From: Acetobacteroides hydrogenigenes
GTDB lineage: Bacteria > Bacteroidota > Bacteroidia > Bacteroidales > ZOR0009
Direction of reading: 5' to 3'
Assembly (NCBI RefSeq): GCF_004340205.1
Contig: NZ_SLWB01000015.1
Location: forward strand, 1 to 64,000
Length of the DNA stretch: 64,000 bases
Shown here piece after piece: positions 1 to 64,000 of the stretch (within the stretch, counting starts at the first letter, position 1; each line of letters opens with the position of its first letter). Both the position numbers and the translations under genes were made by a program. The notes below the pieces were generated by a model, which was given only the letters and a program-made list of their open reading frames with translations, searched no databases and had not been told where the DNA came from.

Positions 1-118
1 TTGCTATTCTCACGTCTTCTTTTCTGATTAATGGTCGCAAACTTACCGAATCATGGTAAATTTCACTGGCCATTCCTGTGCTGCAAACATACGAGGCTAA
101 CAGGATTAGCGTTTTTGG

Positions 119-210
119 AGGCAGGCTGAAAGCCTAAAATATACCAGCCCAAGGCAACGCCTTGGGTAGTAATCGGACGAACGATCTGCGCCCTGAAAGG
201 GCAATATACC
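119..210. repeat. REP-like palindromic intergenic repeat
   Basis: This non-coding segment has two short hairpins, one around AAGGC..GCCTT and one around GCCCTGAAAGGGC, each followed by AATATACC or AAATATACC. Paired motifs of this kind are common in Bacteroidota intergenic REP elements that are mobilised in trans by TnpA-REP transposases; that link is family knowledge and no transposase is visible here. The rest of bases 1-288 shows no convincing gene. Confidence 0.5.
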
Positions 211-288
211 AAACACCTTTATGAATAGTAGTGATTCTGGCAGGTCTGCATCCGTCAAATCCTACAATCGCAATAATCCGTGATTCGG

Positions 289-468
289 CTATTGTGCCGT
301 TGCCTCCTTCCCCTTGCCAAACCGCTCCTTGATGATCGCCTTCAGCTCCAGCTGCTCGTCGTAGCTCAGCTGCATCACCATATCGTCGATGTAGAGATCC
401 TCCTTAATCCGCAGCTGCTGCAGCGGAATGTCCCTATCCGCATAATCCTCGCTTGGCACCCACCCTCG
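289..468 (-). pseudogene. C-terminal remnant of an unknown gene
   Basis: About 57 codons read without interruption on the minus strand and end in TAG at 289-291. The peptide is rich in charged residues and includes IDDMVMQLSYDEQ and IIKERFGKG, with codon use like a real Bacteroidota gene. No start exists: the frame runs straight into the composite repeat near 468, which appears to have cut the gene. I do not recognise the family. It is most likely a decayed gene end in this repeat-ridden region. Confidence 0.45.
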
Positions 469-606
469 CTAGCCGTAGTCTAATTCAAACGCACAGGGCT
501 CGGCGGAATTTGTAATGCCGTCGAACTTAAGTAGCGGTCTTAGACCGCCATTAAACGATAAACCAGCAAAAACCATACACCAGCGCAGCCACCACGGCTG
601 CCCGGT
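466..606 (+). repeat. Composite repeat copy A (degenerate)
   Basis: This is the first copy of a repeat found again at 655-929, 1810-2056 and 4112-4262. Shared blocks are GCTAGCCGTAGTCTAATTC, GGGCTCGGCGG.ATTTG, GTCGAACTTAAGTAGCGG and ACCATACACCAGCGCAGCC. The terminal hairpin is imperfect here and has no T-run, so this copy has probably decayed. Between 607 and 655 I see nothing. Confidence 0.7.
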
Positions 607-654
607 TATCTGCTTACGGTCGTTCACCTGTTACCGCCAAGGTAAAGGCTTACC

Positions 655-929
655 TTCGCTAGCCGTAGTCTAATTCAAACGCACGGGGCTCGGCGGCATT
701 TGCAATGCCGTCGAACTTAAGTAGCGGTCTTACACCGCCATTAACCGCCAAACCAGCCAAACCATACACCAGCGCAGCCACCACCACGGCTGCGCTTTAC
801 TTTTTTACTACTGCTGGTTGCGGGTAGGTCGATACTCCTTGGAAAACTTACCAGTAATCGATACCTTCCGCCTGCTAATGCGGCCCGAGGCCGCGCTAAA
901 CCAAGCGTAGCGAGGACGCTACGCTTAGC
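655..929 (+). repeat. Composite repeat copy B with terminator and palindrome
   Basis: This copy is nearly identical to 1810-2056 over more than 230 bp. It contains a rho-independent terminator hairpin at 771-796 (AGCGCAGCC / GGCTGCGCT followed by a T-rich run) and the palindrome AGCGTAGCG AGGA CGCTACGCT at 904-925. The last part is read in frame into the toxin tail that follows. The block therefore seems to be both the end of the previous module and the lead-in to the next one. Confidence 0.75.
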
Positions 930-930
930 T

Positions 931-1056
931 TGGGTCTTCGAGGGCGAGGTTATCCCCTGGTACGGTAAGTCAGGCGGTGGCACCCAGTGGTACTCGGAGA
1001 TTGATTTTGAAAAATTGAAGATTGATAAAATAGTTAAGTACTCAAACGTAGAATAG
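931..1056 (+). pseudogene. 3' tip of a TNT-like polymorphic toxin
   Basis: A frame without a start, continuous with the repeat upstream, ends in TAG two bases before the next ATG. Its peptide contains EGEVIPWYGKSGGGTQWYS. This resembles the C-terminal signature of TNT-type NAD-glycohydrolase toxin domains (aromatic-G-x-x-GGG-x-Q), followed by a short acidic/lysine-rich tail. Only the last 40 or so residues survive, so no activity is expected. The tight junction to the downstream small gene is the usual toxin-immunity arrangement. The family call rests on one motif. Confidence 0.5.
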
Positions 1057-1058
1057 AA

Positions 1059-1592
1059 ATGGAATTAGTTAAAAAGATAACGAAGTGTTTTGTTGCTACG
1101 ATCAATAGTAATATATATGATATGCAGTTTGGAGTGGAAACAGAACTAAAGGAGGAACGTTGGTCGTTTACATTTGATGATTTGGAACCTCTAATAAAAT
1201 TTAATTGTTTAAGATGTGACACACAATTGCAAATTAATAGGTTTTCTCTATTTGAACCTGTTTTAGGGATAGATCCTTATGAGGATACTCCTGAAAAATT
1301 TGTTGAGTTTATAAAGTTTATTGCAAAAAAGTTAGAATTAAAACTAACGACAAACGGAGAAGATATATGCTATGCAGAAGCTTCACGATTAGATGCTCAG
1401 TATGGTTCCAAAACCTACATTCCCAACATCTACTACACCAAATGCCCCCACTGCGGGAGCCAGTACTTGATGTTCTATAAATTTTATGGAGGCGGTCAGG
1501 ATAGGTGCCCGGTAACCCTTACTATCGATAGCATTTGGCAGGTGCGGCTCGATGAAGATTTTGCCCAAAAGTACCTTACCGTAGAGCGGTAG
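1059..1592 (+). CDS. Putative immunity protein with paired CxxC motifs
   Basis: This is an intact 177-residue soluble protein with no signal peptide. The ATG lies two bases after the stop of the toxin tip, the classical place of an immunity gene. It has C50-x2-C53 and C129-x2-C132 (KCPHCG), which could bind one zinc ion. The first third is AT-rich and the last third is clearly GC-richer, so the gene may be a mosaic. I do not recognise the immunity family. Function is inferred only from its position behind a TNT-like tail and from the immunity-type gene at 2258. Confidence 0.55.
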   Translation: MELVKKITKCFVATINSNIYDMQFGVETELKEERWSFTFDDLEPLIKFNCLRCDTQLQINRFSLFEPVLGIDPYEDTPEKFVEFIKFIAKKLELKLTTNGEDICYAEASRLDAQYGSKTYIPNIYYTKCPHCGSQYLMFYKFYGGGQDRCPVTLTIDSIWQVRLDEDFAQKYLTVER

Positions 1593-1641
1593 GCGTTGTT
1601 GGTAGGGTTTACGCTTACAGTCTATAGCATATAAATATAAA

Positions 1642-1675
1642 AGCGCAGCCACCACCACGGCTGCGCTTTGTTTTT
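1642..1675 (+). terminator. Rho-independent terminator after the immunity gene
   Basis: The stem AGCGCAGCC / GGCTGCGCT has a CACCAC-type loop and is followed by TTGTTTTTT. It is the same hairpin found in every copy of the composite repeat and lies about 50 bp after the immunity gene. Confidence 0.8.
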
Positions 1676-1809
1676 TGTAACAAGCATATATGCAGCATAG
1701 GTTGTTCGGCTGCATCTGAGAGGCGGATAGATGCATTTATAGGTTGTTCAGATACATCTGAGAGTTGAATCCTGCAAGGAATTGTTACTTCTGTTAATAA
1801 TATTCGTTT

Positions 1810-2056
1810 CCGGGGCTCGGCGGCATTTGCAATGCCGTCGAACTTAAGTAGCGGTCTTACACCGCCATTAACCGCCAAACCAGCCAAACCATACACCAGC
1901 GCAGCCACCACCACGGCTGCGCTTTACTTTTTTACTACTGCTGGTTGCGGGTAGGTCGATACTCCTTGGAAAACTTACCAGTAATCGATACCTTCCGCCT
2001 GCTAATGCGGCCCGAGGCCGCGCCAAACCAAGCGTAGCGAGGACGCTACGCTTAGC
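1810..2056 (+). repeat. Composite repeat copy C
   Basis: This copy matches 690-929 almost base for base, including the terminator hairpin at 1898-1923 and the AGCGTAGCG AGGA CGCTACGCT palindrome at 2031-2052. Bases 1676-1809 have no gene; a short imperfect repetition (GGTTGTTC then ATC.CATCTGAGAG) occurs at 1699-1765. As at copy B, the repeat runs directly into a toxin 3' tip. Confidence 0.75.
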
Positions 2057-2057
2057 G

Positions 2058-2255
2058 GAGGAGTACGGGCATGCTAGGCATGATGACTATACAGATGCAA
2101 TTGATGAGAAAATAAGAGGTATTATTAGTAAAAATAAGGGTAAGCCAGATCTTGCTTTAAAAGAGATAGATTCATTTGTAAGAAAAGTGAAGTTGCAACT
2201 TAAAGAAGAAGTTATTCTGGGGACTAAAAATGTGAATGATGTTTTAGATTTTTAA
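2058..2255 (+). pseudogene. 3' tip of an AHH/HNH-like nuclease toxin
   Basis: This is a start-less frame of about 65 codons ending in TAA just before the next gene. It begins EEYGHARHDDYTDAIDEKI and continues as a charged helix. The G-H-x-x-H-x-x-Y pattern followed by a basic/acidic helix resembles the end of AHH-type nuclease domains of polymorphic toxins. The remainder of the toxin is absent. Codon use is AT-rich compared with the repeat before it. The nuclease call is tentative; the orphan-tip interpretation is firmer. Confidence 0.5.
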
Positions 2256-2257
2256 TT

Positions 2258-2944
2258 ATGAAGTTTTTAAAAGTAAAAATAAAACGAAGGTTTAATACAC
2301 CTGAAGGTGTGATAGGCCATGCCAACGGGGAGTATGTGCCCGACGGTAAGCAGTACTTCGACCGCATGGGCAAGGGGGAGGTTGTTGTGGATGCGCCTGT
2401 ATTCGACTACTTCCACCTGCAAAGCTTTGGCTCCCAAAAAAACTGGGAGTGGCGGCTGCAGGATGCGCATGATTTTATTGGGGTTGGAAGTATTATTACA
2501 GGTTGGTACATTTCCGACCGCTTTAAGCAGCTGCTGGAGCAGTTTAAAATTGGGAAGGGGTACCACTTCTACCCCACCAAGCTGCTCTTTAGGGGCGAGA
2601 AGCTGGACTACTGGATATTTCAGTACGCCATACACCCTATGCAGAATATTGATTTTGGGCGAAGCTTTTTTCATGTAGAGGGCGAAGAGCAATCCGGAGA
2701 AGGCATCACCACCTGGCAACAGTACGACGAGTTCGATATTCAGCTGTACAACCAATCCAAGCGTTCTCTCGTTTGGGACTATGCTACTCTAACCGATGAC
2801 TACGACTTCCTCTACTACATAGTAGAGGGTGATATTCTTGTTTCGGAACGATTAAAGGATGCTATCGAGCAAGCTGGAATTGAAGGTCTCGAATTTAAGG
2901 AGATAAGCTACAAGCTAGTCAGTCCCTCACACGGCATAGAATAA
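2258..2944 (+). CDS. Immunity protein of the Imm11 (DUF1629-like) type
   Basis: The 228-residue protein begins two bases after the upstream toxin-tip stop. Near residue 205 it has VSERLKDAIEQAGIEGLEF, the hallmark C-terminal motif of Imm11/DUF1629-type immunity proteins of polymorphic toxin systems, preceded by aromatic-rich beta segments. No signal peptide or membrane segment is present, so it should act in the cytoplasm by binding a cognate toxin. The cognate toxin survives only as a 3' tip, so the gene is an orphan immunity gene. The end of the gene is followed by the shared terminator at 3000. Confidence 0.65.
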   Translation: MKFLKVKIKRRFNTPEGVIGHANGEYVPDGKQYFDRMGKGEVVVDAPVFDYFHLQSFGSQKNWEWRLQDAHDFIGVGSIITGWYISDRFKQLLEQFKIGKGYHFYPTKLLFRGEKLDYWIFQYAIHPMQNIDFGRSFFHVEGEEQSGEGITTWQQYDEFDIQLYNQSKRSLVWDYATLTDDYDFLYYIVEGDILVSERLKDAIEQAGIEGLEFKEISYKLVSPSHGIE

Positions 2945-2999
2945 GTTCATAAAATTTGGCTGTATAAGCTAAGCCACTAACATAGTTATCATATATACC

Positions 3000-3036
3000 A
3001 GCGCAGCCACACACGGCTGCGCTTTGCTTTTTGCTA
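3000..3036 (+). terminator. Shared-type terminator after Imm11 gene
   Basis: The stem AGCGCAGCC / GGCTGCGCT has a short CACA loop and is followed by TTGCTTTTTGC. It lies 55 bp after the Imm11-type gene. Confidence 0.75.
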
Positions 3037-3059
3037 CTTTTGATGGCGGAAGGGTAGCC

Positions 3060-3174
3060 TTAATGGACACTCCTTGGAAAACTTCCTGGTAAGTGATACC
3101 TTCCGCCTGCTAATGTGGCCCGAGGCCGCGCCAAACCAAGCGTAGCGAGGACGCGACGCTTAGCGGAGGAATTA
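3060..3174 (+). repeat. Partial composite repeat (lead-in half), copy 1
   Basis: This segment carries only the lead-in half of the composite repeat: ACTCCTTGGAAAACTT, CTTCCGCCTGCTAATG, GGCCCGAGGCCGCGCCAAA and the palindrome at 3139-3160. It is repeated at 3334-3447. About 45 bp later a GC hairpin (CTCCCGCTCGGGCGGGAG, 3226-3244) occurs; a close relative is at 5980-6000. No gene is seen from 3175 to 3333. Confidence 0.65.
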
Positions 3175-3333
3175 TTCGTTTATACCAACATTTTCGCTTC
3201 ATTTAGCGTCCTTAACCCACCCCTGCCTCCCGCTCGGGCGGGAGGATAAACTGCCTTGATTGTGCATTTGAGCGTTGTACAAACTGGCTTAGCTTGATGG
3301 CTAAGGGTTGTAACCTTAGCAGAACGGGGGTAG

Positions 3334-3447
3334 CCTTAATGGACACTCCTTGGAAAACTTACCAGTAAGTGATACCTTCCGCCTGCTAATGCGGCCCGAG
3401 GCCGCGCCAAACCAGGCGTAGCGAGGACGCGACGCTTAGCGGGGGAA
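3334..3447 (+). repeat. Partial composite repeat (lead-in half), copy 2
   Basis: This second lead-in half has the same order of blocks and a slightly altered palindrome (GGCGTAGCGAGGACGCGACGC, around 3415-3436). It leads into another short start-less frame. Confidence 0.65.
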
Positions 3448-3543
3448 TTTTTGGAAAGATATATTCAAGAAATAAATGCATCAAGTAATTTTTCAGTTAA
3501 GCAGAGCCTACCCTCACCGCACGTTCACCAATCTGTCGCATAA
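3439..3543 (+). pseudogene. Possible third toxin-tip remnant
   Basis: The frame opened by the repeat continues as AGEFLERYIQEINASSNF and ends in TAA at 3541. It is in the same position relative to the repeat as the two toxin tips upstream, but no family motif is visible and no intact immunity gene follows. Bases 3544-3722 show no gene. Confidence 0.3.
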
Positions 3544-3722
3544 AGGTGCAAGGATGATGGCTGTGGTTATTTAATTGCTACTTTTGGTCGCGAGCGGCAG
3601 GTTGCAACTTCACTTAGCCCTGATGCTGCCACGGTAGGCTAAGTATTGGTGGGTAAGATAGGCCTGAGCCTTTGCCAATGAAGTTTATGTTACAATTAGC
3701 CAATTCGTAATCTTATTAATAA

Positions 3723-4130
3723 ATGACTTTGAATATTTTAGAAGAGGTTACCAAAACGAGCATAGAGCTTCTTTTAAAGGAACCCTTTTATGCTCATCTT
3801 TTTTCTACATTAAACAAGGAGGTTGTAACTAAACAGCATTCCGTTGCTACAATGGCTGTTGGATTAAGGCATAATTCTTTTGTGCTAATAATCAATGAAC
3901 ATTTTTGGTCTTCCGTTTTAACCAACCCAAAGCATCGCTACGGAGTGGTAAAGCACGAGGTGCTGCACCTAATTTTCAACCATTTACTAAGAAATGTAAA
4001 GGAAAATGGTAAGGATTCGCTTTTGTTGAACATTGCGATGGACCTAGTTGTAAATCAATACATATTATCGGATTATTTACCGGAGTATTCTATCTTTTTA
4101 GATACATTCCCCCCGTTGGCCGTAGTTTAA
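3723..4130 (+). pseudogene. Truncated VWA-linked metallopeptidase (N-terminal part)
   Basis: The 135-codon frame has KHEVLHLIFNH near residue 79, a HExxH zinc-protease motif of the kind found in the putative metallopeptidase domain (DUF2201-type) that normally precedes a VWA-like domain in proteins of about 400 residues. The host part ends near IFLDTF; the last six codons (PPLAVV) and the stop are composite-repeat sequence, so the gene was cut by the repeat. The C-terminal VWA part is absent. Such proteins usually work with MoxR ATPases; none is nearby. Confidence 0.6.
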
Positions 4131-4262
4131 ATTAAACGCACAGGGCTCGGCGGCATTTGTAATGCCGTCGAACTTAAGTAGCGGTCTTAGACCGCCATTA
4201 GACGCCAAACCTGCCAAACCATACATCAGCGCAGCCACCACCATGGCTGCGCTTTGTTTTTT
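4112..4262 (+). repeat. Composite repeat copy D truncating a gene
   Basis: The copy starts inside the metallopeptidase frame (GGCCGTAGTTTAAATTAAAC) and ends in the terminator hairpin at 4228-4253 followed by TTTGTTTTTTG. Just downstream, at 4297-4318, is another AGCGTAGCG..CGCTACGCT palindrome, here with TCCT in the centre, the opposite orientation of the other copies. Confidence 0.7.
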
Positions 4263-4424
4263 GTAACAAGCCATTTTCGTCGGCATCCCCTAGCTGAGCG
4301 TAGCGTCCTCGCTACGCTCTTGCCACCAAGGCCTCCGGCCGGAATTGTCATAACTCCGATATCCGTAGCGGTCTTAGTCCGCAATAAAATCCAACATTCT
4401 CCTCGTAGAAACACCCCCACAAAA

Positions 4425-4456
4425 AATCCCCCCGCACCTTTCGGCCGAGGGGACTA
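4425..4456 (-). terminator. Terminator of the downstream minus-strand gene
   Basis: Read on the minus strand, CCCC..GGGG with a TCGGCCGA-containing loop is followed by ATTTTTTG. It lies about 50 bp after the stop of the minus-strand gene at 4504. Confidence 0.6.
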
Positions 4457-4503
4457 TCGTTTATGCGGGTTAAGTATTTGGTTAATTCTTTTGGTTGGTG
4501 TTG

Positions 4504-4983
4504 TTACTTTTTGGTGTCGTTGTTGTTCGACTTCTTGGCGCGGGGGAAGAACTCGCGGAGCGCGTTGTAGCTGGCCTCGGCACCCGGCACGTCGGAGCGG
4601 CGGAGGTAGTCGAGGTAGCGGTAGAGCACCAGCGCGTCGTTGTAGTTGTCGTAGTCGTGCATCATCTTGGCGCTCTCCAGGCGGCTGGTGATGTTGTTGA
4701 TGATGGTGAGGATGCCCTCGTAGAAGGCGCGCGCCTTGTAGTCGCTCTCGAACTCTACCCAGTTAACCTCCGGCGGGATTTGCGCCGGGTTTACGGTGGT
4801 GATGTCGCGGGCCTTATTCACCAGCAGCTTGTTCTGCTCGTTGACCGAGCCGTACAGACGGCGCTTATCGGCTGGCAGGTCGGGCAGCTTGGTCTTAATG
4901 ATGTTGAAGATTTCGTTGGCAGCGGCCGTAATCTTGGCCTGCTCGTCGGCGGTTAGGCTGAATGAAATAACATTTGAGTCCAT
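4504..4983 (-). CDS. Conserved hypothetical protein, helical, cytoplasmic
   Basis: This is an intact 159-residue protein starting MDSNVISFSLTADEQ. It is predicted all-alpha with no signal peptide, no membrane segment and no obvious catalytic motif. Helical hypothetical proteins of this length and opening are widespread in Bacteroidota, but I cannot assign a function. It has its own terminator and no operon partner. Its GC-rich coding pattern contrasts with the degenerate repeat sequence on both sides, which supports it as a real gene. Bases 4984-5214 upstream contain no other gene. Confidence 0.7.
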   Translation of the reverse strand: MDSNVISFSLTADEQAKITAAANEIFNIIKTKLPDLPADKRRLYGSVNEQNKLLVNKARDITTVNPAQIPPEVNWVEFESDYKARAFYEGILTIINNITSRLESAKMMHDYDNYNDALVLYRYLDYLRRSDVPGAEASYNALREFFPRAKKSNNNDTKK

Positions 4984-5214
4984 AGCTGTTTTGATTTTTT
5001 ACATAAACGATGGGTGATATTAACAATAATTCATCAATCAACAAAACAAATTTTCGATTTTTTTAAAAATCACCCTAAATCATACGGGCTTACAACACCT
5101 AATGCACAGTATAATGGCTGTGCAGCGCCAAGTCTAGCTGCAGGGATTGCCGATTTATGACCTTCTGTGAAATTTACAGCTGATTAGCTGCACGCCATCC
5201 TTCGGGGAGCGGTA

Positions 5215-5690
5215 GCCTTCGCTGGCGGTTCTCTCGCTTTGGGTGAACCATCGGCCTATCGAGGTTCCGTAACACCTGGCATAGGTTCCAAGGCATTCGG
5301 TTGGGATGCGGCAACGGTACGTTAGGGTTCGGAGGCGCGCTGGTGGGGTGCTTTGCCGCGGGAGATGGGTTCGCAGTCGCGCGCGACCTTAATTTTGACG
5401 AACCGTTGGGGTCTTTTATCGCGCCGTTTCGGTTCCGAGGCCCGAGGTTTCGGTTCCGAAATGGTAGGTTGGGGTTACCAAAAGGTTCGTCGGGGTTTGG
5501 AACCAAAAAGCATCGTCGATTAACCCTAAGTTTGGGGTCGAAAATACAACCGTCGGGCCTCCGAACCCAAAAACTTCGACGTTCGACCCTACAGCTTCGA
5601 CGTTTGACCCCAACACATCGATGCTGAACCTATTCGCCGGTATTTTGGACCTATTCGATTAGATTCCGGACCTAATCGGAGGGCTGTACG
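5215..5690. repeat. Degenerate 21-bp tandem repeat array
   Basis: From about 5215 to 5690 the sequence can be cut into consecutive 21-bp units that often end in GAAC, GGAC or CGAC and often carry TTCG in the middle. Translation on the minus strand shows the same period as heptads (for example NPNLPFR, NRNLGPR, NRNGAIK; and in another frame GSNVEAV, GSNVEVF). The frame switches along the array and there is no continuous ORF, so it is probably a non-coding, diverged minisatellite rather than a gene. Confidence 0.65.
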
Positions 5691-5784
5691 GGGAGGCGGC
5701 GGGCCCAACGGGCGAGCAGCTGGGAACGAATCGCGGATTTATCTTCTTCGAAAACCCTCTCTTTTTGCTACTTTTGCCGCCGCG

Positions 5785-5942
5785 GCAGCGGTGCTGCCTG
5801 CTGGGACAGGAGGGTAGCCAACCGCCCTGGCCAAGCATAGGCAGTGCCTACGCTTTAGTAACAGCGGCCTCTGCCCGCAACGAATACGGCCAGAGACCGT
5901 GACAAACCAAGCGTAGCGAGGACGCAACGCTTAGCAGAGGAG
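5785..5942 (+). repeat. Diverged composite repeat copy
   Basis: This is a diverged lead-in half. It has ACAAACCAAGCGTAGCGAGG and the palindrome at 5910-5931, then CTTAGCAGAGGAG. A GC-rich hairpin like that at 3226 follows at 5980-6000. No gene is seen from 5943 to 6129. Confidence 0.5.
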
Positions 5943-6129
5943 TGAAAATGCTGATTTTAACGAGCAAGCCCACCCCCTGCCCTCCCGCTTAGGCGGGAGG
6001 ATAACCTGCCACGATTCCGCATTGAGGCTTAAAAAAAAGGCTTAATACGACAGCGATGGGCTGGTGCCAGAGCCGTGCAAGGCACCATGCGCCTAATGAT
6101 TTAAAATTGTAAAGAGAGCAACATCAGCT

Positions 6130-6933
6130 ATGGAGTACAAAATGCTCGTCCTCGACCTGGACGATACGCTGCTTACCGACGATCATCGTATCTCGGATAG
6201 GAACAGGGAGATGCTTATACAGGCGCAGGAGCGCGGGGTTAAGGTCGTTCTGGCATCGGGCCGCCCTACGCCGGCAATGATCCCCTTTGCCGACGAGCTG
6301 GAGCTAGAGCGCTTCGGATCGTACATCATCTCGTTCAACGGGGCGGTAATCACCGACATGTCGTCCCGCCAGCCCATCTTCGAGCGATCGCTCACCAAGG
6401 AGGAAATACACAGCCTTCACGACTTCAGCCTAAAGCACCGCGTGCACATCATCACCTACTCCAAGAAGGGGATCGTCACCGAGAGCCAGTCGGAGTACAT
6501 CGATGTGGAGAAGAACCTTACGGGGCTACCGCTACACCAGGTGCCCTCGTTTAAGGACGAGGTGCAGTCGGCTGCCGTAAAGTGCATCCTGCTCGACGAT
6601 CCTGATCGGTTGAAGAGGATCGAACAGATTCTTAAGCAGGAGCGCCAAGACCTAAGCGTGGCTACCTCGAAGCCCTTCTTCTTGGAGGTGATGCCGCAGG
6701 GCATCGACAAGGCGGCCAGCATCGACGTGCTAGCCCAAAGGCTGGGCATCAACCAGCACCAGATTATTGCCGTGGGCAACGCTGGCAACGACCTTAGCAT
6801 GATAGAGTATGCCGGGCTGGGCGTGTGGGTGGACAACGTGACCCCCGAGCTGCGCGACCGAGCCGACTACATCGTAGCCTCGAACATGGACGACGGCGTG
6901 GCCGAGGTGGTGGAACGGTTCCTGCTGAACTAG
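6130..6933 (+). CDS. Cof-type HAD-IIB family phosphatase
   Basis: The 267-residue cytoplasmic protein is full length for the Cof/YidA-type HAD-IIB group. Motif I is LDLDDTLLT at residues 8-16 (nucleophile D9, D11 acid/base). Motif II is the LASGR segment near residue 42. Motif IV is VGNAGNDLSMI near residue 217, binding magnesium. These enzymes dephosphorylate sugar phosphates, flavin precursors or pyridoxal phosphate; the substrate cannot be told from sequence. It stands alone, with repeat-rich DNA upstream. Confidence 0.9.
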   Translation: MEYKMLVLDLDDTLLTDDHRISDRNREMLIQAQERGVKVVLASGRPTPAMIPFADELELERFGSYIISFNGAVITDMSSRQPIFERSLTKEEIHSLHDFSLKHRVHIITYSKKGIVTESQSEYIDVEKNLTGLPLHQVPSFKDEVQSAAVKCILLDDPDRLKRIEQILKQERQDLSVATSKPFFLEVMPQGIDKAASIDVLAQRLGINQHQIIAVGNAGNDLSMIEYAGLGVWVDNVTPELRDRADYIVASNMDDGVAEVVERFLLN

Positions 6934-7266
6934 CCGGCTAAGCCCAGAGCCGCGGAGGCACACGGAGGTAATAAGTGAGTCGGGATCAAAGTAAACTTGT
7001 GATCAAGTGAAGAGGGAACCATGAGGTGAAATTTTTTTCATCTTTCATCCTTTCATCTTTTCATTTCCAAACACAGAGCCGCGGAGGGCACAGAGTATCA
7101 CATAACAGGGGTAGAGCCGCAAATTTTTGCGGCTTTTTTGTTTTCCACATCGCTCGAATGGCTAACGTTAGAGCAGCTACGCATAACGCTTCATGATTAT
7201 TTTCAAAAGACCACTGTTACAAATCGCGCATAAATGGAGTCTTAGTAGCAAACCAAAACCCAAATC
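6934..7266. other. Intergenic region with duplicated CAGAGCCGCGGAGG motif and a terminator
   Basis: No gene is seen here. CAGAGCCGCGGAGG appears twice, near 6950 and 7075, each beside CACAGAG or CACGGAG, a common dispersed intergenic motif. A rho-independent terminator (AGCCGCAAA / TTTGCGGCT, then TTTTTG) lies at 7114-7139 and can end the HAD gene transcript. Confidence 0.6.
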
Positions 7267-9732
7267 ATGAAGCCAAGCTGTTTTTCAAAATTTATTCTTC
7301 TTATCGCACTACTTACCGCTGCCACAAGCGCACTGGCCAACGCCAGCAAGGGTATCATCACCGGAAAGGTTGTTGACAAGCTAAGCAACCAACCGATCCC
7401 GTTTGTATCGGTAACGCTAGGCCTACTTCCCGATACCACCATCAAGAAATCGGTGCAAACCGACGACAAGGGGAACTACAAGTTCGATCATATACCCGAC
7501 GGACGTTACGTAGTATCGGCGTACATGGTAGGATACAACAGGATGCACTCCAAGCCGCTGGTATGCAAGCAAAATTCGATAAAAGTGGAACCGCTTACCA
7601 TGGAGAATACCGTTATTCAGGAGGTAACGGTTAACGGTAGACGTCCCGAGATTGAGCTTAAAGCCGACAGAACAGTGCTGAACGTGGAGAACAGCACCAC
7701 GGCATCGGCAGACAATGCCTACGATGTGCTACGAAAAGCTCCTGGAATTAACATCGACAAGGACGACAATATATCCCTTAAAGGGAAAACGGGAATCATC
7801 GTAACCATTAACGACAAGCCCACCTACCTCTCGGGACAGGAGTTGGCCAGCTACCTTAAATCCCTTAACGGAGCAGAAATTGAAAAGGTAGAGCTCATAA
7901 CCACACCTCCGGCACGCTACGAAGCTTCGGGCAACTCCGGTATCATCAACATAAAGCTGAAGCGAAATAGCGCCATCGGGGTAAACGGATCAGCTAACGT
8001 AGGAGCTGTTTATACCGGTAAGCTTTCGGAGTATGGCGGATTGTCGTTGAACATGCGCAAGGGTAGGCTGAATACCTTCGGTTCGATTAATGGTAGAAAC
8101 AGCTACTACAGAAACTCGTTAGACATAGAGCGACACCTAAAGGGTGACACCGCGCTAATTGTACAGAACTCCAAAACGCACGGAAGTTTCCTCAACTACG
8201 GCTACCGGCTTGGGGCCGACTACGAGCTAAATCGCCGCCACACCTTTGGGGTTTTGGTTCGCGGATCGGCCTACGAGTCCAGCTCCTCACTGAATGCCAA
8301 CACCAACCTGTTGCTTAAAGAAGGATTGCTGGCGAAGTCGTTAAGAAGCACTACCGAAAGTAAAAGTAACAACCGTAACACCTCGCTCAACGCAAACTAT
8401 AGAATGGCAATAGACACCAACGGACGAACCCTTAACGTAGATGTCGACTATGTAAGCTACTGCAAAGGTGGTACCGAGTATAACGACACCTACTACTTCG
8501 GCCCAACCGGTACATCTACTAGTGCTCCGTTATTGCTAAAAAATCACACCCCATCCGACATCACCATCAAATCGTTTAGGGCAGACTACGCGCACCCCTT
8601 CTCGAAGGAAACCATCCTTGAGGTCGGTATCAAGGGAAGCATGGTAAAGAGCGACAATAACCTTCAGTACCAACAATCGTTTGATGCAAAAAACACCTAT
8701 ACCGACGATCGCGAACGCTCCAACCACTTTAAGTTCGACGAGAACATCTCGGCAGCCTACACCTCCATTGCCTTCAGCTGCAATGGATGGAACATAAAAG
8801 GGGGGCTACGCGCCGAGCATACCTGGAACAAGGGTCATCAGGTTACCATCGACTCCACCAACAAGCGCAGCTACCTAGACCTTTTCCCAAGCCTATTCGT
8901 CCAGCGTAGCATTAACAAGAAAAACTCGCTTGGCATCAGCTACACCCGCCGCATCGATCGGCCCAGCTATAGCAAGCTCAACCCCTTTGTTTGGCGCATC
9001 GACGATTACAGCTACATGAGCGGAAATCCATTGCTAAGGCCACAGTACTCCGACAATATAGAAATAAACCACTCCTGGAATAGCCGCATATTCTCTAGCA
9101 TCGGATACTCGCATACCAGCAACGTACAGACAAGAGTAGCCCAAGAGGTAGAAATTACAAAACCGGCAAACGGATCAAACCCATCTCAGGCAATTAAGGC
9201 CGTAAAGATGGCGGAGCAAAACCTCGAAGGACTCAGCAGCCTCACCCTTAACGTAAGCGCCAACTTCAGCCCAGTAAAGTGGCTCCGCACCAACAACAAC
9301 ATAACCGCCACCTACAACGAGTACAGCCGGACAAGCAACCAATCGGGAAACAGCAGCGTTATGTACCAATTTTACACGAGCAACAGCATCATTCTGCCTA
9401 AGCAGTGCATCTTCGAGGTGATGGGCTGGTACCGAAGCGCCACCGCTTACGGCATGATCGATATGGATGCGCAGTACACTGTTCACCTCGGCATCCAGAA
9501 GAAATTCCTAGGCGAACAGCTATCCCTAAGGGTTGGCTTCGACGATGTCTTCCACACCATCGACAACAAGTCGTGGGCTAGGTACGACAACATGAACATC
9601 TACTACCTCAACAAGTGGGACAGCCAAAAAGTAAACATCTCGCTCACCTACCGCTTCGGCAGCAAGGACGTGAAGCAGGCTCGCCAGCGCACCACCAGCC
9701 TAGAAGAGGAGCAAAAACGGACGGGGAACTAG
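7267..9732 (+). CDS. TonB-dependent-receptor-like outer-membrane beta-barrel protein
   Basis: The 821-residue protein has a signal peptide (residues 1-25, hydrophobic core FILLIALLTAATSALA). A CarboxypepD regulatory-like domain follows at about 30-115 (GKVVDKLSNQPIPFVSVTL, then DDKGNYKF). A plug-like domain occupies about 125-235 (NAYDVLRKAPGI, GNSGIINIKLKR), and the rest is a long beta-barrel ending in an aromatic-rich strand. This is the OMP_b-brl_3 type architecture. No SusD-like partner is adjacent, so the cargo is unknown. Transcription ends at the strong hairpin right after the stop. Confidence 0.88.
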   Translation: MKPSCFSKFILLIALLTAATSALANASKGIITGKVVDKLSNQPIPFVSVTLGLLPDTTIKKSVQTDDKGNYKFDHIPDGRYVVSAYMVGYNRMHSKPLVCKQNSIKVEPLTMENTVIQEVTVNGRRPEIELKADRTVLNVENSTTASADNAYDVLRKAPGINIDKDDNISLKGKTGIIVTINDKPTYLSGQELASYLKSLNGAEIEKVELITTPPARYEASGNSGIINIKLKRNSAIGVNGSANVGAVYTGKLSEYGGLSLNMRKGRLNTFGSINGRNSYYRNSLDIERHLKGDTALIVQNSKTHGSFLNYGYRLGADYELNRRHTFGVLVRGSAYESSSSLNANTNLLLKEGLLAKSLRSTTESKSNNRNTSLNANYRMAIDTNGRTLNVDVDYVSYCKGGTEYNDTYYFGPTGTSTSAPLLLKNHTPSDITIKSFRADYAHPFSKETILEVGIKGSMVKSDNNLQYQQSFDAKNTYTDDRERSNHFKFDENISAAYTSIAFSCNGWNIKGGLRAEHTWNKGHQVTIDSTNKRSYLDLFPSLFVQRSINKKNSLGISYTRRIDRPSYSKLNPFVWRIDDYSYMSGNPLLRPQYSDNIEINHSWNSRIFSSIGYSHTSNVQTRVAQEVEITKPANGSNPSQAIKAVKMAEQNLEGLSSLTLNVSANFSPVKWLRTNNNITATYNEYSRTSNQSGNSSVMYQFYTSNSIILPKQCIFEVMGWYRSATAYGMIDMDAQYTVHLGIQKKFLGEQLSLRVGFDDVFHTIDNKSWARYDNMNIYYLNKWDSQKVNISLTYRFGSKDVKQARQRTTSLEEEQKRTGN

Positions 9733-9737
9733 CCTTG

Positions 9738-9801
9738 CTCATAAGCGAATAGGGCATCGAAATGGGATGCCCTATTCGCTTATGAGGGGAGTTTCTTTTT
9801 T
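9738..9801 (+). terminator. Strong 20-bp stem terminator
   Basis: An almost perfect stem of about 21 bp (CTCATAAGCGAATAGGGCAT paired with its complement) has a 6-base loop at 9738-9786. TTTCTTTTTT follows a few bases later. It terminates the receptor gene. Confidence 0.9.
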
Positions 9802-9912
9802 AGAATCGATATTTATTAAATTTCTATTTAAATCCCGCGACAAGCGCGGAATGACAGCATTTAGTTAACCTTTCGTTTAAACTGATGCCATGAACGATTC
9901 TACGACATCAAC

Positions 9913-11043
9913 CTAGTAGCTCGCTATTTCTTTTACCCACAACATCAGATCCAGCTCGCTCTTGGCCTCACCGGTATTGGGCGATCGCTCGGCCAAACGC
10001 TGAGCCTCTCCCCAAAGCCGTTCGGCCTTGGCGATATCCTTCTCCATCAGCAGGGCGTAGGCGTACAGCAGCCTCTTCTTCCCCAACTGGTAGCGCTCAC
10101 ACTTGCCAATGTACTTTTGCAGCTCCTTGGTGTAGAGCGCCTCTACCTCTTCGGAGCGTCGTGGCCCCATCAGCTCGCAGAAGAGCATCTCGCACTGCCA
10201 CTCGAAGCGGTAGAGCGTTGCCAGGTTTGGAGCGAAAGGGCGGATCAGTTCGAGGCTCTCAGTAGCCTGCTCCAGCTCCTGCCTATCCATATGCCAGCCC
10301 GCGCGCAGCAGCGCGGCGTACATGTGCATGTAGCTCCCGTAGCGCGGCCGCTGGGGCAGAGAAAACCACGCCTCGGGCATGTCGCGCAGGCGCATACCGC
10401 GGCTCTGTAGCCCGTTAACCTGAAGCATCAGCCAAAATACATGGCGCGAGTACTCGTCCTTTTTCAGCACTAGGATATTCTTGCCGTCGTTGGGCACTCC
10501 GCCTATCTCCATCGGGATGCCATTCGTAAGTGCAATAAAGATACCCGATGCGGCCATCGTAGAAAGGACAACTACAGGTAAGAAGGAAGTAAATCCGCAC
10601 ACCAGCAGTAGCAATAGGCAGAGCATTGCCACTATAAAGTTCATAAGCACCCCGCCTAAGTTGTAAAGCACAAAAGGAACAGGCTTACCACCTTCGGGGG
10701 GCATCATCAGCGCCTGCCCTCCCGTACCAGGGATGTGGTAGCGTCTTACCCTCAACTTGCCGCTTTCGCGAACCAGCATCAGCCTAAATATCCGAAACGA
10801 AACAAAACGGTAGCCCGACAGTCCTCCGAACACCAAGTGCCCAGCCTCGTGGAGGATGATCTGCACAAAGAAGCTGGCAAAGAAGAAGAGCAGCCCTAGC
10901 AACGGATAGTAGACATCTTGGGGCGATCGCTCAAGAACCCGATCCAAAAGAAACATCAGCAGAAAACCAATGGTAGCGCCCAATATGGCGGATAAGATTG
11001 AGGTGAGCCCCGTTCTGAATTTTTTACGTTTACTATTATCCAT
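9913..11043 (-). CDS. M50-family (site-2 protease-like) membrane metallopeptidase
   Basis: The 376-residue protein has several membrane segments in its first half (about 15-35, 47-64, 125-150, 153-172). The zinc motif HEAGH is at 65-69, and PNDGKN at 184-189 resembles the third-ligand segment of M50 proteases. The second half is soluble and helical with TPR-like repeats. Intramembrane proteases of this type usually cleave membrane-anchored regulators or signal peptides; the substrate is unknown. It is transcribed alone, divergently from the DUF389 gene. Confidence 0.8.
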   Translation of the reverse strand: MDNSKRKKFRTGLTSILSAILGATIGFLLMFLLDRVLERSPQDVYYPLLGLLFFFASFFVQIILHEAGHLVFGGLSGYRFVSFRIFRLMLVRESGKLRVRRYHIPGTGGQALMMPPEGGKPVPFVLYNLGGVLMNFIVAMLCLLLLLVCGFTSFLPVVVLSTMAASGIFIALTNGIPMEIGGVPNDGKNILVLKKDEYSRHVFWLMLQVNGLQSRGMRLRDMPEAWFSLPQRPRYGSYMHMYAALLRAGWHMDRQELEQATESLELIRPFAPNLATLYRFEWQCEMLFCELMGPRRSEEVEALYTKELQKYIGKCERYQLGKKRLLYAYALLMEKDIAKAERLWGEAQRLAERSPNTGEAKSELDLMLWVKEIASY

Positions 11044-11227
11044 AAGATTGTAGAGAATTAGGCTCCGAAGATAGCACTATTTCCCTCCGATGGGAAGTCC
11101 TCTAAGCACTAGGAGCAGCACACTGTTAGCTTCTCCCAAAATCTCGCTGGCAAAAAAGGTAGCGCAACCCGATAATTGCTAAATTAGCCCTTGGGCGATT
11201 TGCCCCCAGAACAAACCAAGCATTACC

Positions 11228-12550
11228 ATGAAAGCTGCGCTAATCTTCCGGAAGGTAGTACACTACTTCAACCTCGAAGCCGAGCTCGACGACTACGAGC
11301 GGATTCATGAGAGCATCGTCAAGGATTCCATATTTAAGGGAACCAACCTATGGATTCTGGTCTTTGCCATTGTAGTGGCCTCGGTGGGCCTAAACATGAA
11401 CTCTACGGCGGTAATCATTGGGGCCATGCTCATTTCACCGCTGATGGGTCCCATCAACGGCATGGGGTACAGCATAGCCACCTACAACTTTGCACTCTTC
11501 CAAAAAGCATTCAAGAACTTTTCGTTTGCGGTAGTAGCCAGCTTGCTGGCCTCCACCACCTACTTTGCACTAAGCCCTGTATCTACGGCGCACTCCGAGT
11601 TGCTGGCCCGAACAAGCCCCACCATATACGACGTACTGATTGCCCTCTTCGGAGGTTTAGCAGGTATTGTTGCCATTAGCAGCAGGCAAAAGGGCAACGT
11701 TATTCCAGGGGTAGCCATTGCTACAGCGCTGATGCCCCCCCTTTGTACCGCAGGGTACGGTTTGGCAACAGCGCAGCTCCACTTCTTTTTGGGAGCCATT
11801 TACCTGTTTACCATCAACACCGTTTTTATTGCCCTTGCATCCGTAGCCATTTCTCAGATACTGAAGTTCCCCATCAGCACCATTGTCGATACAGCCCAAA
11901 AAAGGAGGGTAAACCGATGGATCTCGGTGGTAATAGCCATCGTACTACTGCCCAGCATTTACTTCGGATACGGCTTGGTGCAGCAGGAGCGCTTTACCGA
12001 AAACGCCAACCGCTACATTGCCAATGTAAGCATGGTAGAGGGTAACTATCTCCTACGAAGCAGCATCGACGCCAGCCAACAAGCCATTAGGCTGGTGTAC
12101 GGCGGGGTAAACCTAACCGATAAGCAAAAGGAGCAAATCATCCAAAAGGCCGACAACTTTGGGTTGAATAGTAGCAGCATTACCATAAAGCAGGGGCTGG
12201 TGCTAAACGGCAACAACGGCAACAACGCCGAGGCTTACGCGCTCCGCCAAGAGCTGGTAACGCTTAGCACTGCCCTCAAAAAGAAGCAGGAGCAAATCGA
12301 CAGCCTTTCGAAAGTAGGATATCTTGGGAAAACGCTGCTCCGCGAGGTGGCTAGCCTATACCCCCAGATAACCGGTTGTGCGTATGCCGAAACCTTCCAG
12401 TTCCAGAAATCGGCAGCATCGCCTGGTAAAATACCGGTTGTAATCTTCACCGCAATCGGCAAGGGGCTATCTAATCCCGATAAGGGACGGATTGAGAGCT
12501 GGGTAAAAGCCCGACTAAACAACGATAGTGCTAAGGTGCTATTCGAATAG
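11228..12550 (+). CDS. DUF389 integral membrane protein
   Basis: The 440-residue protein has a soluble N-terminus, then about six membrane helices from residue 40 to 260. These include the family signature SVGLNMNSTAVIIGAMLISP followed by LMGPINGMG, a second glycine-rich segment (LFGGLAGIVAI) and ALMPPLCTAGYG. A periplasmic or cytoplasmic C-terminal region of about 180 residues follows. The molecular function of DUF389 proteins is not established. It is monocistronic, followed by its own terminator. Confidence 0.85.
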   Translation: MKAALIFRKVVHYFNLEAELDDYERIHESIVKDSIFKGTNLWILVFAIVVASVGLNMNSTAVIIGAMLISPLMGPINGMGYSIATYNFALFQKAFKNFSFAVVASLLASTTYFALSPVSTAHSELLARTSPTIYDVLIALFGGLAGIVAISSRQKGNVIPGVAIATALMPPLCTAGYGLATAQLHFFLGAIYLFTINTVFIALASVAISQILKFPISTIVDTAQKRRVNRWISVVIAIVLLPSIYFGYGLVQQERFTENANRYIANVSMVEGNYLLRSSIDASQQAIRLVYGGVNLTDKQKEQIIQKADNFGLNSSSITIKQGLVLNGNNGNNAEAYALRQELVTLSTALKKKQEQIDSLSKVGYLGKTLLREVASLYPQITGCAYAETFQFQKSAASPGKIPVVIFTAIGKGLSNPDKGRIESWVKARLNNDSAKVLFE

Positions 12551-12577
12551 CGGATCTACAAACAGCCAAGAGCAGAA

Positions 12578-12613
12578 GGCAAGCATTTATTGGCTGCTTG
12601 CCCCTCTCTTTTT
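12578..12613 (+). terminator. Terminator after DUF389 gene
   Basis: GGCAAGCA pairs with TGCTTGCC across a 9-base loop and is followed by CCTCTCTTTTT. The rest of 12614-12786 shows no gene. Confidence 0.7.
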
Positions 12614-12786
12614 GATGCCGTTGGCATTTCTGCCAACCATGTTTATAAGCTTTCCATCGAATCAGCAGAAGGATGCCCATCAACTCTCGCCCCAACAGCT
12701 ATTCGTCCCCCTTTTTTGGGAATTCAACCATCGCTAGAAGCCGCAAATTGCCCATATATTAGCCGCATCAAAACAAGTAACGAAGA

Positions 12787-13395
12787 ATGTACCTAAAATG
12801 GATTCTGGCGCTTGCCGCCATGGCTGCAGCGACAGGCTATACAATGGGAAGGGCGAAAAAGATGGAGAATAAGCAAGAAACGGTCAACAAATGGTTTACG
12901 AGCCACTGCTACCTTAACGGGCTAGCTGCCTATCCGCACGACTCGGTGAATAGGGAGGCCTTCTACCAGCACTACCAGAAGCACCCCGAGCGCTGGGATG
13001 CCACCTTCAAGTTTCTACGAGAAACCAACCTCGACTCGCTACCTGTGGGCAAGTACAAGCTGCTAGAAGACGATGTGGTAGTTTCGGTAACCGAAGGAAT
13101 AACCCGCCCAATGGGCAATACCCGCTGGGAGTTTCACAAAAGGTTCATTGACCTCCAGTACATATACAAGGGACGGGAGATGATGGGCGCAGCCCCTATC
13201 GGCTCGCTAACGCCAACCACCCCCTACGACGACACCAAGGATGTTGGATTTGGCGATGTTAACGGTGGCAGCTACTACGAGATGGATAGCCAAAGCTTCC
13301 AACTCTTCTTCCCTTCGGATGCCCACCGCCCCAACATTGCGGTAGCCGGCAACGACCACATCAAAAAGATTGTGGTAAAGATTAAGCTCGACTAG
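12787..13395 (+). CDS. YhcH/YjgK/YiaL family protein with N-terminal signal/anchor
   Basis: The 202-residue protein begins with a hydrophobic stretch (WILALAAMAAATGYTMG) that is probably a signal peptide or anchor, so it is likely exported. The remainder is a YhcH/YjgK/YiaL (DUF386) cupin-like domain: WEFHKRFIDLQYIYKGRE is the classical H-x(3)-(I/V)DLQ motif, and a late DAHRPNIA segment holds another conserved histidine. Family members are linked to sialic acid or sugar-acid metabolism. No carbohydrate genes flank it, so the role is open. Confidence 0.85.
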   Translation: MYLKWILALAAMAAATGYTMGRAKKMENKQETVNKWFTSHCYLNGLAAYPHDSVNREAFYQHYQKHPERWDATFKFLRETNLDSLPVGKYKLLEDDVVVSVTEGITRPMGNTRWEFHKRFIDLQYIYKGREMMGAAPIGSLTPTTPYDDTKDVGFGDVNGGSYYEMDSQSFQLFFPSDAHRPNIAVAGNDHIKKIVVKIKLD

Positions 13396-13451
13396 CCGGC
13401 ACACCCCAACAAGCAATCACCACCCAATCTCTTTTATACTTAAGCAACGCA

Positions 13452-13479
13452 AAAGGGCAAGCACTAGTGCTTGCCCTTT
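13452..13479. terminator. Bidirectional terminator, perfect palindrome
   Basis: A perfect 28-bp palindrome (AAAGGGCAAGCACT and its complement) lies between two convergent genes, flanked by A-rich and T-rich sequence. It serves both the YhcH-family gene and the CoA-transferase gene. Confidence 0.85.
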
Positions 13480-13511
13480 CTATTTAAAAAGCCCTGCGGC
13501 CTACTTTACGA

Positions 13512-14993
13512 CTACCACTTGGTGTTGCGCATATCTCCGGTGTTGGCAAACTCAACGTGCATGTTGAATGCCGAAGCCAACGAGTGTGGAGTGTGGGCAG
13601 CACCACCCTTCTTGATGTAATCCCATAGCAGCTGCTTGTACTCTGGGTGCACGCAGTTTTCGATGATGGCCTGTGCGCGCTCGCATGGCGACTTACCGCG
13701 TAGGTCGGCAACTCCTTGCTCGGTGATAAGCACCTTAACCGAGTGCTCGCTATGGTCGTGGTGGCTAACCAAAGGAACGATGGTCGAAATCTTACCACCC
13801 TTGGCAACCGATGGGCAGGTGTAGATGGAGAAGAAGGCGTTACGGGTAAAGTCGCCCGAACCTCCAATACCGTTCATCATCTTAGAGCCAAGCACGTGGG
13901 TGCTGTTGATGTTTCCGAAGATGTCGGCCTCTAGCGCTGTGTTGATGGTAATCAACCCTAGACGACGGGCAACCTCTGGATTGTTCGAGATCTCCTGAGG
14001 ACGAAGAACAAGCTTATCCTTGAAGAACTCCATGTTGTTGTAGATATCGTCGAGAACCTCGGTGGTAACGGTTAGCGAGCAACCGCTAGCAAAGGTTACG
14101 TTTCCTTCCTTCATCAGACCGATAACGGCATCCTGAATAACCTCGGTGTACATGGTAAACGGAGGAATATCGGGGTTAGCACCTAGCGAAGCCAATACAG
14201 CGTTGGCAATGTTACCTACACCCGATTGGATTGGAAGAAACTCTCTTGGAATGGTTCCGTTCTTAATTTGAGAAGCAAGGAATTCAGCAACGTTTTCGCC
14301 AATCTTTGCAGTAGTTGGGTCAACTGGAGCAAAGCCACCAACTTGGTCTGGAGCGTTAGTCTCTACGATACCCACGATCTTGTTAGGGTCTACCTTCACG
14401 TAAGGCGATCCGGCGCGATCCTTAACGGTGAATACAGGGATTTCGCGACGGTAAGGTGGATCGAGCGGCTCGTAGATGTCGTGCAACCCCAAAAGGCTCT
14501 TTGGGTGACGGCTGTTGAGCTCGATGATGATCTTATCGGCCAAGTTGGCAATGGTTGGTGCAATACCAACGCCCGAGGTCAAAAGGATCTCTCCGTTGTC
14601 GGTAACGTCGGCAGCCTCGATAACGGCAATCTTAACCTTTCCGAGGAATCCGTAGCGGAGCTCCTGTGGAAGCTGAGAAAGGTGCATATCGAAGTACTTA
14701 GCGTCGCCCCTATTCAGCGATGCTCTAAGGTCGCCATTCGACTGGTAAGGGGTGCGGAAAAGGACAGCGTTAGCGCGGGCAAGTTCTCCGTCGAGCGAAT
14801 CGCCGGTTGAAGCACCTGTTACAACGCCAATTTTAAATTCGCGACCATTAGCATGCTCTTCGCGAGCCTTTGCTGCAATAGCTCCTGGCACAACCTTAGG
14901 AGCACCTGCGGGGGTAAACCCGCTAAATCCTACAAGGTCGCCATTGCTAATAAACGATGCGGCCTCTTCTGCTGAAATCAACTTATAGCGCAT
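13512..14993 (-). CDS. Acetyl-CoA hydrolase/transferase family, probable succinyl-CoA:acetate CoA-transferase
   Basis: The 493-residue cytoplasmic enzyme is full length for the AarC/YgfH-type class I CoA-transferases. It has a glycine-rich N-terminus (VGFSGFTPAG, 21-30). The catalytic glutamate is probably E284 in MYTEVIQD, which in the family forms the glutamyl-CoA thioester. A late GGSGDFTRNA segment contributes to the CoA site. In fermenting or propionate-forming Bacteroidota such enzymes exchange CoA between succinyl-CoA or propionyl-CoA and acetate. The exact acceptor cannot be decided. It is monocistronic. Confidence 0.85.
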   Translation of the reverse strand: MRYKLISAEEAASFISNGDLVGFSGFTPAGAPKVVPGAIAAKAREEHANGREFKIGVVTGASTGDSLDGELARANAVLFRTPYQSNGDLRASLNRGDAKYFDMHLSQLPQELRYGFLGKVKIAVIEAADVTDNGEILLTSGVGIAPTIANLADKIIIELNSRHPKSLLGLHDIYEPLDPPYRREIPVFTVKDRAGSPYVKVDPNKIVGIVETNAPDQVGGFAPVDPTTAKIGENVAEFLASQIKNGTIPREFLPIQSGVGNIANAVLASLGANPDIPPFTMYTEVIQDAVIGLMKEGNVTFASGCSLTVTTEVLDDIYNNMEFFKDKLVLRPQEISNNPEVARRLGLITINTALEADIFGNINSTHVLGSKMMNGIGGSGDFTRNAFFSIYTCPSVAKGGKISTIVPLVSHHDHSEHSVKVLITEQGVADLRGKSPCERAQAIIENCVHPEYKQLLWDYIKKGGAAHTPHSLASAFNMHVEFANTGDMRNTKW

Positions 14994-15400
14994 ATTATCT
15001 AAAAAATTTTGAGTACTCTGCTTATTTTGGCCTACGAAAGTAAGCTATTTTACATTTCGATGTACCGCATTTTTTGGGTTATAAAACATATCCAGCTATT
15101 TATAACATCTCATCCGGCAAGTATTGCGCAGAAAAGCAGCCCCACTTCGGGGATGGCCCACTCTGGCGTAGCGAACCGACCAAAATTTCGACCAGATCAG
15201 CGATTTGAGGGTTGAGGCTCCATATATCGTGCACCACGGCGCTTAAGGGGATACGCCTTTGCGCCCCACACCAACATCGTCAGCCGCTCGCTTACCTGCG
15301 GTTCGTGCGTATCGCCCCGAAGCCTCCCCTAAGGTTACCCCCCAACGATCGGATTTGGCTATGCCTCGGGCAGATTGATCGATCACCAAGTTCCCCAAAG

Positions 15401-15641
15401 GACCAGTCTTAGGGGTGATCCGTCGATGGACTAAGCCTGCGCCGAACCAGTCCTAGGGGTGGTCCGTCGATAGCCTAAGCCACCGCCGAACCAGTCCTAG
15501 GGGTGGTCCGTCGATAGCCTAAGCCACCGCCGAACCGGTCCTAGGGGTGGTCCGTCGATAGCCTAAGCCACCGCCGAACCGGTCTTAGGGGTGGTCCGTC
15601 GATGGCCTAAGCCTGCGCCGGATCGGTCTTAGGGGTGGTCG
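15401..15641. repeat. 44-bp direct tandem repeat, about 5.5 copies
   Basis: Copies begin near 15401 (43 bp), 15444, 15488, 15532 and 15576, with a partial copy at 15620. Each contains GTCCGTCGATAGCCTAAGCC or a close variant, plus CTAGGGGTGGTC. The middle copies differ at one or two positions, so amplification is recent. The array is non-coding, between the CoA-transferase promoter side and the 3' end of PBP1A. Bases 15000-15400 hold no gene but have scattered CTTAGGGG / CCCCTAAG motifs that look like older decayed units. Confidence 0.88.
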
Positions 15642-15687
15642 GAATCCTCCATCAGCGCTTACGGGGGGAACGATCTAAGCAGGCCTA

Positions 15688-15729
15688 AAAAGGGAAAGGT
15701 GCCCCCAGCCGCAGCTGTAGCACCTTTCC
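15688..15729 (-). terminator. Terminator of PBP1A gene
   Basis: On the minus strand GGAAAGGTG pairs with CACCTTTCC and is followed by CTTTTTAGG. It lies 22 bp after the PBP1A stop. Confidence 0.8.
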
Positions 15730-15751
15730 TTGTATGTCTTGCGGTTGATCG

Positions 15752-18148
15752 CTACTGAAAGAACTCATCATCCTTCGTGGGCTCCTCGGCCGGCTGGCTG
15801 GTGCAGTCGAAGGTAACATCGGGCATCACCGATGGCCGCTCGAAGGAGAGGTTCGGCTTCAGCGGTATGGTGGCATCGTTGTACACCTTGGTGATGAACT
15901 TGGCGAATACGGGCATGGCCACCGCAGCACCTTCGCCCCTATTTGTTAGGTGGATGGAGCGCTCTTCGCCGCCCACCCACGTTCCGGCCACCAGGCGTGG
16001 GGTGATGCCGATAAACCAGCCGTCGGAGTTGTTGTTGGTGGTACCCGTTTTCCCGGCAACATCGCCGGGCACCTTATACTGGTAGGTAAGCTTGGCAGCG
16101 GTACCGCCATGCACTACGCCCTTCAGCATTTCGATCATCACGTAGGCCGTTTGGTCGTTGATGGCCTCGTTCTTTTGCGGCGCAAAGCTGGCCAAGGTGT
16201 TGCCGTGCTTATCCTCGATGCGGAGCACGGTAATCGGCTCTACGTGTACGCCCTTGTTGACAAAGGTTCCGTAGGAGCTCACCATCTCGAGCAGGGTGAT
16301 ATCCGAAGGGCCAAGGCATATCGAAACCACCGGATCAAGCGGGCTATGGATGCCCATCTTGTGGGCCAGATCCACCACCGCCTGAGGCGAGTACTGCTTC
16401 ATTAGGTAGGCCGATATGTTGTTGATGGAGTGCGCCAGACCAAACTTGAGCGTCACCATCTGCCCGTTATACTTTTCGAGATACTTGGTATATGCATTTT
16501 TGGGCGACCAAGGTTCCTGATCGGGGCCCATGTCAAAAGTAACAGGTACATTAGGCACCTGATCGCAGGGCTTCATCCCCTCCTGCATGGCAAGGGTGTA
16601 GAGGAACGGCTTAAAGGTTGATCCTACCTGACGCCTACCCTGATAAACCTGATCGTACTTAAAGTACTCGAAGCTAGGACCGCCAACCCAAGCCTTCACG
16701 TTACCCGTTTGGGGCTCGATGGCCACAAAGCTGGCGCGTAGGAATCGCTTGTAGTACTTAATGGAGTCCATCGGCGTCAAGGTCGTATCAACATCCCCCT
16801 TGTAGCTGAACACGGTCATATCCGTAGGGGTGTTAAAGCTACGGTCGATCTCCTCCTCCGAAGCGCCCGCGTTGCGCAGGTTGCGGTAGCGATCGGTTTG
16901 CTTTACCGCAATGGCCAAAAGCTCCTTGGCCTTGGCGTTATCGATATCGTTGGAGTAGATACGGTAGTTCGAGCGCTTCTGCTGGGCATCGAACTCCTTT
17001 TGCACCGTGTTGGCCATATGATCCTTGAGGGCCTCCTCGGCATACCTCTGTAGCTTGGAGTTTACGGTGGTATAGATCTTCAGACCATCCTTATATATAT
17101 TGTACGGCGTACCATCGGGCTTCAGGTTCTTGTTGCACCAGCCATAGAGCGGATCGGTGTTCCAGCGCTCCAAATCGGCCTCGTACTGCGCCTGATCCCA
17201 GTAGTCGCTCGAGCTGGGCTTCTTAGCGGTAAGTACGATGCGGAGCATCTCGCGGAAGTAGGGCGCAATGCCGCCGGTGTTGTCCATCGGGCTAAACTTA
17301 AGCTTGATGGGCAGGGCCGAGAGCGAATCGAGCTGGTCGCTGGAGAGCAGATCGTTGCTGTACATCTTCTCTAGCACGAAGTTTCGCTTGGCCGTCGCTC
17401 GCTCCTCGTGCCTAACCGGGTTGTACCGCGAAGGGGCGTTGAGCATTCCCACCAGTAGGGCCGACTCCTCGGCGGTAAGGTCGGCGGGCGTCTTATCAAA
17501 GTAAATCTTGGCAGCGGTCTTTACCCCCCAGGCGTTATTTCCAAAGGGAACCATGTTGAGGTACATGGCCAAAATCTCCTCCTTGGTATAGTTGCGCTCC
17601 AGCTTTACGGCAACAATCCACTCCTTAAACTTGGTGACCACCAAGTTCATCTTGCGCACTAGCCCCGATCGGCTGGATGTGTCGCGAGGGAAAAGCTGCT
17701 TGGCCAGCTGCTGGCTGATGGTACTACCGCCCCCCTGGCTCTCGTTGCCCATTATGATGGTCTTTACGAAAACACGGGTCAGTCCCCTAAAGTCAATCCC
17801 CGAGTGGTTGTAGAACCGAACATCTTCGGTAGAAAGAAGAGCCCCCACAAGGTTGGGCGATATCTCGTCATAGTTCACAAACGAACGGTTCTGCACGTAG
17901 AAGGTCCCTAGCAGTTGTCCATCCTCCGAAATAATCTCGGTTGCGAGGTTGCTCGAAGGATTTTCGAGCTGCTCGAACGTTGGCAGCGGACCAAATACTC
18001 CAAGACCAATAAGGCTGAATACCAATAGGAGTAAGACAAACGGAGCCGAAACAACGCCCCAAAACCAAAGTAGAAACTTGTGCCTAAGCTCTTTATTATT
18101 GCTCATTTTCTCGATTTTGCGTGATGACAAAGGTATAAATCTATACAA
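15752..18148 (-). CDS. mrcA: Penicillin-binding protein 1A (bifunctional GT51 transglycosylase / transpeptidase)
   Basis: The 798-residue protein has a single N-terminal membrane anchor (about 27-53). A GT51 glycosyltransferase domain follows, with EDVRFYNHSG at 108-117 (catalytic Glu) and GGSTISQQLAKQ at 140-151. The penicillin-binding transpeptidase domain has GSTFKPF (SxxK serine), HSINN (SxN) and AGKTGTT (KTG). It polymerises and cross-links peptidoglycan in the periplasm. A second in-frame ATG at codon 15 (18106) is an equally plausible start. It is divergent from topA with a gap of about 80 bp. Confidence 0.92.
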   Translation of the reverse strand: MYRFIPLSSRKIEKMSNNKELRHKFLLWFWGVVSAPFVLLLLVFSLIGLGVFGPLPTFEQLENPSSNLATEIISEDGQLLGTFYVQNRSFVNYDEISPNLVGALLSTEDVRFYNHSGIDFRGLTRVFVKTIIMGNESQGGGSTISQQLAKQLFPRDTSSRSGLVRKMNLVVTKFKEWIVAVKLERNYTKEEILAMYLNMVPFGNNAWGVKTAAKIYFDKTPADLTAEESALLVGMLNAPSRYNPVRHEERATAKRNFVLEKMYSNDLLSSDQLDSLSALPIKLKFSPMDNTGGIAPYFREMLRIVLTAKKPSSSDYWDQAQYEADLERWNTDPLYGWCNKNLKPDGTPYNIYKDGLKIYTTVNSKLQRYAEEALKDHMANTVQKEFDAQQKRSNYRIYSNDIDNAKAKELLAIAVKQTDRYRNLRNAGASEEEIDRSFNTPTDMTVFSYKGDVDTTLTPMDSIKYYKRFLRASFVAIEPQTGNVKAWVGGPSFEYFKYDQVYQGRRQVGSTFKPFLYTLAMQEGMKPCDQVPNVPVTFDMGPDQEPWSPKNAYTKYLEKYNGQMVTLKFGLAHSINNISAYLMKQYSPQAVVDLAHKMGIHSPLDPVVSICLGPSDITLLEMVSSYGTFVNKGVHVEPITVLRIEDKHGNTLASFAPQKNEAINDQTAYVMIEMLKGVVHGGTAAKLTYQYKVPGDVAGKTGTTNNNSDGWFIGITPRLVAGTWVGGEERSIHLTNRGEGAAVAMPVFAKFITKVYNDATIPLKPNLSFERPSVMPDVTFDCTSQPAEEPTKDDEFFQ

Positions 18149-18230
18149 TTAATATAAAATTTTGTCTTGGCGTTTGAAATTCTTTATTTTGCACCCAATT
18201 ATTCAATGGTATTCTGTACAAAAGTTGATT

Positions 18231-20645
18231 ATGCAAGAAAACCTCGTTATTGTCGAGTCGCCTGCGAAGGCAAAGACGATAGAAAAATTTTTGGGAGAAA
18301 GCTTTCTAGTAAAGTCGAGCTATGGTCACATCCGAGACCTATCGAAGAAGAATTTAGGCATCGACATCGAGCACAACTTCTTGCCGGAATACATCATTTC
18401 CGACGATAAGATTAAGGTTGTACAGGAGCTTCGAAGCTTAGTAAAAAAGGCGAAGACCGTTTGGCTAGCATCCGATGAAGACCGCGAGGGAGAAGCCATT
18501 GCATGGCACCTTGCGGAAGTGCTGGAACTCGATCCTACGCAAACCAAGCGCATCGTTTTCCACGAAATCACCAAAGAAGCCATACAGAATGCCATAAAGA
18601 CTCCACGTACCGTAGACCTTAACCTTGTGAACGCCCAACAGGCTCGCCGAATCCTCGACCGCCTAGTGGGCTTTGAACTTTCTCCCCTTTTATGGAAGAA
18701 GGTTAAGCCATCGCTCTCGGCAGGTCGTGTGCAATCGGTAGCCGTTAGGCTAATCGTCGAGCGAGAGCGCGAGATCATGGCCTTCACCCAAACCTCAAAC
18801 TTTAGGGTTACCGGTCAGTTCGAGCCCAACAACAAGGAGTACACGCTAAAAGCCGAACTCGACCGCCGCTTCGAGGAGAAGGAGCAGGCCCACAAGTTCC
18901 TTGAGCGCTGTATAGGTGCCAGCTTCTCCATATCCAATGTCGACAAGAAGCCGGGCAAGCGCTCTCCAGCAGCCCCCTTCACCACATCGACCCTACAGCA
19001 GGAGGCTGGCCGTAAGCTTGGCTACTCGGTAAGCCAAACCATGACCATCGCCCAAAAGCTTTACGAGGCCGGTCTTATCACCTACATGCGTACCGACTCG
19101 GTTAACCTTTCGGATACTGCCATCTCAGCAGCTGAAAAGGCAATTAAATCGATGTATGGCGCAGAGTACCACAACCACCGCCAGTACCGCACAAAAGCCA
19201 AAGGGGCACAGGAGGCACACGAGGCCATCCGTCCTACCTACATGGAAAACGCCACCGTTGAAGGTACACCCCAAGAGAGAAGGCTCTACGAGCTCATATG
19301 GAAGCGCACCATAGCCTCCCAAATGAGCGACGCCCTAACTGAAAAGACCACCATTACCATCGGTGCTCCATCCATAGAGGAAAAATTTGTTGCTGCTGGA
19401 GAAATCGTAAAATTCGACGGCTTTCTGAAAGTTTACAAGGAATCGGCTGATGACGAAAGTAACGAAGACGAAGCAGAAGTACTTCTACCTCCTATAAAAG
19501 TTGGAGAACATCAAAATACCAAGGAAATCAATGCTGTTCAACGTTTTGCACAACGCCCTCCACGCTACGCAGAATCGAGCCTAGTAAAAAAGATGGAGGA
19601 GCTTGGCATAGGCCGCCCATCAACCTATGCGCCAACCATATCTACCATAATTAATCGTGGATATGTAATTAAAGAGGATAGAGCAGGTTTCGAGCGCAAC
19701 ATTGAAACACTCACCCTCAAAAAGGATAAGATAACCGAAAAAGTCGCCAAGGAAAACTACGGCGCCGAAAAGGCAAAGCTCTTCCCTAGCGACATCGGAA
19801 TGCTAGTAACCGATTTCCTATCGGAGCACTTCAGCAACATCATGAACTACGACTTCACGGCGAAAGTGGAGAAGGATTTCGACATCATCGCCGAAGGTAA
19901 GATAAAGTGGGAGGAGATGATCCGCAAATTCTACTCGCCTTTCCATAAGGATGTAGAGCTTACCATGGAGACATCGACTCCAACTAAAGGAGAGAAGGTA
20001 CTCGGCGTTGATCCGAAAACGGGTAAAACCGTATCCGTTCGTATCGGAAGGTTTGGTCCTATCGCCCAGCTAGGTTCATCGGAAGAGGAACCTGTATATG
20101 CAGGCCTACAGAAAGGGCAGCTCATTGAGACCATCACTCTAGAGGAGGCTTTGAAGTTATTTGAGTTCCCAAGAAATTTAGGAGAATACGAAGGGAAGGC
20201 GGTTCAGGTTGGCATCGGACGATTTGGACCTTATGTAAAGCACGCCAGCAAGTACGTATCTATTCCCAAAACCGATTCTCCAAGTGAAATCAACCTCGAA
20301 AGAGCCATTGAGCTTATTGAGGCTAAACGCAAGGCCGACAGCGAAAAGGTCATCAAAACCTTTAATGAAGAGCCTGAACTACAAGTGCTAAACGGTCGAT
20401 TTGGACCATACATTGCCTTTAATGGGGCTAACTATAAAATACCAAAAACGACAGATCCAAAAGCACTAACACTTGAGGATTGTCGTACCATTGTCGAATC
20501 GCAAGCAACAACAGTCAAGGCAAAGCCAAGAGCCAAAGCAACAGGCTCAAAAGCAACAACGGCCAAGGCTAAGGCTTCAACAACAAAAAAGGCATCCTCA
20601 AAAACAGCGGCTCCTAAAAAGACAACCACGAAGAAAACCAAATGA
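18231..20645 (+). CDS. topA: DNA topoisomerase I
   Basis: The 804-residue type IA topoisomerase relaxes negative supercoils. I chose the ATG at 18231 because conserved sequence starts there (NLVIVESPAKAKTIEKFLG, Toprim strand 1); the frame is open 23 codons further upstream but without conservation. The Toprim acidic motif ASDEDREGEA is present and the catalytic tyrosine is Y285 in LITYMRTDS. The C-terminus has topoisomerase C-terminal repeats (GRFGPYVKH, GRFGPYIAF) instead of zinc fingers and ends in a lysine/alanine/threonine-rich tail. It overlaps the next gene by 4 bp (ATGA), so the two are co-translated. Confidence 0.95.
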   Translation: MQENLVIVESPAKAKTIEKFLGESFLVKSSYGHIRDLSKKNLGIDIEHNFLPEYIISDDKIKVVQELRSLVKKAKTVWLASDEDREGEAIAWHLAEVLELDPTQTKRIVFHEITKEAIQNAIKTPRTVDLNLVNAQQARRILDRLVGFELSPLLWKKVKPSLSAGRVQSVAVRLIVEREREIMAFTQTSNFRVTGQFEPNNKEYTLKAELDRRFEEKEQAHKFLERCIGASFSISNVDKKPGKRSPAAPFTTSTLQQEAGRKLGYSVSQTMTIAQKLYEAGLITYMRTDSVNLSDTAISAAEKAIKSMYGAEYHNHRQYRTKAKGAQEAHEAIRPTYMENATVEGTPQERRLYELIWKRTIASQMSDALTEKTTITIGAPSIEEKFVAAGEIVKFDGFLKVYKESADDESNEDEAEVLLPPIKVGEHQNTKEINAVQRFAQRPPRYAESSLVKKMEELGIGRPSTYAPTISTIINRGYVIKEDRAGFERNIETLTLKKDKITEKVAKENYGAEKAKLFPSDIGMLVTDFLSEHFSNIMNYDFTAKVEKDFDIIAEGKIKWEEMIRKFYSPFHKDVELTMETSTPTKGEKVLGVDPKTGKTVSVRIGRFGPIAQLGSSEEEPVYAGLQKGQLIETITLEEALKLFEFPRNLGEYEGKAVQVGIGRFGPYVKHASKYVSIPKTDSPSEINLERAIELIEAKRKADSEKVIKTFNEEPELQVLNGRFGPYIAFNGANYKIPKTTDPKALTLEDCRTIVESQATTVKAKPRAKATGSKATTAKAKASTTKKASSKTAAPKKTTTKKTK

Positions 20646-21763
20646 TAGTTGCCGACCACTTAATACCATTAGCAGATAGCCTACGAAGCCAATTCGAAAA
20701 AGGTTCTGTTGCCGATAAAGCATACTTCTGTAACGGGAATGAGCCAATAGAGAGCATTCCAGCAGGATCAATCACGCTAATTTTTGCCGATCAAGCTGCT
20801 AACAACAAGTATGCAAGCGAGGTCCTTGCTTCATTGGGACGAATGTTTCCATCGTGGGGTGAGCTTAAATTGGTCGTACTTGGCAGCCTTATCATATCCG
20901 ACAACAGCTGCTATAACAACTCCTCGTTTGCCGAAGTTGTTGAAAAATTGCTCAAATCGGGACTATACCCCATAGTAATTTCTAGCGAGCAAGCCTATGC
21001 CAAGGTTCTATGCGAAGTTTACAGTAAAATATCGCCTTTACAGCTAAGCTTTATTTCACCAGCACTAAGCAATTGCCTACCCAACGGTCTCCCAAATATT
21101 ATTGGAATAGCGAAGGACCTTCAGATGGGCAAAAGCAACAGCATAGCCACGATTGCAACACAAGCCTACTATACCAATAGCACCTGCGATACAAGCATAA
21201 AAGGGACGTACAACCAGTGTGTCCGGCTAGGCGCCCTTCGGGCCTCAATGCAGCTAGCAGAACCGCTGCTCCGCGATTCCAACCTTCTTTTTATTGACTT
21301 AAATGCAGTTCGCCATTCGGATTTTGCCTCGACAACATCCCCTACACCAAACGGCCTATATGCCGAGGAAATTTGTAGGTTAATGCGCTATGCCGGATAC
21401 TCCGACAACCTAAAGTCGATGTTTATTTGCGGCTTCGATACAGCAATGCTAACCAAAAACGAGGTAGACATCACTCTTTTAGCGCAAATGCTATGGCATA
21501 CCCTAGAAGGGCTATCCTCCCGAAAAAATGAACTTCCTGGCCTAACATCCTTTTCATCGAAAGAATTTTACATAGATATAGGAGAACAAGACCCGGTAAC
21601 GCTCAACTTTTTGCAGAGTCAAAATACGGGTAGATGGTGGCTATACGTGCCCATGTCCAACGAGTCAGGGCGCTGGGTAGCCTGTGATGCTGAGGACTAC
21701 GAACGCGCAAAGCACCATGAGTTGCCTTACCGCTGGATCAGCCTTTACAACCTTATAGGTTAA
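20642..21763 (+). CDS. Arginase/formimidoylglutamase-like protein, probably non-catalytic
   Basis: The 373-residue protein starts in the stop of topA. Its fold features resemble the ureohydrolase (arginase) family: LFIDLNAVRHSDF and MFICGFDTAML align in position with the metal-binding DxHxD and DxDxxDP loops. Most metal-ligand histidines and aspartates are not conserved, so enzymatic activity is doubtful. Arginase-like proteins are typical neighbours of porP/gldKLMN operons in Bacteroidota, and here porP and gldK follow. A role in type IX secretion is only suggested by position. Confidence 0.7.
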   Translation: MIVADHLIPLADSLRSQFEKGSVADKAYFCNGNEPIESIPAGSITLIFADQAANNKYASEVLASLGRMFPSWGELKLVVLGSLIISDNSCYNNSSFAEVVEKLLKSGLYPIVISSEQAYAKVLCEVYSKISPLQLSFISPALSNCLPNGLPNIIGIAKDLQMGKSNSIATIATQAYYTNSTCDTSIKGTYNQCVRLGALRASMQLAEPLLRDSNLLFIDLNAVRHSDFASTTSPTPNGLYAEEICRLMRYAGYSDNLKSMFICGFDTAMLTKNEVDITLLAQMLWHTLEGLSSRKNELPGLTSFSSKEFYIDIGEQDPVTLNFLQSQNTGRWWLYVPMSNESGRWVACDAEDYERAKHHELPYRWISLYNLIG

Positions 21764-21874
21764 CAACATAAAACAGGGACTCCCATTTCTTTACATAAAA
21801 TAAGACTTTGGCTATCTGTTAATTTGTTTAAAACTTGCTTTTTTATTTATATTTACCATCTAACTAGAAATTTT

Positions 21875-22819
21875 ATGAAGAGCGAGATTCGTAAGATAAG
21901 TCTTGTTATAACACTATCACTTAGCTGGATTGGGCTGTTTGCTCAACAGGATTCTCAGTACTCAGCGTATATGTTTACCCCATATACGCTGAATCCTGCA
22001 GCAGTAGGTAGCGATAACTTGGCTCACGTCTATGGCGGTGCTCGCCTGCATCAAGTGGGGCTTGATGCTGAAGGAAGAAGAACATCTGCAGGATTTATTT
22101 TTCCATTTAACATATCAAAATTAAAAAATGGGTTTGGAATATTAGTTTCAGATGATAAATTTGCGTACAGTAAGAATTTGACAATTCGAGGGAATTACGC
22201 CCTCCAGTTTAAGTTGGATGATAAGGGAGTTAATAATTTGGGAATTGGGTTTGGGTTTGGAGTGTTAAACGGAGTATTCGACAACTCGTTAGCGAAGAAT
22301 TCTACAACGAGTTTACCTTGGATAAATCCTGGTAAATATACTTCAACCTCAATAGACTTAGGAGTCGGCGTTTTTTTTACAAGTTCACGCTTTTACTGCG
22401 GGATTTCTGCCAACCATCTGAACAGTCCAAAGATTCCGTTAGACAATTTAACGTATACCCTAAAACAGACGTTCTACGTAACAGCTGGGTATATGATGCC
22501 AATTGCAGAATCAAGATTCTCCTTCTATCCATCCTTCTTGGTGCAAACCGAATTCGTGGCTACACAAGTAGCGCTTTCTGGAGTATTAGATTACAACCAG
22601 AAGTTTTGGTTTGGCGGATCGTATCGAATTGACGATGCAGCAACAGCTCTAGTTGGGTTTAAGTTGTTTAAAAGTTTACAGGTGGGCTATTCCTACGACT
22701 ACCTTTTCTCCTCTTTGGGGAAGTACTCGGAAGGTTCCCATGAGTTTTTTCTTACCTACTCATTTTCATTGAAGAGGGATAAGACCCCTTCAAGGTATAA
22801 GAGTATCAGATTTTTGTAA
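21875..22819 (+). CDS. PorP/SprF family type IX secretion outer-membrane protein
   Basis: The protein is 314 residues from the ATG at 21875; an upstream in-frame ATG at 21824 would add a non-signal extension, so the later start is preferred. The signal peptide is about residues 1-25 (VITLSLSWIGLFAQQ). The opening QQDSQYSAYMFTPYTLNPAA is the PorP/SprF signature (Q-x-S-x-Y-x-x-N/Y and N-P-A). The rest is a beta-barrel of about 12-14 strands. The family helps deliver or attach specific type IX substrates at the outer membrane. Its position directly before gldK matches the canonical order. Confidence 0.9.
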   Translation: MKSEIRKISLVITLSLSWIGLFAQQDSQYSAYMFTPYTLNPAAVGSDNLAHVYGGARLHQVGLDAEGRRTSAGFIFPFNISKLKNGFGILVSDDKFAYSKNLTIRGNYALQFKLDDKGVNNLGIGFGFGVLNGVFDNSLAKNSTTSLPWINPGKYTSTSIDLGVGVFFTSSRFYCGISANHLNSPKIPLDNLTYTLKQTFYVTAGYMMPIAESRFSFYPSFLVQTEFVATQVALSGVLDYNQKFWFGGSYRIDDAATALVGFKLFKSLQVGYSYDYLFSSLGKYSEGSHEFFLTYSFSLKRDKTPSRYKSIRFL

Positions 22820-22865
22820 TTTGTGTGTGAAGAACAATAATATTGCCTTATAAAGTTGTACCAAT

Positions 22866-23507
22866 ATGAGAAGATGTTTCCAATTATGCGCCCTCATTGC
22901 TCTTTTGAGTAGTTGTGGCCCTAATGTAGGTGGAGAACTAGTCGGTGTTGAAGGAAGGAGTGCGACACCAGAAACGCCCCCTTTTGAGATGATATTCGTA
23001 CCCGATGGCTCGTACACCCAAGGAGTCGGGGATGAAGACCTTGCCTATGGTCTGACAGCAACCACCAAAACAATTACAGTTGAGGGGTTTTGGATGGATC
23101 AAACAGAAATTACCAACAACAAGTACCGCCAATTCGTTAACTACGTTATCGATTCGATATCTAAAGTTATGCTGATCAATGGGGGTATGGATGAATTTGG
23201 AATCTCGGAAGATGAATTCGGAAACCCAATAGAGCCGCCAGTTATAAACAAACGCGCTCAAATTGACCCTCGCAGCGAGGATCAAAAAGAAATTCTAAAA
23301 GATCTTTACTATCAAGGCGACGAGATGTTCTACCGCCGTAAGGAAATTGACACCCGTAAACTTAACTACGAATACTTTTGGTACGACATACCTCAAGCTG
23401 CTAATAAGAAGAACCGGTACAACTTCGATAAGCAAAAGTACGAGGGTACAATTGTTAAAGCGGACGGGAAGGTTGAACCCATATATAATCGCCAAATCGA
23501 ATTGTGA
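22866..23507 (+). pseudogene. gldK: gldK, 5' part only, truncated by prophage
   Basis: The 213-codon frame begins with a lipoprotein signal peptide (lipobox LLSSC, Cys17). It enters the formylglycine-generating-enzyme/SUMF1 fold (MIFVPDGSYTQGVGDED, GFWMDQTEITNNKYRQFVNY) and continues through DTRKLNYEYFWYDIPQAA. GldK/PorK proteins are about 460-490 residues long; here the last host codons run into the prophage end motif and the stop TGA lies inside TTGTGAG of that end. The C-terminal half and the expected gldLMN genes are absent from the window. GldK forms the periplasmic ring of type IX secretion with GldN, so this copy cannot be functional. Confidence 0.88.
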
Positions 23508-23531
23508 GCACTTTTAAAACGAATTGTAAAG
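23498..23531 (-). other. Phage right end (attR) with two transposase-site-like repeats
   Basis: CGAATTGTGAG (23498-23508) and ACGAATTGTAAAG (23519-23531) are two direct copies of an ACGAATTGT motif, 21-22 bp apart in the same orientation. The spacing equals that of the adjacent R1 and R2 MuA-binding sites in phage Mu. They face the matching set at the other end (60117-60127 and inward). Confidence 0.6.
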
Positions 23532-23560
23532 AAAATATTTTTTCTATCTGAGATATGATA

Positions 23561-23597
23561 AAAGCGTGTAAAAAATTGAGTTTTACACGCTTTTTTA
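23561..23597. terminator. Bidirectional terminator at phage right end
   Basis: AAAGCGTGTAAAA pairs with TTTTACACGCTTT across TTGAG-like sequence, with a T-run on the plus side and T-rich sequence on the minus side. It ends the minus-strand adenine methyltransferase transcript and insulates it from gldK. Confidence 0.8.
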
Positions 23598-23617
23598 TTG
23601 CTAACTATTTGGTAATC

Positions 23618-24430
23618 TTAATTATTATTACTATCTTTAAGTGTAATTGGATAGTTAGCGGTTAACATTTCTGTCTTACGCCTTCTTGTTGGTGTTGCTG
23701 AACCATTCCCCGCACTCAACGCTTTATCCACACTAACCGAATACCACCCGTTTTTGGCTACATATTCGTCTAATATTTCACTTGGATACGAGCTAAGAAG
23801 GAATTTTCCCTTCACTTTGCTCAAAGCGTCTAAATCGCGCTTAAAATGCTCATGGGTATATCCTCCATAATGTCCCTGGTTCGAATCGATGTAGGGTGGA
23901 TCGACATAGAAGAACGTAGATTCAGTATCCCTGCTTTCAATAACCTTGTGCGCCTCGTTGCATTCAATTTGGGTATAGCGCATCCTGTCTGATAGTTCCT
24001 CCTGAAAGGCGTCTATCTTGTTTTGAATGGTTCTAGCCCGCTTCTCGCGATCGTAGCCCCATGTGCCAATTCTGCAGGAGAATCCTTGGTTGGTGACCAC
24101 CCAGAAAGCCCACGCTCGCAAAACCGGATTATCCGGAAACAACCAGGGCGAATCGTAAATAATCATCGCCTTCTTGTAAGTCTCCCTGCTGTGTAGCGTA
24201 GCCTCTACCAGCTTCCTTAGATCAAAGTAGGAATGCTTTAGCACCTCGTAGAAGTTGACGATGTTCATATTTACGTCGTTCACTACCTCGCATTTCGCTG
24301 GTTCTTTTGCCCAGTAAACGGCTCCGCCGCCAAAAAAAGGTTCAACGTAAAGGTCATGCTCAGGTATTATTGGCAAAATGTGCTGGAGTAGTTGCTGCTT
24401 ACCTCCGTAATAACTGATCGGTGTTTTCAT
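23618..24430 (-). CDS. Dam-type (D12 class) DNA N6-adenine methyltransferase
   Basis: The 270-residue protein opens with ISYYGGKQQLL and has motif I VEPFFGGGAVYW (29-40), motif IV DPPY (177-180) and GKFLLSSYPSE. This is the D12/Dam alpha-class order. It transfers a methyl group from SAM to adenine, probably protecting phage DNA or altering host regulation; there is no restriction partner. It is the last gene at the phage right end, the place where Mu carries the DNA-modification gene mom. GC content and codon use match the surrounding prophage. Confidence 0.88.
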   Translation of the reverse strand: MKTPISYYGGKQQLLQHILPIIPEHDLYVEPFFGGGAVYWAKEPAKCEVVNDVNMNIVNFYEVLKHSYFDLRKLVEATLHSRETYKKAMIIYDSPWLFPDNPVLRAWAFWVVTNQGFSCRIGTWGYDREKRARTIQNKIDAFQEELSDRMRYTQIECNEAHKVIESRDTESTFFYVDPPYIDSNQGHYGGYTHEHFKRDLDALSKVKGKFLLSSYPSEILDEYVAKNGWYSVSVDKALSAGNGSATPTRRRKTEMLTANYPITLKDSNNN

Positions 24431-24473
24431 GATTTAAAATGGTTTTAAATGGTATTTCAACTATATTTGTGGC

Positions 24474-24608
24474 CTACCACAGTTCATAAATAATACGCGA
24501 AGGTGCGGACACCCGATGACGACTTTTTGGGCCATCGGTGGGTGTTCGCACCTTCGCGTTATGAACTGTGGTAGGGGATTAATTGCGGGCCGATGGCCCT
24601 TCTTTTTT
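24474..24608 (+). ncRNA. 101-bp imperfect inverted repeat plus terminator, candidate structured RNA
   Basis: CTACCACAGTTCATAA at 24474 pairs with its complement ending at 24574. Inside it CGCGAAGGTGCG and ACACCC also pair, with one 6-base bulge and a loop of about 14 bases. A second hairpin (GGGCC GAT GGCCC) followed by TTCTTTTTT at 24587-24608 is a plus-strand rho-independent terminator. Both neighbouring genes are on the minus strand, so a plus-strand small RNA is plausible. It could instead be a palindromic mobile relic. No homology is known to me. Confidence 0.45.
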
Positions 24609-24609
24609 G

Positions 24610-24789
24610 CTATCCGCTGTAGCTATCCAAAGCGGAGCAATCTACGCCAAGCGCAGTAAGCATTAAGCGTATGTTTGGCAACGTATCGGCTATTACCGAA
24701 TTGGCTGTGGCCGTATTAAACTCGCCATCTTCCTGAATGGAAACAACTCCAAACCTGTTGTACTCCACCCTGTACTTTTTACCGTCCAT
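24610..24789 (-). CDS. Small phage protein downstream of the fibre gene
   Basis: The 59-codon ORF starts at ATG 24789, three bases after the stop of the large fibre gene, and begins MDGKKYRVEYNRFGVVSIQ. It has balanced amino acid use and tight spacing, so it is very likely translated with the fibre gene. Function is unknown; small proteins directly after fibre genes are often fibre assembly chaperones or accessory proteins, which is only positional inference. Confidence 0.6.
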   Translation of the reverse strand: MDGKKYRVEYNRFGVVSIQEDGEFNTATANSVIADTLPNIRLMLTALGVDCSALDSYSG

Positions 24790-24792
24790 ATT

Positions 24793-26637
24793 TTAGTAGT
24801 TAATTGTTACACGATACCTTAAGCTTGTGTCGGTCGAACTGTTCTTGCAGTTAACCATAAACCAAATCTTCTCCTTATCCGTCCACGCTGTATTCGTACC
24901 TGTGCCAGTGTAATCAAGACCATTCGCCAAGTTGTCGATTTGGGCTTCTGTCAAGTCATTCAGGTTTCCCGTGTAGGTTCCTAAGTTAGGTTGCTGATAT
25001 ATGCCAGTTAAAGAGGTATTGTCTGAATTACCTTGTACCGATATGGATGTCATGCCTCCAGCTGCTTTTAAACACGTGTTTCGGTTTGTGAATATTTTGC
25101 GGATAAAAAGGGGAATATTGGTGTATGAGCAATTAGATAGATTTACTTCATACTTATTGCCCCACAGCTGTATGTTCGCTAGATTGCCCGTAAAGTGTAT
25201 AGAGTTGCTAAGTATGATTGAATTATACGTATTAGTATACCCTGCCCCATGAACCAGGGTGGTTATATCCATGTAAAGATTGGGCATATTCGACATTATT
25301 AACCCATAACCTACAATAGCGCTTATTATTTTTGAGCAGTCGGCTCCAGATATATCTCCAGTAAAATTTGGCAAACTAGTCCATTTAACATGGGGGCCGT
25401 TTAATAGCAGTTTTTTAATCGCATTAGCATTAGCAGTGATATCAATTCCCCCAAATACAGATGAGTGTAACATTGTGTTTTCCGGTATCGTACCAGTAAT
25501 GCTACCGTCATTACTCCCGCAATCTATCTGTACCGTATAGGTTCTTATCTGACTAAACAACCAATCAAGATTGCCATAGCTCTTATTAACTCCGTAATAC
25601 ATCGGGTAATTGAATTTACTGATAGTTAAGTTTGTTATAACGGTATTACCAGCAAACACATCAAGTGGGATTTTAACGTATTTTGATTCATTCATCATTA
25701 CGTACGCGTTCGAAAAAACCGTACACTTTTTTGCAAAATATGCAAATGATTGGTTAGTAGACAAATCAATCGTATCGTATTGCCCTTCACAACTCCAAAA
25801 CGTTAAGTTTTTGAAATTGAAGTTGATTAGATTTCCGTGTGCAGATTTGCCTGGAACTGTTGCATTCAACCCTCTTTGTTGCCCAAATTCGGTCATAGTA
25901 TCCGGTATAATTATATCATCTGTATTAGGGTAGTCTTTTAAAGTTCCTGACAAAACATAATAGCCCATTTGAGTGCATTTAGTATAGCCGCTTTTGACAA
26001 ACCCACTCATATCTCCAGATGAATAAATGCTATTACTATACATAAATGCACATTCGCAATCTATAGGTAATATCACATCGTCATATTTGCCTATTGTAAA
26101 GTTTTGGAATGATGATGATATGTACATAAACTTACATCTTGGCCAAAAACTTTTGGCATCTGAAATATTGAGTGTATATGTGTTATAACCGCCATAAACA
26201 TTCCTTAGAAATATTCGTTCTAACTTTAAAAGTTTTGGCAACACATTCCCGAAGTCGCCAGTAAAAGTGGCGTCATTCAAAGTAATGCTATATATATTTG
26301 TGAATTGAAGGAACCAACTAACGGAAGAATTGATCTTGTTAACTTGTCCATAACCTAAATAATATGCAAATAAAATTTCCTTAACATTCTCCTGATTCGT
26401 AATCACAATATTCCAATTACCTACAGATGAGTATAGTTTAGACGCTTGATATATTGATGATTGATTAGCCAAATTTAACAATGTCCCATCACCCCAATAA
26501 ATTCTAATTGGGCCAGTAGTTGCTATCCCAATCGTTATTCTGTCTGTGTTTTCAATTTTCAGTACATTCACTTCATTATTTCCAAGAGGCTTTCCCCCTT
26601 CAGCAATCACATTCGACCCATTTCTAAGCACTAGCAT
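24793..26637 (-). CDS. Large AT-rich surface/receptor-binding protein with LRR-like segments
   Basis: The 614-residue protein overlaps the upstream fibre gene by 7 bp. The N-terminal part has IRIYWGDGTLLNL, recalling the W-G-D-G start of BspA/PKD-type surface proteins. The body has irregular leucine-rich-like repeats (for example ITNLTISKFNYP, KKLLLNGPHVKW). The last 55 residues (LTEAQIDNLANGLDYTG onward) look like a conserved terminal module. It is markedly more AT-rich than its neighbours, which suggests separate acquisition. Best guess is the host-recognition tip of the tail fibre. Confidence 0.55.
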   Translation of the reverse strand: MLVLRNGSNVIAEGGKPLGNNEVNVLKIENTDRITIGIATTGPIRIYWGDGTLLNLANQSSIYQASKLYSSVGNWNIVITNQENVKEILFAYYLGYGQVNKINSSVSWFLQFTNIYSITLNDATFTGDFGNVLPKLLKLERIFLRNVYGGYNTYTLNISDAKSFWPRCKFMYISSSFQNFTIGKYDDVILPIDCECAFMYSNSIYSSGDMSGFVKSGYTKCTQMGYYVLSGTLKDYPNTDDIIIPDTMTEFGQQRGLNATVPGKSAHGNLINFNFKNLTFWSCEGQYDTIDLSTNQSFAYFAKKCTVFSNAYVMMNESKYVKIPLDVFAGNTVITNLTISKFNYPMYYGVNKSYGNLDWLFSQIRTYTVQIDCGSNDGSITGTIPENTMLHSSVFGGIDITANANAIKKLLLNGPHVKWTSLPNFTGDISGADCSKIISAIVGYGLIMSNMPNLYMDITTLVHGAGYTNTYNSIILSNSIHFTGNLANIQLWGNKYEVNLSNCSYTNIPLFIRKIFTNRNTCLKAAGGMTSISVQGNSDNTSLTGIYQQPNLGTYTGNLNDLTEAQIDNLANGLDYTGTGTNTAWTDKEKIWFMVNCKNSSTDTSLRYRVTINY

Positions 26638-28415
26638 ATATACCCCTCCACAACTATCTTGAAAGTACCAGTCCCAATAATTGGCGTTGCAACATTCAAC
26701 ACCATGTTGGTGTTTGCTTCAATAAGAGATTTTCCCGCATTAGCAGTAAGCGTAATTGCGTTAGTACCGTTTGACAATGCATTTAGTGTTTGCGATGCGG
26801 CGATATCGTTCCACGTACCATTACAACCTACCGAAAGCGTTGGGTACTGCGTAACGGAAGCCAAGTTACGAGCAATAAGGGTAATGCTTTTTATTACGTA
26901 GAACATTCCCGCATAGGAGTCATTCAAAATTTGTATTTGACCTGCGGCAGTTAGGGTCACAGCCTTGCGAACAATAATAGGAATAGCAATAATGCTGCCA
27001 TCGCTAACCACTGCCTCCATAACTAGACCTTTTGCCTCTTTTTGTCCAGGTTGGTTTGCTCCAATTGTCCATTCTGCAATAACATCAGCCTCTGCGGCTA
27101 CCCCCTGCGAATTCCCAACAAGCGTCTTATTCTGCGCCAAAGCAACCATCGATGCAGGATGCGACGTAGGGTGTACGTAGTTGTTTGCCCCTTCGGCAAT
27201 GCCCGTAAGCTTCGCGCGTTCGGCTGCGGTCATCAGCGTGTCGGTGCCATTTTTGTCCACCTTACTATTACCAAGCGCAGTGATCTGTGCTTGCAGCTTT
27301 CCTAGCGCACCTAAAACCGAATCGGTAGCGGTAATAGCCTGATTAACCAAAAACGAGATTCCCGTCAAAACAGCATTACGAACCCTACCTTCAGTAAAGT
27401 AGAGGTTGGTGGCACCTTCGGTAACGGAATCGGTAGTACCGGGACTCGCGGCTATGTTCACGTAAACAGAGCCCGACCATCGGTACTGCTTATTGTCATT
27501 CGTGGTAATGTAGATCTTCCCCGACTCACCTACAGCAGGCAGGGCGGCGAAGTTCGCGAACTCGAGCACATCATCAACGTAGGATGGCAGCAAAACAGCA
27601 GGAATATGGCCAGTTTCGTCTACCCCAGCAAAGCCATTGGGTTGATTCTTTTCCGATCTGGCTTGCAATCCGGACAAATCCTGATCGCCCGTGTTTACCC
27701 CCGATTGTTGGGCCAGTTTCTGTTTCTCTTCGGTGGTATAATCTTCAGTCGAAAGCTGCTTGCCGATCACCTTATCTACCTTATTGCCTAAAGATGTAGT
27801 AAGCGCATCGAGCAAATCCTTCAGCACCTTGCCTTGGTTTGCAGAAAGCGGCCTGTTGATATCTGTGCTAAGAAGGTTATCAACGATATCGGAGATGTTT
27901 ACCTTATTGGTAGAAATCGAATCAATAACATCCTTGTTATTCTTGATAAACGTAACGATCTCCTGAACGGTGTCGAGGTTAACATCAGGTGAGGCTACAA
28001 TTGCTTTTAGCGTTTGAATGCTTGCATATAGCTTAGCAAGCGTGTCACCCTCGGTTGCTACGCCATCCTTTAAAGCCGTTATGGCTGCTGCCGCATCCGC
28101 AATGGCCTGCTGGGCGGTTGCCTGTGCCGTAGCCGCATCCAATAGGGCTTGTTTGGCATCTCCTAGCGCACTCGATGCAGCACTACTTGCGCCATCTGCC
28201 TTAGTGCTGATAGCGGATACGCTTTGCGACAGCGTGTCAACCGCCGATTGCTCCGCCTTGCTATTTATTGCCTCGCTTAGCCCATCCACCGAGCCAACGG
28301 GAATCTTATCCTCACGGTGAAAGAACGAATCTAACCAATCGCCAAACTGCGACTCGGTGGGGTACATCCCTTTCTTAAACCAACTCTTAAGCTGCGATAT
28401 GCTTCGTAGTGCCAT
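26631..28415 (-). CDS. Tail fibre protein with coiled-coil stalk
   Basis: The 594-residue protein starts MALRSISQLKSWFKKGMYPT, a baseplate-attachment type N-terminus. Residues 50-130 are an alanine/serine-rich coiled coil. Fibre-type repeats follow: SANQGKVLKDLLDAL, TTEEKQKLAQQSGVN with NTGDQDLS, LTGIAEGANNYVHP. These motifs are typical of trimeric phage tail fibres. The C-terminal 150 residues are beta-rich. It lies between the collar protein and the putative tip protein. Confidence 0.75.
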   Translation of the reverse strand: MALRSISQLKSWFKKGMYPTESQFGDWLDSFFHREDKIPVGSVDGLSEAINSKAEQSAVDTLSQSVSAISTKADGASSAASSALGDAKQALLDAATAQATAQQAIADAAAAITALKDGVATEGDTLAKLYASIQTLKAIVASPDVNLDTVQEIVTFIKNNKDVIDSISTNKVNISDIVDNLLSTDINRPLSANQGKVLKDLLDALTTSLGNKVDKVIGKQLSTEDYTTEEKQKLAQQSGVNTGDQDLSGLQARSEKNQPNGFAGVDETGHIPAVLLPSYVDDVLEFANFAALPAVGESGKIYITTNDNKQYRWSGSVYVNIAASPGTTDSVTEGATNLYFTEGRVRNAVLTGISFLVNQAITATDSVLGALGKLQAQITALGNSKVDKNGTDTLMTAAERAKLTGIAEGANNYVHPTSHPASMVALAQNKTLVGNSQGVAAEADVIAEWTIGANQPGQKEAKGLVMEAVVSDGSIIAIPIIVRKAVTLTAAGQIQILNDSYAGMFYVIKSITLIARNLASVTQYPTLSVGCNGTWNDIAASQTLNALSNGTNAITLTANAGKSLIEANTNMVLNVATPIIGTGTFKIVVEGYIC

Positions 28416-28431
28416 TTTGCTCTATTTTAAG

Positions 28432-29379
28432 TTATCCCAAACGCATTATATAGGCCATCACGTAGTATGGAGGGCGGTTCTCGTGCGACTCGCCACCGCC
28501 AGCCTCTTTTGATTTGTAGTCGTATCCTCTAGACCAGTTTGAGTCGCCGTTGGTTGGGTAATCTGAAGTGCCGACCCTTTCGTAAACTGAAGAAACGCTA
28601 TCATGTAATCGGTTCGCTAGAAATTGATGCCAGTGTTTTGCCAGTTGAGCAATTGTCAACGTTACACTCTTTAAGCCACCTTTTTTAGCAATAACATCAT
28701 AGTCGACATCATTAGGGTCAAAGCCAACAACAAACCTGCTCCTTAAGTCTGGTAGGTTAAAGTAACCCTGCCCAACCGCACTGGGTGTGTGCAGCCTACC
28801 AATCTTGGCGTATAGCCCCGGATAATCGGTTGCCGAAAGCGTAGAACCGTCGCACAAGGCATAACCTGCAGGAATTGCTTCAGGCGTACAGTGTCCCGCC
28901 CAAATCTGCGCAATCCCCAATGGTGGAGGAGCAAGCAGCGCAATGGCCTCCTCCAGCGCCTTTGCCTTAGCCTCCAGCTCAACGTTAGTTTTTATCGACT
29001 TAAAGTCTGCCCAGGCAAACTTCTCGTTACCGGTTCCTGCACCCAGCGAACGGCGGGTATAGGCCGTTGGATAGGAGTTGCCCTGAGCATCCACCGATAT
29101 TGATTCGGTTTTAACGTACATTCCTGCAGATACCGCTCCTCCCTCAAAGCGAAGAATCTCACCTTGCGGAAAAGCCTGAGTCCTGACAAATACGTAGCCC
29201 TCCGAGCGGTTAGCACCGCCATTGGTTAAGTCGCATCCGGCAAGGATTATCTTATCCCCGCCGATATTGCCGAGCATGGCAATCATGGCAACGTTGCCCT
29301 GTATGTAGTCCAGCGTTTCCGCATCGAGCGGAAAATCGCGGTTGCTTTGCGTAAGGTAGTTTCCTATAATTTTATCCAT
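28432..29379 (-). CDS. Tail collar domain protein
   Basis: The 315-residue protein has a Phage_Tail_Collar domain from about residue 155: IWAGHCTPEAIPAGYALCDG, then YFNLPDLRSRFVVGFD and ending HENRPPYYVMAYIMRLG. These are the standard signatures of the collar/microcystin-dependent family found at fibre tips or joints. The N-terminal half probably attaches to the baseplate. It is in the fibre module, 2 bp downstream of the preceding gene. Confidence 0.85.
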   Translation of the reverse strand: MDKIIGNYLTQSNRDFPLDAETLDYIQGNVAMIAMLGNIGGDKIILAGCDLTNGGANRSEGYVFVRTQAFPQGEILRFEGGAVSAGMYVKTESISVDAQGNSYPTAYTRRSLGAGTGNEKFAWADFKSIKTNVELEAKAKALEEAIALLAPPPLGIAQIWAGHCTPEAIPAGYALCDGSTLSATDYPGLYAKIGRLHTPSAVGQGYFNLPDLRSRFVVGFDPNDVDYDVIAKKGGLKSVTLTIAQLAKHWHQFLANRLHDSVSSVYERVGTSDYPTNGDSNWSRGYDYKSKEAGGGESHENRPPYYVMAYIMRLG

Positions 29380-29380
29380 A

Positions 29381-29872
29381 TTACACGTAGTTGATGGCGT
29401 AGCGCTTGCTTGCCAGTTTGTAGGTGTTTGTTATTGCCTTAAGGCGCGATTCGTCTATTCCCTTCAGATCGTATGGTAGGTTCACCATGAAGTCAAACCC
29501 GGTTGTTCCCGAAAACCCGCGTCGTGAAATCAACAGAGCACCCTCACCACGCCGCTTCAGCATCTTAAACTTGCTCTCCGATCGCTGGTAAATGAAAACT
29601 GCCGCACCCGAAATGTCACCATCGGTAACGGTGATCCGTCGGATTGTAGGATCAAAGGCGTCGTTAAGCACGGCGCGGAGGTAGCACGTTTGCCCGTTGT
29701 GGTAGAGGCGGTAGTTGGTTTCATCTCGGTACTGCATAAACGAGCGGTACAGGCTAACTACAGGAGATATCATGGCATTGGCAATGGCTACCAGCAGCGG
29801 CTTACGCAGCATCGTCGGTAGCACCATTAGCACTAGTTTCTTGTATGCAATATCGTAGATTCTACTGCTCAT
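29381..29872 (-). CDS. Phage baseplate/tail-associated hypothetical protein
   Basis: The 163-residue protein overlaps the preceding gene by 11 bp. It begins MSSRIYDIAYKKLVLMVLPT with a hydrophobic amphipathic helix and then a mixed alpha/beta domain. No catalytic motif is visible. Its position between the baseplate J-like protein and the fibres is where Mu-like phages carry a gpI/gp48-like baseplate-fibre connector; this is inference from order. Confidence 0.5.
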   Translation of the reverse strand: MSSRIYDIAYKKLVLMVLPTMLRKPLLVAIANAMISPVVSLYRSFMQYRDETNYRLYHNGQTCYLRAVLNDAFDPTIRRITVTDGDISGAAVFIYQRSESKFKMLKRRGEGALLISRRGFSGTTGFDFMVNLPYDLKGIDESRLKAITNTYKLASKRYAINYV

Positions 29873-30704
29873 AAGGCTTCATGGTAAAGGTGGAACTCTT
29901 CAGTACGAAGTATCCAGCGGCAGGAACTTTCACAGCATCGATGGCCTCGGTGGTATCAACGCCAGCCTCCTTGCTCGACGATTCTCGCAGTTCTACCACC
30001 TTAACGCCATCAACCTTTTGCAGGGTATCCACCAAATCCATGTTGGTGTACATGCCGTTAAATGGTAGGTTTTCGATGTAGCCATTAACCGCATCGATGC
30101 AAGCATTCTGCACATTTTCGGGTAAGAGCATCGGGTTGTAGTAGATATCGCACGAAAGGTTGAACTCGTCCGGAGCAATGTTTACCAAGTTGATTCTTAC
30201 GCCAGCATCCTTGATCTCCTGAATGTAGGAAACAAGCTGCGCCTCCACCTCCTTTGCCAGCGGGGCACGGGTGCCGTTGGTTTCCCCGGCCACCTTGATG
30301 GTAAGGATCGAAGCATCCTTATTCTCGGTAGCCACCGCATGCTTTACCACCTTAGCCGCTGCAATGTCGCTTTCGCTCATTGCCGAGGTGTCGTAGTAGT
30401 CCTTGTCCGGAACAAGCGTTTTATCCTTCATAAATGCAAGAACCTTGTCGCGGTACCACTTTGGGCGATGGGCTATAATCTCATCTATCCTAGTACTAAC
30501 ATCCGATCGAAATCGGTCGAACAACGTCTCCAATGTCCAAATACAAACGGCCACCGTGTAGAACAGGATGCTCTCAACGGACACCGTGCTGAAGGTTGCG
30601 CTAAAGTCATCGCCCACCTTAAAGCGGTAGATGGCTGCCGCCGATTCGTTGCCCATAAACTCCGCACAAATGGTGTTCTTTATTTCTGTTATGCTTCGTG
30701 CCAT
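29862..30704 (-). CDS. Baseplate J-like protein
   Basis: The protein is 280 residues from the ATG at 30704 (MARSITEIKNTICAEF); an in-frame ATG four codons earlier also exists. The N-terminal RSITEIKN motif and the later DAGVRINLVNIAPDEFNLSC and VDTLQKVDGVKVVELRES segments resemble the gpJ/gp47 baseplate wedge family. It should form the baseplate ring with the W-like protein at 30992. Confidence 0.65.
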   Translation of the reverse strand: MARSITEIKNTICAEFMGNESAAAIYRFKVGDDFSATFSTVSVESILFYTVAVCIWTLETLFDRFRSDVSTRIDEIIAHRPKWYRDKVLAFMKDKTLVPDKDYYDTSAMSESDIAAAKVVKHAVATENKDASILTIKVAGETNGTRAPLAKEVEAQLVSYIQEIKDAGVRINLVNIAPDEFNLSCDIYYNPMLLPENVQNACIDAVNGYIENLPFNGMYTNMDLVDTLQKVDGVKVVELRESSSKEAGVDTTEAIDAVKVPAAGYFVLKSSTFTMKPYEQ

Positions 30705-30705
30705 A

Positions 30706-31005
30706 CTAGGATACAATAAAATCGATTTCTATGCCCATGAAGTTTATGCCGCCAACGGGATGCTGATTAATCTCATCAAGGGTCACCGCCGTTGCCGGAG
30801 TTACCCTATTTACGCTGTAGTATGATACCACCTTGCCATCCTTGGCATCGGGCATTACAAGCGAGGCTCCTGCATTCAGATCGTCGGTAACGCTAATGCC
30901 GTTAAGCGCGGCCATATCAAGAATGGACTCTACGCTTCCGCATTGCTGGATAGCAACATCTAAGATGCTTTGTCCTTGTTGTACTACTGCCTTATTCATA
31001 GTCAA
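30706..31005 (-). CDS. LysM-like small tail protein
   Basis: The 99-residue protein begins MNKAVVQQGQSILDVAIQQC, followed by GSVESILDMAALNGISVTDD and a LNAGASLVMPD segment. Order and motifs resemble a LysM fold (Q-G-Q-S-I-x-D-x-A then hydrophobic pairs then G-x-x-L-x-x-P), like tail protein X in other phages, which binds peptidoglycan or the tail tube. It overlaps the W-like gene by 14 bp. Confidence 0.6.
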   Translation of the reverse strand: MTMNKAVVQQGQSILDVAIQQCGSVESILDMAALNGISVTDDLNAGASLVMPDAKDGKVVSYYSVNRVTPATAVTLDEINQHPVGGINFMGIEIDFIVS

Positions 31006-31288
31006 GGTTAAGTTCTCCTGCAGGAGATAGGCTATATCGGTTAACCTTGTAGCCGTCTGCTTTTAGGTTAACCGATATCCTACGTTTTAATTCTTCAGAT
31101 GCAGAGGTGCCGCTTTTCTTAATAAAATCAACCAGACCAACGCCAAGTGAGGGGGCGTGCTTAAACTCACCCTTCGAGGCCGAAATAAGCATACTCACAT
31201 TCTGATCGTCGGTTTGCCCTATTACAATGCCTCCATTCTCAACCATCAGGTCCCCATCATCACCAAGCAGCACCCCCCGTCTCATCAC
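30992..31288 (-). CDS. Baseplate wedge W/gp25-like protein
   Basis: The 98-residue protein has the GPW/gp25 pattern: an N-terminal DGDLMVENGGIVIGQTDDQN, then LISASKGEFKHAPSLGVGLV, then ELKRRISVNLKADGY. Members form the inner baseplate wedge. It is translationally coupled to the holin-like gene (4-bp overlap). Confidence 0.7.
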   Translation of the reverse strand: MMRRGVLLGDDGDLMVENGGIVIGQTDDQNVSMLISASKGEFKHAPSLGVGLVDFIKKSGTSASEELKRRISVNLKADGYKVNRYSLSPAGELNLDYE

Positions 31289-31776
31289 TTCCTAGAGTTA
31301 AGAGCATTCAACATTCCTTGTTTATCATGGCTTCCCTGTGACGAACCAAAATAAAACGAGAAGATTTGCGTTACCACAGCCGATAGCACCCCAAGAATGT
31401 ATATAACCACATCCTTTGTATTAGATGCTACAAGTTGTTTGTTAAGGAATAGCACCGCAAAAAACAGGATAAACGTTAGCGCCACGGTGCCAAGTGCCAG
31501 GTATGGACCTGTATTTTTCGAAAGGGCTGTAGCGTTTGCGCTGGTCTGTATAGCCGAAGCCGTGTCTCTCGCGCTTTTTGTATCGGCAAGTTCTGCCTCT
31601 CGCTCCTGTAGGTCTAGTTTGCGGTTTTCAAGTTGGAACTGCTGTTCCGCCTTGCGCATCTCGTTGTCAAGCGCCATGCGCTCTTTGTCAGTGGTAACTA
31701 CCTTATCAAGGATGTTACCAATACCATCGGCTACTTTGCCAATACCTCCGGAAAAAAGATTTGATATGAAGCTCAT
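31285..31776 (-). CDS. Holin-like membrane protein
   Basis: I chose the ATG at 31776 (MSFISNLFSGGIGKVADG) because GGGGGA lies about 6 bases upstream; the earlier ATG would overlap the lysozyme gene. The 163-residue protein has a basic/acidic coiled coil (residues 30-75), two membrane segments (YLALGTVALTFILFFAVLF and VVIYILGVLSAVVTQIF) and the end FYFGSSQGSHDKQ. This matches holins of Bacteroidota phages. It probably releases the adjacent endolysin. Confidence 0.7.
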   Translation of the reverse strand: MSFISNLFSGGIGKVADGIGNILDKVVTTDKERMALDNEMRKAEQQFQLENRKLDLQEREAELADTKSARDTASAIQTSANATALSKNTGPYLALGTVALTFILFFAVLFLNKQLVASNTKDVVIYILGVLSAVVTQIFSFYFGSSQGSHDKQGMLNALNSRK

Positions 31777-31778
31777 GT

Positions 31779-32282
31779 TTATTCCCCCAATGCGCGGCAC
31801 ACCCAACCATAAAAATACTTTTTGGATGTTGGTCGCTTTTTACAGATTGATATATAGCGGGCAATTTTTGCAATGGTAAAATCGCTTAAGAAGTGATCCT
31901 CTTCAATACCCTCGATTGCCACTAACGTAGCGGGTCCAAGATTCCCGTCAGTAGGGACGTCAACAACCGCTTGCGCTAGCACAACAGAGATTTTAACCCC
32001 GGCGTTTATTGCAAAATCAAAGATCGATTCGGCTACAAGCTGCGACGTGATTTGGTCACCTCTTATTGGCTCCCAGTAGTTGTAGTGGTAGAATGACGCC
32101 ACCAAGTCGGCTAACAACGGGTTGTTAAAGTCCCTTTTGTCAATTAGTGGCCAACCTTTCCATTGAGGGTTCATCTTTCTTGCAATCCCCTTGTAGGTTT
32201 CCCCACCTGGGTCATCGGGGTCGTTCACGTAGCCGCCCTCATTTCCGAGGACATGCTCCAAAGCCTTTCTAAAGTCTGCCAT
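31779..32282 (-). CDS. GH108-type endolysin (muramidase)
   Basis: The 167-residue protein starts MADFRKALEHVLGNEGGYVN followed by DPDDPGGETYKGIARKMNP, the glycosyl hydrolase 108 signature; Glu15 in NEGGY is the expected catalytic residue. The C-terminal half matches a peptidoglycan-binding-3 type region. It cleaves the glycan strands of peptidoglycan at lysis. It lies next to the holin-like gene, embedded among baseplate genes. Confidence 0.9.
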   Translation of the reverse strand: MADFRKALEHVLGNEGGYVNDPDDPGGETYKGIARKMNPQWKGWPLIDKRDFNNPLLADLVASFYHYNYWEPIRGDQITSQLVAESIFDFAINAGVKISVVLAQAVVDVPTDGNLGPATLVAIEGIEEDHFLSDFTIAKIARYISICKKRPTSKKYFYGWVCRALGE

Positions 32283-32285
32283 AAT

Positions 32286-32834
32286 TTATCCTTTAAACAG
32301 TTTAGCAATGTTCGCTTTAATCGTTACCATCTGTGGCGAGTTTACAGGTATGCTGCTCGTTCCAAACGATCCAGTTACCGTAATTGCCGCCATTTGGTCT
32401 ATAATGCTTTCAAGTATGCTCTTTAGACTATCGTCTTTCTTTATAGTTAACCCGGCTTTTTCAAGTGTAACCTCGCTGGATCCACACTTCGCCGATACCT
32501 TATCCTTATTCGCCACCATCTCGCTTTCACCTATCCTAACCGCCACCTCTTCAATATCCGTAGCGCTCAGCATAAATGCGTCGGTCGGTTGACCTTCAAC
32601 TAGCGCCACTAAACACCTACTTCCCGGCGTCGGGAAAATGGTTGCAACATCATCCCCAGGCTCAAGCGTAGCCGTAAGCCTCACATCAAAGAGTTCGGGC
32701 AAATCGTCCCGCTCAACATCGCAGGTTCGCGCTGCCTTGTCCACCGATTTTACCGTACCTTCAGTAATGGTAATCGGTGTCGACTTTTCAATTATCTTGC
32801 GTACCGCCTGCTCAAATGCGCTTTCTGCACCCAT
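32286..32834 (-). CDS. Baseplate spike (gpV-like) protein
   Basis: The 182-residue protein has an OB-fold-like N-terminal domain (TITEGTVKSVDKAARTCDVE, then RCLVALVEGQPTDAFMLS) and a beta-helical end (SGEVTLEKAGL-like repeats, here SSEVTLEKAGLTIKKDD). Both are typical of gpV/gp45 membrane-piercing spikes. It starts directly behind the hub protein gene (overlap of one base). Confidence 0.65.
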   Translation of the reverse strand: MGAESAFEQAVRKIIEKSTPITITEGTVKSVDKAARTCDVERDDLPELFDVRLTATLEPGDDVATIFPTPGSRCLVALVEGQPTDAFMLSATDIEEVAVRIGESEMVANKDKVSAKCGSSEVTLEKAGLTIKKDDSLKSILESIIDQMAAITVTGSFGTSSIPVNSPQMVTIKANIAKLFKG

Positions 32835-33787
32835 TACACTTTAAAGCTTAGCTTGTTTTCTCGTTCAAACCCTACGGTTAAATCGTAGGTAATTGTTACC
32901 GACTCAATCAGGTAGTTACCCTCTCTGTCTGGCTCTTCCTTATCTACGATCTTAAGGGTGTCGCCTGCCTTTGTCCGGGGAGTTCCAAAGCCTGTTATGC
33001 TGCCTTGATAGCCATCAAAGCAAAGTTTCTTATACCAGTTCTCGGCAAAGGTTTTAAGTTCGCTCTCGCTCATGGTCGGCAACGATGTTTCGTAAACCGA
33101 ACCTTCGCCCTCCTTTGCTCCAACCTCTACCTTTAGCGTTTTCCCGTTGCGCTGCTTGCTTGTAACCCTTACCCGTACCTTGTTATCCTCAGCACGTTTG
33201 TACTTCAGGTTACTTTTCTTTACGGTTGGGGTGTAAAAGGTATAGGTGTGCATTTGCCCTGTACCTTTTATGTCGTATGGAAATTGGCAGGTTAAGGTTT
33301 TACCCCTTACTATTGTGTAAAGACCGTAGGTGTTTTGGATATCCATTAGCACCCGAAAGGCGCTAACGTTGGCTATTTGGAAAGCACCGAGATTTACACC
33401 CGGACAATTCACCTCATAACCAGGAGCAATAAATTGGAGAAGTTCTTTCAGCGTTACGCTCTTCCAAGCCTTTTTAAAGTTCGTACGCTTAAGCGGGTAT
33501 AGGTCATCGTCAATGTACAGTACAAGAGGAGCCTCGCTTTCAATTTCGCGGATGTACCCGGTAAACTCCTTTTCAAGTTTCCCGTCGTAACCGAGCCAAA
33601 TAGTTACGGGGTCGCCTGTTTTTATGAGTTCGAGCACGCTCTTACCGTTCAGTTTGGCATAGTTACGGGGCAGCGTTACGGTTGCTTTGCCGCCTAGTTC
33701 CTTTACGCTCTCCTCAATCACTATCGATCGAAAGTTTATAAAGGTTAGCGCTCCAGCCTCAATTTTAGCACAAGGTTCCAGGTACAT
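32834..33787 (-). CDS. Baseplate hub (late control D-like) protein
   Basis: The 317-residue protein has hub features: an N-terminal split-barrel domain (KATVTLPRNYAKLNGKSVLE, GDPVTIWLGYDG), a middle domain with SVTLKELLQFIAPGYEV, and C-terminal GDTLKIVDKEEPDREGNYLI. It resembles gpD/gp27-type hubs that connect the tube to the spike. It precedes the gpV-like spike gene as in other contractile phages. Confidence 0.7.
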   Translation of the reverse strand: MYLEPCAKIEAGALTFINFRSIVIEESVKELGGKATVTLPRNYAKLNGKSVLELIKTGDPVTIWLGYDGKLEKEFTGYIREIESEAPLVLYIDDDLYPLKRTNFKKAWKSVTLKELLQFIAPGYEVNCPGVNLGAFQIANVSAFRVLMDIQNTYGLYTIVRGKTLTCQFPYDIKGTGQMHTYTFYTPTVKKSNLKYKRAEDNKVRVRVTSKQRNGKTLKVEVGAKEGEGSVYETSLPTMSESELKTFAENWYKKLCFDGYQGSITGFGTPRTKAGDTLKIVDKEEPDREGNYLIESVTITYDLTVGFERENKLSFKV

Positions 33788-33808
33788 TGCAATTGTTTTG
33801 AAATGGCA

Positions 33809-34456
33809 TTATAATCCGGTTGCAATTAGTTCCAACGGCGAGGTCATAGTCGCATCCACGCTAAACTTTACTGTGTCGGCATAACCTTCCACAAACGAAA
33901 CTTCAAAGCCGTCCTCAAAGAAAATCTCGGAAATTCCAAGGTCTTGGAAAATTGTCCCAGTTACCTTAAATGTGCCGGGCTCTTCAAACATGCGGTTAGC
34001 CTCTTGTACCAGTTCGCTTGGATAGCCGTGGTTCTCCATATCAATTAAAATACCTTGTATCTTAATGGTGTATGGTTTAAGACCGAAGTACTCAATTACC
34101 TCAATCTCGCTACGGTCAATGGCCGTTTTTACCACATTCTTCCCCCTGCTAAACGATACCATAAGTGGTGGCGCCAGAAACTTCTTTCCAACGCCGTATT
34201 CCCCCGGCGTTCCAAACTTGTAAACCCTGCCGCTTTTCGAATTCTCAAATTCTACATTGGCAAAGCTGATATCCCCAACCTCAAAGAGCGGTATTTCTTT
34301 ATTTCCACTACCGGAGTATTCAACATCCGAGTACTGGTGCAGCTTAACCAAGTTCGCCCACACCCTATTGGCAACTACCTTTGCCACATTCCCGGCAACG
34401 TAGCCAAAGCTGTACTGGTAGCGGGCAAGTATGCTGTTAATGCTGATCCTGTTCAT
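33809..34456 (-). CDS. DUF6046-type baseplate/tail protein
   Basis: The 215-residue protein has EIEVIEYFGLKPYTIKIQG and a final FEVSFVEGYADTVKFSVDA segment. Proteins of this type (DUF6046) are found next to the hub protein in Bacteroidota contractile phages and may bridge tube and hub, as gp53/LysM-type proteins do elsewhere. The start ATG lies inside the frameshift extension of the upstream chaperone gene. Confidence 0.55.
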   Translation of the reverse strand: MNRISINSILARYQYSFGYVAGNVAKVVANRVWANLVKLHQYSDVEYSGSGNKEIPLFEVGDISFANVEFENSKSGRVYKFGTPGEYGVGKKFLAPPLMVSFSRGKNVVKTAIDRSEIEVIEYFGLKPYTIKIQGILIDMENHGYPSELVQEANRMFEEPGTFKVTGTIFQDLGISEIFFEDGFEVSFVEGYADTVKFSVDATMTSPLELIATGL

Positions 34457-34667
34457 TTTTGAATTTTGCTCCTAGTAATCCTGTTGCGGCAATCCATTGA
34501 ATCTGCCTATACTTCTCCATCCAAGTCTCGTCATCCAGCCTTTCCGGAAAGGGGATATGCAGATAAAACGATATCAGCGCATTTCCCCTCCGGATAAAGT
34601 TGGCACTCTCTCTAGTGCGGCTATCCTCGTCATCGACGATGTCGATAGTAGGATAGCCTTCTACTAG
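34437..34667 (-). CDS. Tail assembly chaperone, -1 frameshift extension (GT-like)
   Basis: A 76-codon frame opens in the -1 phase exactly at the end of the upstream 118-residue gene. It has no ATG of its own until near its end. It reads LVEGYPTIDIVDDEDSRT, then RRGNALISFYLHIPFPERLD, and ends QDQH-stop, 20 nt inside the next gene. Codon use looks coding and no stop interrupts it. The junction is an A AAA AAC slippery heptamer in the correct phase just before the zero-frame TAG. Phages often make a G and a G-T fusion tail chaperone in this way. Confidence 0.7.
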   Translation of the reverse strand, partial: LVEGYPTIDIVDDEDSRTRESANFIRRGNALISFYLHIPFPERLDDETWMEKYRQIQWIAATGLLGAKFKNEQDQH

Positions 34668-35020
34668 TTTTTTATGATGGCCTTTCTTACAGGGAGAAGC
34701 TGGGTAATGCCATCAAATGCGGCGTAGAATAGCCCATCGTCCGACTTTACTTGCTCCTTCGACGTTAGCAGGCACGAGTTGATTAGTATCTCTTTAGCCT
34801 TGTTAGGGTCACGATCCAACCACTTTTCGAATTCTCCAACGGCTTTTCTTGATGGAACCGTAGCAACTACATCTAAGAATTCGTTGCCATCGTCATCTTT
34901 CGGAAGAGCGATTATCTTTACCTTATCTTCGCCGTACTTTTCTTTCCAAGCGCTCATCATTTCTTCCGTAACGCCTTCAGGTAGTTTCACCTCTTTTGCT
35001 TTATCCTTTTGTTGTGCCAT
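34664..35020 (-). CDS. Tail assembly chaperone G-like protein
   Basis: The 118-residue soluble helical protein begins MAQQKDKAKEVKLPEGVTEE, has IIALPKDDDGNEFLDVVATV and ends PVRKAIIKN-stop. It lies directly after sheath and tube genes, the conserved place of the tail-tape-measure chaperone in contractile and siphophage tails. Its last codons contain the slippery heptamer that leads into the -1 extension. Sequence identity to lambda gpG is not visible; the call rests on position plus the frameshift arrangement. Confidence 0.65.
   Translation of the reverse strand: MAQQKDKAKEVKLPEGVTEEMMSAWKEKYGEDKVKIIALPKDDDGNEFLDVVATVPSRKAVGEFEKWLDRDPNKAKEILINSCLLTSKEQVKSDDGLFYAAFDGITQLLPVRKAIIKN
34667..34673 (-). 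promoter_or_regulatory. -1 ribosomal frameshift slippery heptamer
   Basis: On the minus strand the zero frame reads ATA AAA AAC TAG. A AAA AAC is a canonical X XXY YYZ-class slippery site, immediately followed by the stop codon. Slipping back one base reads AAA AAA CTA GTA and continues 76 codons. Confidence 0.7.
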
Positions 35021-35034
35021 TTTAGAAAGTGCCT

Positions 35035-35451
35035 TTAAATGTTGTTGTAATCGATATCAAGAATAAACAGCGTGTACTGTTTTTTTAAATCCATGTCTCC
35101 GCCTACTTCACGGCCTTGACTCTGGAACTTGGCAAGAATGGTATCGTTAATGATGTCATTATCATCGTTAACGTAGGTAACGTTAATTGGGAATGGCTTA
35201 ATGTTCAGTATCGAACCTCCAGCAGCCTTTTCCATTGCGCTGGCCGATGCAAGCCTAATGGTAATATCTCCTGTGTGAGACACCTTACCCATGCTAAACG
35301 AGGTTTGCCTATTGCTCCCCAACGAGTGGTTTGGTTGGTGCTCCTGCTCGGTGCTGTAGTTAATGCCGGTAACCTCCCAATCAATTCTACCAAATAGTGC
35401 AATCTGAACATCACCGCTATCGTAGGCTTTGCCATTATTCATTATTCTCAT
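35035..35451 (-). CDS. Tail tube protein
   Basis: The 138-residue protein begins two bases after the sheath stop; an alternative ATG is at codon 4. It has beta-rich segments (GDVQIALFGRIDWEVTGINY, KVSHTGDITIRLASASAME) and FPINVTYVNDDND, fitting a tail-tube fold. Tubes follow sheaths directly in contractile phages. Confidence 0.7.
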   Translation of the reverse strand: MRIMNNGKAYDSGDVQIALFGRIDWEVTGINYSTEQEHQPNHSLGSNRQTSFSMGKVSHTGDITIRLASASAMEKAAGGSILNIKPFPINVTYVNDDNDIINDTILAKFQSQGREVGGDMDLKKQYTLFILDIDYNNI

Positions 35452-35453
35452 GG

Positions 35454-36719
35454 CTAGATCGAAGTTTTAAGGTTAATGGTTGCCTTAATCTTATCAATCG
35501 AGGCGGTTGGAACAACGGTAAACGATACCAGCAATTCCTTGTTTCCGCTCAACAGGTTAGAGTTCGGATCAACGGTTGTTGCTCCGTCGGTGATCTCCCC
35601 GGCCTTAGCCATCTTTTCAAATGCCTCGTCGCCGATATTTTCAAAGTACTTTACAACACCTTTTGGAAGTAATCCTGTCTTAGAATCAACGGGAACCTGC
35701 GATTTGATCTTAGGTAGCAGCTTTGCACGAAGCATGCGGCTTGCCTTGTTGATGGTAGCCCCATGTCCAATGGTCGAAATCGACATATAGCCGTTATCGT
35801 CCACCGTTGCAGGTGCACATACGTGATCACCGTTCCATCTAACGCCCGAAACGCCCGTGTAGGTTACGCCAAACACGTAGCCCTTGGTGTCAAAGTCGCC
35901 CAGGTCGGCATCCATCTCAAGCAGCGTCTTGTGGTTCGACAATCCCGCATTTAGCCAAACACCCTTTACGGCATCGCTAATGTTAAGCGTTTCCACCTCG
36001 CCAATGTTCCTATTCACGCTTATGGATGCCTTTGTTCCGAGTAGGGTACCTACATCCGCAAACTTTTGCCCAATGGCATCCTGCGTTGCGGCGTAGTCGT
36101 AATCCTGTCCAACGCAAAGCGTAACATGTGTAGCCTTTAGGATGTCTACACCTACCGTAATACCTCTTAGGTTAAGCGCGGTGGCTCCAGTTGCCGAAAG
36201 CCCTCGACCTTCAAGGAAAATAGACACGGGTCTATCGGTGTTCCAACTCCAATCGTGTAGGGATTGCGCTGGGGCAATAGCCTCACGCACCTTGTCCTCT
36301 ATGCCATCTAGCGCTACAGGTGCGTAACCTGTCGTAGGATTAAATGCTACTCCGATATAAAAGATCGATCCAGCCGATGCCACAATTAACGCCTGCCCGT
36401 ACTCCTCAATCAGATTCTTCATGGTCTTAGCCACTGCGCCAACAACAAAGTATAGCTTAGTGCCTTCAGGTGCCATGCGGTAGAACTCCGAAATGTGGCG
36501 ATGTACCCTCACCTTGTTGGTGCTATCGTAGGCAGCGGTAATACCCATCGCCTCGGCATCTTTCAGCTTGGTGATGCTATAAACCGTTCCGTTTACAACA
36601 CCGGTAACATCACCCGCTGCGGCAACGGCCGGACCGTTAAGCAGCAATCCGCAAATGTTATCGGTAATAGTCGACGATGCTCCTGGTACTCCCTTCGATA
36701 TATCTACTGGTCGTAACAT
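35454..36719 (-). CDS. Contractile tail sheath protein
   Basis: The 421-residue protein has DUF2586-type sheath features: an N-terminal arm (MLRPVDISKGVPGASSTITD), a central domain with RPVSIFLEGRGLSATG, and the C-terminal contraction domain (GYMSISTIGHGATINKASRM, KSQVPVDSKTGLLPKGVV). It drives the contractile tail and therefore makes this a myovirus-type phage. It is followed by the tube gene 2 bp later. Confidence 0.8.
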   Translation of the reverse strand: MLRPVDISKGVPGASSTITDNICGLLLNGPAVAAAGDVTGVVNGTVYSITKLKDAEAMGITAAYDSTNKVRVHRHISEFYRMAPEGTKLYFVVGAVAKTMKNLIEEYGQALIVASAGSIFYIGVAFNPTTGYAPVALDGIEDKVREAIAPAQSLHDWSWNTDRPVSIFLEGRGLSATGATALNLRGITVGVDILKATHVTLCVGQDYDYAATQDAIGQKFADVGTLLGTKASISVNRNIGEVETLNISDAVKGVWLNAGLSNHKTLLEMDADLGDFDTKGYVFGVTYTGVSGVRWNGDHVCAPATVDDNGYMSISTIGHGATINKASRMLRAKLLPKIKSQVPVDSKTGLLPKGVVKYFENIGDEAFEKMAKAGEITDGATTVDPNSNLLSGNKELLVSFTVVPTASIDKIKATINLKTSI

Positions 36720-37267
36720 TACTCAACAGATTTAATAAGCATTTCAAGCGTCTCGCGTCTAAGACATTTTACCTTGTCCTTTGCACCCTTTTCCGATAGG
36801 TGGGCAAGGTTGTCGTTGGTGAAGAATTCACCCTTCGAGTTTTCAAAGAGTACATCCACCTTGTTTGCATCCATCATTTCAACAATGGTCTTAGCAGCAT
36901 CTGCAGCCTTTTTTTGCTGGGTCGATGGTTTTGGTTTAGGAGCGTCCGCCTCTTCCTTCTTTTTGTCTTTCGAAGGGGCCTTTTCTTCTTTTCCACTCTC
37001 TGGTTTGCCTGCGGACGCTCCTTTTCCTTCGCCCGTTTGGGCATTAGCTTCAGTACTGCTATTGCTAGCGGCACCTTCTTCAGGGTTTTTATTCGTTTCC
37101 TCACCGCTTACGTGTTCCCCAATCGTTCCCCGAGCGGAGTCGAGGGGAGAAGTCGAGGGGGACGGGGTGGGCTCGGGGGATGTTGCTCCCTCGCCGTTAA
37201 GCGGTGCCTTATCCTTTTCTTCAAGTAGGTTTCCCTTACCTTCAGTATCGTTTTTTGCCTTTGTCAT
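36719..37267 (-). CDS. Low-complexity phage protein with conserved C-terminal domain
   Basis: The 182-residue protein is counted from the ATG at 37267 (MTKAKNDTEGKGN); a longer frame starts at 37324 but overlaps the gene before. Residues 10-115 are a Glu/Lys/Ser/Pro-rich linker containing a REP-derived insert (SPLDSARGTIGEH, DNA at 37124-37160). The last 55 residues (KTIVEMMDANKVDVLFENSK and GEFFTNDNLAHLSEKGAKDK) look conserved and may attach to the sheath or capsid. Function is unknown. Confidence 0.55.
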   Translation of the reverse strand: MTKAKNDTEGKGNLLEEKDKAPLNGEGATSPEPTPSPSTSPLDSARGTIGEHVSGEETNKNPEEGAASNSSTEANAQTGEGKGASAGKPESGKEEKAPSKDKKKEEADAPKPKPSTQQKKAADAAKTIVEMMDANKVDVLFENSKGEFFTNDNLAHLSEKGAKDKVKCLRRETLEMLIKSVE

Positions 37268-37494
37268 AACCAAAACTTTAAAAGGTTGATGATTATTGTC
37301 AGTATTACCGAGCCAACACCCCAAGCCGCTGCAATTGTCTGCTGGCGGGTCTCCAACTTGGTAACCCTAGTATGTAGCTCAATGTAATCCCCCGAAAGTT
37401 TGTCCATCTTTTGGTTCATAGTTTCTTGGCGATCTGCTACGAGTATCAGCAATTCTCTTTGCGATAGGTTGTTTTTATCAACTGCCTGGTTCAT
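37264..37494 (-). CDS. Small coiled-coil membrane protein, XhlA-like
   Basis: The 76-residue protein has an N-terminal heptad region (QRELLILVADRQETMNQKMD) and a C-terminal membrane helix (VGSVILTIIINLLKFWL). The layout is like XhlA-type accessory holins. It is separated from the main holin gene by about 5.5 kb, so a lysis role is only a guess. Confidence 0.5.
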   Translation of the reverse strand: MNQAVDKNNLSQRELLILVADRQETMNQKMDKLSGDYIELHTRVTKLETRQQTIAAAWGVGSVILTIIINLLKFWL

Positions 37495-37533
37495 TGTTGG
37501 CTCGGTAATTTCAAATTATTATTTTCAGTACGC

Positions 37534-38598
37534 TTACACGCTTGCCGAGATAATCGCTCCACGTGCCTCTTCTCTTGTTGGCATCACAATAAAGTTGTGG
37601 CGGAAGTTAACCTCGTTTTGCTGTGTACGTGGGTTGGTTGCGGCCTCTGCATAGTACATCTTAGTCCATCCTGTTGCCTTTGCTGCACGCTCAAGGCTAA
37701 AGAACACCGATGCCTGCCTATCACCTACCGCAGGGGTTGCGCCAAACGACTTTTTAGCCTTGGTTGCTACCGTATAGTAAGGCATGTTTACGTAGTTGTA
37801 GAACTCAAACCCGTAACGGTTGTAAAGTGTACCGTTAGCAGAGTAGAACTGATCCCTAAACTTTTCATCCGATTCCAAAAGGTCGTTCAGGTGATCGTTA
37901 TTGAGAACAAGCCTACGTCCTTCGGCTGGCACCTGTAGCGCGTCTAGCTTACGCTTTAGAATTAGTAGGTCTGCCCACACTAGTTTCTTTCTTCCCGTAC
38001 CATCATCAGCACCAGTAGTAAGAATTACAGGCATCTTTTCGGTGTCTCCGCTTGGCGCTAGTGCGTGGATGGCCTTTGCAATCTTCGACTTGGCTATAGC
38101 CGATGCATGGCGATCCTTTACGGTTTGAATCTTTTTGTATGATAATGCGTAAAGTTCATCGTCGGTAACTGGAGTAACCTTCGTTTGGTACTTATCCAAG
38201 GTAATAACAACATCCTCCTGATCTAAGGTTTGTAATGGAATAGGATAGGTCGTGTTATTAATCAGCACGTCCGGTTCAACGCCCATATAAACAAGGTGAA
38301 TTGCCTGCGCCTCATCGCCTACGGCGCTTACATATTTGTCGTAGTTGGCAATTCCATCGAGGAACGTGGCATTCTCCGCCGTACTCAAGGCATTTATTAC
38401 TTCTCCCGTCCAAACTTCCTTATAAACGGTAGCCATAGAAAAACCTCCGGTCAACCCGGTTGGAATAAACGAGGCAACGGTAAATGCCCCAATGGTTGGC
38501 AACACGGGTAATGAGGCAGCGACTGCAACGCTGCCGCCCATTACCGTGCTAACCAAAATCGACAATAAAACGGATGCAAATAGCTTAAATGCTTTCAT
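37534..38598 (-). CDS. Major capsid protein with hydrophobic N-terminal extension
   Basis: The 354-residue frame ends with a capsid-type region: ATVYKEVWTGEVINALSTAE, VKDRHASAIAKSKIAKAI, RRLVLNNDHLNDLLE and RAAKATGWTKMYYAEAATNP. The first 54 residues instead look like a signal peptide or membrane segment. An internal ATG at 38436 (MATVYKEVWTGEV) is preceded by a strong GGAGG seven bases upstream, whereas the first ATG has none. The true capsid may therefore start at 38436 (300 residues). It follows the protease/scaffold gene, as expected. Confidence 0.75.
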   Translation of the reverse strand: MKAFKLFASVLLSILVSTVMGGSVAVAASLPVLPTIGAFTVASFIPTGLTGGFSMATVYKEVWTGEVINALSTAENATFLDGIANYDKYVSAVGDEAQAIHLVYMGVEPDVLINNTTYPIPLQTLDQEDVVITLDKYQTKVTPVTDDELYALSYKKIQTVKDRHASAIAKSKIAKAIHALAPSGDTEKMPVILTTGADDGTGRKKLVWADLLILKRKLDALQVPAEGRRLVLNNDHLNDLLESDEKFRDQFYSANGTLYNRYGFEFYNYVNMPYYTVATKAKKSFGATPAVGDRQASVFFSLERAAKATGWTKMYYAEAATNPRTQQNEVNFRHNFIVMPTREEARGAIISASV

Positions 38599-38621
38599 TG
38601 TATTAACGGTAAAAATTGATA

Positions 38622-39719
38622 CTAGATTTCGGGCTCTGTGCCATACTTAGCCTTAAAGATGGCCTTAAAGGTCTCCGGGTCGTTCTTTGGCATTGCCTCC
38701 AATTCGGCAGGTGCCTTGGCTTGGTAATCGTCAAAAGTCCAATCCTTACGATCGTCCTTTGGCTTACCATCACCACCCTTACCACCTTGAATATGGCCAG
38801 CGATTGGCTCGTAAGGCTTCATATCACCAAATACTGCGGTTAGCTCGGCTACGCCTAACTTTTCGCCACGAGCAACGTAACTATCCTTTTGCTCCTTGGT
38901 GATTTTCTTATCGGCAATAGCCTGGTCTACTACAGCCACAATTGCGGCGGTGGTTGCTTCCTTAGCGGCATTCGCCGACGCATTAATCTTAGCATCTACA
39001 GCGGCCAATACCTCTTCGTCGGTACTCTGTGCCGTTACCGTAGTAAGGCCGTACCTTTTGATAAGATCATCCTTGTTCATTTCACTTTTTGGAATTTGTG
39101 ATTCAGTTTCTAGGCATGCAGTAAACTTCTGGTAAACCGCCTCGGCACCCAAAGTCTTAACTTCATCCATCGTTATCGGCGCTACTATACCCTTCGCGTC
39201 AAACTTGTCATCTGCCAACTTTAAGGCAATGGCCTCATCAGCATCAAACCAGTAGTCGGTACCATCTAACCAGGCGTTAACCTCCTGTTCTGTTTTTCCG
39301 GTACGGGCAACAAGCTTTGCGCTAAAGTTCTTTCCCATCGATCTTAGGAGTTTAGCCGATTGCTCAAGGTCCTTCGCTGTACCGCTAGCACCGCCTCTAG
39401 GCGCATGTATCATTAGGTAGCCATTCTCCGCAATATGAATGCGAGTCCCGGCCATAATGATTATGGCACCCATCGAGGCAGCAATACCATCAATATAGAT
39501 ATCTACCTCTCCCTTAAATGATGAAATAAAGTTGTAGATAAGGTTCCCGTCGAATACGGTTCCCCCGTAGGTGTGGATATGGAAGTCAAGTTTCGAGAAG
39601 CCCGATTTGGTAATATCTTCTAAAGCGGCATTAACGGCCCTAAAGTCTAGGTAGTAACCCCCAACATATCCGTAGATCGTTAAAACTGCCTTGTCCGATT
39701 GTTTTTCAAGCTTAAACAT
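38622..39719 (-). CDS. ClpP-type head maturation protease with C-terminal scaffold
   Basis: The protein is 365 residues from the ATG at 39719 (MFKLEKQSDKAVLTIYGYVG), which has GAAGG upstream; the frame is open 26 codons further. In that longer numbering the serine is S108 (GIAASMGA) and the histidine H131 (MIHAPRGG), as in ClpP-like prohead proteases. After about residue 240 a helical acidic region (MNKDDLIKRYGL onward) looks like a scaffold. An in-frame ATG there (39080) could give a separate scaffold, as gpI/gpZ do in Mu. Confidence 0.8.
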   Translation of the reverse strand: MFKLEKQSDKAVLTIYGYVGGYYLDFRAVNAALEDITKSGFSKLDFHIHTYGGTVFDGNLIYNFISSFKGEVDIYIDGIAASMGAIIIMAGTRIHIAENGYLMIHAPRGGASGTAKDLEQSAKLLRSMGKNFSAKLVARTGKTEQEVNAWLDGTDYWFDADEAIALKLADDKFDAKGIVAPITMDEVKTLGAEAVYQKFTACLETESQIPKSEMNKDDLIKRYGLTTVTAQSTDEEVLAAVDAKINASANAAKEATTAAIVAVVDQAIADKKITKEQKDSYVARGEKLGVAELTAVFGDMKPYEPIAGHIQGGKGGDGKPKDDRKDWTFDDYQAKAPAELEAMPKNDPETFKAIFKAKYGTEPEI

Positions 39720-39758
39720 GCCTTCGTGTTTTTTGATTTCGAAAACAAGTTTAGCCCC

Positions 39759-39822
39759 ATTTGCAACCCTTCGCAAATAGTTGTGCAACAGTTGCAACGA
39801 TTACTGCAACCCTTGCATAACT
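39759..39822. promoter_or_regulatory. Candidate divergent late control region with TTGCAAC repeats
   Basis: The gap between the two divergent late operons holds GCAACCCTTCGCA, TGTGCAACAGTTGCAACG and TGCAACCCTTGCATAAC. Repeated, partly inverted TTGCAAC half-sites spaced about one or two helical turns apart could bind a late activator. No experimental parallel is known to me. Confidence 0.35.
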
Positions 39823-39873
39823 ATTAGGCAACACCCCCGCCAATAAGCCATATTTGCTACAAAAGCGCATAAT

Positions 39874-40371
39874 ATGGCCAAAGAGAAAGAGCAAAAACTG
39901 GCTAGAATTCTATTTGTCGAGCAAAACAAGTCTGCCAAGCAAATTGCCGAAATGTTGAACGTTACGGAGGCTACGCTATCTAAATGGGTAGCAAAAGGTC
40001 GATGGAAAGACCTGCGTTCCGCTAAGCTATCGTCCCCAGGTGTTCGAACCGAAAATATCCGTCAAATTATCAATCAACTTACTGACGACCGCATAACATA
40101 TGCAATGGAGCTCAAAGAGGCCGAACACGAAAAGGACGCAAAACGGGTTGGTGAATTACAGATTCAAATTGCTCGTGTTGATGATGCTGTCAGCAAGTGG
40201 AACAAAACGCTCAGTAACATAGATAAGGATAGCAAAATATCCCTATCGGTTTACCTACAGGTCATGGAAATGATTTTCGAGGGTTTGCGAGCCCACGACG
40301 AGGCGCTTTACCTAAAGACGCTCGACTTTCAGGACGTTCACCTGAACGACGTTTCACTTCGATTTAAATAG
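39874..40371 (+). CDS. Terminase small subunit-like protein
   Basis: The 165-residue protein begins with a helix-turn-helix (ARILFVEQNKSAKQIAEMLN then VTEATLSKWVAKGRWKDL), followed by a helical oligomerisation region. The design is that of phage small terminases, which recognise packaging DNA. It starts the plus-strand late operon and is followed 7 bp later by the large subunit. Confidence 0.75.
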   Translation: MAKEKEQKLARILFVEQNKSAKQIAEMLNVTEATLSKWVAKGRWKDLRSAKLSSPGVRTENIRQIINQLTDDRITYAMELKEAEHEKDAKRVGELQIQIARVDDAVSKWNKTLSNIDKDSKISLSVYLQVMEMIFEGLRAHDEALYLKTLDFQDVHLNDVSLRFK

Positions 40372-40378
40372 CGTAGCA

Positions 40379-41911
40379 ATGCAGTTTCAAGACAAGCAAG
40401 CCCTCGAACGCTACCGCGAAAAACTTGAAATGATTCGCCGGGGCTCTTCCTTTAACCCTAACGAAACTAAGCAGCAGCAGCGCGAGCGTATCGAACGCGC
40501 AAAAAAGGACTATGGCTTTTTCGTAAGCAAGTATTTTCCCCACTATGCCGATGCCGAAAGCGCCGACTTTCACATCAACCTGGCTAACCGCGTTAAGCGT
40601 AATAAGGTAATCCGTGCGTTGGTTCGCTGGGGGCGTGGTTTGGCTAAATCTGTTCACTGCGATATCATTATACCTATTTGGCTTTGGATAAATGGGGAAT
40701 CCATATATGAGTTGGTTGTTGGCAATAGCTACGATAAGGCCGAGATACTTCTTTCCGACGTGCAGGCAGAATTCGAGGCTAACCCGCTGCTCATTCACGA
40801 CTTTGGCGAGCAAAAGCTAAACGGCTGCTGGGAGGGTGGCGATTTTCAAACTCGCGATGGCCGCTTCATTGGTAAGGCTCTCGGTATGGGCCAAAGCCCC
40901 CGTGGGCTTCGCGTTGGCTCCCGACGTCCTAACTACATAGTTGCCGATGATTTGGAAGATAAGGATACCTCTAAAAATCCTAAACGACAGGACGAAGTGG
41001 TAGACTGGATCGAACGCGACCTTATTCCTACAATGGATGGCGAGGTTCGCCGTTACCTTCATCCTAACAACGACCCTTGGCCTCGATCAATCCAAAACCA
41101 GCTAGAAGCAAAACACCCTAACTGGCACCTTGATCTTATTAAGGCTTACGACCCTATTACCTATAAGCCCGCTTGGCATCAAAAATATTCCGACACCTAT
41201 TATAAGGATGTGGAGGAGGATATTGGCAAAATTGCCGCCCTTGCCGAGTACAATCACGAGCCTCACATTAAGGGTAAAATCTTTACCGACGATCAAATCC
41301 AGTGGGGTAAGGCTCCGCGCATCGACCACTTCCAAATAATCGTTGGCCATTGGGACCCCGCCTATTCGGGGCACTCCGACTATAATGCCGTCAAAGTTTG
41401 GGGGCTTTATGTCCGTCAATTTTGGCATCTAAAAGCCTTCTTACGTCGCTGCAAAATGGTCGATGCCATCCGCTTTATGTACGACTACGAGGAGGAGCTA
41501 AAGTACCGTTGCGAAAAGCCAATTATCGTCCATTGGCGGGTCGAAAGCCAATTTTGGAACGATCCCGTTCGTGCCGCCCTGCAGGAGGTCGAAAAGGAAA
41601 AGGGGCGACCGCTTAACATCATCGTTAAGGATAGGCCAACTGGCAATAAGTACGATCGTATTCTCACCCTTCAACCGTACTACCAAAACGGTAGACCATA
41701 CTACGACGAGCGCGAGAAGGGTAACAACGATATGCAGCTGGGCATTGCCCAGCTAAAGGGCATCGAGCCGGGCTATAAAACCCACGACGACGGTCCCGAT
41801 GCCGACCAGCAGGCCATCGAGGAGCTTGCCAACTACTTACAGCAGGACGCCTTCGAGCCTCGAATTGTCCGCGCTTCCGATATCCGGGGGCATTCACGTA
41901 ACCGCTATTAA
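40379..41911 (+). CDS. Terminase large subunit
   Basis: The 510-residue protein has an N-terminal ATPase: Walker A WGRGLAKS (84-91) and Walker B-like YIVADDLEDKD near residue 190. The C-terminal RNase H-like nuclease starts at VGHWDPAYSGHSDYNAVKVW (first acidic residue in WDP) and later has DGPDADQQAIEELANYL. This is the motor that packages phage DNA headful from the integrated genome in Mu-like phages. Confidence 0.9.
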   Translation: MQFQDKQALERYREKLEMIRRGSSFNPNETKQQQRERIERAKKDYGFFVSKYFPHYADAESADFHINLANRVKRNKVIRALVRWGRGLAKSVHCDIIIPIWLWINGESIYELVVGNSYDKAEILLSDVQAEFEANPLLIHDFGEQKLNGCWEGGDFQTRDGRFIGKALGMGQSPRGLRVGSRRPNYIVADDLEDKDTSKNPKRQDEVVDWIERDLIPTMDGEVRRYLHPNNDPWPRSIQNQLEAKHPNWHLDLIKAYDPITYKPAWHQKYSDTYYKDVEEDIGKIAALAEYNHEPHIKGKIFTDDQIQWGKAPRIDHFQIIVGHWDPAYSGHSDYNAVKVWGLYVRQFWHLKAFLRRCKMVDAIRFMYDYEEELKYRCEKPIIVHWRVESQFWNDPVRAALQEVEKEKGRPLNIIVKDRPTGNKYDRILTLQPYYQNGRPYYDEREKGNNDMQLGIAQLKGIEPGYKTHDDGPDADQQAIEELANYLQQDAFEPRIVRASDIRGHSRNRY

Positions 41912-41922
41912 AATTACCGTAT

Positions 41923-42357
41923 ATGAGATTCTTAAACGATTCCGACTATGCCGTTCAGCTGCGCGACGAAATAGCGCTTATCATCGACCCTACAACCGAG
42001 CGCAGCAAGCTAATCCGCGCCGAGGATATGGCCATAGCCCAAATAAAGAACTTTCTCGGGGGCAAGTACGATGTCTCCAAAATCTTCACCCCGGTTGCCG
42101 ACGGTGCCGACGATACCCGCGATGCCTACATCGTAATGATAACCATCGACCTCGCCCTTTATCACCTCTGGAGCAAGGAGGGCGGCAATAATATTCCTAA
42201 AACCCGTGAGCTTCGCTACTCCGATGCCCTCGAATGGCTTAAAGCCGTTCAGTACGATCACTCCGCCAACCTCCCGCTAATCACCAACGAGAGCGGCGAA
42301 ACCGCAAGCGACATTCGCCTTTGGTCGCGTCGATCATTAAGCGATAACCAATACTAA
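41923..42357 (+). CDS. gp36-like head protein (DUF1320)
   Basis: The 144-residue protein begins MRFLNDSDYAVQLRDEIALI and has DTRDAYIVMITIDLALYHLW, matching the DUF1320/Mu gp36 family, a head-tail connector protein. It starts 11 bp after terminase. Confidence 0.8.
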   Translation: MRFLNDSDYAVQLRDEIALIIDPTTERSKLIRAEDMAIAQIKNFLGGKYDVSKIFTPVADGADDTRDAYIVMITIDLALYHLWSKEGGNNIPKTRELRYSDALEWLKAVQYDHSANLPLITNESGETASDIRLWSRRSLSDNQY

Positions 42358-42365
42358 AAGCAGCC

Positions 42366-43631
42366 ATGAATAATTCAAACATATCAAAATCATTCCTCTG
42401 GGGAATGTTTAAGTTCGAAGCAAAAGCAACCACACCGCCTGCAGGAAAATCCTCCGGCATTGCCGTTCAAATCATCCAGCAGTTTAAAGACCGTTCACGT
42501 GCCGAAATCAAAAGTTGGCAGCAGGCGCTCGACGCCTGTGGCAACCCCGAGACGCCACGTTGGGCATTGCTTCAGGATCTATACGACAACCTAAGGCTCG
42601 ACGGCCACCTAACCGCTGCCATCAGTCTCCGCAAGGCGGCAACCCTATCAACAAAGTTTTACATCAAGGATGGTAAAACGGGCAAGGAAATCCCCGAATT
42701 AACAGCCCTACTCGAAACCGACTGGTTTTACCAGGTCATGGATCACGCCCTCGAAAGCGTCTTTTGCGGCTACTCGGTGCTGGAGTTGGTCGATCCTACC
42801 ACCATGCAGTGGCAGCTGCTACCTCGCCGCAACTGCGTGCCTCAATCGGGCTTTGTTTACTTCGAGGCCAATGGCGATAAGGGCGTTTGCTACCGCGATC
42901 CCGCCTTTGCTAAAAACGTGGTCGAGATACGTAGCAGCCACCAATTCGGACTGCTAAACACCATCGTGCCGCAGCTAATCTGGAAGCGCAACGCCCAGCA
43001 GGCATGGGCCGACCTATCCGAGCGTTTTGGCATTCCTATGGTTACCGCCGAAACTACCAAGACCGATAAGAAAGACCTGGATAAGCTGGAGTCCGATCTT
43101 CGTGCATTGGGCCAAGCCGCTCAGGCTGTTCTACCACAAGGCACCAAAATCACCATTCACGATCAGGCTACCAAGGGCGACCCCTACAAGATATTCCAGC
43201 AGCAAATTGTTGTCACCAACTCCGAGGTATCCAAGCCCATCGTTGGCGGTACTATGATATTGGACGATGGCAGCAGCCGCAGCCAATCCGAGGTGCACGA
43301 GCGCACCCTCGACGAAAAGATTGCCGAGGCCGATCGCCGCAGCATCGAGTTCTTTGTCAACGGCAAGCTAATCCCCATCCTACGCCTATGGGGCTATAAA
43401 ATCCCCGACACCGCAACATTCGTATTCGACCGCACCGAGCAAATCTCGCTAACCGAGCACTGGAAAATCGTAAGCGAAGCCCTCCAATTCTACGAAATGG
43501 ACCAAAACGTTATTGCCGACACCTTCAACCTCCCAATCGTACGGGCGAAAAATCTTTCGCCCACTGGCAATTCCGTAAGGGCGGGTTCCAAACCCGACCC
43601 CGCCGCCTCCCTATCCGCAAATTTCAATTAG
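42366..43631 (+). CDS. Portal protein (DUF935, Mu gp29-like)
   Basis: The 421-residue protein contains the DUF935 signatures IQQFKDRSRAEIKSWQQALD, PRWALLQDLYDNLRLDGHL, VFCGYSVLEL and AWADLSERFGIPMVTAET. It forms the dodecameric portal for DNA entry. Its last 25 residues (RAKNLSPTGNSVRAG) are read from a REP palindrome inserted at 43538-43563, so the original C-terminus has probably been altered. The reading frame of the next gene overlaps here in the -1 phase. Confidence 0.88.
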   Translation: MNNSNISKSFLWGMFKFEAKATTPPAGKSSGIAVQIIQQFKDRSRAEIKSWQQALDACGNPETPRWALLQDLYDNLRLDGHLTAAISLRKAATLSTKFYIKDGKTGKEIPELTALLETDWFYQVMDHALESVFCGYSVLELVDPTTMQWQLLPRRNCVPQSGFVYFEANGDKGVCYRDPAFAKNVVEIRSSHQFGLLNTIVPQLIWKRNAQQAWADLSERFGIPMVTAETTKTDKKDLDKLESDLRALGQAAQAVLPQGTKITIHDQATKGDPYKIFQQQIVVTNSEVSKPIVGGTMILDDGSSRSQSEVHERTLDEKIAEADRRSIEFFVNGKLIPILRLWGYKIPDTATFVFDRTEQISLTEHWKIVSEALQFYEMDQNVIADTFNLPIVRAKNLSPTGNSVRAGSKPDPAASLSANFN

Positions 43632-43843
43632 GGGATAGCGAACCAGCGGCAACCGCCGTCCCCAACCTATACGAGCCGTCACCCTGTTCCCTCGTAGGGG
43701 CGAAAAATCTTTCGCCCTCTGCCTCTGCCGAATCCGTACGGGCGAAAAATCTTTCGCCCTCTACCGACGCCGCCATCGAAAAAGAGGTAACCCGCATCCT
43801 CGAAACCCTATACAACGGCAAATCTATCACCACCGATGTACCG

Positions 43844-45025
43844 TTGCACCGCATCGTCGGTGCCCTGCTCGAAAGCAACGTATTCGAAGGTTACGGCAAA
43901 ACACCCTCCGACGTAGATTTTGATACCCCCGACGCCCCAATGCTCGCCCGTCTCACCCGCGACACCTGGCAGTTTGCCGCCGCCAAAAACTACAACCAAA
44001 TGCGCGACCTTACCCTTGCGCTCGTAGACGAAAACGGCAAGGCTCGTACCTTCCCCGAGTTTAAGGCCGCCGCTGAAGCCATCAACGCCAAGTACAACAA
44101 GTCGTGGCTACTCACCGAGTACAACAGCGCCGTAGGATCAGCAACAATGGCAAGCAAGTGGGCAGAGTTTAAGGCCAACGAAAAGGACATGCCCTACCTC
44201 AAGTACCAAACCGTCGGCGACGATCGCGTACGTAACGAGCACAGGGCATTAGATGGCGTTGTCCGTAAGATTGATGATTCATTCTGGAGCACCCACTACC
44301 CGCCCAACGGTTGGGGATGCCGTTGCGACGTCATTCAGCTGGCAACCAGCAGCGCAAAAGAGACCGAGCATATACCCGACGTGCCCATCAACCCCATGTT
44401 CCGCACCAACCTTGCGGCCACGGGCTTGGTTTACCCTGCCGGGCATCCCTACTACAACGGCGTACCGCATGGCGAGCTACGCAAGGCGCTCGCCTACCTG
44501 CCTGCCGATGCCACCTACAAGCGCTTTAAGGTAGGTAACGGCGTGGCCGATGTCAACCTATTACACTACGATGTAAGCAATCAGGGTATAGCGCAGTTAA
44601 AGCACCATGCCGAGATAAGCGCCAACCTCATCGACCTAGGATTTAAGAACATCAAGATGCTGCCATCCATCCACGAGAAGGATGCAGCGCTTAAGGAGCG
44701 CTTTTACCCCAAAGGGTATAAGCCCGTTGATGCAAAGAAGAATCCCGACTTCTGGATGCAGAGCGCCAAGGGTAAGGATATGATTTGCGATTTCAAGTAC
44801 ATGACAGGTAGCGGCCGAAACATTGCCCGTCATATCGACAACGCCGCAAAGCAGGCCAACTATGCCGTAATTAAGCTATCAAAGGATGCTAAGCTAAACC
44901 CCGAGCGCGTAGCAAAATCGGCAATGGCCAAGATGGATCTATACGATAGCCTGCATGGGGTAATTGTACTCAATAGCGATGGAGACATCTTCTGCGAGGT
45001 GTACCGAAAAAGCAACGGGCGCTAA
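43844..45025 (+). CDS. MuF-type minor head protein with toxin-like C-terminal domain
   Basis: There are 393 residues from a TTG codon, but the frame is open upstream through 43640 and into the portal gene, without an ATG. The MuF domain is clear: GDDRVRNEHRALDGVV (125-140), DDSFWSTHYPPNGWGCRC (144-161). After a linker, residues 270-393 form a different domain with PDFWMQSAKGKDM, ICDFKYMTGSGRNIARHIDN and VIVLNSDGDIFCEVYR. This looks like the barnase/colicin E5-D/RelE-type nuclease tails fused to MuF in some temperate phages. The first part acts in head assembly. Its real start is unresolved. Confidence 0.75.
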   Translation: MHRIVGALLESNVFEGYGKTPSDVDFDTPDAPMLARLTRDTWQFAAAKNYNQMRDLTLALVDENGKARTFPEFKAAAEAINAKYNKSWLLTEYNSAVGSATMASKWAEFKANEKDMPYLKYQTVGDDRVRNEHRALDGVVRKIDDSFWSTHYPPNGWGCRCDVIQLATSSAKETEHIPDVPINPMFRTNLAATGLVYPAGHPYYNGVPHGELRKALAYLPADATYKRFKVGNGVADVNLLHYDVSNQGIAQLKHHAEISANLIDLGFKNIKMLPSIHEKDAALKERFYPKGYKPVDAKKNPDFWMQSAKGKDMICDFKYMTGSGRNIARHIDNAAKQANYAVIKLSKDAKLNPERVAKSAMAKMDLYDSLHGVIVLNSDGDIFCEVYRKSNGR

Positions 45026-45120
45026 ACCGAAGTCTAGCACCCGTTGGTGGGTCCGTCCCGCAGGACTGACATTACAAATATACAATAATTGCGCTTAATC
45101 GCACAACTAAACAGCTAAAA

Positions 45121-46941
45121 ATGACAGGACAAGCAAAAGTTCAGCTCATTCTCGAACTCAAAAACCGCCTTAACACCGGTCTATCCGAGGCTAAGAAGCG
45201 CCTTAACGGCACCGTCGAGGGCATGAAGGATAAGCTCAACTCCCTTAAGCTATCCCACACCAAGGCCTTTAGCGCCATGACCGACCAAATACCTGGTTTT
45301 GGCAATGCAATGGCTGCTTTGGGTAATCCATACGTTCTCGTCACCGCTGGACTATTAGCGTTAACTGCGGCTGGGGTTAAGGCCTCTAAATGGTCTAACG
45401 AGTGGGCTACCAATATGGCTAAGGCCAATGTTACCGCGCAGCTAGCACCTCCTCAGCTGCAACAATTGTCCGATCAACTAGTCAAAATTGGTACCCGCAA
45501 TGTCGGCCCACTAGAGCAGGTCCCAGAAGCATTCAACCGTATCATTTCTGCAGGTCTCGACGTTAACACCTCGCTTGCCGTTTTGGAGCCAACGCTAAGG
45601 GCTTCTAAGGCGGGTTTTGCCGATCTCGAAACTGTAGCCGCTGCTGGCGTTGGCGTAATGGCATCATCCGGCGAAAATATCAACCGTGTTTATGATATTC
45701 TATTCGCCACCTTAAATAAGGGTAATGCCGAGTTTAAAGATATAGCACAGTATCTACCTAAAATAGTCCCATTGGCACGTGGTGCTGGTTTTGCTCTCGA
45801 CGAAACTGCCGCAGCATGGGCTTTCCTTACTGCACAGGGCCAAAAAGCCGAGCAAGCCACAACGGGCATAATGAACATGGTAAAGGCATTTTCTAATGTC
45901 GACACCATAAAAGGGCTTAAGGGTGCAGGTATCGATGTATTCGACGCAAAAGGCAAGGTAAAGCCAATTCTCGACATCGTAACGATGCTGCAGAGTAAAA
46001 TGGGTAAGCTATCCGACAAGGGCAAAGCTAACTTCCTCGATGCAATCGGGCTTAAGGACATGGAGGCTAAAGGCGCTATCCTCGCAATGGTGCAGGATGT
46101 TACTAAGTTAAAAGGTATCACCGACGCAACCGTTCTCTCCCAGGGAGCATTAAATACCGCCTACGAAAATGCAAGAGCACCACTCGACGATTGGGCTATA
46201 ATAATGAATAGCATTAAAGGCAATTTTATTAAACCTTTTGGAGACTTCTTCCTAAACGTATTTAGCAAATTAGGTACATGGATACTTAATGCATCCAAGG
46301 CTACTAAGGAATGGTATCGCAATTCCATGCTACTACAAGATGCTCTTAGCGGAATTGGGTTTGTGCTTAAATGGGTTATCGTTAAGCCCCTCGAAGGTTT
46401 GTGGTGGGTGATTAAAAAGCTATGGCAAGGACTATCATGGGTTTTAGGTCAGATTGGTAATGGTTTTGAGTGGCTATATAGAACAATTAAACCAGTATTT
46501 ATATGGCTAGATGAAGCGCTTATGAGTATCTGGAATATTATCAAGGCTATATTCACTGGCGATTTTAGCGGGGCATGGAAGGCTATTAAGAATTTCCACG
46601 TCCCTTCTATATCAGATATTCGCAAGAGAATGGAGTCCGATTTTGAGGCAAAAAATAAAGCCCAAAAAAATGAGAATAATCCTTTTTCAACCGAAACAAA
46701 GATCCCTAGTTTAGAAGATCCCGACAAAAGTAACAACGGGTTAGGCGACGGCGGTATTTCCAAAATCACCGACAGCGGTCAAGCCCCCCGTAACATTACC
46801 ATCAACATCGATTCCTTTATTAAAGGAGGCCTCAATGTAAGCAACACCAACATGCAAAACATGAGTCTCCGCCAAATCGAAGAAACGGTAAAAGACATGT
46901 TCCTCCGCGTCATCGCCAATGTCGAAACCGGATACCAATAA
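45121..46941 (+). CDS. Tail tape measure protein
   Basis: The 606-residue protein has a helical N-terminus (LILELKNRLNTGLSEAKKRL), hydrophobic segments (YVLVTAGLLALTAAG) and the TP901-type core (QVPEAFNRIISAGLDVNTSL, ETAAAWAFLTAQGQKAEQAT, YENARAPLDDWAIIMNSIKG). A second hydrophobic/aromatic region (about 405-470) precedes a disordered end. It sets tail length. It is unusual in lying on the opposite strand from the tube, sheath and tail chaperone. Confidence 0.85.
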   Translation: MTGQAKVQLILELKNRLNTGLSEAKKRLNGTVEGMKDKLNSLKLSHTKAFSAMTDQIPGFGNAMAALGNPYVLVTAGLLALTAAGVKASKWSNEWATNMAKANVTAQLAPPQLQQLSDQLVKIGTRNVGPLEQVPEAFNRIISAGLDVNTSLAVLEPTLRASKAGFADLETVAAAGVGVMASSGENINRVYDILFATLNKGNAEFKDIAQYLPKIVPLARGAGFALDETAAAWAFLTAQGQKAEQATTGIMNMVKAFSNVDTIKGLKGAGIDVFDAKGKVKPILDIVTMLQSKMGKLSDKGKANFLDAIGLKDMEAKGAILAMVQDVTKLKGITDATVLSQGALNTAYENARAPLDDWAIIMNSIKGNFIKPFGDFFLNVFSKLGTWILNASKATKEWYRNSMLLQDALSGIGFVLKWVIVKPLEGLWWVIKKLWQGLSWVLGQIGNGFEWLYRTIKPVFIWLDEALMSIWNIIKAIFTGDFSGAWKAIKNFHVPSISDIRKRMESDFEAKNKAQKNENNPFSTETKIPSLEDPDKSNNGLGDGGISKITDSGQAPRNITINIDSFIKGGLNVSNTNMQNMSLRQIEETVKDMFLRVIANVETGYQ

Positions 46942-46952
46942 TGCACGGCCCT

Positions 46953-47013
46953 TGTAGGGGCGAAAAATCTTTCGCCCTATTCGTGCGCCGTAGGGGCGTA
47001 TCGCATACGCCCT
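46953..47013. repeat. REP-A palindromes after tape measure gene
   Basis: GTAGGGGCGAAAAATCTTTC followed by GCCC (46953-46980) and GTAGGGGCGTATCGCATACG followed by CCC (46990-47013) are two forms of the same palindromic repeat, joined by TATTCGTGCGCC. Others lie at 43538, 43693, 43735, 48132, 48883 and 48936. Confidence 0.8.
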
Positions 47014-47126
47014 ATTCGTGCGCCAGCAATACCCCGGTCGCTGAGTTGCATGTTACAGAAAGGAAAAAATAAAAAGGGAATGGCGAAAACCTTTAATAGA
47101 GTAGCCAACATTAAATACATACAGAC

Positions 47127-47390
47127 ATGTTTATTTTAAGAAGGATTGACCCTGAAGCAGGTCAAATTAACACGAACTTGGGTGATTACTACACTCTGCT
47201 TTTAAAAGAAACCAATAAGAAACAGTTTGAAAAAACTGTTGAAAATTGGGAGAAAGATATTGTGGATAAAATGTATGGAGTTGTTGTATTCGATGACGAT
47301 AAAGAATGCATAATGCCCCTTTACTCTGGTTCACAATACTATGTCATGGCGAGTGACGGAAGAACATTTGATAATGTTTCTTTCAAGTAA
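47127..47390 (+). CDS. Small conserved Bacteroidota phage protein
   Basis: The 87-residue acidic protein begins MFILRRIDPEAGQINTNLGD and ends YYVMASDGRTFDNVSFK. Related small proteins occur in Bacteroidota mobile elements, but no function is known to me. It is clearly more AT-rich than its neighbours and is bracketed by REP repeats on both sides, so it looks like a moron-type insertion. A role as immunity protein for the MuF toxin-like tail is conceivable but unsupported. Confidence 0.55.
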   Translation: MFILRRIDPEAGQINTNLGDYYTLLLKETNKKQFEKTVENWEKDIVDKMYGVVVFDDDKECIMPLYSGSQYYVMASDGRTFDNVSFK

Positions 47391-47441
47391 TTTTAAAAAA
47401 GTAGAGACGGGTTTGGAATCCGTCTCTCTTGGATCGTGCGC

Positions 47442-47521
47442 CAGCCTTATCCCCTCCTCGGGAGGGGTGCCCGCAGGGTAGGGTGGGTTTATCTAACGTC
47501 TAAAATCTAACATCTAACGTC
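47442..47521. repeat. Composite intergenic repeat (GC hairpin plus CTAACGTCT units)
   Basis: CCCCTCCTCGGGAGGGG followed by TGCCCGCAGGG and GGTGGGTT makes paired hairpins; then come short units of the type CTAACGTCTAAAATCTAACA. The same composite recurs at 48171-48256, and parts at 51905-51974, 52520-52562 and 53617-53661. It is non-coding. Confidence 0.75.
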
Positions 47522-47529
47522 TGCACCCA

Positions 47530-48105
47530 ATGCTCGAAACCCTTCAATTCACAAACCTAGTCAACCGCGTCACCGCCTCCATTCAGGCCATTCCCCAGCG
47601 TGCCGCCACCCTTGCCGTCAATTTCAGCAAGGATCGCTTTCGTGCGCAAAACTGGGTCGACACCACCACCCAGCCGTGGAAAAACCGCAAGCCCATGCGC
47701 TGGGGCCGTCGCGAACGCCCAGGTCGCGCCATCCTAGTCGATAGCGGAAGGTTAAGACGCTCCATCCGCAAGATCCTCGTAAGCGCCGAAGTCGTAATCA
47801 TCGGAACCGACGCCCCCTATGCCCGCGTACACAACGAAGGCTTTCGCGGCAAAGTCACCCAACGCGTAGCCTCGCATAAGCGCAACCTTACAAAATTTGG
47901 CGTCATCCGGGGCAAAGAAAACAAGCGAAGCACCCGCGTCGATTTTGGTCGCGTCAAGCGAGGCGAAACCACCGTAAAAACATACACCCGCACCATCCGC
48001 CTCCACATACCCAAACGCCAATTCATCGGCACCAGCGCCGTACTAGATACCCAACTCCAACGCATGATGACCGCCGAAATCACCCGCGCCATCCGTGGCA
48101 CATAA
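47530..48105 (+). CDS. Virion morphogenesis protein (Mu gpG-like)
   Basis: The 191-residue basic protein has FSKDRFRAQNWVDTTTQPWK and ILVDSGRLRRSIRKILVSAE, then DAPYARVHNEGFRGKVTQ and PKRQFIGTSAVLD. These are the phage virion morphogenesis (gpG/tail completion) signatures. It is needed for head-tail joining. Flanks on both sides are repeat-rich, so spacing from its neighbours is unusually large for a phage. Confidence 0.85.
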   Translation: MLETLQFTNLVNRVTASIQAIPQRAATLAVNFSKDRFRAQNWVDTTTQPWKNRKPMRWGRRERPGRAILVDSGRLRRSIRKILVSAEVVIIGTDAPYARVHNEGFRGKVTQRVASHKRNLTKFGVIRGKENKRSTRVDFGRVKRGETTVKTYTRTIRLHIPKRQFIGTSAVLDTQLQRMMTAEITRAIRGT

Positions 48106-48262
48106 AAGCGCCTCGCAGAGGCGCATTGCATCGTAGGGGCGAAAAATCTTTCGCCCTACTCGTGCGCCAGCCTTATCCCCTCCTCGGGAGGGGTGCCCGT
48201 AGGGCGGGGTGGGTTTTATCTAACTACTAACGTCTAAATACTAACGTCTAACATCCAAAACA

Positions 48263-48886
48263 ATGGAACAAGTTTACCTCGCAATCCTCAAAACCTTCGC
48301 CGAAAACAAGAAAGTTTTCACCGATCGCCATCTACCCGTAATCCGTACTATCGACATCAACATCGGCCAACCCGATGATCCCGAAAACTTCGAGGTTTTC
48401 TGCCCAGCCATATTCATCAGCTGGGACATTAAACCAGGCATTGCCGGAGAACCCGACAACCTCACCCTCGACTTTCACATCTTGCAGGAGCCCAAAGGCC
48501 ATACCGAAAGTTTCTCCAACGCCTTCCGTTCCCCGAGCGGAGTCGAGGGAATAGGAGCCGAGGTGAGCATAGAGTACATGCGCCTTATTAAAGCCTGTAA
48601 GTACCTCTTAAACTCCCTACGTGTCACAGGCACCCCGAGCGAAGTCGAGCGTTCCCCGAGCGGAGTCGAGGGGACCACCCCCCTCAAGTACGCAGGCGAG
48701 CGCCAAGCCGCAACCCCCTATTTCCGCTACCACATCCTAACCTACACCTGTAGCATCGACGCCTACACCGACAGCATCCACCGCCCACAAATGACCACCG
48801 GCACCGTCGAAGCCATCCGCATCACCAATGCCAACCAAAAACCAACCACCGACACCCCATCCATCACCATCGAAACGTACACGTAG
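48263..48886 (+). CDS. Probable tail-completion protein interrupted in frame by REP repeats
   Basis: The 207-residue protein begins MEQVYLAILKTFAENKKVFT and has FEVFCPAIFISWDIKPGIAG and YFRYHILTYTCSIDAYTDS, like small tail terminator proteins (gpU/gp37-like) that follow gpG. Three in-frame copies of REP-B have been inserted (RSPSGVEG near residue 89; TPSEVERSPSGVEG near 126). The stop codon TAG is the first part of a REP-A repeat (GTAGGGGCG), so the natural C-terminus may be lost. It may still fold if the inserts lie in loops. Confidence 0.6.
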   Translation: MEQVYLAILKTFAENKKVFTDRHLPVIRTIDINIGQPDDPENFEVFCPAIFISWDIKPGIAGEPDNLTLDFHILQEPKGHTESFSNAFRSPSGVEGIGAEVSIEYMRLIKACKYLLNSLRVTGTPSEVERSPSGVEGTTPLKYAGERQAATPYFRYHILTYTCSIDAYTDSIHRPQMTTGTVEAIRITNANQKPTTDTPSITIETYT

Positions 48887-48983
48887 GGGCGTATTGCATA
48901 CGCCCATTATCACATACGCCCGTATATTCGTGCATCGTAGGGGCGAAAAATCTTTCGCCCTATTGGGTATATCTGTAAATAAA

Positions 48984-49018
48984 AAAGCCTTGAGGCATAC
49001 AACCTCAAGGCTTTTCAT
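48984..49018. terminator. Bidirectional terminator between convergent phage operons
   Basis: AAAGCCTTGAGG pairs with CCTCAAGGCTTT across CATACAA, with A-rich sequence before and TTTT after. It separates the plus-strand late operon from the minus-strand early operon. Confidence 0.85.
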
Positions 49019-49041
49019 ATCGGCACACCTAAACCTAGCAA

Positions 49042-49737
49042 TCAAATCTTATGCTTCCAATCCAGCCCCTCTACATTAAAGTACACCTTTTGTTTCCCCT
49101 CATTGTAGAAGGTAGTCTCAATAATAATTTTCTTTGCTGTTTTCAACTTATTAATTAGCCTTGATTCTGAATTAATAAAGATAATGTCTGAACTACCATC
49201 AGCCGCCGAACTATACGAAAACGACTGGGGTTTTTCTTCATCAAACTTTATTCTAAGAGATTCTTCCCCCATTACGCTTGTCATAAATTGTCCTTTCGAC
49301 ACTTTAAGGTAAACATTAGTACCGCTTGCATTTTTTCTTACCGTAAGCGTAAACGACGATCCTCCCTCGTAAGGAAATTGAAAATCAAGAGTATTTGTGG
49401 ATTCACTCCACGCAAAGTAAGACGTTGAAGAGTTCATTTCGTCAAATTCTTGGCTATAATTCCAATTATTAGGAGTTGTAGTTGTAGTCGAATCCCCTTC
49501 GTTTGTAGTTGCCAAAGTATCAACAACAGCAACATTATTCTCATTACTCGCTTTAGCGCTATCGTTACCTCCAATATTAGCAATCAAAACAATAGCAAGA
49601 ACGATTGTATAAGCAATTTTCCATCCTTTTGCAATAACTTCCGATTTCCAAATAGCATAAAGTCCTACAGGGAAGAAAACAATGCAGAGAAGAATTACAA
49701 GCCATGTGGTATTGTACCACTCTTTTTTACTTTCCAT
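49042..49737 (-). CDS. Membrane-anchored protein, moron-type
   Basis: The protein is 231 residues from the ATG at 49737 (MESKKEWYNTTWLVILL); a longer frame upstream has no support. Two N-terminal membrane segments (WLVILLCIVFFPVGLYAIW and IAYTIVLAIVLIANIGG) precede a serine/threonine/asparagine linker and a beta-rich domain, probably outside the inner membrane. It is AT-rich compared with neighbours. The architecture suits a superinfection-exclusion or envelope-modifying protein expressed from the prophage; this is inference. Confidence 0.55.
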   Translation of the reverse strand: MESKKEWYNTTWLVILLCIVFFPVGLYAIWKSEVIAKGWKIAYTIVLAIVLIANIGGNDSAKASNENNVAVVDTLATTNEGDSTTTTTPNNWNYSQEFDEMNSSTSYFAWSESTNTLDFQFPYEGGSSFTLTVRKNASGTNVYLKVSKGQFMTSVMGEESLRIKFDEEKPQSFSYSSAADGSSDIIFINSESRLINKLKTAKKIIIETTFYNEGKQKVYFNVEGLDWKHKI

Positions 49738-49815
49738 AATCCTTATTTTTAAAATTATGCTATAAATGTAAAAAAACATTTTGTAATTTGTAAACACCTA
49801 ATACTGTTAAACTAA

Positions 49816-49840
49816 AAAGCCACCAGATAGGTGGCTTTCT
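49816..49840 (-). terminator. Terminator after small phage gene
   Basis: AAAGCCACC pairs with GGTGGCTTT across a short loop, with T-runs on both sides. It ends the early minus-strand operon just after the gene at 49848. Confidence 0.75.
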
Positions 49841-49847
49841 TATTATT

Positions 49848-50048
49848 TTATGGTGACTCAATCTTTGGCCCCCATTCTGAAATTATACTTAGATCAGTAA
49901 ATTGTTTTTCTTTGTGATGGTTCCATCCTTCAATTCTAAAAAAGGGGGCGGTACCAACCACATGGACAATTGCATTAAACCATTTAAAATCATCGGTTTT
50001 TGCCCAATAAAAACCAGCCTCTGTTGGAATAAAATCTTTATCAGCCAT
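49848..50048 (-). CDS. Small phage protein
   Basis: The protein is 66 residues from the ATG at 50048, preceded by GAGGAGGGG five bases upstream, an unusually strong Shine-Dalgarno that decides the start over the longer frame. It reads MADKDFIPTEAGFYWAKTDD and has aromatic residues characteristic of a small beta-fold. Function is unknown. Confidence 0.6.
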   Translation of the reverse strand: MADKDFIPTEAGFYWAKTDDFKWFNAIVHVVGTAPFFRIEGWNHHKEKQFTDLSIISEWGPKIESP

Positions 50049-50071
50049 ATTACCCCTCCTCGTTATAGTAA

Positions 50072-50341
50072 TTAATCGATTAAACATTCTCCATCATCCG
50101 TATAATTGTCGCTCTTAAATGCCAGTGCAACCCAAGGAACAAACGGTTTATCGTACTTCTCCTCGTAAAATTCCTGCTCGCCTTTATCCTCAATTTGCAG
50201 ATGCACAATCTCAAAATTGTAGACGCCCGAAGAAGTGCTATCTCCAAAACCATCGTGAAGGTTCTTGCGCCAATCGAAGATGAAAACCTCTAAATCTTGA
50301 GGTTGCTTTTCTAATTCAGAAATCAACTCTTTTACTTTCAT
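50072..50341 (-). CDS. Small phage protein, early operon
   Basis: The 89-residue acidic protein starts MKVKELISELEKQPQDLEVF, an opening frequent in small phage proteins, and has FVPWVALAFKSDNY at its end. Function is unknown. Confidence 0.55.
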   Translation of the reverse strand: MKVKELISELEKQPQDLEVFIFDWRKNLHDGFGDSTSSGVYNFEIVHLQIEDKGEQEFYEEKYDKPFVPWVALAFKSDNYTDDGECLID

Positions 50342-50364
50342 GATTTATCCATTTTAAAGGTCGT

Positions 50365-51042
50365 TTAAACTCTAAAAAAACTCAATCCAATATATTTGGT
50401 GTACTCCGGGGGAATCGCCTCCGACATCTCTTGGTTATCCATCCAATCTATGCCCATTGCATACCTCCACGTATCTTTTACATTTCCCTTATGAAACTTG
50501 GCAATCTTATCCTGCCTGTTTTGCCTATTACTGCCTTTCCCAAAAACGCTAACGAAATCCCCATCCTTAACGCTTCCTTTATGGTGAGGTATAAAAGGCC
50601 TCATGCACCACCAGTTTACAAGTTCAAATTGTCTTTTCCTTAAAACCTTCAAATCGAACATTGTTCCTGTTAGTAGTAGGTCAGGACGAAGTGGCGCTTG
50701 CATTACATTTTCGATTACGCCTGGTTTGCCTGTTTGGTACATAAGTAGCCTCAGTGGTTCCAGTATATCCGGGTAGTTTTTCCCTCTTCGTCTCATTTTT
50801 GCCGTACTACAGCTATATTTCTGACAGGGGGGGGAAGCATGTATATGAGTATATTTTTGATAATTCTCACGCAAGTACGTTAGCGCATCTTGTTGAATAA
50901 AATGGTAAGGATAGTTTGGTTGAAATTCAATGTCGACACCGGTAATTTCAATCGAATAGCCCAATTCCTTAGCGGCTAATTCGTACCCACGGCTACACCC
51001 GCCTGCCTTGCAGCATAGGTCTAGTAGTTTTATCGTTTTCAT
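50365..51042 (-). CDS. DNA cytosine-5 methyltransferase-like protein
   Basis: The 225-residue protein has a SAM-binding opening KLLDLCCKAGGCSRGY, catalytic-loop ASPPCQ (Cys73), ENV motif (111-113) and AIPPEYTKYIG near the end. It is shorter than host enzymes and lacks most of a target-recognition domain, typical of phage C5 methyltransferases. It would methylate phage DNA and help evade host restriction. It is the second methyltransferase of this prophage; the other is the adenine enzyme at the right end. Confidence 0.8.
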   Translation of the reverse strand: MKTIKLLDLCCKAGGCSRGYELAAKELGYSIEITGVDIEFQPNYPYHFIQQDALTYLRENYQKYTHIHASPPCQKYSCSTAKMRRRGKNYPDILEPLRLLMYQTGKPGVIENVMQAPLRPDLLLTGTMFDLKVLRKRQFELVNWWCMRPFIPHHKGSVKDGDFVSVFGKGSNRQNRQDKIAKFHKGNVKDTWRYAMGIDWMDNQEMSEAIPPEYTKYIGLSFFRV

Positions 51043-51075
51043 TGATTGTTTTTTTGAGGAACAGGGAGCACTCTC

Positions 51076-51297
51076 TTAAAACAGCACCCCCTGTTTTGGT
51101 TGTTCGTTTAGCCTTTTCAGCTCGGCTTTAGCAGCAGTACCAAGGTAGTTGTAGTAAGTCCGCTTGCTTATCCGGTACTGCGGGAAAATCAGGTGGAAGT
51201 ATATCCACTCCTGGTTTACGCCTCGCCGTGTGTGCTCCAGCGTAATCTCCTGAATTTCCACAACTTTTGTCAATAGATTTTTTCGGTTATACGCCAT
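51076..51297 (-). CDS. Small phage protein, putative DNA-binding
   Basis: The protein is 73 residues from MAYNRKNLLTKVVEIQEITL at 51297. QYRISKRTYYNYLGTAAK could be a helix-turn-helix recognition segment. Similar small proteins occur in early operons of Bacteroidota phages. Function is unknown. Confidence 0.55.
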   Translation of the reverse strand: MAYNRKNLLTKVVEIQEITLEHTRRGVNQEWIYFHLIFPQYRISKRTYYNYLGTAAKAELKRLNEQPKQGVLF

Positions 51298-51403
51298 CGC
51301 AATAAGCACTTTATTTATTACCTTTGTTTTGAGCCAAAGGGGTTTCGTGTTTATCGCGGGGCCTCTTTCCTTTTATAGCCTACTTTCCTGTACTCACCCC
51401 TCT

Positions 51404-51472
51404 CGTTCCCCGAGCGGAGTCGAGCGTTCCCCGAGCGGAGTCGAGCGTTCCCCGAGCGGAGTCGAGGGGAGG
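51404..51472. repeat. REP-B repeat, three tandem copies
   Basis: CGTTCCCCGAGCGGAGTCGA is repeated three times in tandem, followed by GGGGAGG. Single or double copies are at 37124, 48527, 48631, 51895, 52433 and 53561. This motif is a well-known dispersed repeat type in Bacteroidota. Confidence 0.85.
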
Positions 51473-51856
51473 TTAGTAGCGCTTATCCGTCCAGTGGACT
51501 ATCTTTCCCGTAAAATCTTCTCTAAACCAATCCCAGAAATCGGCAAATGTTGTAAATCCGTCATTCCACGAAAGCGCTTTTAGTTCGTTTATGTCAAGAA
51601 CCCTTCCATCAACCTTTACCACGCTCTGCATAGCATCTTCACGCCTTCTAATCTCAATGCGTTGTATCGAAACAACCCTTTTCGTATCAAACTGGTAAGG
51701 CTTAACCTTCCCCCTTGTATTTCTAGGGGTGCCCATCCACATATGAATAAGCATTCCCGGCTTCCATCTGCCATGTTTATCCTCCCTAATCGAGTGGATC
51801 TTCATTTCGTCCTCAATCCATGTCTTAAATTCTAGTTTCGAAAAAGTCATCAGCAT
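51473..51856 (-). CDS. ASCH/PUA-like domain phage protein
   Basis: The 127-residue protein has KIHSIREDKHGRWKPGMLIH, the basic and glycine pattern of small ASCH-like (PUA-related) proteins with a predicted RNA- or nucleotide-binding cleft, then VSIQRIEIRRRED and a C-terminal WNDGFTTFADFWDWF. The function in phages is unknown. The stop codon lies right at the edge of the REP-B array. Confidence 0.55.
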   Translation of the reverse strand: MLMTFSKLEFKTWIEDEMKIHSIREDKHGRWKPGMLIHMWMGTPRNTRGKVKPYQFDTKRVVSIQRIEIRRREDAMQSVVKVDGRVLDINELKALSWNDGFTTFADFWDWFREDFTGKIVHWTDKRY

Positions 51857-51971
51857 CGTCTTGTCGTTTTTGGTTTTTCACTTAGTTTATTCTCGATCCC
51901 CGAGCGAAGTGGTCCCCGAGCGAAGTCGAGGGGTGGGTTTTGTCTAACGTCTAATATCTAACGTCTAAAAT

Positions 51972-52394
51972 CTAGTTACACTTCTCCAACCTCCCCCTCT
52001 TCTTATCCGCTTCCTCTTTTTTAACCACCATCGCATGCAGCTTCCGGTGTAAGGTCTTCAGCTCATCAACATTCATCTCATAAAGAAACTTCCCCGCAAT
52101 CCGCTTATCCAGCAGAAACCTATTCACCCCACTCCAGTCGTTGTTCGTAATGTAAATCCCCAGCTTATTAAGCATCGTAAGCACATTGCTACGCCACTGG
52201 CGCTGCTCGCGAGTCGGAGCATCCTTAGCCTCCTCCATATCCCGAAGGCGAGCGCAGGCCGTCGCCAGTTCCACCTCCGATAAATCCCTCGTACTCTTCA
52301 CCCCAAAACCATCAAGAATATCCGCCTTATGGTCCATAATCCCGATCTTATTCAGAAGAGCATGAAAAACCTTAATACCAGTTGCCTTGTCCAT
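51972..52394 (-). CDS. Mu gp16-like protein
   Basis: The 140-residue protein has KVFHALLNKIGIMDHKADIL, LRDMEEAKDAPTREQRQWRS and MLNKLGIYITNNDWSGVNRF, resembling the DUF1018/gp16 family of the Mu early region. These proteins are likely regulators; the mechanism is not established. It is in the early minus-strand operon as in Mu. Confidence 0.7.
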   Translation of the reverse strand: MDKATGIKVFHALLNKIGIMDHKADILDGFGVKSTRDLSEVELATACARLRDMEEAKDAPTREQRQWRSNVLTMLNKLGIYITNNDWSGVNRFLLDKRIAGKFLYEMNVDELKTLHRKLHAMVVKKEEADKKRGRLEKCN

Positions 52395-52432
52395 TGTCAG
52401 TCTCTTTATCGTTTAACTTTTAGTTCGTTTAC

Positions 52433-52562
52433 GTTCCCCGATCGTTCTCCGCGTTCCCCGCGTTCCCCGCGTTCCCCGAGCGAAGTCGAGGGGAGGAGTC
52501 GAGGGGAGGAGTCGAGGGGCAGTGGTGGGTTATCTAACGTCTAAAATCTAATATCTAACGTC
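52433..52562. repeat. REP-B array and CTAACGTCT units
   Basis: Several shortened CGTTCCCCG units are followed by GAGCGAAGTCGAGGGGAGGA and AGTCGAGGGGAGG repeats. Then come CTAACGTCTAAAATCTAATA units. No gene lies from 52395 to 52570. Confidence 0.8.
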
Positions 52563-52570
52563 TTTCCCCC

Positions 52571-52768
52571 CTAAAACAACGTCGGATATTCCACCACTTT
52601 CTCCGGCTTTATAGCACCTTTCGGCTCAAGCCTACACAAGTACTCATCCACCATTTTTTCCGCCTTCTTTGCCGCCCGTAGAGCAATACCATCACGCGTC
52701 CGGTAGTACTCCTTTTGCAGCCTCCGCATATCGGCTACCATCTTTTCAAAATCAGCATTGCTTCCCAT
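52571..52768 (-). CDS. Small helical phage protein
   Basis: The protein is 65 residues from the ATG at 52768 (MGSNADFEKMVADMRRLQKE), overlapping the next gene by 17 bp. It is predicted almost entirely helical with charged residues. Function is unknown. Confidence 0.55.
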   Translation of the reverse strand: MGSNADFEKMVADMRRLQKEYYRTRDGIALRAAKKAEKMVDEYLCRLEPKGAIKPEKVVEYPTLF

Positions 52769-52961
52769 ACGCCTCCTCCTCTCTTTTCTTCTTTCTAGCC
52801 TCCTTTGCCTCAATCTCAGCATTCCGCTGTTTATAGTAGTCGCACAGCTCTTCGAAGGTCATGTTAAACGTATTCTTATTTAATTCGTGGCTAGCAGTTT
52901 TTCCGGTTTTCGAGCCTACACCCTCATCCGGGTAGTATTGACCATTTATATATTTACCCAT
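52752..52961 (-). CDS. Small phage protein
   Basis: The protein is 69 residues from the ATG at 52961 (MGKYINGQYYPDEGVGSKTG); GGAGGAAATGC directly upstream is a strong Shine-Dalgarno that decides the start over the longer frame. The end is a Lys/Glu-rich helix. Function is unknown. Confidence 0.55.
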   Translation of the reverse strand: MGKYINGQYYPDEGVGSKTGKTASHELNKNTFNMTFEELCDYYKQRNAEIEAKEARKKKREEEAYGKQC

Positions 52962-53217
52962 TGCATTTCCTCCTATTCTTTTGGTAGCAGTACTTTCTAT
53001 ACCTCGTTTTCCGCTGCTTGTAATCCTCAAAGTTGTTCGGTGGACAAATCCTGTAGTACCTCCCGTTCTGATTTATGTAGTACCGCTTTTGCCACTCGTT
53101 AAAGCTCTCCGCATATCCGCGAGGCGCATCGTCATCGTCAACCACCCCGCCAAAAATCCATATAACGCCAATCACTATTACAAGAGCAAGAAGCGCCTTT
53201 ACAATCTCATCGCTCAT
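52954..53217 (-). CDS. Small membrane protein
   Basis: The 87-residue protein has one N-terminal membrane helix (VKALLALVIVIGVIWIFGG), then a highly basic soluble tail (DYKQRKTRYRKYCYQKNRRK). The basic tail faces the cytoplasm if the N-terminus is out. Function is unknown. It overlaps its neighbours by 4-8 bp. Confidence 0.55.
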   Translation of the reverse strand: MSDEIVKALLALVIVIGVIWIFGGVVDDDDAPRGYAESFNEWQKRYYINQNGRYYRICPPNNFEDYKQRKTRYRKYCYQKNRRKCNG

Positions 53218-53489
53218 GGCTCAACCTCCAAAAAGAACACCTCGTTAAACACCCCATCGTTCCCCTTTAGGATATTATCCGTAAACGGAGCCGACGAGAT
53301 AATCTCGTACCCTTTTGCCGTATTGATATCCTCGCTCTTATCCTCCTTTACCAGCATATCAATGTACTTTTTGCCATTAATAATGGTCTCCTCACTCAAT
53401 CGGTTAAGTTCAGCAGCGGCCTCATCGGTCACCTCAATCAGTCTCGAAATCTTTACGTTTGTCGTAAATTCAACTCTCAGTTTTTTCAT
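53214..53489 (-). CDS. Small phage protein
   Basis: The 91-residue acidic protein begins MKKLRVEFTTNVKISRLIEV, with alternating beta and alpha pattern. It is coupled to the membrane protein gene by a 4-bp overlap. Function is unknown. Confidence 0.5.
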   Translation of the reverse strand: MKKLRVEFTTNVKISRLIEVTDEAAAELNRLSEETIINGKKYIDMLVKEDKSEDINTAKGYEIISSAPFTDNILKGNDGVFNEVFFLEVEP

Positions 53490-53560
53490 CTTTCAGGTTC
53501 GTTTTATTGTCGTTTAAATTCTATTTCAATTCCGTTGCATCAAGGTTTAAACCTTGTATT

Positions 53561-53661
53561 GTTCCCCGCGTTCCCCGCGTTCCCCGAGCGAAGTCGAGGG
53601 GAGGAGTCGAGGAGTGAGGTTATCCCCTCCCTGGGAGGGGTGCCCGTAGGGCGGGGTGGGT
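53561..53661. repeat. REP-B plus GC hairpin composite
   Basis: CGTTCCCCG units, GAGCGAAGTCGAGGGGAGGA and a CCCCTCCCTGGGAGGGG hairpin with CCCGTAGGGCGGGGTGGG form the same composite as at 47442 and 48171. Confidence 0.8.
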
Positions 53662-53664
53662 TCA

Positions 53665-53949
53665 CTACTCCCTATTAACCTCCGAAAACCTTATCCTCTT
53701 TGGCACTTGCCTAAACAAGTACACCTTATCTCCACCACAGGACTTACAGATTTCTCTAGTAAGCTCATCCGAGAATGGGTCAACGTATTCATGATACCCC
53801 CAACCCTTGCAGTCATCACAGATAAGCACCTTAAATCCATCTGCCTCAAGTCGGGTTCGGGATAGGGGCGCAACCCGCGCCCCCTCGTTTCCCAAAACTC
53901 CAACATCAGCGCCTACGCCTGGCTCATGCTTAGTTCCACCCATTTCCAC
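53665..53949 (-). CDS. Small zinc-ribbon phage protein
   Basis: The 94-residue frame has ICDDCKGWGYHEYVDPFSD and EICKSCGGDKVY, two C-x2-C pairs separated by about 25 residues, a DnaJ-type or zinc-ribbon arrangement. The first third (GVGADVGVLGNEGARVAPLS) has an odd composition and includes a GGGGCGCAACCCGCGCCCC palindrome on the DNA (53866-53884), so it may be repeat-derived. The true start could be later. Confidence 0.5.
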   Translation of the reverse strand: MEMGGTKHEPGVGADVGVLGNEGARVAPLSRTRLEADGFKVLICDDCKGWGYHEYVDPFSDELTREICKSCGGDKVYLFRQVPKRIRFSEVNRE

Positions 53950-54575
53950 TGGTTGTTTTCGTCCTTAAACTTAGCCTTCACGTAGGTCGAAGATTTTACA
54001 GGCTTATAGGCCTTCTCCAACATGCTTATCGCATTTGTAAGTTCTGTATCGCCAAACTCCTTAGCCTTATTCGACAGTTCCATCACCCTCGAAGCCTTAA
54101 GCCTGCCATCACCCGTAGCGTTCAAGATGTCGCGAACCATGCTCACAAACATCTCGTTGTCCTTATTCACCTTGCTGGTAAGCCACTTGTCAATTCTTGC
54201 CTTTGCAGCGGTGGTAAGATCCTCGTCCCATCCGTCAATTACGTTGTAGCCAATAATTACGCTCTTCGAGTTCTCCTTATTGGTAAACGTGTGGCTTTGC
54301 TGTTTCGAAAGATCATCGTCCGATAAGCCGTACAGCTCTTTTTTCATAGCAAGAAGAGGGTCGCATGCCGCAAACACCTTCGTCTTACCATCCTTAATCG
54401 ATTGCGACAGCCCCAGCAAAAAGGCAAATAGTTCGGTTACGCTTTCCTCTTTAAGGTTTTCGTACACCTCTTTTTCGGCAAGATGTTGCTCCCTTTTAGC
54501 CTTTTCTTCCTGTTCAAGTTGTTCTCTAAGCCTCTTTTTTTCCTCGGGCGATAGAGTTGATAAGTCTACTGACAT
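53913..54575 (-). CDS. DUF3164 protein
   Basis: The protein is 220 residues from the ATG at 54575 (MSVDLSTLSPEEKKRLREQL). A coiled-coil N-terminus is followed by FAFLLGLSQSIKDGKTKVFA and IIGYNVIDGWDEDLTTAAKA with RIDKWLTSKVNKDNEMFVSM. These are typical of DUF3164, a family of the Mu early region encoded near the gam position. It probably binds DNA; the mechanism is not established. Confidence 0.75.
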   Translation of the reverse strand: MSVDLSTLSPEEKKRLREQLEQEEKAKREQHLAEKEVYENLKEESVTELFAFLLGLSQSIKDGKTKVFAACDPLLAMKKELYGLSDDDLSKQQSHTFTNKENSKSVIIGYNVIDGWDEDLTTAAKARIDKWLTSKVNKDNEMFVSMVRDILNATGDGRLKASRVMELSNKAKEFGDTELTNAISMLEKAYKPVKSSTYVKAKFKDENNQWKWVELSMSQA

Positions 54576-54810
54576 ACACTTTAAATTTTGATGGTTTGTA
54601 AATTCGTTTGATGTTACCGCCCACCCCTTCAAGCGAGTGGTAAATGCTACCGTAGTAGTCTATTTTCTGCTGGATGCTCACCTTTGCCTGATCCGTCTTA
54701 GCGTAGAGGAAGTTCTTTTGCAGCGAGGCCATCACCGAGGCCACATACCGCTTTTGCTCTTCCACCGCAACTAGCTTAAAGGCGAGTTTTACCTCCTTTT
54801 TATCCTCCAT
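54526..54810 (-). CDS. Small phage protein
   Basis: The 94-residue basic helical protein begins MEDKKEVKLAFKLVAVEEQK. It overlaps the DUF3164 gene by 50 bp, unusual but common for coupled phage genes. Function is unknown. Confidence 0.5.
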   Translation of the reverse strand: MEDKKEVKLAFKLVAVEEQKRYVASVMASLQKNFLYAKTDQAKVSIQQKIDYYGSIYHSLEGVGGNIKRIYKPSKFKVYVSRLINSIARGKKEA

Positions 54811-55216
54811 TATTCACGGTTTTAGTTCTTTTATTGCTGATTTTGCAAAGTCTTTTTGAGATAACCCTACCGAATCGAATCTCGGAAGGTTTACAGAGAA
54901 GTACCGCCATTTTTCCGTCAAGTCGCGGAAGAGTAGTCTGCTTTAGATGCCTGTAGTTAGCCAAGTTGTGGGCATGGTTCTCGCGGAACTTTTTCGACTG
55001 GCAGTGTACGTCAAGAATAAAGCTTTCGTCCAGCTCAATCCACTCCGTAACATACCAACTCCAGAATTCACGCGATCCAATCACCTCCTCGTACCTTTCG
55101 GCGCCTACGCTACTGGCAGCATAGGCGCATCCAAGGTCAAGCATCATGTTTGCATACTCCTCAGCACCAATTCCGGTGGCCGAGTTCACGTGTCGAAACG
55201 ATTGTTGAAAGTTCAT
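54800..55216 (-). CDS. Phage hypothetical protein, early operon
   Basis: The 138-residue protein starts MNFQQSFRHVNSATGIGAEE and is alpha-helical. A basic C-terminus (ISKRLCKISNKRTKTVN) may contact nucleic acid. No family is recognised. Confidence 0.5.
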   Translation of the reverse strand: MNFQQSFRHVNSATGIGAEEYANMMLDLGCAYAASSVGAERYEEVIGSREFWSWYVTEWIELDESFILDVHCQSKKFRENHAHNLANYRHLKQTTLPRLDGKMAVLLCKPSEIRFGRVISKRLCKISNKRTKTVNNGG

Positions 55217-55227
55217 CTCGGTAGGTG

Positions 55228-55839
55228 TTAGTTACCCCACACTTCAAGAGCACCCTCGGGCCATATAACGTAGGGCTCAGTACCCTTGTATCGGCTTTTT
55301 GGGAAAGCCTTGAATCCCTCTACCCACAGCTTAACCGACGAGTGGTAGTGTATATCGTCGGCAACGTTGCCTTTCGGCTTTTTACCAGACGCATGGCTTA
55401 TTACGATAAATAGCTTATGCCTATGTTTTTCCACCAGCTGCTTAAACTCAAAAGTCGTAATCTTCTTGCCGTTTATCCTTGCGTACTGTATAGAGTCTAT
55501 AAAGATGATGTCCGGGCTTTTTCTCTTTTCCAACCTTGCGTCTAGGTCCTCTATCTGCTCCATATCTAGCAGCTGAAACCTATTCGAAGATTCTATTCCA
55601 ACTTCCCTTATGGCATCAGCCATACTCTTACATCCTCCTTCTTCCAAGCTATCATACGCTACCTTCCCAAAGTTGGTCATGTACTTTGCCAGCTGTAGCG
55701 CAAATCGAGTTTTCCCGTTACCACTATTGCCCCATATAAACCAAGATCCAGTCAATTCTGGCTTGCCAATCGTGTCAAGCCAATCCCCCTCAAATTCCAA
55801 CTCCCTGTACCTGGTCGAAAGCAACTCCTGAACGGACAT
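55228..55839 (-). CDS. RecA-like P-loop ATPase
   Basis: The protein is 203 residues from MSVQELLSTRYRELEFEGDW at 55839. Walker A is IWGNSGNGKT, Walker B is DIIFIDSIQYA, and FIVISHASGKKPKG resembles a sensor or loop region. The fold matches RecA/KaiC-like single-domain ATPases of Bacteroidota transposable phages. It follows the MuB-like ATPase and may support replication or recombination; its partner is not known. Confidence 0.75.
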   Translation of the reverse strand: MSVQELLSTRYRELEFEGDWLDTIGKPELTGSWFIWGNSGNGKTRFALQLAKYMTNFGKVAYDSLEEGGCKSMADAIREVGIESSNRFQLLDMEQIEDLDARLEKRKSPDIIFIDSIQYARINGKKITTFEFKQLVEKHRHKLFIVISHASGKKPKGNVADDIHYHSSVKLWVEGFKAFPKSRYKGTEPYVIWPEGALEVWGN

Positions 55840-55846
55840 TGCCTTT

Positions 55847-56728
55847 CTACCCATGAATTACTGTTTTTGATTTCTTGATCTCGTGGGCGGTGCGGCGTAG
55901 CGATCCTTTTGTTTTTGCAAATAGTTCGGGAACATTTCCGCGATCAATGCCGTTGGCTAAGGCAACTGCCGCAAATTGTTGTAGCGCGAAATCCTGAATT
56001 GATTCTTTACCATAAGGCGATATCCTTTGGTATTTTCCACCAAAACGGCTGAATATCTCGGTATATCCCACCTTGTTGCGGTTAAGGTTGCTATCAATCT
56101 TAGCGCGAAGTCCGTCTGCGCCCATCATGTACCAGCCGCATGCGCCCTCAGTAGCATTCCAAAGCGCCTTAATTTCCAAGAAGGCCTCGTAGTTCAAGTC
56201 CCCTGCTTCGTCTAAGATCACAAGGGGACGGTCAATCGATCTTAGGTAAAAGGTAATGTTCTCGTAGATGTCAACGTAACGTCCGCTGGCGGTTAGCCCA
56301 AACTCTTTTGCAATGCTTCTTACCAGCTGCTGTTTGGTCTTATGCTGGCTGCAGTCAACCAGCACGGCGTTACGATTTTTCCTGACGTAGTCTCTAGCGG
56401 TAAAGGTCTTTCCAATATCCGAAGAGTCACAGAGAATAGCCGAGAGCGACTGCTCTTGGCAGGCAGTTAGCTGAGTCGTAACAAAGTCAAAAACCGTAGT
56501 TTTAGCCGTTTTCCACTCAACGTTGTTAAAGATGTTTACCTCAAGCTTCCTTGCAATGGTTATCCACTTTTGGTCGGATATCACCTTCTCAAGGTCGCCG
56601 TTAATAATTCTCGACAGCTGACTTGGCGAAACATCCAAAGCAACTGCCATCTTTGCTGCCGAAGGGTAGTTCCCCGAACGGGCTTTAACCTCCGCTGCAA
56701 TCCGTTGTTTAACGTCGTTTGTCATCAT
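55847..56728 (-). CDS. MuB-like AAA ATPase (target-selection protein)
   Basis: The 293-residue protein has an N-terminal helix-turn-helix (SAAKMAVALDVSPSQLSRII) and an AAA domain with Walker A DSSDIGKT (101-108; the first glycine is replaced by aspartate) and Walker B ILDEAGD (171-177). A C-terminal helical domain follows. In Mu the B protein binds DNA with ATP, activates transposase and gives target immunity. It lies 18 bp downstream of the transposase gene, the canonical A-B order. Confidence 0.85.
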   Translation of the reverse strand: MMTNDVKQRIAAEVKARSGNYPSAAKMAVALDVSPSQLSRIINGDLEKVISDQKWITIARKLEVNIFNNVEWKTAKTTVFDFVTTQLTACQEQSLSAILCDSSDIGKTFTARDYVRKNRNAVLVDCSQHKTKQQLVRSIAKEFGLTASGRYVDIYENITFYLRSIDRPLVILDEAGDLNYEAFLEIKALWNATEGACGWYMMGADGLRAKIDSNLNRNKVGYTEIFSRFGGKYQRISPYGKESIQDFALQQFAAVALANGIDRGNVPELFAKTKGSLRRTAHEIKKSKTVIHG

Positions 56729-56746
56729 GATATTATCAATTTTAGG

Positions 56747-58777
56747 TTATAATTCATCTAATGCTTTGCTGGAGTTGTACTCGCCATCAAACTGGCTAAT
56801 AAGCTCCTCAATGTTGTCAAATCCCTCAAAGGCGGGTTGTGGAGTAGGGATAACCTCCGGCGTAAAATCTTCATCAACGGCATCCGTGTTAAGAATGCTC
56901 ACCTTGGCAAGTTTCTGCTTGCCATCCTTCGTAATCTTATCAAAGCGGGCAATGTAGTGTTGCTGCTTTTCAAACACCTCTTTATCCTTATCTGTCCACT
57001 CGGCACGTGCCGTACTGAACTTCTCAATCTTTGTAGCCTTACAGATATATGATTCGTTTTGGTATAGGTAAACCTCATCAATGGCACCGGTAGTGGTCGG
57101 TATGTAGTAGGCCTCTACCTTGTAGTTGTTTGGTGCCAGTTTTGCCAGTACGTTAGGGTTGGGCAGCTGGTACTTGTTGTACATCACCTGCACGTACTGC
57201 GATCTTCTAACCGATGTTTCCGTAACTTCCCCTATGTATTTTGATAGAAGAGCAGGCTCGTAGCTTGCACAGTTGGGGTTTGGATTAGCCAAGAAAACAT
57301 CCAATCGGCTCATACCCGGATATTTCTTCTGGTCCCTATGCTTGCCGTTGTTATATGCCTCAATAGCGGCCAAATCATCGGCAACAATCTGCTCAAAGGT
57401 GTAGTACTTCTCCACTACCTGCATGCCTTCGTCGTTCCACACCTTATGCTCCTTGGTATTGTTCACCTCAAGCTTAGCGTAGTGTCTACCAACACCCTCG
57501 CGGTAGCGCTTCTCGTAGCCATATTTCAGCTCGCGGTTGGCCGTTTCAGCATATTTTTCTTGAGAGTTTCCCGGATTACACCAGCGCACGTACTTAAACA
57601 CTTCGCCCGCTTTTAAAAGGTCATCCTTAAACTTGTTGGCAAGGTGATTTTCAACCTCCACTTCCAAAGGCATGCCCAAATCATTTGCATTAAGAAACCT
57701 GAACATGTCTCGCATACATTCAACAAACAGGCTCTTATCCTTGCTTTGCGAGTAGGCTTTACCAATCAGCGCACCGCTCTTAATATCGTAGGCGTAGTAC
57801 GCCTTTACAGCAACTCCGTTAGGCATTTTCCGCAAATCGCGGTCATCCATCGAAATCTTGCTAAGCGAGTACTCAACATTGGTAATACGGTGCACGTGGG
57901 GGCGGTGAGCGCTGTTGTACTTATGCTGGCTCATCCTTACCCGGTCAAGTATGGCCAAGTTGTGCGGATCGTTAATGTAGTTCCACACCGTAGCCTTACT
58001 AATCGTAATCGGAGCCCCCGTTTTCTTGTCAAAGAAGTCGGTCCTGTTAAATATTTCGCCCGTCTCACAGTCCACAATGTCAATACCACCACCAACAAAC
58101 TGCAGGTATATATCCTGAATGGTCGTGTTGAAAGGCTTGTTGGGCATAGCAGCGATGCTAAGGAGAAGCCGCTTCATATCGTCGGTTACCTTGCGGCGGT
58201 TGGAATTTTTAAACCCTTTGTGAATTAGGGTCTCGTAACCTTCAGAAAGATATGAGGCGTACTTCTCCTTTAGCCTCGTCTGATTTTCGGGCAGTGTAAC
58301 AAGGGCGTTTCCCTCTTTAATTTCCTTAACATCTACAACTATTTGCTCCCACATTCTTGTGGTGCTTATTTGTCTGGATTTTCTCCATGCCGTTCTAGAC
58401 TTTATAACCTCATGAATAGCATTCAGCACCTCAGCATTCGCGCAGTACTCCTTTACATTCTCATCTGGAAGATATCTGTCATCATCAATCAGATAGCCCG
58501 TAAAGTACTCCAACGCCTTAGCATCAGGCACAATTCTCGCCTTAACCGTATTTGTCTGCACCCGCTTCCTAGGATCACCAATCGCGGAAATAATCACCCT
58601 CTGTCGGCTAACCTTAAGCGAGTTAAAATCAATAAGCACCCTATTCTCAGCACCACCACCACGATTAATGGTTCTCAGCTTACCCCTCTTTCGATCATTT
58701 TTATAATCATCGTAAGAAAGGCCAGCAGCATCCCACTCTTCAAGTGTAATAGTTACTATGTTAGGCATGCCCGTCAT
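56747..58777 (-). CDS. Mu-type DDE transposase
   Basis: The 676-residue protein has an N-terminal DNA-binding region (LEEWDAAGLSYDDYKNDRKR), a middle bind region and an integrase-like core. The core has YAYDIKSGALIGKAYSQSKD (first acidic residue), VEVENHLANKFKD, then RWCNPGNSQEKYAETANREL with the final Glu. The Mu C-terminal beta-barrel follows (SVRRSQYVQVMYNKY). The second catalytic position seems to be Glu (EVEN) instead of Asp, as far as I can align by eye. It cuts and joins the phage ends at 23503 and 60122. Confidence 0.85.
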   Translation of the reverse strand: MTGMPNIVTITLEEWDAAGLSYDDYKNDRKRGKLRTINRGGGAENRVLIDFNSLKVSRQRVIISAIGDPRKRVQTNTVKARIVPDAKALEYFTGYLIDDDRYLPDENVKEYCANAEVLNAIHEVIKSRTAWRKSRQISTTRMWEQIVVDVKEIKEGNALVTLPENQTRLKEKYASYLSEGYETLIHKGFKNSNRRKVTDDMKRLLLSIAAMPNKPFNTTIQDIYLQFVGGGIDIVDCETGEIFNRTDFFDKKTGAPITISKATVWNYINDPHNLAILDRVRMSQHKYNSAHRPHVHRITNVEYSLSKISMDDRDLRKMPNGVAVKAYYAYDIKSGALIGKAYSQSKDKSLFVECMRDMFRFLNANDLGMPLEVEVENHLANKFKDDLLKAGEVFKYVRWCNPGNSQEKYAETANRELKYGYEKRYREGVGRHYAKLEVNNTKEHKVWNDEGMQVVEKYYTFEQIVADDLAAIEAYNNGKHRDQKKYPGMSRLDVFLANPNPNCASYEPALLSKYIGEVTETSVRRSQYVQVMYNKYQLPNPNVLAKLAPNNYKVEAYYIPTTTGAIDEVYLYQNESYICKATKIEKFSTARAEWTDKDKEVFEKQQHYIARFDKITKDGKQKLAKVSILNTDAVDEDFTPEVIPTPQPAFEGFDNIEELISQFDGEYNSSKALDEL

Positions 58778-58781
58778 TTCG

Positions 58782-58979
58782 CTACTCCTTATCTAATGAG
58801 TAAATAACTTTGTAAAGAGGCATGTAATCTTCAAGACCAAGATCTTTGGCTATTAACATGGCAATCTCCTTTTTGCTTACGTTTTCGCCTAAAGCCTCTC
58901 TTTTAGCTTCCACTAAACGGAGAATGTGCTCTTTAAAAATGCCATCCTTGTACTCTTGCAATTCACGTTTTTTGCTCAT
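58782..58979 (-). CDS. Small early protein, Ner-position
   Basis: The 65-residue helical protein begins MSKKRELQEYKDGIFKEHIL and is the first gene of the minus-strand early operon, the place of Ner in Mu. NVSKKEIAMLIAKDLGLEDY could be a helix-turn-helix. It may regulate early transcription; the sequence alone does not prove this. Confidence 0.5.
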   Translation of the reverse strand: MSKKRELQEYKDGIFKEHILRLVEAKREALGENVSKKEIAMLIAKDLGLEDYMPLYKVIYSLDKE

Positions 58980-59006
58980 TGTTCCGAATTTTGTTAGTTT
59001 TACAAA

Positions 59007-59100
59007 CTTGCAAGCTTGTCGAAGGTCGTTTTGCGATGCTCGAAAAACTTACATGTTTATACTTGCAATGATAGATGATTATAATCAGCTTTGCAAGTAT
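59007..59100. promoter_or_regulatory. Candidate repressor operators between divergent repressor and early operon
   Basis: ATACTTGCAA (59059-59068) and TTGCAAGTAT (59091-59100) are perfect inverted repeats 22 bp apart, and ACTTGCAAG (59006-59014) is a third half-site. They lie in the 147-bp gap between the repressor and the early operon. Bacteroidota-type promoters are likely inside, but exact boxes are not clear. Confidence 0.5.
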
Positions 59101-59126
59101 TTTGATGATTATTTTAAGTTTTTTTA

Positions 59127-59561
59127 ATGAAATCACTGGATCGACTTTATTTATATCTTGAATATAAGGGCATTAAACCGACTACCTTTGAACGGAACGC
59201 AGGCTTTTCAAAAGGGTATTTTTCAGGTCAAAAGAAAAGAAATGGAGATTTTGGAGAATCTGCACTGAGAATAATCATCAGCATGTGTCCTGACATGGAC
59301 GAAGTATGGTTTATTACAGGCGCTGGCGAAATGCTAAAAAAACAGTATATCACTAGCAACAACAGCGCAATCGTCGAAGAGCCCTCCGCATTATCATATC
59401 AGTCAAAAATTAAAGAGCTAGAAAATGAAATATCAAAACTTCAAAAAGACAGCCTAGAAAAGAGCAATCGCATAATTGAATTAATGGAGCAAGTATTATC
59501 ATTAAAAGAAGAATTAGCCACTTTAAGGAATGCGGATGGTGCGGAGAGCCGTATTGCATAA
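59127..59561 (+). CDS. Phage repressor (C-like), helix-turn-helix
   Basis: The 144-residue protein has GIKPTTFERNAGFSKGYFSG as helix-turn-helix, a following CPDMDEVWFITGAGEMLKK linker and a C-terminal leucine-type coiled coil (KIKELENEISKLQKD and IIELMEQVLSLKEELATL) for dimerisation. It is divergent from the early operon and read toward the phage left end, exactly as the c gene of Mu. It should maintain lysogeny. Confidence 0.8.
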   Translation: MKSLDRLYLYLEYKGIKPTTFERNAGFSKGYFSGQKKRNGDFGESALRIIISMCPDMDEVWFITGAGEMLKKQYITSNNSAIVEEPSALSYQSKIKELENEISKLQKDSLEKSNRIIELMEQVLSLKEELATLRNADGAESRIA

Positions 59562-60116
59562 ATCGCCGTTATAAAAACCTCACATACCGCCGTAATAAAT
59601 AAAAACACGTTTTTTACGCCGCTTCATTCGCAATTCGTTAACTATCAATAGTTTAATCTATACCTTATTATAATATAACGGCAAAATAGCGGAATTATCC
59701 CCCTACTTAAACACAAAAACCCATGCTTTAAACTTCGTTTTGCGCACCCATCCCCAAATTTAAACATCCATTTTTGCCACTTTTTGACCCCCCAAATGAC
59801 CCCCCAAATGACCCCGCAAGCCATTTTTCACCCTGTTTTCCCCGGTTTCTGCATTGTGTAAATACACAACGCAGGTCCTCAAAAACAGGTCATAAAAAAA
59901 GCCCCATATAAGGGGCTAATTCGTTGTAATTATAGTAACTTACGTTCTAGTTGTCGTTAATTATAAATAGGTCCATAGCAATTGCATTTCCGGCCCGTTT
60001 AAATTATACATCAATTATACTTAAATTACAATTCGTATCAAATTTTACATTTTGCCACATGCCACATAACTCTCACACCTTCAATTTTTTCGCCTCAATT
60101 TTCACCACATCAACCT
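59562..60116. other. Phage left-end non-coding region with transposase-site-like motifs
   Basis: No gene is seen. AATTCGT motifs occur at 59630-59640, 59916-59927 and 60028-60038, in the same orientation as the end motif at 60117-60127. Other items are a TGACCCCCCAAA repeat (2.5 copies, 59785-59819) and a minus-strand terminator hairpin (AGCCCC / GGGGCT followed by TTTTTTT, 59892-59916). Confidence 0.55.
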
Positions 60117-60127
60117 CTCACAATTCG
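60117..60127 (+). other. Phage left end (attL), inverted copy of the right end
   Basis: CTCACAATTCG is the exact reverse complement of the right-end 11-mer at 23498-23508. The prophage probably ends at CTCACA (60122) with 5'-TG..CA-3' termini. Nearest inner motif copies lie about 90 and 200 bp inside, similar to L1/L2/L3 of Mu. Confidence 0.6.
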
Positions 60128-60181
60128 TTCTGTCCCCCTTATATTGATGCGAATTAATAACGAATAAATTTTTTATAAAAA

Positions 60182-60667
60182 TTAGTTGTCGTCGGCGCTG
60201 CTGATGTAGCCGTGGTCTACCTTTAGGTTCTTTTTGTCGGCGGCGGCAGCAACGGCCAGCTTGTCGCAGCGCTCGTTGCCGGGGATGCTGGCGTGGCCCT
60301 TCACCCAGATGAACTTGACGCTATGCTTGCGGTACTCGCGCAGGAACTCCATCCACAGGTCGGGGTTTTTCTTGTTCTTGAAGCGCGTTTTTTCCCAGCC
60401 GAACACCCAGCCCTTCTCAACGGCATCCACCACGTACTTAGAGTCGGAGTAGACGGTAACGTTGCACTTGGGGAACTTGAGCGCCTGCAGGCCGCGGATT
60501 ACCGCCATCAGCTCCATACGGTTGTTGGTGGTAAGCTCGAAGCCCTCCGAGAGCTCCTTTACGTGCGGGCCCCAAATGAGCAGGGTGCCGTAGCCGCCCG
60601 GTCCAGGGTTGCCGCTGGCGGCGCCATCGGTGTATAGGGTGATGTTGTACGCGTTGCTGTTTTCCAT
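60182..60667 (-). CDS. rnhA: Ribonuclease HI
   Basis: The 161-residue protein has YTDGAASGNPGPGGYG (first Asp14), NNRMELMAVIRGLQAL (Glu), VYSDSKYVVDAVEKGW (Asp) and KGHASIPGNERCDKLA (His/Asp). It removes RNA from RNA-DNA hybrids in the cytoplasm. The gene ends 55 bp from the prophage left end, so its native terminator may have been lost. Confidence 0.95.
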   Translation of the reverse strand: MENSNAYNITLYTDGAASGNPGPGGYGTLLIWGPHVKELSEGFELTTNNRMELMAVIRGLQALKFPKCNVTVYSDSKYVVDAVEKGWVFGWEKTRFKNKKNPDLWMEFLREYRKHSVKFIWVKGHASIPGNERCDKLAVAAAADKKNLKVDHGYISSADDN

Positions 60668-60908
60668 AGCGCGAAGGTATAAAAAGGGGCGGAGATATTT
60701 AGCAAGCGGGATGTTGTTGCATGAACCTGTTCGGTTTTAGTCTTCTAATGCTGATATTCGTTTTAGAAAAATTGCAGCGGCTCGCCTTAAAACGGGTCAA
60801 CTTTAGAGGCGTTTAGCGCGGCAAGTATTACCTTTACGGCATTGTTTACGAAACGCTGCCCTTGTGTGGCGAATAGGTACAATCAACAATAACCAGATAA
60901 GAAACGTC

Positions 60909-61757
60909 ATGGTAAACACAACAGAACTCATAGATAAGCTAGTTGAGCTAGCCATTCTGGAAGATATTGGCGACGGCGATCACTCATCCCGCTCGTGCAT
61001 TCCTGCTACGGCATCTGGCAAGATGAAGCTGCTGGTAAAACAGGAGGGCATTATTGCAGGGATCGAGATTGCCAAGGTCATCTTTAAGGGATTGGACAGC
61101 AACATGCAGATAGAGCAGCTTATCGAAGATGGCACTCACGTTAAGCCGGGCGATATCGCCTTTTACGTCGAGGGTAGCGTCATCTCGCTGCTTCAGGCCG
61201 AGCGCTTGGTGCTTAACGTCATGCAGCGCATGAGCGGAATCGCCACCCAAACCAACGTATACGCCGAGAAGCTAAAAGGGCTAAAGACAAAGGTGCTCGA
61301 CACCCGTAAGACTACGCCCGGCATGCGCGTACTCGAGAAGATGGCCGTGAAGATTGGCGGCGGCGAAAACCACCGTATGGGCCTTTACGATATGGTTATG
61401 CTCAAGGATAACCACATCGATTTCGCGGGCGGCATCACCCAGGCCATCCGTAAGACCCAAGCCTACCTCAAGGAGACTGGCAGAGACCTAAAAATTGAGG
61501 TGGAAACCCGCTCGCTCGATGAGATCCGCGAGGCGATGGCCGTTGGAGGCATCCACCGCATCATGCTCGACAACTTTGACCTTAAGAAAACCCGAGAGGC
61601 CGTTCAGCTGATCGACGGAAAGTACGAGACCGAATCGTCGGGTGGCATCACCCTCGAAACCCTCCGCGACTACGCCGAGTGCGGGGTAGACTACATCTCG
61701 GTTGGCGCGCTTACCCACCAGATAAAGAGCTTAGACATGAGCTTGAAGGCGGTTTAG
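60909..61757 (+). CDS. nadC: Nicotinate-nucleotide pyrophosphorylase (carboxylating)
   Basis: The protein is 282 residues from the ATG at 60909, where family similarity begins (LVELAILEDIGDGDHSSRSC); a longer frame starts at 60864. Signatures are RMSGIATQTNVYAEKL, DTRKTTPGMRVLEK with the GGGENHRMGLYDM loop, and SSGGITLETLRDYAECGVDY. It converts quinolinate and PRPP to nicotinate mononucleotide in NAD synthesis. It is monocistronic, with a terminator after it. Confidence 0.95.
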   Translation: MVNTTELIDKLVELAILEDIGDGDHSSRSCIPATASGKMKLLVKQEGIIAGIEIAKVIFKGLDSNMQIEQLIEDGTHVKPGDIAFYVEGSVISLLQAERLVLNVMQRMSGIATQTNVYAEKLKGLKTKVLDTRKTTPGMRVLEKMAVKIGGGENHRMGLYDMVMLKDNHIDFAGGITQAIRKTQAYLKETGRDLKIEVETRSLDEIREAMAVGGIHRIMLDNFDLKKTREAVQLIDGKYETESSGGITLETLRDYAECGVDYISVGALTHQIKSLDMSLKAV

Positions 61758-61782
61758 AATTAAAAGTGCTACTATAATAGGA

Positions 61783-61810
61783 AAAGGCAGCCTGCGGGTT
61801 GCCTTTTTTG
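61783..61810 (+). terminator. Terminator after nadC
   Basis: AAAGGCAGCC pairs with GGTTGCCTTT (one G-T pair) and is followed by TTTTTG, 26 bp after the nadC stop. Confidence 0.85.
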
Positions 61811-61882
61811 TTGTCGGAGGATGGCTTTTGTTAAACAAAGCGTTTGTAAGAATGTTATTCGTGCAAGTAAAAGTATGTAACG

Positions 61883-62524
61883 ATGAAAACTAACATTGCC
61901 AACCTACGGAAGGAGTACACGCTAGGAGCGTTAGATGGAGAAAGCGTTCATCCCGACCCTGTACGGCAGTTCGAGGAATGGCTGCAGGAGGCCATTAAGG
62001 CCAAAATACCAGAGCCCAACGCCATGACGCTGGCTACCTCTACCTTCGAGGGAAAGCCATCGGCACGGATGGTGCTGCTTAAGGCAGTTGGCGAGCAGGG
62101 GTTCTCCTTTTTTACGAGCTACGAAAGCCGCAAGGCTAAGAATATTCTGCAAAACCCATACGGTGCATTGGTGTTCTACTGGGCCGAACTGGAGCGACAG
62201 GTTCGGGTAGAGGGGAAGATAGTTAAAGCATCGGAAAAGGAATCCGATTCCTACTTCCGAACGCGTCCGGAGGGTAGCAAGATAGGTGCGTGGGCATCGC
62301 CTCAGAGTAAGGTTGTACCCAATCGGCGATATCTAGAGGATTTGATGGATGACTTTAAGGAAGAATTCGTAGGAAAGACGGTGAAGCGTCCACCTAACTG
62401 GGGCGGATATGTGCTCGAACCTTTCCTTGTGGAGTTTTGGCAGGGCCGAAAGAATAGGCTGCACGATAGGATTCAGTATAGGCTAGAAAATGGAGTTTGG
62501 TTCATAGAACGGCTTGCCCCATAG
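61883..62524 (+). CDS. pdxH: Pyridoxamine 5'-phosphate oxidase
   Basis: The 213-residue FMN enzyme is full length. Signatures are NAMTLATSTFEGKPSARMVL, FFTSYESRKAKNILQNP, ERQVRVEGKIVKASEKESDS and the C-terminal end LVEFWQGRKNRLHDRIQY. It oxidises pyridoxine or pyridoxamine phosphate to pyridoxal 5'-phosphate. A terminator hairpin follows at 62536-62562. Confidence 0.95.
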   Translation: MKTNIANLRKEYTLGALDGESVHPDPVRQFEEWLQEAIKAKIPEPNAMTLATSTFEGKPSARMVLLKAVGEQGFSFFTSYESRKAKNILQNPYGALVFYWAELERQVRVEGKIVKASEKESDSYFRTRPEGSKIGAWASPQSKVVPNRRYLEDLMDDFKEEFVGKTVKRPPNWGGYVLEPFLVEFWQGRKNRLHDRIQYRLENGVWFIERLAP

Positions 62525-62535
62525 GGATAAAAAAA

Positions 62536-62566
62536 AAAAGCGACCCTCCCGGGGCGCTTTTCTATT
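62536..62566. terminator. Terminator after pdxH
   Basis: AAAAGCG and CCC pair with GGG and CGCTTTT across TCCC with one bulged A, flanked by an A-run and a T-rich run. It lies 15 bp after the pdxH stop and can act in both directions; the convergent glnA gene ends at 62668. Confidence 0.85.
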
Positions 62567-62667
62567 TTACACCTTTTTACCTTAACTTTTCGAGTCTTTT
62601 TATTCAAGAATTCAAAGTGTCAATTCAAAGGTTAAGTTTTACTCGGTGTAATGAAGAGAGCAACTAA

Positions 62668-64000
62668 TTACATCACATGCAAATACTTATCGACTAAAGC
62701 AGCAATTTGTTCATCATTTCCATATAGCAACTCGCTAAGTCTTTCGTCGTTGTACGACTTTAATATCTTGATCTTATTGTCAATCAAACCGTGTGTGAAG
62801 ACTCCATATTTTTCGAACACCTCGCGCTTTGCGTTGAGCCTATCGGCAGATTCGCAGCACGATATTGGCAGCTGCTCGAGGTTTTCGAGGATATGCTTGT
62901 TTTCATCCTTAAAGATGTTGCAGTCTACGTAAAGCGCGGCTGCTTTTTCGAGCGCATTCTGCATCTTTAGTCCGTGGAGCGCACCTACAACCAAGCCGGT
63001 TATCAGCAGGTAGATATCGGCAGATCCGTCGGGTACTCTAAACTCTACGGTTTGCTTGCTGTCGCGTTCGATGTTTAGGGCGCCTCCCTTAGGGTTGGCA
63101 TCCTTAATCATTTCGGCAGCGCCAATTCCTCCAAGCGGTACGCGGATAAGCACAGAGCGGTTTCTGTCGCCCCAGCATACGTTGGTTGGAGCCTCTTGGT
63201 GAGGAACCAAGCGTAGGTATGAGGTTGGGATGGTGTTGCCAAAGGCGGTAAGCGCATCGGCAATGTCGAGTATGCCAGCGATCATCTTCTTTGCAGCGTC
63301 GCTTAGGCTGCCCTCGCTAACCATCTGGTTCTTGCCATCCTTTTCGAGCATCATGTGAACGTGCAACCCGCTTCCTGCCTTGCCAACAGTAATCTTTGGG
63401 GCAAAGCTGATGGTTACTCCATACTTGTAGCCCAGCATGCGGATGATCCACTTAGCTACGATAAGCTGCTCGGCAGCATCTTCTACGTAGGTAGGAAGAA
63501 ACTCTATTTCCTGCTGCTCGTAGTAGATGCCATCCTTAACGAAGGATCCTACCTCAGAGTGGCCGTACTTTACCAAACCTCCAGCTTGAGCTATAAGCTT
63601 CATTGCCTCTACGCGGAGCATTTCCCATTTTGCGTAGGGCGTAGAAGAATGGTAGCCCTTTTGGTCGATGCCTTCGTAGAACTGCTCATCCTCCGATATT
63701 ACGTAGTACTCCAGCTCGCCCATTGCCTTAAAGGTGTATCCGGTTTCCTCCTTGAAAACAGATACTGCCTTGCGAAGCATGTATTCTGGTGAACTTTCGA
63801 GCGGTTTGCCGTTGCTGTTGTAGAACGAGCAAATAATATTGAGCGATGGAATCTCTGCAAAAGGGTCAACGAACGCGGTGCGGTACTTGGGCATAACGTA
63901 TAGGTCGCTCGATCCGGCCTCGATGAACGAGAAAAGGCTCGAACCATCTACACGCTCACCTTGGGTGAGGATAGTCTCTAAGTACTCCTTGTTGTTGATT
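62668..64000 (-). CDS. glnA: Glutamine synthetase (5' end beyond the window)
   Basis: The frame is open to the window edge. Upstream of the first ATG (63894) it continues as GERVDGSSLFSFIEAGSSDL with YVMPKYRTAFVDPF, typical of the glutamine synthetase beta-Grasp domain, so the gene is partial. The catalytic domain has GELEYYVISEDEQF, GSGLHVHMMLEKDG (metal-binding His), SYLRLVPHQEAPTNVCWGDR and RNRSVLIRVPL. It makes glutamine from glutamate, ammonia and ATP. The C-terminal part is complete. Confidence 0.9.
   Translation of the reverse strand, partial: INNKEYLETILTQGERVDGSSLFSFIEAGSSDLYVMPKYRTAFVDPFAEIPSLNIICSFYNSNGKPLESSPEYMLRKAVSVFKEETGYTFKAMGELEYYVISEDEQFYEGIDQKGYHSSTPYAKWEMLRVEAMKLIAQAGGLVKYGHSEVGSFVKDGIYYEQQEIEFLPTYVEDAAEQLIVAKWIIRMLGYKYGVTISFAPKITVGKAGSGLHVHMMLEKDGKNQMVSEGSLSDAAKKMIAGILDIADALTAFGNTIPTSYLRLVPHQEAPTNVCWGDRNRSVLIRVPLGGIGAAEMIKDANPKGGALNIERDSKQTVEFRVPDGSADIYLLITGLVVGALHGLKMQNALEKAAALYVDCNIFKDENKHILENLEQLPISCCESADRLNAKREVFEKYGVFTHGLIDNKIKILKSYNDERLSELLYGNDEQIAALVDKYLHVM

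Follow-up and report, generated by a model that had tools for sequence, protein, structure and literature searches.

A very probable programmed -1 frameshift yielding G and G-T tail assembly chaperones in a Mu-like prophage of Acetobacteroides hydrogenigenes

The window, a stretch of 64,000 nucleotides from Acetobacteroides hydrogenigenes (contig NZ_SLWB01000015.1, positions 1 to 64,000), carries a Mu-like transposable prophage that is Winoviridae-like. Its genes include a phrog_310 transposase, a phrog_296 B-like ATPase, a Mu portal (PF06074), a MuF protein (PF04233) and a PF10758 protein. The element likely extends from about 23618 to 58979, judging from where G sits in an IMG/VR contig of 35,362 bp that carries a 100% identical copy of it. 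A contractile-tail operon on the minus strand runs from sheath through a tube-like gene, G and a DUF6046 gene to more baseplate genes (Table 1). G, which starts at 35020, directly follows the tube-like gene (35035), and the latter is putatively the tail tube, an assignment made partly by position. The tape measure gene lies some 10 kb from G on the opposite strand. Elsewhere in the element, the C-terminal part of the MuF-like minor head protein (PF04233; 43844-45025, plus strand) matches the CdiA_C domain PF18451 (E 3.4e-6; 27.6 bits, cut-off 26.6), and this protein is possibly a head-borne polymorphic toxin.

Table 1 Features of the G locus and of the surrounding prophage, in window coordinates
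Feature	Coordinates	Strand	Basis
G, tail assembly chaperone ORF in the zero frame (118 aa), ending in TAG	34664..35020	-	ORF reading; phrog_19076; predicted fold
In-phase A AAA AAC slip site immediately 5' of TAG	34667..34673	-	sequence; relatives
T part, read in the -1 frame: 76 codons and a TAA stop; 194-aa fusion	34437..34667	-	-1-frame homologues; dN/dS
Predicted stimulatory hairpin made of two stacked stems, starting 8 nt 3' of the heptamer	34619..34658	-	MFE; covariation
Next gene, DUF6046 / baseplate hub-like, start overlaps extension by 20 nt	33809..34456	-	profile matches
Tail tube-like protein directly 5' of G	35035..35451	-	phrog_4579 tail protein, E 3.9e-9; best phrog_9206 (annotated major head protein), E 5.4e-12
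Tail sheath	35454..36719	-	phrog_907 tail sheath, E 2.9e-19; PF10758
Tape measure protein, 606 aa	45121..46941	+	PF10145, E 3.5e-31; phrog_991, E 4.5e-34
Mu-type transposase	56747..58777	-	phrog_310, E 6.2e-51

The 3' end of G reads ATA AAA AAC TAG. The original prediction of a programmed -1 frameshift at this point had placed a canonical A AAA AAC heptamer in the correct phase at the end of G, and it is found there (34673-34667) in the X XXY YYZ phase, its A6 run occupying 34673-34668. The coordinates likewise bear out a -1 frame that stays open for 76 more codons and ends 20 bp into the next gene: the frame is open from 34712, after an upstream TGA (34715-34713), to a TAA at 34439-34437, and it overlaps by 20 nt the ORF that starts at 34456. 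The heptamer by itself is little proof, since AAAAAAC occurs 23 times in the window, both strands taken together.

Relatives of the locus were sought with G and, separately, with the T part, which gave 6, 24, 30 and 51 loci and two phage records. Scanning was confined to the plus strand of 114 loci, and L007, a short locus from the organism's own genome in the other orientation, went unmatched; the remaining 113 reduce to 87 distinct G-to-T cores, equivalent to 80 clusters at 95% nucleotide identity. The profile used for T was built from eight sequences; E-values go as low as 5.5e-41 among these members and are at most 4.5e-7 for the others. A T homologue lies in the -1 frame in 86/87 distinct loci, the single exception being L033, where it occupies the other alternative frame. 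Searching with T alone found 30 loci; each of them carries a G homologue 5' of T, and T lies in that homologue's -1 frame. A search with G of 60 further genomes gave seven matches in six genomes, the window's own among them. From these later loci L117, identical to L017, was left out, and the five new ones (L118-L122) all carry T in the -1 frame. L033 also contains a second G-like ORF (4545-4898), 1.5 kb behind the G with the odd-frame T, at which a T extension was not detected.

The -1 frame is under purifying selection in the part of the extension 3' of the zero-frame stop. The pooled dN/dS for 24 disjoint pairs (at least 60% identity, pS of at most 0.70 and at least five differences) is 0.177, with values below 1 in all 24, a set in which the selection of pairs itself lowers omega. 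A wider set of 83 pairs, picked by pS alone and including distant pairs, has a median of 0.56 and a maximum of 1.87, with 36 pairs below 0.5. Of the two alternative frames of this stretch, one is free of stops in 0 and the other in 2 of 86 loci. These comparative data already contradict the reading of the locus as a chance open frame or as a chaperone gene disrupted through a frame mutation. The abundance of AAAAAAC in the window would make a lone open frame little proof of anything else, but the arrangement is kept in 86/87 loci and in 5/5 new ones, the frame is under purifying selection and its two alternatives are closed almost throughout; we regard the chance of such an accident as vanishingly small.

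The extension could instead be an independent downstream gene, translated by coupling or by reinitiation at a non-ATG codon. In the GenBank record of phage fF4 part of the extension is listed as an ORF in its own right (QHJ72924.1, hypothetical, 144 nt), and in eight of 86 loci an ATG, GTG or TTG precedes the conserved T core within the open -1 frame. One of the eight, L103, has an ATG, which lies 58 nt 5' of the stop of G; with the count begun 40 nt 5' of that stop, the number falls to 4/86, none of them ATG. Against this, 78/86 loci have none of these three codons anywhere in the open -1 frame 5' of the T core, and coupling has no need of a shifty heptamer. In the window, the first potential start in the open -1 frame is the ATG at 34520, well within the extension, and the claim that the extension lacks a start of its own holds here and in most relatives. 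An independent gene is extremely improbable on this evidence.

One of four common heptamers stands in phase within the last 21 nt of G in 81/87 loci, namely A AAA AAC (42), A AAA AAG (22), G GGA AAG (16) and A AAA AAA (1). Among the 86 loci with T in the -1 frame, in-phase shifty heptamers occupy 81/430 positions in these last 21 nt as against 34/9635 elsewhere in G, and in the control they occur in 23/33403 codons of the sheath-like ORFs from 80 of these loci. The placement of the slip site is far beyond chance. Its letters and position are not fixed: G GGA AAG sits three codons 5' of the usual place in 13 loci, and a tree of 75 G proteins made by a quick method implies at least 11 changes in the heptamer letters and at least six in its place. 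This tree omits the last columns, rests on few columns with many open forks, and scores 'other' as one type.

The comparison of homologues that had been proposed as a check thus finds the -1 frame kept in 86/87 loci and 5/5 new ones and a slip heptamer in 81/87 and 2/5. Homologues with a broken -1 frame, without a slippery site or with an independent start for the second part were looked for among the relatives and are rare. The two new loci with a common heptamer are L118 (A AAA AAG) and L122 (A AAA AAA), and the four common heptamers are absent from 9/92 distinct loci, the 87 and the five new ones together. In three of these (L027, L051, L052) the overlap offers nothing but C CCT TTK (C CCT TTG or C CCT TTT); G GAA AAG occupies the usual place in L106 and L107; the search for a heptamer at the G end came back empty for L033, L119, L120 and L121. 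The exact slip letters are therefore less conserved than the -1 frame, since several relatives without a common heptamer keep the extension. In a subgroup formed by L119, L120 and L033, GTA AAG or GTA AAC stands in place of A AAA AAG, and the -1 extension is retained in L119 and L120; a single-tRNA slip on A AAG or A AAC is possible in this subgroup.

The same sites bear on transcriptional slippage, in which RNA polymerase would add or drop an A at the run and the fusion would come from a mixture of mRNAs. Runs of six are short for this process. A run of six or seven is nevertheless present at the site in 65/86 loci, with A6 in the window, and poly-A tracts are known sites of transcriptional slippage, for example A11 in C. 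rodentium tssM1 (PMC4256274). In 17/86 loci (among them 15 of the 16 with G GGA AAG) the sequence surrounding the 3' end of G lacks any homopolymer longer than three and the extension is still kept, which makes transcriptional slippage unlikely; the X XXY YYZ phase rule seen in the counts above is moreover a constraint at the level of codons. We therefore judge it a highly unlikely source of the fusion.

We conclude that a programmed -1 frameshift on A AAA AAC very probably makes both G and a G-T tail assembly chaperone at this locus. Most ribosomes would stop at TAG and release G, whilst a minority would slip back by one base on A AAA AAC, with two tRNAs re-pairing in tandem, and would continue to the 194-residue G-T fusion; we infer both the slippage itself and its rate. 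In tandem slippage the slip usually comes after the second codon, here AAC, has been decoded. KKLVEG, the junction first put forward for mass spectrometry, would on this account still be formed as a minor product, since the slip is expected after decoding of AAC, but the main junction is expected to be ...IIKNLVEG... instead. Such a slip would yield the tryptic junction peptide NLVEGYPTIDIVDDEDSR, in which a zero-frame Asn is followed by a -1 frame Leu. If the system resembles that of lambda, the tape measure protein would be bound by many G molecules, and the few fusions would recruit the tail tube subunit through their T part. The slip rate would then set the ratio of G to GT that tail assembly needs.

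A predicted hairpin beginning 8 nt past the heptamer would probably raise the slip rate. The 65 nt that follow the heptamer (34666-34602) have a minimum free energy (MFE) of -29 kcal/mol and a z-score of -5.9, and 0/200 shuffled sequences are equally stable. Hairpin z-scores are available for 80 or 81 of the 86 loci, depending on the analysis. Downstream of the slip site z falls below -2 in 26/80 loci, as against three loci for one control window and seven for another. Sorted by slip site, values of -2 or less are found for A AAA AAC in 24/42 loci, for A AAA AAG in 4/22, for G GGA AAG in 0/16 and for A AAA AAA in 0/1. Excess stability is absent in the remaining 18/42 loci with A AAA AAC. The contrast between A AAA AAC and the rest changes just five times on the tree (quick method, few columns), and the association of hairpin and heptamer is therefore confounded with ancestry.

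Covariation was scored on an alignment of 30 of the 42 A AAA AAC loci, picked for a gapless fit, with the tested structure taken from one of them. The window structure has a covariation score of 0.232, compared with at most 0.137 when the partners are slid by 1 to 3 columns, and 0/500 shuffles reach it. At columns 15-56 and 17-54 of this alignment the pair type is altered on both sides. Pairs with a double change number 11, which is not unusual (110/500 shuffles reach 11). A main stem with a run of at least six pairs can be formed in 15/30 loci, compared with at most three for slid partners, and the other 15/30 are without it. Different hairpins occupy the same region in L019, L021, L024, L050, L054 and L082. 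RNAalifold did not find a consensus structure on the hairpin alignment; we retain the hairpin despite this because of its stability in single sequences, its association with A AAA AAC and the covariation of the named pairs. It is a probable stimulator of the slip in this branch of phages. A second kind of stimulator was considered and is not relied on: Shine-Dalgarno-like 4-mers lie 5-20 nt 5' of the heptamer in 17/80 loci and, in a control 120 nt further up, in 3/80. Shine-Dalgarno sequences are rarely used in this bacterial group (PMC8710568).

The window G protein matches phrog_19076 (E 9.3e-10), a family of unknown function that is also matched by 74/75 aligned G members. It has no match to a named chaperone family in PHROGs or Pfam, and the Pfam matches of single G members are weak, the best being DUF6848 (3.3e-5, in 2/75). 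The G model has a pLDDT of 88 and Foldseek pairs it with 3fgx (E 3.5e-4) and with 2ob9_B, the HK97 tail assembly chaperone (E 0.044, probability 1.00). VIA-align places 3fgx at Z 9.3, 2ob9 at Z 6.3 (80 aligned residues, rmsd 3.4, 16% identity) and 3klu (YqbN), which we take to be a chaperone, at Z 5.6, with the next row at 3.9. The 2ob9 match (Z 6.3, Foldseek E 0.044) is a middling one, and 3fgx is itself uncharacterised. The sequence profile of 75 G proteins also finds 3fgx (E 0.002); the alignments for the structure searches (A4, A5) have 75 rows each. The predicted fold of G is thus chaperone-like and resembles that of the HK97 tail assembly chaperone. For the T part a helical structure is predicted (pLDDT 81). 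No significant fold match was found for its model, and a search of PHROGs at E 0.001 gave no match, one of 75 members reaching 0.0069; a sequence search of the PDB with the T part or its members returned nothing useful.

Gene order gives a further view of G. A tape measure gene directly 3' of the chaperone pair is usual but not defining. Of the 26 viral records covered, PF10145 finds a match in 23, and in 22/23 this match and G are on different strands. In L114 the tape measure gene follows the extension on the same strand. In the L114 sister clade, together with the similar L009, 10/10 loci scanned have a large ORF 3' of the extension with a match to one or more tape measure PHROGs, although in L113 the two best matches of this ORF are to other families; the scan excludes L060, where the contig ends, and L033, where the next ORF has 271 aa. 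Since the tape measure gene follows the extension in the sister clade, the G-T pair is tied to the classical chaperone position and the layout in the window is a variation on it. The chaperone assignment, first made from the order of sheath, tube and chaperone, gains support from this arrangement and from the fold similarity of G.

The G/GT frameshift of lambda is a textbook mechanism, with G GGA AAG as lambda's own heptamer. Tandem slippage into the -1 frame gives a minor G-T fusion there (PMC5009743). The lambda heptamer recurs in 16/87 relatives of the window locus, which differs from lambda in its A AAA AAC site with a strong 3' hairpin, in a tape measure gene on the other strand and in a G outside the named chaperone families of PHROGs and Pfam. 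The chaperone of HK97 (2ob9) is likened to G by the predicted fold, yet the identity is 16%. HK97 is a siphophage, whereas the element in the window has a contractile sheath gene. Phage Mu, like this element, is transposable and has a frameshifted tail gene, but its tail chaperone frameshift is -2 (PMC5009743), in contrast to a -1 slip on a canonical heptamer in the window.

Flavobacterium phage fF4 is alike in layout and has G with a -1 extension (at G GGA AAG) and a tape measure gene on the opposite strand. As a rule, a tape measure protein accounts for about 1.5 A of tail per residue. The fF4 tail is about 95 nm long (PMC7761591), and the fF4 tape measure gene of 666 codons fits this length. 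In some relatives of fF4 the tape measure gene is placed nearer the right end (PMC7761591). The hypothetical ORF QHJ72924.1 of fF4 (L008, 6357-6500) represents the -1 extension in truncated form. The main texts of the fF4 and Winoviridae papers do not contain the word 'frameshift' (PMC7761591, PMC8776804). More widely, we found no description of this frameshift in Winoviridae, Hankyphage-like phages or other Bacteroidota Mu-like phages in the accessible portions of the open-access literature, which included PMC10367356, PMC8008677, PMC7761591 and PMC8776804. As far as these searches reach, phrog_19076 is an undescribed member of the frameshifted chaperones.

Beyond the original prediction, the analysis adds the 3' hairpin, the distant tape measure gene on the opposite strand and relatives without a canonical heptamer. 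We tentatively propose that the strength of the slip site is traded against the hairpin, many A AAA AAC lineages having a covarying or re-made hairpin about 8 nt 3' of the site and G GGA AAG lineages having none, with evolution keeping the ratio of G to GT as the two parts are exchanged; and, separately, that the chaperone acts in trans on a tape measure protein from an operon on the opposite strand, the usual coupled synthesis having been given up. The two parts taken together are plausible and fall a little short of an even chance.

The analysis proposes a function for phrog_19076 and adds the missing second half of its product, which has no PHROG match at E 0.001. The family is found in phages and prophages of Bacteroidota, one of them from human faeces. 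Within it, the repeated swaps of slip site and hairpin would amount to a natural experiment on the selection that holds the frameshift ratio.
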